DNA from: Candidatus Kapaibacterium sp.
GTDB taxonomy: Bacteria; Bacteroidota; Ignavibacteria; Kapaibacteriales; Kapaibacteriaceae
NCBI GenBank assembly: GCA_030833725.1
Contig: JAURGP010000013.1
Location: 10,913 to 43,746 of the forward strand
Length of the DNA: 32,834 nucleotides
Direction of reading: 5' to 3'
A program made the translations under genes and the position numbers. The notes below the pieces were generated by a model that saw nothing but the letters and a program-made list of their open reading frames with translations, was not told where the DNA came from and did no database searches. Of the stretch, positions 1-32,834 are shown one piece after another (the first letter of the stretch is position 1; every line of letters begins with the position of its first letter).

Positions 1-1644
1 GACATGCGCACATTGACGTATCGCCAGCTTCATCGGGAGGTCTGCAAGGCAGCGAATATGCTTCTCGACCTCGGTGTGAAGCGTGGTGATGTCGTGGGGA
101 TCTACATGGGGATGGTGCCAGAGGCCGTCATCGCCATGTTGGCCTGTGCGCGGATCGGTGCTACACATAACGTGGTGTTTGGAGGCTTTTCTGCCGATGC
201 CGTGGCCGAACGGATGAACGATTCGGGTGCTGTGGTGCTGATCACGCAGGATGGGGCTTGGCGGCGCGGAGCCATCGTAGAGTTGAAACAGGCTGCTGAT
301 GCAGCCGTAAAGAGGTGTCCCAAGATCCGGCACATGGTGGTGGTAAAGCGCACAGCACAGGCCGTGAAGATGAAGTCTGGACGCGACCACTGGTGGCATG
401 AGCTGCTCTCGGCGGCCGCGAGCACGCACCGCGCTAAAGGCTTTGGCTCCGAACATCCGTTGTTCATTCTCTACACCAGTGGGTCGACCGGTAAACCCAA
501 GGGTATTCTGCACACAACGGGTGGCTACCTCACCCAGGTTGCCTGGACAGCGAAGCACGTCTTCGACCTCCGCGACACGGATGTGTACTTCTGCACAGCC
601 GATATCGGATGGATCACCGGCCACTCCTACATTGTGTATGGTCCTTTGGCCAACGGTGCCACCGTGCTGATGTATGAAGGCGCACCAATGCATCCCGAAC
701 CTGACCGACTCTGGACGATGGTGGAGCGGCACGGAGCAACGATCTTCTACACTGCGCCAACGGCTATTCGGGCCTTCATGAAGAGTGGAGAGCAGTGGCC
801 AGCACGACACGACCTTTCGAGTCTGCGCCTTCTTGGTACGGTTGGAGAACCCATCAACCCCGAGGCGTGGATGTGGTATCAGGCCGTGATTGGAGGGGGT
901 CGTTGTCCGGTGGTGGATACCTGGTGGCAAACCGAGACAGGAGCCATCATGGTAGCACCCTTGCCGGGTGCAACAACCACGCTCCCGGGTACAGCCACCC
1001 AACCCCTTCCCGGCATCATCGTCGACGTTGTGCGCAAGGATGGAACATCCTGTGCCCCAAATGAAGGGGGCTTGCTTGTGGTACAACATCCGTGGCCATC
1101 GATGCTGCGCACGGTGTTTGGTGACCCTGCCCGCTATCGATCCACGTACTGGAGTGATTTTCCCAAGCGAGGATCCCATCCCGGCTGGTACTTCACGGGC
1201 GATGGAGCGCGAAAGGACAAGCAGGGAAACATCTGGATTATGGGACGTGTGGACGACGTGGTGAATGTGAGTGGCCATCGACTGGGTACAGCTGAAGTGG
1301 AGAGTGCCCTTGTGAGCCATCGCTCGGTTGCTGAGGCAGCCGTTGTTGCTCGTCCCGACGAGATCAAGGGACAGGCTCTGGTGGCTTTCGTCACACTAAA
1401 ACAGGGAGCTTCGCGATCCAACCTGCCGCGGCTGGCCGAGGAGCTGCGTGCACACGTAGGAACGGAGATCGGTCACATTGCCAAACCAGATGCTGTTCGC
1501 TTCGCTGAGGCATTACCCAAAACCCGCAGCGGTAAAATCATGCGACGTCTGTTACGCGAGCTGGTTTCGGGTGCGAACGTCACAGGTGATACCACAACGC
1601 TAGAAGACATGTCGGTCCTGGAACAGCTGAGAGACGAAGACTAG
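1..1644 (+). CDS. acs: acetyl-CoA synthetase (AMP-forming), 5' partial
   Basis: This enzyme activates acetate with ATP to acetyl-AMP and then forms acetyl-CoA in the cytoplasm. The visible part is about 547 residues. The family is about 650 long, so roughly 100 N-terminal residues lie before the window. The frame is open at base 1, and the ATG at 4 is internal. Counting from that ATG, the P-loop-like motif [11 protein letters not shown] begins near residue 157. The adenylate motif WWQTETG is at 307-313, with the Trp that limits the pocket to acetate in known Acs. The hinge/ATP region [10 protein letters not shown] follows, and the C-terminal PKTRSGK motif ends in Lys511, the catalytic lysine that acetylation controls in studied Acs. 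All key residues are present. It is followed 32 bases later by the nucleotidyltransferase gene on the same strand. Propionyl-CoA synthetase is less likely because of the Trp pocket motif. Confidence 0.93.
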
Positions 1645-1676
1645 CATTCTGATCCATCCATCGAGGGAGTGCGAGA

Positions 1677-4187
1677 ATGAACAACGCAGTCATTATGGCA
1701 GGAGGCTTCGGCACACGACTTCGGCCCCTTACCATGTCGATTCCCAAGCCGATGGTGCCGTTGGCGAACCGGCCGATGATGGGCCATATCGTGAACCTGC
1801 TCAAGCAGCATGGCATCACAAAGATGGTGTCGGTGTTGTACTTCCAGCCGGAGGAGATCACATCGTACTTCGGTGATGGCTCGGCACACGGCGTACAGAT
1901 GGACTACGTTACTGCAGAAGCCGACTATGGCACTGCTGGAAGCGTCAAAAATGCGCAGCACAAGCTGGGTGAGCCCTTCATCATTATCTCCGGTGATGTG
2001 CTAACGGACTTCGACATTACCGCTGCCATTGACTTCCACCGGAAGAAGGGCGCCATGGCCACCATCGTCCTCACGAGGGTGCCACAGCCGCTACAATACG
2101 GTATTGTGATGACCACCGACGACGGTCGTATCAGTCGGTTCCTCGAGAAGCCGTCTTGGGGCGAGGTGTTCAGCGACACCATCAACACGGGCATCTACAT
2201 TCTTGAGCCCGAAGTCCTGGATCTCATCCCGGAAAAAACGGAGTTTGATTTCAGTCAGAACCTGTTTCCTACGATGTTGGAGAAGGGGCTTCCGCTCTAC
2301 GGCTACATTGCCAATGGCTACTGGAAGGATATCGGCAATCTGCAGGAGTATCAGCAGGCCCACTACGATGTGCTGGCCGGCAAGGTCCACGTGAGTATTC
2401 CGGGAACACGCTGCGACTCTTCTGTTTGCGGAGAAGGTCTATCGCTCGATCCGTCGGCTCATCTGGAGGGCCTAGTGGTCATTGGTCAGAACGTCACCAT
2501 CGGCCCCAATGTCCGCTTGAACAACTGTGTCCTCGGTGATAATGTCGTGGTCGAGACGGGCACGTCCATGACCGGGACGGTGCTCTGGAGCGGCGTGCAT
2601 GTAGGAGCGTTTACGGACATTGCCAACACAGTTGTCTGTAGCCGAACCACGATCGGGAACCACGTTGCCATCCTCGACAACGTGATCATTGCCGAGGACT
2701 GCGTGATTGAAGACAACGCACGGTTACTTTCGAATATCAAGCTTTGGCCACGGAAAGTGGTAGAAGCCGAAGCGGTGCTTGCGCGCAGTCTGGTGATGGA
2801 GGAGCGTTGGGCAAAGGAGCTGTTCACGGATGCGCGGATTTCCGGGAAGAGTAACGTGGACATGAATCCGGAGTTCGCCGCAAAGTTGGGTGCAGCGTTA
2901 GGGACGATGCTCGGTGCTGGGACGCTTGTTGTTGCGAGTAGGGACGAGGATGCGGTCTCTCGCATGGTGAAGCGCTCGATGACGGCCGGCCTGATGAGTG
3001 CGGGCGTAAGTGCGGTAGACCTCCAATCGACGTCGATTCCCCAAACGCGCCAGGAGATGAAGTCCGGCCGTTTTGTAGCCGGCTTTCATGTTCGCAAATC
3101 ACCCAAGAACGAGGGCCAAACGGATATCATCCTCTTCGGCAAGGATGGCCGAGATCTGTCACTGGCATCGGCGAAGAAGATCGAGCGGTTTTTCTACGGT
3201 GAAGACATCCGGCGCGTACCGCATCAGCAGTTAGGCCGCCTCTCGTTCTCCGAACATAGTATCAGCAACTACGTCGAGCGGGTGCTGGCGCATCTGGATG
3301 TGGACGTGATTCGGGCAAAGCGGTATGCGCTCCTCGTAGACTACTCTCACGGCTTGGCCGCTCCGGTGTTTCCGCAGATCTTAGGGGAGCTGGACTGCAG
3401 GGTACTTGCCATGAATAGCTACGTGGATGCAGCCCACTTCGCCGATCCCATGCAGGAGGTCCTGCAACAGTCAGCAACCATCATGCAGTCACTCGGCTAC
3501 CAGATTGGGTTCAAGATTGATCCCGGTGCGGAAAAGATTGGAATGGTCGACGAACGCGGGATCTGGTTCACCGGCCTGCGGCTCCTGACGATTGTAACAA
3601 AGCTCTTCCTGGAAACCCATCGCCACCTCGAGCCCTATACCATTGCTGTGCCGGTGCAAGCCACGCAGGAGATTGATCTGATTGCAGCCGAGCATAACGT
3701 GCGCATTCTGCGCATCCGGAGTTCGCATGCGGCCATGATGGAGGCCACGCGCGACACCTCGGTACTCTTCGCCGGCGGGACACGAGGAAACTTCATCTTT
3801 CCGGAGTTCCTGTCGGCCAGTGACGGTATGTACAGTGCCTGCTACATCATGTACCTGCTGGCCGTCAGCGGACGAACGCTTCGCGATCTGGATCAGGAGC
3901 TTCCCCGGCGCTATCAAGCCACCACCGCCGTTCCATGTAAGTGGGAAACAAAGGGAACGGTGATGCGACATGCCATGGCCTACTCCGAGGGGATGGAGCG
4001 CGTGCTTATCGATGGTGTGCAACTGTTGGAAGGAACTTCCTCGGTACTTTTGTTGCCTGATCGGGAGCATGCTCTCTTTTCGGTAACCGCCGAGGCGAAC
4101 TCGGCAGCAGAGGCGGAAGAGCTTCGCGATCGCTATGCCGCCCTGGTTGTTCAGTGGCAGAACTCGAAAGCAGCATCATGGACTTAA
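1677..4187 (+). CDS. NDP-sugar pyrophosphorylase fused to a degenerate phosphomannomutase-like domain
   Basis: An 836-residue three-part protein. Residues 1-240 are a nucleotidyltransferase (GGFGTRLRPLT at 9-18, PKPM lysine motif, acidic GD near 106-107) of the mannose-1-phosphate guanylyltransferase/glucose-1-phosphate transferase class. Residues about 250-370 are left-handed beta-helix hexapeptide repeats. Residues about 385-830 have the phosphohexomutase layout. The mutase part lacks the usual TASHNP phosphoserine loop: the site reads HVRKSPKNEG (471-480), with a possible stand-in Ser475. It also lacks the DGDGDR metal loop, which reads DPGAEK (615-620). I recall similar fusions in cyanobacteria and actinobacteria, so the degeneracy is probably ancient. 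The first domain probably makes a nucleotide sugar for envelope polysaccharide; the substrate cannot be told from sequence. A GAGGGAG ribosome site at 1663-1669 supports the start. The stop overlaps ptsN by 10 bases. Confidence 0.85.
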   Translation: MNNAVIMAGGFGTRLRPLTMSIPKPMVPLANRPMMGHIVNLLKQHGITKMVSVLYFQPEEITSYFGDGSAHGVQMDYVTAEADYGTAGSVKNAQHKLGEPFIIISGDVLTDFDITAAIDFHRKKGAMATIVLTRVPQPLQYGIVMTTDDGRISRFLEKPSWGEVFSDTINTGIYILEPEVLDLIPEKTEFDFSQNLFPTMLEKGLPLYGYIANGYWKDIGNLQEYQQAHYDVLAGKVHVSIPGTRCDSSVCGEGLSLDPSAHLEGLVVIGQNVTIGPNVRLNNCVLGDNVVVETGTSMTGTVLWSGVHVGAFTDIANTVVCSRTTIGNHVAILDNVIIAEDCVIEDNARLLSNIKLWPRKVVEAEAVLARSLVMEERWAKELFTDARISGKSNVDMNPEFAAKLGAALGTMLGAGTLVVASRDEDAVSRMVKRSMTAGLMSAGVSAVDLQSTSIPQTRQEMKSGRFVAGFHVRKSPKNEGQTDIILFGKDGRDLSLASAKKIERFFYGEDIRRVPHQQLGRLSFSEHSISNYVERVLAHLDVDVIRAKRYALLVDYSHGLAAPVFPQILGELDCRVLAMNSYVDAAHFADPMQEVLQQSATIMQSLGYQIGFKIDPGAEKIGMVDERGIWFTGLRLLTIVTKLFLETHRHLEPYTIAVPVQATQEIDLIAAEHNVRILRIRSSHAAMMEATRDTSVLFAGGTRGNFIFPEFLSASDGMYSACYIMYLLAVSGRTLRDLDQELPRRYQATTAVPCKWETKGTVMRHAMAYSEGMERVLIDGVQLLEGTSSVLLLPDREHALFSVTAEANSAAEAEELRDRYAALVVQWQNSKAASWT

Positions 4188-4651
4188 AAGTAACGGACAT
4201 CCTTACACCGGGAGCCATTCAGCTTGATCTTGTCGCTACAGACAAGACCGACGTCCTCACCCAGCTTGTAGATCTTGTGGTTGGTACCGGTAAGGTATCA
4301 GATCGCGATGCTCTGTTGAAGGTGATTCTCGATCGGGAGCGATTGATGTCCACCGGCATCGGCTACGGTGTGGCCCTTCCACACGGGAAGAGCAGCGTGG
4401 TGCACACATCGCTTGCGGCGTTGGCCGTGTTGCGCACGCCGATCGACTTTGATGCCCTCGACGATAAGCCAGTGAACATTGTGCTGCTCCTCGTTGGTAC
4501 TGAGGAGGCCGTTGGTGCGCACCTGCGGTTGCTCAGCCGTATCTCGCGAATGGTGGGATCCGACCAGTTTCGCTCGGATCTGGTAGGTGCCCGCACGGTG
4601 GAAGAGGTGCTGGATCTGTTTGCGACCTATGAAGAAGAACGGGCCTCGTGA
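4178..4651 (+). CDS. ptsN: PTS EIIA component of the fructose/nitrogen (PtsN) type
   Basis: A 157-residue EIIA type-2 domain protein, the normal length for PtsN. The phosphorylatable histidine is His69 in GIGYGVALPHGK. The family accepts phosphate from HPr/NPr and usually regulates rather than transporting sugar; no EIIB or EIIC is nearby, which supports a regulatory role. I chose the ATG at 4178 because family members begin with an MKISDIL-like stretch, matched here by MDLKVTDIL. A GTG at 4154 would add eight residues without support. The gene starts inside the end of the preceding fusion gene and its TGA overlaps the hisS ATG by one base, so translation is probably coupled across the three genes. 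Confidence 0.85.
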   Translation: MDLKVTDILTPGAIQLDLVATDKTDVLTQLVDLVVGTGKVSDRDALLKVILDRERLMSTGIGYGVALPHGKSSVVHTSLAALAVLRTPIDFDALDDKPVNIVLLLVGTEEAVGAHLRLLSRISRMVGSDQFRSDLVGARTVEEVLDLFATYEEERAS

Positions 4652-5931
4652 TGATGAAGGCAGTGCGTGGAATGCGCGATGTGTTCGGGGAAGAGATGGC
4701 TACATGGCAACGCGTGGAGCAGATCTTCCGGACCGTCTCAGCGGCCTTTGGGTATCATGAGTTCCGCACGCCGATGCTGGAGCATACAGAGCTGTTCGCG
4801 CGAGGTGTTGGCGAGGGATCCGACATCGTTGGGAAGGAAATGTACACGTTCTTGGATCGTGGAGGCGACTCCGTCACCATGCGTCCGGAAATGACGGCAC
4901 CAATCGTGCGTGCGGCCATTGAACACAACATCCTGCGTCACCAGCCGACATCGCGTCTGTGGTACTACGGTCCACTCTTCCGGTATGAGCGTCCACAGAA
5001 GGGTCGGTATCGTCAGTTCCACCAGTTTGGGGCCGAGTTGCTGGGCTCTCCGCATCCGGAAGCCGATGCAGAGATTATCATGCTGGCCTACGAAACGCTT
5101 AGGGCCGTTGGAGCGAAGCTGATCGAGGGCGTCGCCCTAGAAATCAATACGCTGGGTACGGCTAGCACGCGAGAGGCCTACCGGGAAGCCCTGGTACAAC
5201 ACTTTGTGGCTCATCGCTCTACACTGAGTGAGGATAGTCAGCGCCGACTCGACACCAACCCCTTGCGGATTCTGGATTCGAAGCATCCCGACGATCAGTC
5301 ATTGATTGCCGATGCACCGGCACTGCGTACCTACCTCGACGAGGCTGCGCACATGCACTTCGATACCGTTCGACTCCTGCTTGATGCTGCCGGCATTCCG
5401 TACACGGTGAACGATCGCCTCGTGCGGGGCTTGGATTACTACAGCCACACCGTGTTCGAGATCACCACAACACAGTTGGGTTCGCAGAATGCTGTCTGCG
5501 GGGGAGGCCGGTACGATCCGTTGTTCGAAATGGTTGGAGGTACACCGGCACCAGCCGTGGGCTTCTCCATTGGTGTGGAGCGACTCGTGCTGTTACTGGA
5601 ACAGATGGAAGGGGGCTTGCAGCCGCCATCTCGCGCACAGGTAGCGGTGATTGCACTCGCCGAAGAGGCGAGGCTGCCCGCTCAGCTGGTGGCACTCCGC
5701 TTGCGGCGTGATGGTGTTTCGGTGATCACGGATGTTCAACGTCGATCGGCCAAGGCACAGCTAAACGCTGCCGTGAAGGAACAGGCACAGTATGCCATCC
5801 TGCTCGGTACTGACGAGTTGGCTGCCGGCACGGCGATGGTCAAGAATCTTGCAACTGCCTCTCAGGAAACCGTATCGGTAGAGCGTATCTCGCCGTATCT
5901 GCAGCAGCATCTTGGAGTGAAGGCACGTTGA
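4651..5931 (+). CDS. hisS: histidyl-tRNA synthetase
   Basis: Charges tRNA-His with histidine in the cytoplasm (class II synthetase). The protein has 426 residues, the usual length. Class II motif 2 is RYERPQKGRYRQFHQFG near residues 111-127, the histidine-binding HisA motif GLDYYSHTVFE is near 260-270, and GGGRYD is near 284-289. A C-terminal anticodon-binding domain follows from about residue 330. GTG 4648, ATG 4651 and ATG 4654 are all possible starts. The ATG at 4651 overlaps the ptsN stop as TGATG, the usual coupling arrangement. The glycine-rich GGGRYD motif and both HisA and HisB signatures distinguish it from HisZ, which lacks the intact active site. Confidence 0.95.
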   Translation: MMKAVRGMRDVFGEEMATWQRVEQIFRTVSAAFGYHEFRTPMLEHTELFARGVGEGSDIVGKEMYTFLDRGGDSVTMRPEMTAPIVRAAIEHNILRHQPTSRLWYYGPLFRYERPQKGRYRQFHQFGAELLGSPHPEADAEIIMLAYETLRAVGAKLIEGVALEINTLGTASTREAYREALVQHFVAHRSTLSEDSQRRLDTNPLRILDSKHPDDQSLIADAPALRTYLDEAAHMHFDTVRLLLDAAGIPYTVNDRLVRGLDYYSHTVFEITTTQLGSQNAVCGGGRYDPLFEMVGGTPAPAVGFSIGVERLVLLLEQMEGGLQPPSRAQVAVIALAEEARLPAQLVALRLRRDGVSVITDVQRRSAKAQLNAAVKEQAQYAILLGTDELAAGTAMVKNLATASQETVSVERISPYLQQHLGVKAR

Positions 5932-6335
5932 GTACAACGCCCGAACCAGAGTACCGAGCCCGCATTCTGCAGACGACGCATCCAGAGTCGGGAGATCGTG
6001 TCCTCTCGATCCACATCGAAACGGTACGAGAGTTCACGTCGTTTGCCTATCACCTCTCGGTTAAGGTGGAAACCTCGTCGTCTGGCACCGTAGCTGACCT
6101 GCACATTGGAGGACTGACAATCCCTCCCGTGGGACGTCCACAGCCCGGTCCAGCGCGCTCACAGGTGTATCTGCCGGAGCCCCCTACCGGATCGCTTCTC
6201 TGCCGGTTCCATGTCAAGAAGCAGACCAACGACGTACTCGTGCACTGCGACGGACAGGGCCTCCGACTCGAGCGGAGTGGACGTCAAGACACTGTGATCG
6301 TGGTGGAGTCAGGAACTCTGCATGATCAGGCGTAA
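5928..6335 (+). CDS. unknown 135-residue protein between hisS and the histidine kinase
   Basis: I do not recognise this protein. It has no signal peptide, no membrane segment and no cysteine-rich motif. Alternating hydrophobic and polar residues suggest a mostly beta structure, with a Pro/Gly-rich stretch near the middle (GLTIPPVGRPQPGP). It has no internal methionine, so the TTG at 5928, overlapping the hisS stop as TTGA, is the only sensible start in the tight arrangement. Its end overlaps the kinase start by 14 bases. That both ends overlap neighbours, and that the frame stays open for 135 codons, argue for a real gene. Its position directly before a sensor kinase suggests an accessory role, which is inference only. 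Confidence 0.65.
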   Translation: MSTTPEPEYRARILQTTHPESGDRVLSIHIETVREFTSFAYHLSVKVETSSSGTVADLHIGGLTIPPVGRPQPGPARSQVYLPEPPTGSLLCRFHVKKQTNDVLVHCDGQGLRLERSGRQDTVIVVESGTLHDQA

Positions 6336-7572
6336 GTCACCACCAACACCACGATCGACCGATCGTGTGCGGATCGTGGGAGCCTCGATCTCCAAATGGC
6401 AGATCAAGGTCGTCCTGACGGTTCTCGGTCTTGGTATCATGGGCTTGGTGCTGTCCTACACCAAGCTGATCGTTGATGATCTGGTTGAGAATGAGCTGCG
6501 GACGGTAGACCTGTATGCCGGGCTGCTTGCCCGTTCAGCGCAGGAGGCCAACGATCAGGAGCTGCTGTTCTACCTCGATCGGGCATACTCATCGATCCAC
6601 TTTCCCGTGGTGATAACCGATGCCGATGAGCAGCCGATCTATCCCTACCAGCAGTTCCTGTTGAATGTCAGCATCGACACTACAGCATCCGTTGATGTGC
6701 AACGTCAGCAATTGCTTCAGTTGATAGCAGAGATGAAGCAGGAGTACGAGCCGTACGAGATCGTTGATCCCGATGGAGCCGTGATTCAAAAGATCTTCTA
6801 CACGAACTCTGCCATTGTGCGTCGCCTTCGATTCATGCCCTTTGTAGAGATTCTGGTGGTGACGGTCTTCATCTTCATTGGCTACCTAGCCTTTAGTACG
6901 ATTCGTCGCAGCGAGGAATCCAACATCTGGGTAGGCATGGCAAAGGAAGCTGCACATCAACTGGGTACGCCACTGTCGAGTCTGCTTGCATGGCTCGAGA
7001 TTCTGCGCAGCAGCGCTGATAATCGAGATATGGTCGAGAGTACCATTGGGCAGATGGAAGAGGATGTGTCCCGGCTCAATGTGATTGCCAATCGCTTTTC
7101 TAAGATCGGCTCGCAACCGCAGCGCGTTGAGCTCCCTTTGGCACCAGAGATCGAGCGAGTGTGTCGGTACTTCGATACGCGACTCCCGAATCTTGGCCGG
7201 CGTGTGGTGATCGAGCGCGATCTAGATCCAGCAGCCGCCTGTATGGTGAGCTCCGACTTGTTTGCCTGGGTTCTGGAAAACCTGATCAAGAATGCTACCG
7301 AGGCCATGGATCGTAAGGACGGTAAGATTCAGATTGTTCTGCGACCTCGTCCGAAGGGTGGGGTCCTGATTCTGTTCTCGGACAACGGCAAGGGCATGAC
7401 GGCAGCCGAGAGGAAGATGGCCTTTCAACCAGGGTATACCACCAAACGCCGTGGATGGGGGCTGGGCCTGTCGCTGTCGCGGCGTATCATTGAAGAGTAT
7501 CATCGCGGTAGACTCATCATTCGAGATTCTCAGCCCGGTATTGGCACCACGTTCCAAATCGAGATTCCCTGA
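6322..7572 (+). CDS. membrane sensor histidine kinase (orphan)
   Basis: A 416-residue two-component kinase. A membrane helix lies at about 26-46, a periplasmic sensor segment at about 47-170, and a second helix at about 172-194. The dimerisation/phosphoacceptor domain follows with His212 in AAHQLGTPLSS, then the ATPase domain with N box ENLIKNATEA (about 319), G1 DNGKGM (about 353) and G2 GWGLGLSLS (about 378). All catalytic boxes are intact. There is no HAMP signature that I can see. No response regulator lies in the window, so its partner must be elsewhere. The gene overlaps the preceding unknown gene by 14 bases and ftsW by one base (TGATG), which ties its expression to the cell-division gene. 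Confidence 0.9.
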   Translation: MIRRKSPPTPRSTDRVRIVGASISKWQIKVVLTVLGLGIMGLVLSYTKLIVDDLVENELRTVDLYAGLLARSAQEANDQELLFYLDRAYSSIHFPVVITDADEQPIYPYQQFLLNVSIDTTASVDVQRQQLLQLIAEMKQEYEPYEIVDPDGAVIQKIFYTNSAIVRRLRFMPFVEILVVTVFIFIGYLAFSTIRRSEESNIWVGMAKEAAHQLGTPLSSLLAWLEILRSSADNRDMVESTIGQMEEDVSRLNVIANRFSKIGSQPQRVELPLAPEIERVCRYFDTRLPNLGRRVVIERDLDPAAACMVSSDLFAWVLENLIKNATEAMDRKDGKIQIVLRPRPKGGVLILFSDNGKGMTAAERKMAFQPGYTTKRRGWGLGLSLSRRIIEEYHRGRLIIRDSQPGIGTTFQIEIP

Positions 7573-8723
7573 TGTCGACGGCACCACCATCACCAAACGA
7601 ACCCGGTCATATCGACTGGTTTATTCTGCTGCCCATTGCCGCCCTGCTGATGTTCAGCGTGGCCTTTGTGTACAGTGCGAGCTCCAGCTTCGCAGCCGTA
7701 AAATTCGGGTCGTCCGAGGAGCTGTTCTGGAGTCACGGCGTAAAGGTCATTATCGGCCTCTTCCTGCTGATTGTGTTCGCAAAGCTCGATTACCGTATGT
7801 GGCAGAGTATGAGTGCCACGATGCTCCTTGTGGCGATCGGTTTTCTGGTGCTGGTGTTACTCACTGGCGCCGAGGTTAAAGGGGCTAGTCGGTGGGTGCA
7901 CCTAGGTTTCCTCAATTTCCAACCCTCAGAACTGGCCAAGTACGCCCTCGTACTCCATGTAGCAGTTCTGTTGAGCAGCCGCAAGACCCAAGTACGGGAT
8001 TGGCGCCAGGCCGTCGGGCCGGTACTGGCATGGACGCTTCCGGTGAGCGGATTGATTGCCCTTCAGCCCAACATGTCGACGGCCACCGTGATCTTTATGA
8101 TTGTGCTCAGCATGCTGTTCCTCGCCGACGTTCGTCCGTTACACCTTATCTCGATTGTAGCGGCAGGGTCGGTGGTTGGTGGTTTGTATGCAGTATCTGC
8201 CGAGTACCGCCTGCGACGTCTGCTGGCCTTCTTCGGATCGAACGATGCCGATCAGGCTGTGGTGTACCAGTTGGATCAGGCCTTGATTGCCTTCGGCAAT
8301 GGTGGCATCACCGGTGTTGGACCCGGGCAGAGCCGACAGCGTGACTGGTTCCTTCCCGAGTCCTATGGGGACTTCATTTTCTCGATTGTTGGTGAAGAGT
8401 ACGGTTTTATTGGTGTTGCGCTGCTGGTTGGCTGCTTCGTGGTGGTGGTGTGGCGTGGCTACGGCGTGGCGCGCAAGGCTCCCGATGCCTTCGGGAGGAT
8501 TCTGGCCGGGGGGATTACCACCACGTTGGCACTCTATGCCTTTGTAAATGCAGGGGTTACGTGCGGCTTGCTGCCCACGACGGGCTTGCCTATGCCGTTC
8601 ATCAGCTACGGCGGCTCAAGTATGCTCTTTAGTACGATGGCCGTTGGTGTGCTCCTGAACATCTCCAGTCATGCTGGCGTGTATCGGCGCAGGAAACGCG
8701 TAGTGCCAGTGGCGGAGTCGTAA
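7572..8723 (+). CDS. ftsW: FtsW-type peptidoglycan polymerase (SEDS family)
   Basis: A SEDS-family membrane glycosyltransferase that polymerises lipid II at the septum together with a class B PBP. The 383 residues contain about ten hydrophobic segments. The conserved loop ESYGDFIFSIVGEEYG carries the likely catalytic Asp267, and the C-terminal TGLPMPFISYGGSS signature is complete. FtsW is preferred over RodA because of the SIVGEEYG and PFISYGGSS forms and the length, but the split is not certain from sequence alone. No mur genes or ftsI are next to it; instead it follows a sensor kinase with a one-base overlap. The next gene, a MerR-type regulator, starts 29 bases after its stop behind a promoter-like box. 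Confidence 0.88.
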   Translation: MSTAPPSPNEPGHIDWFILLPIAALLMFSVAFVYSASSSFAAVKFGSSEELFWSHGVKVIIGLFLLIVFAKLDYRMWQSMSATMLLVAIGFLVLVLLTGAEVKGASRWVHLGFLNFQPSELAKYALVLHVAVLLSSRKTQVRDWRQAVGPVLAWTLPVSGLIALQPNMSTATVIFMIVLSMLFLADVRPLHLISIVAAGSVVGGLYAVSAEYRLRRLLAFFGSNDADQAVVYQLDQALIAFGNGGITGVGPGQSRQRDWFLPESYGDFIFSIVGEEYGFIGVALLVGCFVVVVWRGYGVARKAPDAFGRILAGGITTTLALYAFVNAGVTCGLLPTTGLPMPFISYGGSSMLFSTMAVGVLLNISSHAGVYRRRKRVVPVAES

Positions 8724-8736
8724 CCACCCGATTTTT

Positions 8737-8747
8737 CGTACTTTTCG
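8737..8747 (+). promoter_or_regulatory. promoter-like CGTA box before the MerR-type gene
   Basis: The sequence CGTACTTTTCG lies five bases before the ATG at 8753, in the 29-base gap after ftsW. It resembles the Bacteroidota -7 element (TAnnTTTG) and the CGTA-led boxes at 11009, 15801, 19485 and 19517 in this window. No ribosome site is visible between it and the start, so the transcript would be nearly leaderless. A fitting -33 TTG element is not obvious. Confidence 0.35.
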
Positions 8748-8752
8748 CCGTC

Positions 8753-9145
8753 ATGAAATCAGAGATTAACCGCCTGTACTACTCAATTACGGAGATCAGC
8801 GCGATGTTCGGCGAAGAGCCACATGCGCTGCGGTACTGGGAGCGGGAATTTCCACAACTCAGACCACAAAAGAACCGTGCGGGGAAGCGTATCTACGGAG
8901 AGCGTGAGATTCAGGTTCTCCGGGTGATACAATATCTGCTCCGCTCCAAGCGATATACGGTGGCAGGGGCACTCGAGCAGTTGCGACAGACGTCGGTTGA
9001 GGAGCTCCTCAAGCAGATGCAGGAGGCTCCAGAGCCGAAGTCTGTAGGACCCCCTGCGGAAGAGATTCGGGACGTTGTGGCGGAGTTGAGAGGCATTGCG
9101 CGTGAGCTACGCAGGCAGGCCTCGGCAGGGGCTTCGGATTCATAA
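8753..9145 (+). CDS. MerR-type helix-turn-helix regulator
   Basis: A 130-residue DNA-binding protein. Residues about 8-78 form a MerR winged helix: YYSITEISAMFG (recognition start), ALRYWEREFPQL, and a wing with NRAGKRIYGEREI. A short acidic, helical tail of about 50 residues follows and lacks the cysteines of metal-sensing MerR proteins, so a metal or redox ligand is unlikely. This small MerR type is common in Bacteroidota and Chlorobi, usually without known ligand. Its stop codon overlaps the first possible start of the WD40 gene reading frame, and only 38 bases separate it from the chosen WD40 start, so it may share a transcript with that pair. Confidence 0.85.
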   Translation: MKSEINRLYYSITEISAMFGEEPHALRYWEREFPQLRPQKNRAGKRIYGEREIQVLRVIQYLLRSKRYTVAGALEQLRQTSVEELLKQMQEAPEPKSVGPPAEEIRDVVAELRGIARELRRQASAGASDS

Positions 9146-9183
9146 TGATCTTACCACGCATACCATTTTTTGAGAGGGCACAC

Positions 9184-10194
9184 ATGTTTCGATCGATTCG
9201 GGTTCTGACGTGGGCAGCCTGCGCAACCGTTGCCATGCTTGCCATGGTTGTTGCTACCCATGCTCAAGACCGCACCTATACCACGCGCATCGTAGGCACA
9301 CACGCCGACGAAGTCTTGGGCGTGTTTGTCAACCAGGCCAATACCATGGTAGCTACGTGCAGCCTTGATGAGACCATCAAGCTGTGGTCCCTGCCCGATG
9401 GCAAAGAGGTCACCACCATCACGGGGCACACGGCGCAGGTCAACAACCTGTCGTTTTCTGGCGACGATGCACAACTCGTAAGCGGCTGTAGTGACGGTAC
9501 TGTTCGCATCTGGGACGTGCCCAGCGGTGCTCCCGTCCACACGCTTCGTGGACATCAAGCTGAGGTGATCGGCGTATACTGGAGTCCGGTCGACGGTTCG
9601 AACATTGTGGCCAGCACATCGTTTGATAAGACGGTGAAGTTGTGGGATGCCAAGCTTGGCATTGAGTTGAAGACGCTGCGTGGACATTCCATGCAAACAA
9701 ACAACGTGGCCTACTCGTACGACGGCAAGTATCTGGCATCGGTGTCGGACGACCGCACGGTGGTGATTTGGTCCACCGATATGGCGTCGAAGGAGCCGAT
9801 CATGGTACTGCGAGGTCATCAGGCACCAGTGCTTACGGCATTGTACTCCTTCGATTCGAAGTACCTGGCTACCAGCGACGAGTACGGTGTGGTCAAGATC
9901 TGGAGCATGCCTTCCGGTGAGTTGCTGCGCACGATCAATGCTCATACGCAACTGGTTCAGGATGTAGCTTTTGCCGAGGACAATACCACCTTGGTGACGG
10001 CTAGCCTGGATAACACGGTGAAAATGTGGAACATCACGACCGGCGCCAACACAATGACGGCCAACGTTGGTGTCGAGGTGTGGTCGATCGACGTGACGAG
10101 CAATGCTGAAATCATTATTCTAGGGTGCGCCGACGGTACGGTTCGTTTCATGACGGACACTGCCTCGAAGTCTGGCCCGGCGAAAGGACGATAA
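9184..10194 (+). CDS. secreted seven-bladed WD40 beta-propeller protein
   Basis: 336 residues: a Sec signal peptide (FRSIRVLTWAACATVAMLA..., likely cleaved after THA near residue 27) followed by seven WD40 repeats that fill the rest. Typical blade ends are TIKLW, TVRIWD, TVKLWD, TVVIW, VVKIW, TVKMW and TVRFM. It has no lipobox, so it is probably a soluble periplasmic protein. I chose the ATG at 9184 over 9145 because GAGAGG at 9172-9177 is a good ribosome site and the signal peptide starts directly there. The gene sits two bases upstream of a regulatory-domain/OmpA-like gene. WD40, then carboxypeptidase-regulatory, then OmpA is the domain order of the T9SS protein PorE, so the pair may be a split PorE (inference). 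Confidence 0.9.
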   Translation: MFRSIRVLTWAACATVAMLAMVVATHAQDRTYTTRIVGTHADEVLGVFVNQANTMVATCSLDETIKLWSLPDGKEVTTITGHTAQVNNLSFSGDDAQLVSGCSDGTVRIWDVPSGAPVHTLRGHQAEVIGVYWSPVDGSNIVASTSFDKTVKLWDAKLGIELKTLRGHSMQTNNVAYSYDGKYLASVSDDRTVVIWSTDMASKEPIMVLRGHQAPVLTALYSFDSKYLATSDEYGVVKIWSMPSGELLRTINAHTQLVQDVAFAEDNTTLVTASLDNTVKMWNITTGANTMTANVGVEVWSIDVTSNAEIIILGCADGTVRFMTDTASKSGPAKGR

Positions 10195-10196
10195 CC

Positions 10197-10940
10197 ATGA
10201 ACCAATCACGAATGGGAATCATGAATACGGCTCGTTTTGTTCTGGCAACCATGCTCCTGCTGGTTGTGGCTTCTGGTGGCACGGCCATCGCTCAGTCAGC
10301 GATCGGTACGGTCACAACACTGTCGGGAATGGTGCTTGATCAGGCAACACTCCTGCCGGTGGAGGCGAACTACGGCGTCTACGATGCACAGGGTAAGAAG
10401 ATCGGTCAGAGCCGCATCGCCAGTGCCTCAGATGGCTATCTCGTTACTGGGTTGAAGCCGGGTGAGCGCTACGTTATTCGCGTGGAGGACCCGCGTTACC
10501 TGAAGCAAGAACATGGCATTACCATGCCACCGTCGGGAACCTACACGGAGGTATCGAAGGACATTACCGTACGGAAACTGGCCGCTGGCAGTACCTTCGC
10601 CATGACCCCTGCACCGTTTGATCTGAAGAAAACGGACGTGAAGAGCGGCACCGAGGACGACCTGCGGATGCTGGCAGCCATGCTGGTGATGAATCCCAGC
10701 GTACGGATTCAGGTACTATGCTATCCCGACGAAGACCTGCCGGCAAAGCGTGCCGAAGAAGTGAGTCTGCAGCGTGCCTCGGCACTGAAGTCTTTCCTCC
10801 AGAAGGAAGGAGTATCCGCCGAGCGTATCAGTGTGAAGGCGGCGCAGAGCACCGACCCTCTCAACCCTCCGCCAGTGCGTAAGGGTGCCAAAGGGAAGCG
10901 CTATATCGGTTCGGTCTACATCACGATGACGGACGTGTAA
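10197..10940 (+). CDS. secreted carboxypeptidase-regulatory/OmpA-like protein
   Basis: 247 residues. A signal peptide (about 1-34, ending AIAQ) precedes a small beta domain at about 40-110 with the pattern SGMVLDQATLLPV...SDGYLVTGLKPGERYVI, like carboxypeptidase regulatory-like domains. An OmpA C-terminal-like domain follows at about 125-247: a FDLKKTDV segment, then LRMLAAMLVMNPSVRIQV, SLQRASALKSFLQKEGV and RISVKAAQ. The usual GHTD motif is replaced by CYPDED and the final NRRVEF by a different strand, so peptidoglycan binding may be weakened, though the RA of the LSxxRA helix is kept. AAAGGA before the ATG at 10197 supports the start. It is two bases from the WD40 gene and is probably co-translated with it. 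Confidence 0.8.
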   Translation: MNQSRMGIMNTARFVLATMLLLVVASGGTAIAQSAIGTVTTLSGMVLDQATLLPVEANYGVYDAQGKKIGQSRIASASDGYLVTGLKPGERYVIRVEDPRYLKQEHGITMPPSGTYTEVSKDITVRKLAAGSTFAMTPAPFDLKKTDVKSGTEDDLRMLAAMLVMNPSVRIQVLCYPDEDLPAKRAEEVSLQRASALKSFLQKEGVSAERISVKAAQSTDPLNPPPVRKGAKGKRYIGSVYITMTDV

Positions 10941-10955
10941 GAGACTCGATACACT

Positions 10956-11006
10956 CTCGGCGCGAGCGCGGCCGATCCCTGAAGATCGTGCTGGTCTCGC
11001 GCCGAG
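10956..11006. repeat. perfect 11-bp inverted repeat with a nested hairpin
   Basis: CTCGGCGCGAG at 10956-10966 pairs perfectly with CTCGCGCCGAG at 10996-11006. The 29-base loop contains a second short hairpin, CGATC (10973-10977) with GATCG (10984-10988). It lies 15 bases after the OmpA-like stop and just before the tRNA-Cys promoter region. There is no T-run, so it is not a classical intrinsic terminator. It could be an mRNA 3' end structure, a weak terminator or a protein site. Confidence 0.6.
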
Positions 11007-11008
11007 TT

Positions 11009-11019
11009 ACGTATATTCG
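11009..11019 (+). promoter_or_regulatory. promoter-like CGTA box before tRNA-Cys
   Basis: ACGTATATTCG begins three bases after the inverted repeat and ends 26 bases before the mature tRNA. That spacing would give a 5' leader of about 20 bases, normal for a pre-tRNA. The core GTATATTCG fits a TATA-like or Bacteroidota -7 element and matches the CGTA-led boxes seen elsewhere in the window. Confidence 0.4.
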
Positions 11020-11045
11020 TGGCTCGATTTACGACGATAGATGCT

Positions 11046-11116
11046 GGTCCCGTGGTAGAGTGGCTATACAGAGCTCTGCAAAAGCTCGTACGGCGGTTCG
11101 AATCCGTCCGGGACCT
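11046..11116 (+). tRNA. tRNA-Cys (GCA)
   Basis: A full cloverleaf of 71 bases. Acceptor stem GGTCCCG/CGGGACC has seven perfect pairs. The D stem is GTA/TAC with a GG-containing loop. The anticodon stem GAGCT/AGCTC closes the loop CTGCAAA with anticodon GCA. The variable loop is four bases, and the T stem GGCGG/CCGTC closes TTCGAAT. The discriminator base is T73, the known identity base of tRNA-Cys. The 3' CCA is not encoded. The tRNA is 30 bases upstream of efp and probably shares its transcript, so tRNA processing would free the efp message. Confidence 0.95.
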
Positions 11117-11146
11117 CTTTTTGTCACTGACAACATCCTACGAGAT

Positions 11147-11713
11147 ATGGCAACAACGGCTGATTTGCGTGTCGGAGCGGTGATCAAACACAACGGAGAG
11201 TTGTGTGTTGTCCTCGAATCGCAGCATCGTACTCCCGGCAACTTGCGTGCCTTTTACCAGGTAAAGATGCGGGTCATCAAGTCGGGGAAGCTCAAGGAAG
11301 AGCGTTTCCGCTCGGGTGAAACGATCGAGTTTGTTCGTATCGAAACGAACAACTACCAGTACCTCTACCGCGACGGCGACTTGTTCACGTTCATGGACAC
11401 GAACACATACGACCAGATTCCCGTTGCTGCCGACATTGTCGGTGACCAAGCAAAGTGGATGAAGGAAGGTACGGATGTGCAGATCGGGCGCGACGAAGAA
11501 GGGAATGTGATCACGCTGGCACTACCTGCACACGTAGCTCTGCGCGTAACGCACACCGAGCCGGGTCTGCGTGGCGACACCGCCACCAACGTTCTAAAGC
11601 CTGCTACGGTAGAAACCGGCGCCAACGTGAGTGTTCCGCTCTTTGTGAATGAGGGAGACCTGATTCGTGTAGACACGTCATCTGGCGACTACATGGACCG
11701 CGTCAAGGAGTAA
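11147..11713 (+). CDS. efp: translation elongation factor P
   Basis: A 188-residue three-domain EF-P that relieves ribosome stalling at polyproline sequences. The start is the ATG at 11147; the frame is open further upstream, but that part reads through tRNA-Cys and cannot be coding. The KOW-like N domain, two OB folds and the C-terminal signature (VPLFVNEGDLIRVDTSSGDY) are all present. The tip loop reads PGNLRAF, so the residue equivalent to the modified Lys34 of E. coli is Asn32, with Arg two positions later. Neither beta-lysylation nor EarP rhamnosylation at that position is possible. This matches the Chlorobi-type loop as I remember it. The efp-accB-accC order is common in bacteria. Confidence 0.95.
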   Translation: MATTADLRVGAVIKHNGELCVVLESQHRTPGNLRAFYQVKMRVIKSGKLKEERFRSGETIEFVRIETNNYQYLYRDGDLFTFMDTNTYDQIPVAADIVGDQAKWMKEGTDVQIGRDEEGNVITLALPAHVALRVTHTEPGLRGDTATNVLKPATVETGANVSVPLFVNEGDLIRVDTSSGDYMDRVKE

Positions 11714-11743
11714 TACTGTCGTACATCCTGTGTAGGGGAACCC

Positions 11744-12223
11744 ATGGATCTGAACTACCTCAAAAAACTGATGAAGATGTTCGATGAAAGCTCTGCAACG
11801 GAGCTGACCATCGAAGAAGAGGGTACGACGATTGCGCTGTCGAAGCTCAGTCCGGAAGCCCCCTACCAGACTTCGGCGGTGTATGCTCCTGCGATGATGC
11901 AGGCTCCACAGGCATCTCCAGCACCTGCGACGGCACCGGCTGCGCCAGCGGTCGCCTCGCCGGCAGCGGCACCAGTAGCCTCCGGGCACGAAGTGCTCTC
12001 ACCGATTGTGGGCACGTTCTACCGCGCCCCCTCACCGGATGCCGACCCCTACATACAGGTTGGTCAGCGCGTCTCGGCTGGTGATACACTCTGCATTGTG
12101 GAGGCCATGAAGCTCATGAACGAGATTGAGAGCGACGTATCCGGCACGGTGGTGAAGATTCTTGTAGAGAACTCTCAGCCGGTTGAGTACAACCAGCCAC
12201 TCTTTTTGATCCAGCCAGACTGA
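11744..12223 (+). CDS. accB: biotin carboxyl carrier protein of acetyl-CoA carboxylase
   Basis: Carries the biotin that shuttles CO2 from AccC to the carboxyltransferase in fatty acid synthesis. The 159 residues comprise an N-terminal segment (about 1-45), an Ala/Pro-rich flexible linker (about 46-82) and a biotinyl domain. Biotin attaches to Lys123 in EAMKLM. The domain also keeps the protruding thumb region ([11 protein letters not shown]) typical of AccB. The thumb and the immediate accC neighbour distinguish it from biotinyl subunits of decarboxylases. AGGGGAA at 11734-11740 precedes the ATG closely. The accC gene follows after 11 bases; no accA or accD is in the window. Confidence 0.95.
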
Positions 12224-12234
12224 GTGTCCGGAGC

Positions 12235-13575
12235 ATGATCAAGAAACTGTTGATTGCAAACCGTGGGGAGATTGCCCTGCGGATCATCCGCGCCGCGAAG
12301 GAGCTGGGAATCCGCACGGTTGCCGTGTACTCCGTGGCCGACCGCGCTTCCCTGCACGTTCGTTTTGCCGATGAGGCCGTGTGCATCGGCCCTGCCTCTG
12401 GCAAGGAATCTTACCTGAACATCCCGTCGATCATTGCTGCGGCTGAAGTCACGAATGCCGATGCTATTCATCCCGGCTATGGCTTCCTAGCAGAGAATGC
12501 CACCTTCGCCGAGATCTGTCGAGAGAGTAATCTTGTCTTCGTAGGTCCCAGCCCTGATGCTATTCATCGCATGGGCAACAAGTCGATTGCCAAGGAAACG
12601 ATGGTGGCGGCCGGCGTGCCAGTCGTACCCGGATCCGAAGGTGTTGTCGGCTCGATCGACGATGCTCGTCGCATTGCCGAAGAAGTGGGATATCCCGTGA
12701 TGCTCAAGGCAGTGGCAGGGGGCGGAGGCAAGGGGATGCGGTACGTGGAAACAGCTGCCGACCTCGAGCGCGCCTACGCTACGGCACGGGGAGAAGCTGA
12801 ATCAGCGTTTGGCAACGGCGATGTGTACATCGAGAAGTTTATCGAGGAACCGCGTCACATCGAGATTCAGGTGTTTGCCGATATGCATGGCAACGTGGTG
12901 CACCTGAACGAACGCGAGTGTTCCATTCAGCGTCGACATCAAAAACTGATCGAGGAGTCTCCTTCGCCGATCATCACGCCACAGCTTCGTGCTGCGATGG
13001 GAGCGGCCGCCGTAAAGGGTACGGCTTCGGTGGACTACGTTGGCGCGGGCACCATCGAGTTTCTCGTGGATCGCCACCGCAACTTCTACTTCATGGAGAT
13101 GAATACCCGAATTCAAGTGGAGCATCCCGTCACAGAGATGGCGATGGATGTAGACTTGATCAAGGAACAGTTGATCGTAGCCTCGGGCGAGCCGCTGACG
13201 GTAAAGGGCGGTGAACCTCGTCTCCACGCGATAGAGTGCCGCATCAACGCCGAGGACCCCTACAAGGAGTTCCGACCGTCTCCAGGCAGGATTGAGTCGC
13301 TGAATTTCCCGGGAGGACCGGGCGTGCGGGTCGATTCGCACATTTATCAAGGCTATACTATCCCTCCGTACTACGATTCGATGGTGGCCAAGCTCATTAC
13401 CTTTGCACCAACTCGCAACGATGCCATTGCCAAGATGCGTCGCGCTCTGGATGAGTTTGTGGTGGAAGGCATCGAAACAACTATTCCATTCCACCGGAAG
13501 ATGATGGATAACCCGGACTTCATCTCCGGAGAATTCGACACCAAATACCTCGATACACACGATTGGAAAGCCTGA
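12235..13575 (+). CDS. accC: biotin carboxylase subunit of acetyl-CoA carboxylase
   Basis: Carboxylates biotin on AccB using ATP and bicarbonate. 446 residues, the family length. Visible features: the N-terminal [18 protein letters not shown], the glycine-rich ATP loop [10 protein letters not shown], the segment [19 protein letters not shown] with active-site residues, and the signature [14 protein letters not shown]. All parts of the ATP-grasp fold are complete. GGAG just before the ATG is the likely ribosome site. It forms a transcription unit with accB upstream and gcvH four bases downstream. A pyruvate or propionyl carboxylase subunit is possible in principle, but the short standalone form and the accB neighbour favour AccC. 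Confidence 0.96.
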
Positions 13576-13579
13576 GGCT

Positions 13580-13957
13580 ATGAACTTCCCTGAAGACTTG
13601 AAGTACACCAAGGACCACGAGTGGGTGCGCGTAGACGGCACCACGGCCATCGTGGGTATCACCGAGCACGCCCAGAGCGAGCTTGGAGACGTTGTGTACG
13701 TGGACGTTCCTGATGCTGCCGCGACCGTTGCAGCAGGAGATTCGGTTGGCACGATCGAGGCCGTCAAGACCGTGGCCGACATCTACTCCCCGGTATCGGG
13801 AACCATCACTGACGTCAACGCCGTAAATGACGGTCCTGACATTGTCAATCGCGACCCCTACGGCGACGGCTGGCTGCTGAAGATGACGATGTCCAATCCG
13901 GCCGAGCTTGACGGGTTGATGTCGGCATCGGACTACAAGGCTTTGATTGGTCAGTAA
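13580..13957 (+). CDS. gcvH: glycine cleavage system H protein
   Basis: A lipoyl carrier of the glycine cleavage system, which transfers the aminomethyl group between the P, T and L proteins. 125 residues with the usual opening YTKDHEWV and lipoyl Lys63 in EAVKTVADIYSPVSG. The complete C-terminal GDGWLLKM motif argues against a degraded copy. It starts four bases after accC, an unusual neighbour; no gcvT or gcvP is in the window. It may serve glycine cleavage from a distance, or act as a lipoyl relay as GcvH does in some bacteria. The role of the accBC linkage is unknown. Confidence 0.94.
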   Translation: MNFPEDLKYTKDHEWVRVDGTTAIVGITEHAQSELGDVVYVDVPDAAATVAAGDSVGTIEAVKTVADIYSPVSGTITDVNAVNDGPDIVNRDPYGDGWLLKMTMSNPAELDGLMSASDYKALIGQ

Positions 13958-14002
13958 TTCATGCGATCGATTCATATTCTCGTTATCATGAGGAATCCTA
14001 CG

Positions 14003-14422
14003 ATGAAAGCTGTTCTGTCTGTTGTAGCCCTGGTGGCTACGTCGCTGCTGGCTGTAACTCCGGCCATGGCTCAGGAATCGCTTTCTCCAGCCCCTACGAA
14101 GACGGTGGTACTGGAGCCAAAGATGAAGCTTGTCGACGTTAAGAACGTTGCTGCCTTTATCCAAGGCGTAGATCTGCGTGGCACCGAAGTAGATGCTTAC
14201 CTCGATACGCGCAAGGTGCTGACCGAAGCCGCAGCCGCTGCGGAAAAGGGTGGCAAAAAGGATGAAGATCTGGTGTCGGTATCAATGCGCCTTGATCAGG
14301 CTCAGAACCTCTTTACGCTGATGCAGCGTGGCTCTCTCAAGGGTGCCGAGGCCGAGAAGTACAAGGAAATCATCGACGCTCTGAAGGTTTCGGTCGAAGA
14401 AGCCCAGAAGAAGCAGAAGTAA
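14003..14422 (+). CDS. small secreted helical protein of unknown function
   Basis: 139 residues. The ATG at 14003 gives a clean signal peptide (MKAVLSVVALVATSLLAV..., cleavage likely after AMA near residue 24), and AGGA at 13991-13994 is well spaced. ATGs at 13961 and 13988 are less likely. The mature part is short, charged and mostly helical, rich in Ala, Lys and Glu, and ends in EEAQKKQK. I recognise no family and see no lipobox or metal motif. It may be a periplasmic chaperone-like or coiled-coil protein, but the sequence does not say. It is the last gene before a strong terminator, with 45 bases between the gcvH stop and this start. Confidence 0.75.
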   Translation: MKAVLSVVALVATSLLAVTPAMAQESLSPAPTKTVVLEPKMKLVDVKNVAAFIQGVDLRGTEVDAYLDTRKVLTEAAAAAEKGGKKDEDLVSVSMRLDQAQNLFTLMQRGSLKGAEAEKYKEIIDALKVSVEEAQKKQK

Positions 14423-14446
14423 TCCATCGACATAGTTCGATGTACT

Positions 14447-14483
14447 GCCAAACGCCAGTCTTGTACTGGCGTTTGGCTTTTTT
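14447..14483 (+). terminator. intrinsic terminator ending the efp-accBC-gcvH unit
   Basis: Perfect 13-bp stem GCCAAACGCCAGT/ACTGGCGTTTGGC with a five-base loop, followed directly by six T. A weaker hairpin (CATCGA...TCGATG, about 14425-14442) precedes it. This is the clearest terminator in the window and marks the end of the + strand run from the MerR region or from tRNA-Cys. Confidence 0.95.
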
Positions 14484-14639
14484 GTAGGTACTATCGCTGG
14501 GTCGTTACTCTGTGCAGGGGCAGCTGTATCGATTAACGAAAGCACAGGATAGAGTGTGGCGAATCAGATATAGAGTTGCATGTGGAAAGAATCTTTGTGT
14601 TATCTTGCAGGAGTTGATTCAACCAACCAAGAAACAACA

Positions 14640-14647
14640 TATCTTTG
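14640..14647 (+). promoter_or_regulatory. candidate promoter -7 element for the 123-residue protein
   Basis: TATCTTTG is an exact match to the Bacteroidota -7 consensus TAnnTTTG. A TTG at 14614-14616 lies 23 bases upstream, slightly far for the -33 element. The distance to the ATG at 14742 leaves a leader of about 90 bases that contains the inverted repeats. Confidence 0.45.
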
Positions 14648-14650
14648 ACC

Positions 14651-14691
14651 GTGTGATGGTTCACACCTCGAGGTATTGTATTCGGTGTCAA
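14651..14691 (+). repeat. overlapping inverted repeats in the leader
   Basis: GTGTGA (14651-14656) and TCACAC (14661-14666) form a six-pair hairpin with a four-base loop. TTCACACC (14660-14667) can instead pair with GGTGTCAA (14684-14691) with one mismatch, so the two structures exclude each other. A 10-base palindrome, ACCTCGAGGT, lies at 14665-14674. Confidence 0.5.
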
Positions 14692-14741
14692 CGGAAGGGC
14701 ATGCAGCATCACTAACTCCAGTGTTTCGGGGAATCTGCAGT

Positions 14742-15113
14742 ATGGCAAAATCCACAAATGCGCGGTTGTCGCAGCGTATCCTGAAGAAGGATCGCCAGAT
14801 AGCTCAGGCCGTTCTCGACCTGAAGGGCTATGCGCCGGCCAATAGCGACTTTGCGGCCAGCCGACTACAGGAAGCACTGGAAAATCTGCGACTTGCCGAA
14901 GCAGCAGAGGCCGCTGCCCAACAGGCGGCGGCCGACGCTCGTGAGGCGGCCGTGGCACTCGAGCTGGCCCTCCACGACCTTGTTCTCGGTGCCAAGCAAC
15001 AGGTGATTGCTCAGTACGGCGACGACTCCGAGGAGATCACCAAGTTGGGCATGAAGAAGAAATCTGAGCGACGCTACGGCCGGCCCAAGAAGGCGGCACC
15101 TGAACAGACATAA
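14742..15113 (+). CDS. small alanine-rich helical cytoplasmic protein
   Basis: 123 residues, almost entirely helical: an N-terminal basic segment (about 1-30), a central Ala/Glu-rich coiled-coil-like stretch (about 40-95), and a basic tail KKKSERRYGRPKKA. The segment QVIAQYGDDSEEITKLGMKKKSERR resembles small uncharacterised proteins I have seen in Bacteroidota and cyanobacteria that share an AQYGxDSxE...KKSER ending; their function is unknown to me. The ATG at 14742 is preferred over an upstream one at 14676 because the extra segment looks non-coding. A basic tail and helical body would suit nucleic-acid or membrane association. It is a single-gene unit with a terminator directly after it. 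Confidence 0.7.
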   Translation: MAKSTNARLSQRILKKDRQIAQAVLDLKGYAPANSDFAASRLQEALENLRLAEAAEAAAQQAAADAREAAVALELALHDLVLGAKQQVIAQYGDDSEEITKLGMKKKSERRYGRPKKAAPEQT

Positions 15114-15190
15114 CACCCCACACGATGCATTGCCACGCAGCACGGCATGCAGCATAAAGAGGAACAAGCAGCTTTTGTGGGAGAGTTGCG

Positions 15191-15232
15191 AACACAAACG
15201 GCCTGCCATTACTGGCAGGCCGTTGTGTTTTT
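15191..15232 (+). terminator. intrinsic terminator between convergent genes
   Basis: The core stem ACGGCCTGCCA/TGGCAGGCCGT (15198-15208 with 15213-15223) has a TTAC loop. An outer AACAC/GTGTT stem with one bulged A leads into a run of T. The T-run is on the + strand side, so it mainly serves the 123-residue gene. The opposite peroxiredoxin gene ends 25 bases away and could use the stem too. Confidence 0.9.
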
Positions 15233-15257
15233 GTGGACGTCCTGTGTGTGCAGCTGC

Positions 15258-15728
15258 TTACAGACTGTTGACTGCTGCGAAGATGGCCTCGTAGTTGGGC
15301 TCTACGCCAGGGTTCTCGGTGACCTCGGCAAATCGGATCACACCCTCGGTATCCAGTACAAACGTTGCACGTACGGATCGCGTAAGCCCCTGGATTCCTG
15401 CAAAGTCGTGCAGTGCCACGTCGTAGGCATTGATCGCTTGCAGGCTCCAGTCTGACAGGATCGGGAAGTTGATGTCGTTGGCTGTGGCGAAGGCTTTATT
15501 CGCAAATGGTATGTCGGCCGAGATGCCAAACACCTCTGCGTTAGCCCCTTGCAGTGTGGCAAGCGAGTCGCGGAAGGTGCAGAGCTCGGCTTGGCACACG
15601 CCGGTGAAGGCAGCAGGGAAGAAGGCCAAGACAACCTTTTTGCCACGTAGGCTGTGCAAGGTTACTGGCTCGCGGTCGGCGTTGAGCAGGGTAAAATCAG
15701 GGGCAATGGTTCCTACGGACAGTGCCAT
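15258..15728 (-). CDS. peroxiredoxin (AhpE/Bcp-like)
   Basis: Thiol peroxidase that reduces peroxides in the cytoplasm. 156 residues with the thioredoxin fold. The peroxidatic Cys45 lies in FFPAAFTGVC, with a possible resolving Cys50 five residues later (VCQAELC), and the usual Arg is near position 123. A Cys pair five apart points to an atypical two-cysteine mechanism. The start is the ATG whose first base is 15728, with GGAG just upstream; an in-frame ATG at 15764 would add 12 residues and bypass that site. The gene is divergent from the symporter gene with a shared 108-base upstream region and convergent with the 123-residue gene. Confidence 0.92.
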   Translation of the reverse strand: MALSVGTIAPDFTLLNADREPVTLHSLRGKKVVLAFFPAAFTGVCQAELCTFRDSLATLQGANAEVFGISADIPFANKAFATANDINFPILSDWSLQAINAYDVALHDFAGIQGLTRSVRATFVLDTEGVIRFAEVTENPGVEPNYEAIFAAVNSL

Positions 15729-15800
15729 GTCGTTCTCCAGGTTGGTTGAAAGATGTGCAAGCAATCGATTCTATCGGTACGCTCTAAACCATCAGAAACA

Positions 15801-15810
15801 CGTATCATTG
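15801..15810 (+). promoter_or_regulatory. promoter-like CGTA box before the symporter gene
   Basis: CGTATCATTG, 26 bases before the ATG at 15837, resembles TAnnTTTG with one change and shares the CGTA lead with other boxes in the window. It overlaps an imperfect dyad ATTGG...CCAAT (15807-15811, 15823-15827), which might be an operator. No clear -33 element is visible. Confidence 0.35.
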
Positions 15811-15836
15811 GCACGAAGTTCACCAATAATCCCAAC

Positions 15837-17411
15837 ATGGAACTACAGCACATGAATGAACAGGTCGGACTTGATCAGCAGATTGACCAATGGGTAGGCA
15901 ACGCAACCGGATGGTTTGTGGATTTCATCTTCTACCAGTTTCCCATTGGTGATGTGTCCATCCCTTGGGTGCTGATTCCACTGATCTTGGGTGCGGCCTA
16001 CTTCACGCTGTACTTCTCACTGCCCGGCTTTCGGCTGTTTGGTGTTGCCATCAATACGGTACGTGGTGCATATGAGAAAGCATCGCTCATGCCAGCCGAT
16101 CTCAACGTCTCCGGAGGAGACCAACCCGACACAATCCGGGAAGAAGGTCACGACGGAGAGGTGAATCACTTCCAGGCACTTACAGCTGCGTTGTCGGCCA
16201 CCGTTGGCCTAGGTAACATCGCTGGTGTTGCGGTTGCCATTGCCGTGGGAGGACCGGGGGCCACCTTCTGGATGATTCTTGCTGGTATCCTAGGGATGTC
16301 GTCCAAGTTTGTCGAGTGTACGTTGGGTGTGAAGTTTCGTGATATCGGTCCAGACGGACGGGTCTATGGCGGTCCGATGCAGTACCTGCGTAAGGGGCTG
16401 GCATTGCAAGGCATGCCCAGGATGGGCAAGATCTTGGCAGCGGTGTTTGCCGTGATGTGCATTGGTGGATCCTTCGGTGGTGGCAACATGTTCCAGGCCA
16501 ACCAAGCAGCGGCCATCTTCATCAACAAGTTCGCCATCGAGGCCTCCTATGCGGGCACGCTGTTTGGCTTGGTGATGGCAGGGCTGGTGGCCATCGTGAT
16601 CATTGGTGGTATTCAGCGTATTGCCGTTGTGACCGAGAAAATCGTTCCCTTCATGGCGGCGCTCTACGTTGGGGCTGCCTTGATCATTGTGGTATCACAC
16701 TTCGATCAAGTTCCGGATGCCATTAGCCAGATTTTCAATGGAGCATTCACCGGAGCCGGCATCACGGGTGGCATTCTTGGCGTGGTGATACAAGGCTTTC
16801 GCCGGGCGGCCTTTTCAAACGAAGCCGGAGTAGGTTCCTCGGCCATCGCGCACTCCGCCGTCAAGACGAAACACCCCGCCAGCGAAGGTGTTGTGGCACT
16901 GCTTGAACCATTCATCGACACCGTCGTGATCTGCACGATGACGGCTATCGTGATTGTCCTGTTCAACATGAATGGGGCGTTCGAGTATGGTTCCACTGGT
17001 GCTGGTGGTGGCGTGTACGTAGCCCAGATTGGCGCAGAACTCAGCGGCGTGGATTTAACGTCGTATGCCTTCGACCGCGAGATCACCAACTTCTCCTATG
17101 TGCTGATGATTGCCGTGATCCTGTTTGCCTTCTCCACGATGATTTCGTGGTCGTACTATGGCCTGCAGGCATGGCTGTACCTCTTTGGCCGGAGTAAGAC
17201 GCAAGAGCTGGTCTACAAGGTGCTCTTCTGCACCTTTGTTGTGGTGGGCGCTGCCGCGCAGCTCAACAGCGTACTCAACTTCTCGGATGCGATGATCTTT
17301 GCCATGATGGTACCCAACATGATTGGACTCGTGCTCCTGGTTCGCTACGTGAAGCACGAGTTAGATCAATACCTTCAGGCCATTGGTCACCGGAGAACAA
17401 CAAAGGGCTGA
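15837..17411 (+). CDS. sodium:alanine symporter (AgcS family)
   Basis: Inner-membrane secondary transporter that takes up alanine or glycine with Na+. 524 residues, with about ten to eleven hydrophobic helices. The family signature GGPGATFWMILAGILGM...KFVECTLG is near residues 138-160. Further conserved parts are GNIAGVAVAI, SNEAGVGSSAIAHS and a long cytosolic C-terminal stretch. The start is uncertain: ATG 15837 and ATG 15852 both fit; an earlier one at 15753 would overlap the peroxiredoxin promoter side. The substrate (alanine, glycine or both) is not certain. The last 25 bases overlap the end of the convergent C25-like gene, and no terminator separates them. Confidence 0.93.
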   Translation: MELQHMNEQVGLDQQIDQWVGNATGWFVDFIFYQFPIGDVSIPWVLIPLILGAAYFTLYFSLPGFRLFGVAINTVRGAYEKASLMPADLNVSGGDQPDTIREEGHDGEVNHFQALTAALSATVGLGNIAGVAVAIAVGGPGATFWMILAGILGMSSKFVECTLGVKFRDIGPDGRVYGGPMQYLRKGLALQGMPRMGKILAAVFAVMCIGGSFGGGNMFQANQAAAIFINKFAIEASYAGTLFGLVMAGLVAIVIIGGIQRIAVVTEKIVPFMAALYVGAALIIVVSHFDQVPDAISQIFNGAFTGAGITGGILGVVIQGFRRAAFSNEAGVGSSAIAHSAVKTKHPASEGVVALLEPFIDTVVICTMTAIVIVLFNMNGAFEYGSTGAGGGVYVAQIGAELSGVDLTSYAFDREITNFSYVLMIAVILFAFSTMISWSYYGLQAWLYLFGRSKTQELVYKVLFCTFVVVGAAAQLNSVLNFSDAMIFAMMVPNMIGLVLLVRYVKHELDQYLQAIGHRRTTKG

Positions 17412-19480
17412 GTCTCGGTGGTGCCGTTCCTCTGGATCTGCAGCGTGTACATACCACTGGCGAGTTCTCGTGCAGGAATCGTGATGGTGTGTTCTCCTCC
17501 AGTCATCGCCAATTCACGGGCTTGCCACAGGATGGTACCCACCTCGTTAACGAGTCGTATGTGGTAGGTTCCTGATTCGTTGGACACGATGCGCACAACA
17601 GCCTGGTCGGTTGCCGGGTTGGGAGACACGGTAACTGTCACGCTGGCATCAACGGGAGTTTCGGCCACACTGGTTGGCACAAGACGCGTTTCAGCCCCCT
17701 TCCCCATGTCGAAGTAGGTGCCACTGGCCGATGAGCGCCGATGCAAGGCATGCACACGATACTGGACTTCGTTGATCAACCGGAAGCTATCGAGCACTTC
17801 GGTGGTACGAACGGGCGCCTGCGAAACGATCTCCCATCCACGCAGAGCACTCCGCCAGCGATACACGACGTAGCCATCTACCGGCTCGGCAGGGGCATCC
17901 CACGAAATGCGAACGGCTGTGGAACTCTCCTGTGTGGATCGTGCAGATGCAACTGCTGGAACGGGGCTCATCGAGGCGCGAAGCGTTGGATCACCCATCA
18001 GAGCGATGTGAATGCCGGCGTCGCCAATGCTGGCTAACTGGGCGTTGGTGCCATTGTAGATCACGTTGGGCGTGTACGTACCCAGCGCACCGGACACGTT
18101 CGTGCGGTTGTTCTGGCTGAGGCGCGTGCTATAGCCAAGTGGCCAGCCGAGAGCCATATGGTGCATGTACCAGGCTGGACGACCCGCCCACGAGCACGCG
18201 AGCGTTGATGGGCCAGAGGCCAGCGCCGCGCGTAACAAATTGTTCCGCACATTCCAGTCACCGAAGTAACTGCCAAAGAGCTGTGTGAACACAGCCTGCG
18301 TTGGCTTGGTGGCAAAGTCCGTGCTGTTGCCTACGCCGTTACAGCTGGTAAACGATCCGGCACCGCAGCCGTAGGCCCAGAGATAGGTGGTAGGTCCGGC
18401 CAGACTCTCAAACCAGTCAGCAGCGCGCACGGAGTCGGCCCCACCGAACGGTGCGAACGACCTCCACCCCGTCGCGGCAAAGAATTCTCCGTACGTGCCG
18501 AAGTTGTCGTCGATGATACCTCCAGGCTGCACCGGCACCTGACCTGTGCGGTAGGCAAGATTTTTTCTCAGGTACTCGCGCAACAGCTCCACTTCCGAGG
18601 CTTGAAACACCGGCAGATCTGAGAGGTCCACACGTCCAACACCGACCTCGATGGCCGAGGCAAACTGGGATTGGTCGTACTTGCCATCACCGATCACGTT
18701 GGCCTGGATCGGACGTTGATCGTTCACCGTATTGGTGTTGCCATCGGTGTACATGCCGTCGATGTCTCCATAGATTCCGTCGGCCGGCCATGCTCCGAAG
18801 TGATCGGGGACGTGCCCGTCTGGTGCAACAGCTCCCGAGTAGGGCACGGCCACCTTACCCAAGAGTAGGATATGCTCTAGGTCCCAGCGATTGGACGAAC
18901 CAACCTCGCGAATCACCGTACGGATGTATTCAACGGCAGAGGCGTCGAACCCCTCGGTACGAGGCACCAGCTGCATGGTCACCGTCCACGCTTCAGCCTC
19001 CATCGCAGCCCGCAGCTGATCAATCTCGCTGGCAAGGGCTGGTGCTACGGTGGAGTCCACCAGCAGCAGGACTCGGCCTCGTAGCTGGGGCAGTGCGTCG
19101 ATACCACTCGTGATGTATCCAAAGGCGAGAAACCGCTTCGCAGGGTCTCCTACGCTTACCTCTCGCACAACACGATACTCGTACGCCTGATAGGGTGCCA
19201 CCGAAGTATCGGTCCACGATGTTGCGCTAGCCTCGGGAGTCGCAATAGGGGGCTCGGGCCACACCGATGACGATACGGATTTCCGGTACACCGACAAGGA
19301 CGTCGTTCCAGGCTGTGCATCCCACTGGAGGGTGATCCGTGGTTGCGGCTCGGATGACGACTCCAGTGTGACTGTAGCCGAGAGCAGGACGGCCAGTTGT
19401 TTCGGTTGCTGGGCCAGCAGTAGAGTGCTTGAAACCAGTTCGACGGAGAGAACGAGTACGAGGGTCAGGATCTGCTTCAT
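17387..19480 (-). CDS. T9SS-exported C25-like caspase-fold protein with substituted dyad
   Basis: 697 residues from the ATG at 19480, which starts a clear signal peptide (MKQILTLVLVLSVELV...LAQ). After a fibronectin III-like domain (about 40-130) comes a gingipain/C25-like core at about 150-460 (ILLLGKVAVPYS, VGVGRVDLSDLP). A second fibronectin III-like domain (about 490-580) follows, then a T9SS type A sorting domain (about 600-697: SPNPATDQAVV, GMYTLQI). In gingipains a His-Gly motif and a distal Cys form the dyad. Here the first site reads AYGCGAG (Cys372), and the distal segment FGSYFGDW (402-409) has no Cys. A later stretch with Cys429 and WAGRPAW...HHM (His440, His441) looks conserved and may be an alternative site. 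Other in-frame starts up to 19537 lack a signal peptide start. Confidence 0.8.
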   Translation of the reverse strand: MKQILTLVLVLSVELVSSTLLLAQQPKQLAVLLSATVTLESSSEPQPRITLQWDAQPGTTSLSVYRKSVSSSVWPEPPIATPEASATSWTDTSVAPYQAYEYRVVREVSVGDPAKRFLAFGYITSGIDALPQLRGRVLLLVDSTVAPALASEIDQLRAAMEAEAWTVTMQLVPRTEGFDASAVEYIRTVIREVGSSNRWDLEHILLLGKVAVPYSGAVAPDGHVPDHFGAWPADGIYGDIDGMYTDGNTNTVNDQRPIQANVIGDGKYDQSQFASAIEVGVGRVDLSDLPVFQASEVELLREYLRKNLAYRTGQVPVQPGGIIDDNFGTYGEFFAATGWRSFAPFGGADSVRAADWFESLAGPTTYLWAYGCGAGSFTSCNGVGNSTDFATKPTQAVFTQLFGSYFGDWNVRNNLLRAALASGPSTLACSWAGRPAWYMHHMALGWPLGYSTRLSQNNRTNVSGALGTYTPNVIYNGTNAQLASIGDAGIHIALMGDPTLRASMSPVPAVASARSTQESSTAVRISWDAPAEPVDGYVVYRWRSALRGWEIVSQAPVRTTEVLDSFRLINEVQYRVHALHRRSSASGTYFDMGKGAETRLVPTSVAETPVDASVTVTVSPNPATDQAVVRIVSNESGTYHIRLVNEVGTILWQARELAMTGGEHTITIPARELASGMYTLQIQRNGTTETQPFVVLR

Positions 19481-19483
19481 ACG

Positions 19484-19526
19484 TGAAAATACGCTGTTCG
19501 TTGGGTGACGACACTTCGTATTTTGA
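19484..19526. repeat. mirrored promoter-like boxes between the divergent T9SS cargo genes
   Basis: TGAAAATACG (19484-19493) and CGTATTTTGA (19517-19526) form an inverted repeat with nine of ten positions paired, centred in the 51-base gap. The left arm read on the - strand (GTATTTTCA) is about 4 bases before the - strand ATG. The right arm is 5 bases before the + strand ATG. Each fits a -7 element for its own gene, giving near-leaderless transcripts, or the pair is a binding site for one regulator. Confidence 0.5.
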
Positions 19527-19531
19527 CAGCG

Positions 19532-22500
19532 ATGCAAAATCCCTTACTACGACTCCTCATTTGGGGAGTCGTCATCGTTGGATGGGCCACTGAGATGGCC
19601 TACGGACAGGCCGCCTGCGACCGCTGGAAAGACTGTCTCGGACGAGCTGTAGAGCTGTCCGTGACGAGTGGCCGCGACCATCACTTCATCGAAGTCGACG
19701 GGCAGGTTACCGCTCCGCGTCAAACAGCGCTCACTGTAGAGATGTGGGTGAAGGCAGAACGGCAGCCCGGGAAGCGCGTCTTCCTTGGCGGACTCTGGGG
19801 CCCGAATAACGATGCCAACGACCAGTGGGTGCTCTACATCAACGAGGCCGACCAACTGTCCTTCGAGGTCAACGCAGAGCTTACGGATCTGAAGGACATC
19901 GACAACACCGTTACGCGAGCCCCGTACACGGCCTACTACGATCAATGGACCCATGTTACCGCAGTGTTCGACGGATCTGCGCAAACCGTAGCGCTCTACA
20001 TCCAGGGCATACTGGTGGCTGGCCCGGTGCGAAACCCGGCCTATCCCGTGGAGTGGCTACGCCCCATGGAGCGAAACGATCTCCAAACGCGCATCGGTTC
20101 GATCAATGGTCTGGCTGATAACGCAACGGTGTACCGGGCACTAAAAGGGATGGTTGATGAGGTACGGATCTGGTCCCGAGCCCTCACAGCCAACGAGATT
20201 CTCTGTGGCCAGGAATCTTCGATCAATGCCCCGCAGCCCGGACTTACCCTGTACTACCGCTGCAATGAGCCGGTGAACAACATCAATCCCATCTGTGATG
20301 CTACCAACAATGGCCACACCGGACAACTCCGGTCGGGCGCCATCAACAAGAATTCTGGTCGAAGTTTGCCTCGGTACGTCGTGGTGAGTCCGTCGAGTGT
20401 GACACAGGAACTCTACTGTGATAGCACAGCTACGTGGACTTTTACCATTCAGGATACCAGCATCTGTGGAAGCTCAGTCACCACGCGCATGCGTGGTCCG
20501 GAAGCCGCAGCGTTCACGGTAACGCCGCGAAATCTGACGCTCATACCCGGGCAACCGCAAACGATCACCGTGACGTACAACGGTACCAACGTGGGCACCT
20601 TCACCAACGAGCTGCAGGTCAGTCCCACCAATCGCTGTGGTTACACGCAGTTAATCAAGCTCACCCTGACGCGCACGACGGAGGTGAGTGTCAGCCGGGC
20701 AACGATACTATTCGACACGCTATTGGTGGGGTGCAGAGATGTCACGTACCATGACTCTACCATCACGGTATGTAACACCACCGACCAGCTGGGTCGTCCG
20801 CGCGTGGTAACGATCAACTCGATATCTGGCTCGAATCCTCGGGCCTACCGTGTGATGAATGCCAGCTTCCCGATGCAGCTGCAGCCGGGGCAGTGTACCA
20901 CTCTTGTCGTGCGATCCTTCGTGATGGACACCACGGACGATTACGTCGATACGCTGCGTGTAGTCAGTGATGATCAGTGTCAAAGCCGACCGTTTACCAT
21001 TGCCATCTCAGGACGGACGCAGGAAGTGATTTCGATTCGCTCCTCCGACGGCAGCCGACGCATTGATACGATGTCCTTCAACCCCACGTGTCCGGGACAA
21101 CTGAGCAACCCGGCCTACTACACGTGGCAGAACCTGACCCTAACCGACATCCAGATCGACTCGATCTACGTCCCAGCCGACTTTACGCACTATCGCGTGG
21201 GATTGCCCTTCTTGCTGAAACCCAAGACGGGCTATCCTCCCATTGCGGTGCGGTTCCGTCCGCGCAATCCCGGTAACGTCTTCGACTCCATCCTTATTCG
21301 CACCGTTGCACGTGGCTGTCAGATTGAGCGCGTGATCTATGTGCGGGGTAGGGGGCTGGACAACAAGGTGGAATGGGAGCAGGCCGGCCCCATCGATGTG
21401 GGCAACGTGATCGTCGGCCAGCAGCGCACCGTAAACGTGGTGGCACATAATCGATCGCCGTACGATGCCCTACGGGTAGCGTTGTATGTAGAGCGTGGAG
21501 AGGCATTCACGCTTCTGGCTGGAACGGGACGCACGATTGCACCGATGAGCTCGGTGAGTATTCCGGTGACCTTCCGTCCAACAGATTCGATCGAGTACGT
21601 CGATCGCCTGTGTTTGTTCGAGACACGATGCTACACGGTGGACTGTATCGAGCTGCGAGGTCGCGGTATTCTGGAGACCTTCCGGTTCTCGCCGCTGGTA
21701 ACGGAAACGGAGAACGTGATTGCTTGCCGCAGCGGTTTGGATACGTTCTGCATTGTAAACATCTCCGGGACGGAGCAGACCATCTCGCAGCTGAATTTCA
21801 GTAATCCAAGTGGCCGGTATGCCCTGGTAGATCCGCCAGCGTTACCGGCACAAATGACGATTCCGGCCGGTGATTCGGTATGCTTTATCGTGGAGTACAC
21901 GCCCAATGATCTGACGAACGATCGTGCCGACCGTGCCTACCTGCAGTACAAGGCAACGGGTGGCATCGATTGGCAGATCCAGCTCATTGGGTCGTCGGCA
22001 ACGCCCAAGCTCTTCGTCACGCAGCGCACCGCCTACGGTACGATCGAAGTTGGTGATGCGCGTATCGAGACGCTTATCGTGGAGAATACGTCGTCGTTGC
22101 CGGTGATGCTGGATAGTCTCACACTGGGAGGGGGCTACAGTATTGTGGGCACCACACGCCCCTTACCAACCCTTCTGGACCCACGAGACTCGCTGGCCGT
22201 GCTCGTGGAGTTCCGCCCCGCGGCGGCGCAAGCCTACAATACCTCCATCGTGGCTCACTCGAGCGATCCCTGTGCGATCACTGGCACAGGCGAGCTGGAG
22301 GGACGAGGAGTGATCATCGAGCTGGAGAACGCCATCACCCTGGTCAACTTCGGTTACGTTCGACCATGCGAGTGTTCCGAGCGAACCATTGAGCTGCTCA
22401 ATGCCTCGCAGGTATTCGGCATGCAGGTAGACTCGCTCTGGATTGATGCTCAGGGTATTCCTACCGGTAAGCCGGAGTTCTTCACCTGGACGTCCACGTA

Positions 22501-24565
22501 CTCACCGACCGGCACGGTGCCGTATACCATTCCGGCGCAGAGCCGCGATACCGTAACAGTTCGGTTTTGTCCGAACACACCGGCCGACTCGACGTCCACG
22601 TTGGTAGAAGCGTTGCTGCATGTGCAGGCCAGTGGATCGGGATGGAGTCGTGAGCTGGAAACGTACCTGTATGGGAAGCGCTCGCTGACCTTTACGCCAT
22701 GGCCACGTCTGGTGCAGTTCCCATCTGGTGTGATCGACGTCCTCAGTCCGGCAGCACGCAATGTGGACTTGCGCATTCCGGGCTTTAACGTCAATCCATC
22801 CCAAGATCCCGTCACCATCGATTCGATCACCTTTGAACCCGACGAGCGGGTGTTCTTCGTAACACAGCCAACGGCGTTCCCCTTCACGATCACTCCCGGT
22901 GATGTGGTGCGACTAGAGCTCCGGCAACGTCCGCGGGCACCCCGGGATTACGAGGCACGGATGGTGATCCATTACAGCGATCCCTGTGTTGGCCGTGATA
23001 CCACCGTTCTGGTGCGTGGATCAGGATTTGCGCAACCACGTGGATTGTCGTTTTCGTTCGACCCTCAGCGCGCACTTCCGGATACGTTCAGCATGGTGTC
23101 CTGCGACACGCTGCTGGTTCCAATCTACAGCTCCATCGTGATTGACGCCTCGGTAGTTGATGTGATGATGCGGGTGGATTTTGATACCACGCAATTGCGA
23201 CTCTTGGACGTCCAGTCGCCACTGTTGCAGAACTCTTGCACATCGGCTACCGGTGGTATCGTGTACACGCCATCGATCCAGACAACGCCCTCGGTCCGCG
23301 GTGGAGTGGATGTGCTGATGAAGAACTTCTGTGGGATTGACTCGCTGTCGGCCTTTAGCATCCTGCGTTTCGTGACGGTTGCAAACAACCGCGTGGACAG
23401 CCGGGTGGTGATCGATAGCATCAACTTCGACACCGAGGATGTGATTCTCTACAAGCTGATCGCCACCGGTGATCGGGGACGTGTGCTGGGATATCTCTCC
23501 GAAGTCGAGGTTGTTCAGCCGACGCCTTTTGATAGCGTGCGCATTCTAGACTGTCGTGAACAGGTCATCATCGTGCGCAACGTTGGAGATGTTGCACACA
23601 CGGTGGATTCGCTTCTAGACCTGCCGCTGAACACCACGATTGTGAGCATCATGCCTCCCGTAGGGGATAGTATTGCTCCCGGTGACAGTGCAGAGATCAC
23701 GGTGCGCTTCTGTCCGCGTTCGGAGGACTCCGTTGGTTCTGCACCGATCGCCGTAAGTATGCGTCCGTGCGACACGCGCGATACGTCGTCGATCACGGGC
23801 TTCGGCTATGCACCGGAGTTAGACGTGGCCGTTGCAGCCACGCCAACGTTCTTCCGGATTGATACCGTTGCCGGCACCATTGGCGATACCATCGAACTGC
23901 CGGTGATGATCGATCGCGACCTCTCAGCAACGTACAACGGAGTCACCTACTGGTTGGAGGGTCTGTCGTTTACCACGCAAGTGCGCTATGCGGCCAGATC
24001 GCTACAGTTTTTGGACGCCCCCTACTTGGCCCAGCCTGGATCGATGACCGTGGATCAACCCTCGGTTGGTACCGTGGTGATTCACGTGCAAGGGGCCGAC
24101 AGCGTGCGCTCGGGTCCGTTGGCGCGGCTGCGCTTCCTCGTGACCGTGCCGGAGTTTGCGCAAACGGACGTGTCGGTTGCTGCTGCAGGGTTCATCAGCG
24201 ACTCGCTCCAGTTTCTCGATGTAGTTCCGTCGGGTGCCGCTACACCATTTGTGACGTCGGGCGAATGCCGATTGACGGTGCTGAACTTCAGTACACCTGC
24301 GCCATCATCGATTCGCGTTCTACCGCATCCCGTGCATGATGATGCTACGGTACGGTTCACCATGGCCGAGACCGTGCCCGTCACGCTACACCTGTTGAAC
24401 ACGCAGGGAGTAGTGGTCCGTGAGCTGCTTGATGGTTCGCAGCGGCTCATGGGCGGGGAGTACCAAGCAGACTTCTCTACGCGCGACCTGCCATCGGCCG
24501 TGTACTACCTGCGCATTGCTGCCGGCGTGTTCACGTCAACCATTCCCGTTGTGGTGGTCCATTAG
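19532..24565 (+). CDS. giant T9SS cargo: LamG, choice-of-anchor-D repeats, cohesin-like domains, sorting domain
   Basis: 1677 residues from the ATG at 19532 (a GTG at 19505 adds nine residues without benefit). A signal peptide (to about residue 26, ending AYGQ) is followed by a LamG/concanavalin-like domain at about 40-240 (TVEMWVKAE...QWTHVTAVFDG...GMVDEVRIWSRAL). Many anchor-D/HYDIN-like beta repeats fill about 270-1160, seen as recurring phrases such as PGQ...ITVTYN and FRP. Two cohesin-like segments lie at about 1170-1290 and 1415-1570. The last 90 residues are a T9SS type A domain (LPHPVHDDATV, AVYYLRIAAG). It probably forms a surface or released adhesive/structural protein. It is Cys-rich for a secreted protein, suggesting disulfides. 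The last 30 bases overlap the convergent helicase gene. Confidence 0.88.
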   Translation: MQNPLLRLLIWGVVIVGWATEMAYGQAACDRWKDCLGRAVELSVTSGRDHHFIEVDGQVTAPRQTALTVEMWVKAERQPGKRVFLGGLWGPNNDANDQWVLYINEADQLSFEVNAELTDLKDIDNTVTRAPYTAYYDQWTHVTAVFDGSAQTVALYIQGILVAGPVRNPAYPVEWLRPMERNDLQTRIGSINGLADNATVYRALKGMVDEVRIWSRALTANEILCGQESSINAPQPGLTLYYRCNEPVNNINPICDATNNGHTGQLRSGAINKNSGRSLPRYVVVSPSSVTQELYCDSTATWTFTIQDTSICGSSVTTRMRGPEAAAFTVTPRNLTLIPGQPQTITVTYNGTNVGTFTNELQVSPTNRCGYTQLIKLTLTRTTEVSVSRATILFDTLLVGCRDVTYHDSTITVCNTTDQLGRPRVVTINSISGSNPRAYRVMNASFPMQLQPGQCTTLVVRSFVMDTTDDYVDTLRVVSDDQCQSRPFTIAISGRTQEVISIRSSDGSRRIDTMSFNPTCPGQLSNPAYYTWQNLTLTDIQIDSIYVPADFTHYRVGLPFLLKPKTGYPPIAVRFRPRNPGNVFDSILIRTVARGCQIERVIYVRGRGLDNKVEWEQAGPIDVGNVIVGQQRTVNVVAHNRSPYDALRVALYVERGEAFTLLAGTGRTIAPMSSVSIPVTFRPTDSIEYVDRLCLFETRCYTVDCIELRGRGILETFRFSPLVTETENVIACRSGLDTFCIVNISGTEQTISQLNFSNPSGRYALVDPPALPAQMTIPAGDSVCFIVEYTPNDLTNDRADRAYLQYKATGGIDWQIQLIGSSATPKLFVTQRTAYGTIEVGDARIETLIVENTSSLPVMLDSLTLGGGYSIVGTTRPLPTLLDPRDSLAVLVEFRPAAAQAYNTSIVAHSSDPCAITGTGELEGRGVIIELENAITLVNFGYVRPCECSERTIELLNASQVFGMQVDSLWIDAQGIPTGKPEFFTWTSTYSPTGTVPYTIPAQSRDTVTVRFCPNTPADSTSTLVEALLHVQASGSGWSRELETYLYGKRSLTFTPWPRLVQFPSGVIDVLSPAARNVDLRIPGFNVNPSQDPVTIDSITFEPDERVFFVTQPTAFPFTITPGDVVRLELRQRPRAPRDYEARMVIHYSDPCVGRDTTVLVRGSGFAQPRGLSFSFDPQRALPDTFSMVSCDTLLVPIYSSIVIDASVVDVMMRVDFDTTQLRLLDVQSPLLQNSCTSATGGIVYTPSIQTTPSVRGGVDVLMKNFCGIDSLSAFSILRFVTVANNRVDSRVVIDSINFDTEDVILYKLIATGDRGRVLGYLSEVEVVQPTPFDSVRILDCREQVIIVRNVGDVAHTVDSLLDLPLNTTIVSIMPPVGDSIAPGDSAEITVRFCPRSEDSVGSAPIAVSMRPCDTRDTSSITGFGYAPELDVAVAATPTFFRIDTVAGTIGDTIELPVMIDRDLSATYNGVTYWLEGLSFTTQVRYAARSLQFLDAPYLAQPGSMTVDQPSVGTVVIHVQGADSVRSGPLARLRFLVTVPEFAQTDVSVAAAGFISDSLQFLDVVPSGAATPFVTSGECRLTVLNFSTPAPSSIRVLPHPVHDDATVRFTMAETVPVTLHLLNTQGVVVRELLDGSQRLMGGEYQADFSTRDLPSAVYYLRIAAGVFTSTIPVVVVH

Positions 24566-27500
24566 CATGATGAGCTCGGGAATGTCGTCCCGCGTGTACT
24601 GGAGCTCAACTACGGCCGCCTCGGGATGGTCTGCGATCACCGCCGTGAAGACCAAGCGAGCCGTGACCTGTTGAATGGAGGGATTCTGGAACAGGATCCA
24701 GCTGTAGGTCTGCATCTGACTGCGGTAGTGGTCGGCCAGAGCCTGGACGGTGTGGATGGTGCAGTCGTTCGTCTTCCAGTCCCAGATGATCGCTTCCGTG
24801 CTGTGTTCGTCGTTGCTGAGGTGCAGGGCATCGATCCTGCCAAAGACGAGGTTGTCATGGTACAGCGCAGCAACGTCGGCCTCGGTATGGAGCGTGTAGC
24901 CATTCGTGGTATGCAGCTGCTGAAACTCGGCCCACACAGGGCTGTGAACAAGATCCTGAAGGTGACGGACTGCATGTTCATGCGACGGTTCGCTGAGGGC
25001 AGCTGCAATCTGCTCGTCCGTTGGCGTTGCCACTCGTACGAGACGCTCAAGGGCAGCGTGCACGGCCACACCTAGCAGCCGACCACCTTCTCCGGAAGAA
25101 GATCCAAGAGGTACTTCGGATCCAAGATCGCTCGCCGTTACCGTGGGTTGTTGGTGGCTCGGTTCCAACGGTTCCGACAGATCCAGCACCGGTCCACCGG
25201 CCTGGTTGGAGGAGCTGCCAGTGTATGGAAAGATGGTCATCGACCCCGTCACCTCTGTATCGCAGAACTGTTCGGCGCGGCCATCCAGGAGTAGCGGCTG
25301 TAGCAGGGCGCCGATGCCCTTTGCTGCACTAAGCGGACGCTCGCCAGTTGTTTCATTCACCTTGCTGTACTTGCGGCGCAGAGAGATCACAGCATGATCC
25401 TTTGCCCGCGTCACCGCTACATAGAAGAGACGGCGATCTTCCGCACGGCTACGCTGGTCGTACAGAAACTGCTGTGCCTGGGTTACCACACCGCTATGCT
25501 GCGACAGGGGAATCGTAATGCCGAAGGTGCTGGAGATCAGGTAGGTTTCACGAGGAGCCGTCGAGCTCAGGTCGCACAGAATGGTGAATCCGAACTCTAG
25601 GCCTTTCGACGCATGGATCGTCATCACCTTCACCACATTGGGATCCACGCTGAACGTCTGCTCGGCTTCATCGTCTCGATCGGTGGGAGCCGCCAGCTCC
25701 TCGAGCACATCGTAGAGTGTGGCTCCTGGCCTTGTGCAGGTGGCATGGATCAACGAGCAGACCTTCTCCACGTTTGCTAAGATCTGCTCTCGTCGCAGAT
25801 CATCGATCAGTGTGCCATACCATCCAGCCTCCCGCAACGCCCACCGCACTGCCTGGTCAGCGGGCTCCCCCGGAATGCTGGTGATGCGTGCGCGAAGTTC
25901 GCCAATGATCTGCATGGCGCGTTGTACCTGTGGAGAAGCCCCCTGCAACGAGGAATCTTGCGGCACAGTGAAGAGGTCGGCATCCGAGCAGCGAAAGATC
26001 GGTGAACGCAGCACGGCCAGCAGGGCCGTCCGTGCCGATGGAAGGGCAGCCGCAGTGAGCAGGTTGCGCAGGTCGGCAACCTCCGGACGAGAAAAGAACG
26101 AGCGTCCACCGTAGATCTCAAAGGGGATGCGTGCATCGTGAAGGAGCCGGGCAATGGTCGTCACCATCGACGTGCGTCGAGCAAGAATCCCTACGTCGCC
26201 GGGTTGCAGAGCCCCTCCGTGGGCCATGCGCACGGAGCCATCATTCAAGATCGACGTCAGGTAGTGGACGACCGATCGTGCTTCCTTCTCTGCAGCGTGT
26301 ACGTCTTCTGCATCTTCATCATCAGCACTCGTTGGTGCATCCTCCACATTCATCTCCGTCACCAGCAGGCGTAACGATCCCAGCTCGCGATCGGCTTGGC
26401 TCGTACGTCCACTACGCAGCGGAGTATAGGAAACGTCGTAGTCCGTGGTGGCCGAGAACACGTCGGTGCAAAGCGCATTGATACGGCGGGCAAGGGGCTC
26501 GGCCATGCGGTACGACGTATCCAGGAGAATCGTGGTTGGCGCGGTGATGCCATGCCGCTCATTGGCCAGCTGCATCGCCGCAACAGTGTCGCTAAAGAGG
26601 CGTACGTCAGCATCACGAAACGCATAGATGCTCTGTTTCGTATCACCAACGATGAACAGGCGGGCAGATCGGACGTCGTCCAGTGACAGCGATGGCACGA
26701 GCATCCGCACCATCTCATACTGTGTAGGATTAGTATCCTGATACTCATCCACCATCAAGTAGTCGATGGATCCGGCAATGCGGCTGGCAATCTGTGGCTG
26801 CTCAGAAAGGAAATGTACCGTACCGGACATCATGTCGTCGAAGTCGATCACATGCCGTTGGCGCTTCATGCTGATGTAGGAGTCCGAGGCCTGCCGCGCA
26901 AGCGTGGTTACGACCTGCGCCATGCGCATCGTGGCCTCGTCGGCCGAAGAGTCGCTCTCTTCGAGGAACGTTGTGATGCTGCGGAGCGCCTTCATCAGCG
27001 ACGCTGATAGTGGTAGCGAGGCTCGCAGGTCCACATTCTTCATCTCCTTCGCGAGTCTCTTTTGTGGTGTGCCGGACTCGGTGTAGATCAGCTTGAGGAT
27101 CGATCGCGCTGCAAGGAACATCTGCGGCTGAAGTGTGACCGCGCACACATCGTGGTAGAGTTGACGCACCTGCTCGCGGAAGGCCTCGACGTCGCTCCCC
27201 GACGGCTCCGGATAGAATGCTTGCAGCGCTCCGTACAACGCCGAGAGGAGCTGACGAGGAATCTCACCGAGTACGCCCAATGCCGAAGACTGCACCTGCT
27301 CAAGACTGTGGTTGTTGGCGCTAAGCGTCAGTCGCAGTCGCTCAGGCGACGAGACCAAGGCGCCAATCACCTTCTCCAGCACACCGGGTTCGAGCTGCTC
27401 ATACAGCCACGCCGCAGAGAGCGCATCTTCGGTGTGAAAGCGGCGGATGGTGGCGCGTACCGCACGCGATTGTAGTGTGCGTACCTCGCGACTCGTCAGC

Positions 27501-27907
27501 TCCGCAGCCTCCGGATCGATGTCCTGGAGGTGTCCGATCTGACGAAGGATGCCGGAGCAAAAGCTGTGAAACGTTGAAATCCGGGCCTGTCCCATGGAGG
27601 CTCGGGCTGTGCGGAGTCGGTCCAGCACCACGGCTTCCGACACACTGAACTGCATCACCGAGCGCTGGTCGGCGTCACTGAGCAACACGGTAAGATAGGC
27701 GCGAATCCGCTCCCGCATTTCCGCCGCCGCCTTGGTCGTAAATGTGATGGCAACAATGCGATCAAGCGGGATGCCATGTTCAACAATCAACCAGATGACG
27801 CGCAGTGAGAGGACGCTGGTCTTACCGGCACCGGCATTGGCAACAACCGCGAGGTGGCGATCGTGGGCAAAGGCAGCACGCTGCTCCGGTGAGAGGTAGA
27901 TCTTCAT
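24536..27907 (-). CDS. addA: AddA-like helicase-nuclease (UvrD family with C-terminal RecB nuclease)
   Basis: Recombination/repair helicase that processes DNA ends. 1123 residues. Walker A NAGAGKTS (about 23-30), motif Ia ITFTTKAAAEMRERI, motif II VDEYQDTNPTQ, motif III VGDTKQSIYAFRDAD, motif V MTIHASKGLEF and motif VI RLFYVAVTRAKD are all intact. The C-terminal nuclease shows GRIDAL and WDWKTN with the D-x-K pair. The length and domain order match AddA rather than Rep or UvrD, which lack the nuclease. AddB, its usual partner, is not in the window; the upstream neighbour is an M16 protease with a four-base ATGA overlap, and downstream is the convergent giant gene, which it overlaps by 30 bases. 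Confidence 0.88.
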   Translation of the reverse strand: MKIYLSPEQRAAFAHDRHLAVVANAGAGKTSVLSLRVIWLIVEHGIPLDRIVAITFTTKAAAEMRERIRAYLTVLLSDADQRSVMQFSVSEAVVLDRLRTARASMGQARISTFHSFCSGILRQIGHLQDIDPEAAELTSREVRTLQSRAVRATIRRFHTEDALSAAWLYEQLEPGVLEKVIGALVSSPERLRLTLSANNHSLEQVQSSALGVLGEIPRQLLSALYGALQAFYPEPSGSDVEAFREQVRQLYHDVCAVTLQPQMFLAARSILKLIYTESGTPQKRLAKEMKNVDLRASLPLSASLMKALRSITTFLEESDSSADEATMRMAQVVTTLARQASDSYISMKRQRHVIDFDDMMSGTVHFLSEQPQIASRIAGSIDYLMVDEYQDTNPTQYEMVRMLVPSLSLDDVRSARLFIVGDTKQSIYAFRDADVRLFSDTVAAMQLANERHGITAPTTILLDTSYRMAEPLARRINALCTDVFSATTDYDVSYTPLRSGRTSQADRELGSLRLLVTEMNVEDAPTSADDEDAEDVHAAEKEARSVVHYLTSILNDGSVRMAHGGALQPGDVGILARRTSMVTTIARLLHDARIPFEIYGGRSFFSRPEVADLRNLLTAAALPSARTALLAVLRSPIFRCSDADLFTVPQDSSLQGASPQVQRAMQIIGELRARITSIPGEPADQAVRWALREAGWYGTLIDDLRREQILANVEKVCSLIHATCTRPGATLYDVLEELAAPTDRDDEAEQTFSVDPNVVKVMTIHASKGLEFGFTILCDLSSTAPRETYLISSTFGITIPLSQHSGVVTQAQQFLYDQRSRAEDRRLFYVAVTRAKDHAVISLRRKYSKVNETTGERPLSAAKGIGALLQPLLLDGRAEQFCDTEVTGSMTIFPYTGSSSNQAGGPVLDLSEPLEPSHQQPTVTASDLGSEVPLGSSSGEGGRLLGVAVHAALERLVRVATPTDEQIAAALSEPSHEHAVRHLQDLVHSPVWAEFQQLHTTNGYTLHTEADVAALYHDNLVFGRIDALHLSNDEHSTEAIIWDWKTNDCTIHTVQALADHYRSQMQTYSWILFQNPSIQQVTARLVFTAVIADHPEAAVVELQYTRDDIPELIMLMDHHNGNG

Positions 27908-29187
27908 CCCGTAGTGTTGCGGTCAGTAGGTACCAGAGCCAGGCGATGCCACGTCGTAGGATCGCAGAGTTCCGAGCAGAGGCAGTTGAGTTCGTCAACT
28001 GATACAGCCAGCACTTCGTCGATGGCGCGAAAGGGATCCTCAGGGCGGCCTTCGTCCAGCATGCCTTTCCCAAGCAGACTCATGCGTGAACTCAGCGATT
28101 CCAGGGACATCAATCGGGAGGAGCGCACTTGCTCCTTAGCTCGACGGAGCTCGGCAGGACGAACTCCGTAGTTTTTCAACTTCACCAGTTCTTGGTCGAA
28201 CATGCGCTCCGTACGACCGATGTTCCGCTCGTCCATACCGGCATACATTGCCAGCATGCCAACATCGGTAAACAACTGCAGCTGCGAGTATACCGAGTAG
28301 GCGATGCTGTGCGATTCGCGTACACGAGCGTTCAACCGCGACGACATACCTTCACCGAGAATCACATTCAAGAGTGTAAGAGCTGCTCTACTCGCAGAGC
28401 GGTATCCGGGAGTAGATCGGTGCCAGAGAAGATGGGCCTGCTGACTCTGCCACGGTAGACGGATCTCCTGTGGAGGTCGGGCAAGGGGCTTGCGTCGGCG
28501 ATGCACGTGCTGACCCACTGGCAGATCACGCAGACCACCTTGGACCTGATCCAGAAATCGATCGACATCCACGTTCCCCGCCACGGTAACAACCACCGAA
28601 TCGGTGGTATATCGATCGCGGTGGAACGTGCGCACGTCGCCGGCACGGAGAGACTGCACCGACTTCAACGTACCCACGATAGGCATGCCGAAGGGATGAC
28701 TGCCAAACAGGTACTGTTCGGCCAGATCGAAGATGTACTCTTCGGCTTCGTCCTCGTACGATCGAATCTCCTCGGCAATCACGTCGCGCTCCTTGGCGAG
28801 ATCATCGGCCGTAAGCGACGGGTGCACGAGAATGTCGCTCAGTAGACCAACCACCTTGGGTAGGTGGTCGCGTAAACACCGAACGTAGTAGACTGTTTCT
28901 TCCTTCGTCGTGTAGGCATTAGCGTAGGCACCTAGGTTGTCGAACTCCCGGGCAATCGCTCGAGAACTTCGGCGAACGGACGGTCCATTGGTTCCGCGGA
29001 AGGACATGTGCTCCACCATATGGGCTAGTCCGGACTTACCACGGGGCTCATCGCGCGTACCAGCACGCACCCATACGCCAACAGCAACCGAGTCGACCGA
29101 CGATACCCGGTCGATTACCACCGGTACGGTGTTCTCGAGGAGGTGCTTCTGCGGTGCAAAGAGGGATCGTGACATGTGTTCGGGCAT
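27904..29187 (-). CDS. M16-family zinc metalloprotease (pitrilysin/MPP-like)
   Basis: 427 residues. The inverted zinc motif HMVEH is at 56-60, and a downstream Glu in AEEIRSYEDE (Glu139 or 140) supplies the third ligand, so it is a catalytic M16 half rather than the inactive partner. The N-terminal LENTVPVVIDRVSSVDSVAVGVWVRAGTRDE is the family's first strand-helix region. It has no signal peptide, so it is probably cytoplasmic. A single M16 half usually works as a homodimer or with an inactive partner, which is not seen here. The ATG at 29187 is chosen; ATG 29175 would drop four residues. It overlaps the addA start by four bases and follows pyrC by 19 bases. Confidence 0.92.
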   Translation of the reverse strand: MPEHMSRSLFAPQKHLLENTVPVVIDRVSSVDSVAVGVWVRAGTRDEPRGKSGLAHMVEHMSFRGTNGPSVRRSSRAIAREFDNLGAYANAYTTKEETVYYVRCLRDHLPKVVGLLSDILVHPSLTADDLAKERDVIAEEIRSYEDEAEEYIFDLAEQYLFGSHPFGMPIVGTLKSVQSLRAGDVRTFHRDRYTTDSVVVTVAGNVDVDRFLDQVQGGLRDLPVGQHVHRRRKPLARPPQEIRLPWQSQQAHLLWHRSTPGYRSASRAALTLLNVILGEGMSSRLNARVRESHSIAYSVYSQLQLFTDVGMLAMYAGMDERNIGRTERMFDQELVKLKNYGVRPAELRRAKEQVRSSRLMSLESLSSRMSLLGKGMLDEGRPEDPFRAIDEVLAVSVDELNCLCSELCDPTTWHRLALVPTDRNTTG

Positions 29188-29206
29188 AGGTACTCGGGCA
29201 GAGATG

Positions 29207-30205
29207 CTAATGTACGGCAGTAACGCTCCACCCGAGGGTGCGCCCCGCCCACATCGGAACTACGGTGTCGTACATCGGCGGGATGGTCATGGGTACATCC
29301 TGCAGCGTAACAACTTTGTGTGGCGGTGTGACGCGGTAGATCCTCTGAGCATTGCTGCTCACAAAGTCCTGCAGGCGATCTAGTGCTCCATGCTGCGCAA
29401 AGAGCTCGGCCAGTAGTGGTAAAAGTATTGGCGCCGTAAACACGCCGGCAGCACAACCCGGACACTCCTTGCTGCTGACAGGGTGGGGTGCCGAGTCCGA
29501 TCCGAGCATGATCTTTGGATGAGCTGCCAGGGCTGCCTGCAGCAGTGCGTCCCGATCCTCCGGACGCTTGGCAATGGGTTTGCAGAACAAGTGCGGATTC
29601 ATCAAGCCCCCTACCACGTCGTCCAGCGTGATCACCAGGTGATGGGCCGTAACGGTGGCAAACAGATTCTCGAATCGATCAAGCAACTGAACGGAGTCCT
29701 GCGTAGTGATGTGCTCCATCGTGATGCGCAAGCGTGGATATGTGGTTGCGAGATGCTTGTACACTTCGCAGAACTCTCGCTCGCGGTCCATCACAAAGCC
29801 ATGCGTTTCACCGTGCACCAGCAGGGGAATGTCCAAGTCCTGCATGATGCGGAACACGTGGTCCATTGCGCTAATGTGCTGCACGCCAGCTTCGGAGTTG
29901 GTTGTCGCGCCGGCAGGGTACAACTTGATTCCCAACAGATGCGGCTTGGCTGCCTCGAGCTCCTGTTCGGTGTAGTCGCGGAAAAAGAGCGTCATGTACG
30001 GTTCGAACGTGGCGGTGCCAACAGCCGATCGTACTTCCTCGGTGTACCACAGCAGTCGCTCAAGATGATCCACCGGTGGCAAGAGATTGGGCATGATCAC
30101 AGCGCCGGCGAAATGCTCGGCGGAGAGTGGGGCAACCACTCGCAACATGCTGTCCTGGCGCACATGGAGGTGCATATCCAGGGGAGAAGTGAGCGATACG
30201 TTCAT
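29207..30205 (-). CDS. pyrC: dihydroorotase (PyrC, class II)
   Basis: Cyclises carbamoyl-aspartate to dihydroorotate in pyrimidine synthesis, in the cytoplasm. 332 residues, slightly shorter than E. coli PyrC (348). Metal ligands are visible: His12 and His14 in DMHLHVR, the carboxylated Lys94 in [11 protein letters not shown], His131 in VHGET, His165 in MEHITT and Asp237 in GSDSAPH. The ATG at 30205 is chosen because homologues start about ten residues before DxHLHxR; an upstream ATG at 30241 would overlap the preceding gene by 32 bases. Only four bases separate it from the HsdR-N gene stop. No other pyrimidine genes are in the window. Confidence 0.95.
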
Positions 30206-30209
30206 GTGT

Positions 30210-30668
30210 CTATGGAGAGTGTTGTGGATACGGTGGGACATCCGTCATGACGGTGAAGGAGCCATCGGGCTTACACGAATAACAGTGTGCTGTGCGACCA
30301 TTCGTGATCAGCAGAAACGGAGCATGGAGCGTGTGGTTGTACCACGCCGATTGTTCTACCACAGCGGCAGTGATGGGAGTCGTGGGTGCCTTGCATTCAA
30401 TCAACAGGTACGGCCGAAGCTGATCGTCCATCCACACCACATCGTAACGCATGGTGGTGCCGCTCACGCTGATGGCTCGCTCCACGCTGCATCGTCCCAA
30501 TGGATAGCCCTGCGACATCAGCCAGTGAATGCAATGCTGACGAACCCACTCTTCAGGTGTGAGTGCCACATACGTGCGGCGAACCACATCGTAAATGCGT
30601 TCCACAGATCCCGTCAGCTCGGTACGTGCATCAATCGGCGGAAAGATGAGCTCAGGGAACGTAGCCAT
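30210..30668 (-). CDS. orphan HsdR N-terminal-type nuclease domain protein
   Basis: 152 residues. It matches the type I restriction R subunit N-terminal domain (HSDR_N_2 style): [24 protein letters not shown] and LLIECKAP. The PD-(D/E)xK core is intact with Asp76, Glu91 and Lys93. No helicase, M or S subunit is present, so it is not a restriction system. Bacteroidota commonly carry this as a single core-type gene of unknown role. The start ATG at 30668 follows the SemiSWEET stop by two bases, and pyrC begins four bases after its stop. The longer upstream frame is a shadow of the neighbouring genes. Confidence 0.85.
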
Positions 30669-30670
30669 CG

Positions 30671-30958
30671 CTATGGCCTCCGGGCTTCGCGTACGTCGCG
30701 GATCTTCACGATCAGCATGTACGTAACAAAGAACAGTGCTACGACGTTCGCCCACAGGATGGAGATATCCATCTTGAGTGAGCCGTACGTCAGCCAGAGC
30801 AGAATGCCAATGAACATCATCCAGAGCATTCCCAGGCTTAGTTGCGTGACGTGTCCTGTGCGGTACACCTTCCATGCCTGGGGAGCTAACGCGAACGTGG
30901 TGCATGTTCCGGCAATCAAGCCGATAATGGTCTCGATAGTTTCGACGGACTCGCTCAT
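30671..30958 (-). CDS. SemiSWEET sugar transporter
   Basis: 95 residues with three membrane helices, the half-size bacterial form of SWEET sugar facilitators, which works as a dimer in the inner membrane. The PQ motif is Pro26-Gln27 in TFALAPQAWKVYRTG, and the conserved Asn71 lies in the third helix (LWANVVALF), where known SemiSWEETs bind sugar. The length and the single triple-helix unit fit. It starts with a four-base ATGA overlap to the fmt stop and is followed after two bases by the HsdR-N gene. Its transported sugar is unknown; the neighbours give no metabolic hint. Confidence 0.9.
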   Translation of the reverse strand: MSESVETIETIIGLIAGTCTTFALAPQAWKVYRTGHVTQLSLGMLWMMFIGILLWLTYGSLKMDISILWANVVALFFVTYMLIVKIRDVREARRP

Positions 30959-31902
30959 TCGAAGCTCCCATGATCTGCACCTCGATAGCCACGCAGAAAG
31001 TCGGCGGCAGATGTGCGTTTTTTTCCTGGTAGTTGAAGTTCGTCAATACGAAGGGTACCCTGGCCACACTGCACCAAGAACTCGGTGCCAGAGAGTGTAT
31101 AGGTAGCCGGGGCGTTCATCGTAGTGGTGGGAACAACTGATGCACGGAGGATCTTGAGTGGCTCACCGTTCCACATCGTCCACGCTCCCGGCTGTGGAGC
31201 ATGGCCCAAGATCCACTGACGTACCACCGACGCCGGCCAGGTCCAGTTCACCCGCGACGTCTCGCGAAACACCTTTGGTGCCGCCGTTGCGTGGTGATCG
31301 TCCTGCACCGTCCCGTGCAGCGACCCACTGAGTAATCCCGAACACGTCTCCACCGCGCAGTGGGCGGCAAGGGGCATGAGTTGCTCGTAGAGTTCACCAG
31401 CCGTTGTGCCGTCGGCAATCGGCCAGTGATGTTGCAACAGGATCGATCCAGTATCCACAACGCGATTCAGCAGAAACGACGTGACGCCAGTTTCAGCATC
31501 ACCGTTGATGATGGCGTGGTTGATGGGTGCAGCACCGCGGTACCGCGGCAGCAGCGAGGCATGGACGTTGAAGGCCCCTACGCTGGCAAGGCTGTAGACA
31601 GCCTCGGGAAGGATGCGAAAGGCAATCACGCAGAGTATATCGGGTCGAAGCTCGCCCAGCTGCCGAACGAAGTCCGGATCCTTGAGCGACACGGGCTGGA
31701 GGATGGTGGTGATGCCTAGACTGATCGCTGCTTCCTTTACCGCTGAAGCCCGCAATTGCAAGCCCCTTCCCTGAGGCTTATCAGGAACGGTCACGACGGC
31801 CACAACTCCAAACTCTCGGTGCACAGCCTCCAGTGCCGGTACGGCAAAGTCTGGCGTGCCCATAAAAACGATGCGAGGCGATTGTTGTTCGGAGGGCATC
31901 AT
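30955..31902 (-). CDS. fmt: methionyl-tRNA formyltransferase
   Basis: Formylates initiator Met-tRNA using 10-formyl-THF. 315 residues, the normal length. Catalytic residues Asn112 and His114 lie in FNVHASLLPRYRGAAPI, and Asp150 in VVDTGS. The N-terminal FMGTPDFAVPALEAV and the C-terminal OB-like domain are present. The ATG with first base 31902 overlaps the upstream hydrolase stop as ATGA; ATG 31899 is one codon later. The reading frame continues upstream for 63 codons, but that part only shadows the hydrolase gene. No peptide deformylase gene (def) is next to it in the window, although it often is in other bacteria. Confidence 0.95.
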   Translation of the reverse strand: MMPSEQQSPRIVFMGTPDFAVPALEAVHREFGVVAVVTVPDKPQGRGLQLRASAVKEAAISLGITTILQPVSLKDPDFVRQLGELRPDILCVIAFRILPEAVYSLASVGAFNVHASLLPRYRGAAPINHAIINGDAETGVTSFLLNRVVDTGSILLQHHWPIADGTTAGELYEQLMPLAAHCAVETCSGLLSGSLHGTVQDDHHATAAPKVFRETSRVNWTWPASVVRQWILGHAPQPGAWTMWNGEPLKILRASVVPTTTMNAPATYTLSGTEFLVQCGQGTLRIDELQLPGKKRTSAADFLRGYRGADHGSFE

Positions 31903-32834
31903 GGCTGGGCCTGTTCGAGGTAGCGAAACAGACCGCTCGCGATAGCGGCAACCTGAGCAACGTCTACCGTGGAGTGTAGCTGTGTCCATGTGACAGATGC
32001 TGCATACCACCGGCCCTTGGCGCTCTGCGCGAGGTACGTCATGTTGATCGTGCCTGGTTCGCTCCCGCCCTTGTACCCGACGTAGGGCCAAGCGTCGCGT
32101 GACAGATTGATCCCGGGATTCACCGCCATGATCTGCAGCACAGGGTCGCTCAAGCTACCCTTGGCCTGATGGTAAAAGTAGGCCATGGCTTTGCACAGCT
32201 CGGCGGTAGAAGCAAACCACTCCACGGAGTCTACCAGCACGGGCTGGTCGCTGATCATAGTGCCATCAGGTCCGTACTTCTCGCGGAAGGCCTCCATCGT
32301 TGTGCGAAAGGGTACGTTTCGGGAGGGGTCGCCATGGCCCAAGGTGGTCTGGATGTCTTCTACGGTGCTACGTCCCACGATGTGGATCAGGTGATCGGTA
32401 GCAGTGTTGTCGCTGATAGAGATCATCTGTGTTGCCAAGGTGTGCAGCGTCATCGGCACACCATGGGGCCACGTGTGGAGCACGCCCGATGGAAGAGAAT
32501 GCCATGCGCTGTCCAGCGTGATCACGTCGCTCCAGGATCGGCGTCCAGCTGCGATCTGCGACTGCAGTGCACCGAGCACGTACAGTTTAAACGTAGAGCC
32601 GATGGGTAGTCGATCATCACCCCGATGTTCGATGATCACGGTGTCGGCCAGAACATCGTACACCGTGATCGAGGCACGCCCTGGCAGTGCTGCAACATCG
32701 CGCACGATCGACTCTAGGCTGACCGAGCGTTGAAATGGGGTTGCGATGAAGAAGCCGATAATCAGGTGTGGCGGAGCAGGGGACACCGTCAGCGTGATGG
32801 GGTAGACGTAGCCCGAATCCGACACGGCTTCGGC
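31899..32834 (-). CDS. class A beta-lactamase-like serine hydrolase, 5' partial
   Basis: At least 311 codons; the frame stays open to the right edge, so the true start is outside. The GTG at 32825 is only a possible start. An N-terminal beta segment (PITLTVSPAPPHLIIGFFIA) precedes a penicillin-binding fold: Ser and Lys of SxxK in IGSTFKLY, SDN in SISDNTATD, and KGGSEPGT in place of KTG. I see no clear ExxLN omega-loop Glu, the deacylation residue of true class A beta-lactamases. A peptidoglycan-related or other esterase/peptidase role is therefore as likely as antibiotic hydrolysis. Its stop overlaps the fmt start by four bases, so it heads the visible - strand operon. Confidence 0.82.
   Translation of the reverse strand, partial: AEAVSDSGYVYPITLTVSPAPPHLIIGFFIATPFQRSVSLESIVRDVAALPGRASITVYDVLADTVIIEHRGDDRLPIGSTFKLYVLGALQSQIAAGRRSWSDVITLDSAWHSLPSGVLHTWPHGVPMTLHTLATQMISISDNTATDHLIHIVGRSTVEDIQTTLGHGDPSRNVPFRTTMEAFREKYGPDGTMISDQPVLVDSVEWFASTAELCKAMAYFYHQAKGSLSDPVLQIMAVNPGINLSRDAWPYVGYKGGSEPGTINMTYLAQSAKGRWYAASVTWTQLHSTVDVAQVAAIASGLFRYLEQAQP

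Follow-up and report, generated by a model that had tools for sequence, protein, structure and literature searches.

A canonical WD40 propeller protein and a CRD-OmpA protein are encoded side by side in a draft genome of the Kapaibacterium order (1.98 Mb, 98% complete, T9SS present). Judged by genome comparison, the two genes are an order-specific unit that is inherited and lost together. The pair is built like PorE or TolB-Pal and is a member of neither. We lean towards regarding it as a two-chain, peptidoglycan-anchored periplasmic scaffold specific to the order, which would serve as an accessory and dispensable envelope or outer-membrane-stabilising unit and not as part of the T9SS core. 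An earlier note on this DNA had proposed that the pair is PorE in two chains. Its view of the genes as one unit with a PorE-like second protein is upheld by their adjacency and joint loss; the propeller type and the separate PorE-like proteins of the genome speak against the identification itself.

The gene pair and its neighbourhood

The window, the whole stretch of 32,834 nucleotides that was analysed, holds the pair between a regulator gene and a tRNA gene.

8753..9145, + strand: MerR-family regulator gene (PF13411, 2e-17; synteny), immediate upstream neighbour of the pair
9184..10194, + strand: secreted WD40 propeller protein, seven-bladed and canonical, 336 aa (PF00400, 6e-57; Sec signal peptide, no lipobox)
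10197..10940, + strand: secreted CRD and OmpA-like protein, 247 aa (PF00691, 1e-9; Sec signal peptide, no lipobox)
10956..11006, no strand assigned: strong inverted repeat CTCGGCGCGAG...CTCGCGCCGAG (z -3.2, no T run), just 3' of the pair and 5' of tRNA-Cys
11046..11117, + strand: tRNA-Cys (ARAGORN), which bounds the unit and marks the empty site in relatives lacking the pair

The WD40 reading frame runs from an ATG at 9184 to a TAA ending at 10194, and the CRD-OmpA frame from an ATG at 10197 to 10940, leaving a gap of 2 nt; a purine-rich, ribosome-binding-like stretch lies upstream of each gene. The earlier description of two adjacent secreted proteins, two bases apart and with a lipobox on neither, was correct in its coordinates and agrees with both sequences. 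On the 3' side follow, in order, tRNA-Cys, efp, accB and accC. Conservation beside the pair extends to merR and, within family f1, to housekeeping genes. The merR gene is the conserved immediate 5' neighbour in 51 of 66 loci and is single copy in 24 of 25 genomes. Because genomes without the pair retain it, a role as a pair-specific regulator is unlikely.

The propeller and its probable wall-binding partner

The Pfam WD40 model PF00400 recognised six stretches in the first protein, and the model of an orthologue contains 28 strands (7 x 4), in agreement with the seven-bladed WD40 propeller described earlier. Neither the TolB model TIGR02800 (at E 0.1) nor the NCBIfam PorE model NF052230 matched this protein. 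It is 57-77% identical across the order, compared with 34-61% for its CRD-OmpA partner, so that the propeller is the more conserved member; in the 30 best loci of relatives the corresponding ranges are 57-76% and 33-64%.

Both domains assigned earlier to the second protein were recovered. The OmpA-like domain scores 38.9 bits with PF00691 (cut-off 27.2); the CRD is weak in Pfam (16.4 bits against 32.3) and clear by profile-profile alignment and by its CnaB-like fold. The AF2 model of the protein (pLDDT 90) has the Pal/OmpA fold and matches solved OmpA/Pal domains at VIA Z 12-14, some of them with DAP peptides bound; PorE's own domain, 6TOP, ranks 22nd among these fold matches. Among solved chains, Pal is the best sequence match of the OmpA domain and is also close in fold. 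The protein nevertheless lacks a lipobox and reaches only 21.8 bits with the Pal model TIGR02802, whose cut-off is 125.35. PHROGs returned nothing for it.

In PorE, Arg591 holds the DAP carboxylate, with additional contacts from Asp576 and Asn584 (PMC7192894). D178, A186 and R193 of the CRD-OmpA protein occupy the same spacing (0, +8, +15), and D178 and R193 are invariant in 30/30 relatives, 15 residues apart like Asp576 and Arg591. An Asn at the third site, position 186, occurs in only 12 of the 30. F141, found in all 30, aligns beside the place of PorE Phe541. The GHTD motif is lost, as had been noted, and CYPD stands in its place, but its Asp is kept in 30/30 relatives. Since the DAP-contacting Asp178 and Arg193 are invariant, peptidoglycan binding by the OmpA-like domain is likely and wall binding is probably intact.

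A second short secreted CRD family, with a degenerate OmpA-like part and about 260-336 aa long, was also observed (L136 1769-2776 on the minus strand, L139, L140 and L150). It occurs in pair-less genomes as well, next to a gene for an enoyl-CoA hydratase; three of the four cases also have clpC there.

Conservation and joint loss across the order

The survey covered 60 relatives, with a CRD-OmpA orthologue in 41 and none in 19. A WD40 gene lies directly 5' of the CRD-OmpA gene in 30/30 best loci of these relatives, and the adjacency of the two genes is therefore not chance. The same arrangement was seen in all 38 carriers checked, namely these 30 loci and eight further ones, with the carriers G034, G051 and G057 outside the count. 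An independent named collection shows the WD40 gene next to its partner in 62 of 66 loci, and a contig end truncates two of the four exceptions. In 71 of 86 loci the two genes are no more than 30 nt apart. Signal peptides of the ordinary Sec type occur in the window and, with few exceptions, in the relatives.

No WD40 orthologue was found in the 19 genomes without the partner, three of which have only partial matches inside proteins of 979-1346 aa. Five relatives of one sister genus (G012, G014, G016, G020 and G022) show the order merR-tRNA-Cys-efp-accB, with both flanks present and the pair missing. A small tree built from neighbouring genes unites these five, with support of only 0.71, and a single loss is thus the simplest reading there. 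The pair is also absent from all sampled members of families f5 and f7 and from two single genomes, one of which (G052) is only 91% complete and in about 610 contigs. Across the phylum, the short dedicated CRD-OmpA form, at 200-364 bits, is confined to the order, and the top-scoring proteins beyond it are longer and reach no more than 124 bits.

Some genomes have a further CRD-OmpA copy that lacks a WD40 neighbour (L144, L146, L085 and L100), so the CRD-OmpA chain may also act alone. This Kapaibacterium-type locus also occurs in three MAG records filed under Bradyrhizobiaceae, Desulfobulbaceae and Melioribacter roseus (L046, L094 and L108), which are probably mislabelled or contaminated.

Predicted contact between the two chains

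In the orthologous pair L022 and in seven others, the two genes by chance share a reading frame, which allowed the two proteins to be modelled as one read-through chain; the alignment (A5) contained only in-frame natural neighbours as paired rows, together with WD40 rows. The AF2 model of the orthologous pair, a single run on an artificial chain, reached a pTM of 0.81 for its 573 residues; 36 residues between the domains fall below pLDDT 50 and form an unstructured linker. As this exceeds the pTM of about 0.55 that we estimate from the pTM formula for unplaced domains, the complex prediction proposed earlier suggests direct docking of the propeller and the CRD-OmpA chain at a defined interface, in a setting where the artificial chain forces proximity. 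In family f3 (L075 3580-3995; L143, L148 and L149), an extra secreted, stand-alone CRD gene lies between the two genes, encoding a protein of about 130 aa with a Lys-rich C terminus. This arrangement fits the CRD as the docking element of the propeller.

Relation to PorE and the T9SS

PorE (PG1058) of Porphyromonas gingivalis is a lipoprotein with TPR, PD40 (pfam07676) propeller, CRD and OmpA_C domains (PMC5053529) and is required for T9SS export (PMC5053529, PMC7192894). The profile search proposed in the earlier note gave opposite answers for the two proteins. Across both of its domains, the CRD-OmpA family shares homology with the C-terminal half of the PorE-like proteins of the order (hhalign 99.9% over 187 collinear columns), with the same layout of CRD followed by OmpA_C in alignment and fold and the same Asp...Arg DAP clamp. 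The WD40 family, in contrast, aligns with the PorE-like PD40 propeller at only 2.7% and is of the canonical PF00400 type, not the PD40/TolB type of PorE. Both systems would be periplasmic and associate a propeller with this anchor, whereas PorE is a single lipidated chain and the pair consists of two soluble ones. No TPR was present among the matches listed for either protein, and the sequences are too short to house one. SPII lipidation as in PorE is lacking in the pair; most PorE-like proteins of the order also have no lipobox.

Separate PD40-CRD-OmpA proteins in one chain occur in the source genome, where they score 213 and 178 bits; the best is 504 aa long. These correspond in spirit to the separate full-length PorE that the earlier note had named as evidence against itself, but those examined have no TPR part and stay below the NCBI PorE cut-off. 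That cut-off, 600 bits with NF052230, is reached by no protein of the 60 genomes, and the CRD-OmpA protein scores 33.5 bits. PorE-like proteins are present in 60/60 relatives. In a tree of the CRD-OmpA parts, they are set apart as a group by a branch 2.01 long with support 100/100, which argues for an old divergence and not a recent fission. The proposed survey for fused forms found no WD40-CRD-OmpA fusion in 86 loci. A 443-aa frame in G047 was rejected as a fusion, as it runs over the upstream gene. Eight high-scoring long proteins, seven of them from outside the order, have either PD40 (seven) or no propeller, and none has a canonical WD40.

A further one-chain relative is the CHU_0125 type of PD40-CRD-OmpA protein, which serves outer-membrane integrity in Cytophaga hutchinsonii (PMC5891637). 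It shares the CRD-OmpA half and the layout of a wall-anchored propeller with the pair, but its propeller is PD40 and part of the same chain. L001 of the source genome resembles this type (247.8 bits), and the pair hardly does (28.3 bits).

The genome does use T9SS cargo, as stated earlier: a Por_Secre_tail domain lies in the window at 17390-19537, SprA is encoded on another contig, and 54 T9SS CTD matches were counted. No relevant paper emerged from our literature search on the T9SS in Kapabacteria. Of the 60 relatives, 59 have SprA, the sole miss (G018) being an 88% complete genome that carries the pair. All 19 genomes without the pair keep SprA, PorE-like proteins and T9SS C-terminal domains. 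These domains are abundant whether or not the pair is present; each of the five empty-site genomes gave at least 69-78 CTD matches, as many as their relatives. By this comparative evidence, the pair is not a required T9SS part, contrary to the earlier claim that it does PorE's job there. A redundant contribution to the T9SS is possible.

A separate observation in the window is a 1686-aa protein at 19505-24565 that combines a laminin-G-like domain with numerous ASH/HYDIN-type Ig domains, as large surface proteins often do.

Alternative explanations

The idea that this T9SS uses the pair as its functional PorE, divided over two chains, draws on a domain order that is the same minus the TPR, on the homology of the CRD-OmpA half and its weak match to the NCBIfam PorE model, and on the presence of a T9SS in the genome. 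We nevertheless consider it improbable, and in its strict form we reject it, given the propeller type, the one-chain PorE-like proteins in the same genome and the T9SS-bearing genomes without the pair; the deep separation of the PorE-like group and the missing lipobox and TPR also count against it. Scarcely more credible is a surface-anchor accessory, in which the pair would tie certain outer-membrane proteins or T9SS exports to the wall, as has been suggested for PorP/PorE-like complexes with type B CTD proteins. In F. johnsoniae, PorE-like genes beside porP-like genes have been proposed to anchor type B CTD cargo (PMC9143113), and the source genome contains 54 CTD matches. However, no porP-like or cargo gene stands beside the pair in the window, where its conserved neighbours are of other kinds, and CTD matches are no fewer in the empty-site genomes than in their relatives.

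A two-chain substitute for TolB-Pal, in which the propeller would shuttle between CRD-OmpA and an inner-membrane force transducer and so mobilise the wall anchor, is unlikely but deserves more weight. TolB is six-bladed, and Pal is lipidated and has no CRD. The pair likewise places a propeller gene beside that of a Pal-fold protein with predicted wall binding, in two chains, and the resemblance of its OmpA domain to Pal points the same way. None of the 60 relatives has a TolB that passes the curated TIGR02800 cut-off, which makes a tethering role for the pair possible, and one published proposal sees Bacteroidota PorE as a TolB/Pal/CpoB-like fusion (PMC12204202). Conversely, a constriction system that is essential should be retained, and the pair is absent from 19/60 genomes. 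The propeller is moreover a seven-bladed WD40 and not TolB, the partner carries a CRD and is not a lipoprotein, and no TolA-type partner was noticed beside the pair.

Proposed role and implications

The two-chain scaffold is the reading that we prefer, and its accessory nature is argued from the dispensability of the pair in 19 relatives. Both chains would enter the periplasm through their Sec signals. The second has a CRD and, after it, an entire OmpA-like domain in which the DAP-contacting Asp and Arg are conserved; the propeller would dock on this chain and be held by it at the cell wall, leaving free propeller faces to capture an envelope partner. Such a layout joins a propeller to a wall anchor as in PorE, CHU_0125 and TolB-Pal, but with two soluble chains and a different propeller, and an outer-membrane role is suggested by analogy with these three systems only. 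More tentatively, a canonical WD40 may here replace the PorE/TolB-type PD40 propellers on a wall-binding CRD-OmpA anchor, in which case this order-specific two-chain machine would be a third design of outer-membrane-to-wall tether besides TolB-Pal and PorE.

These findings define a conserved gene pair in a poorly studied order, with natural deletions in close relatives. They also caution that not every CRD-OmpA protein counts as a T9SS part. Here the C-terminal half of PorE stands on its own, with a propeller of another type in trans, and such a free PorE-type anchor module lets the role of the anchor be asked about apart from that of the propeller.
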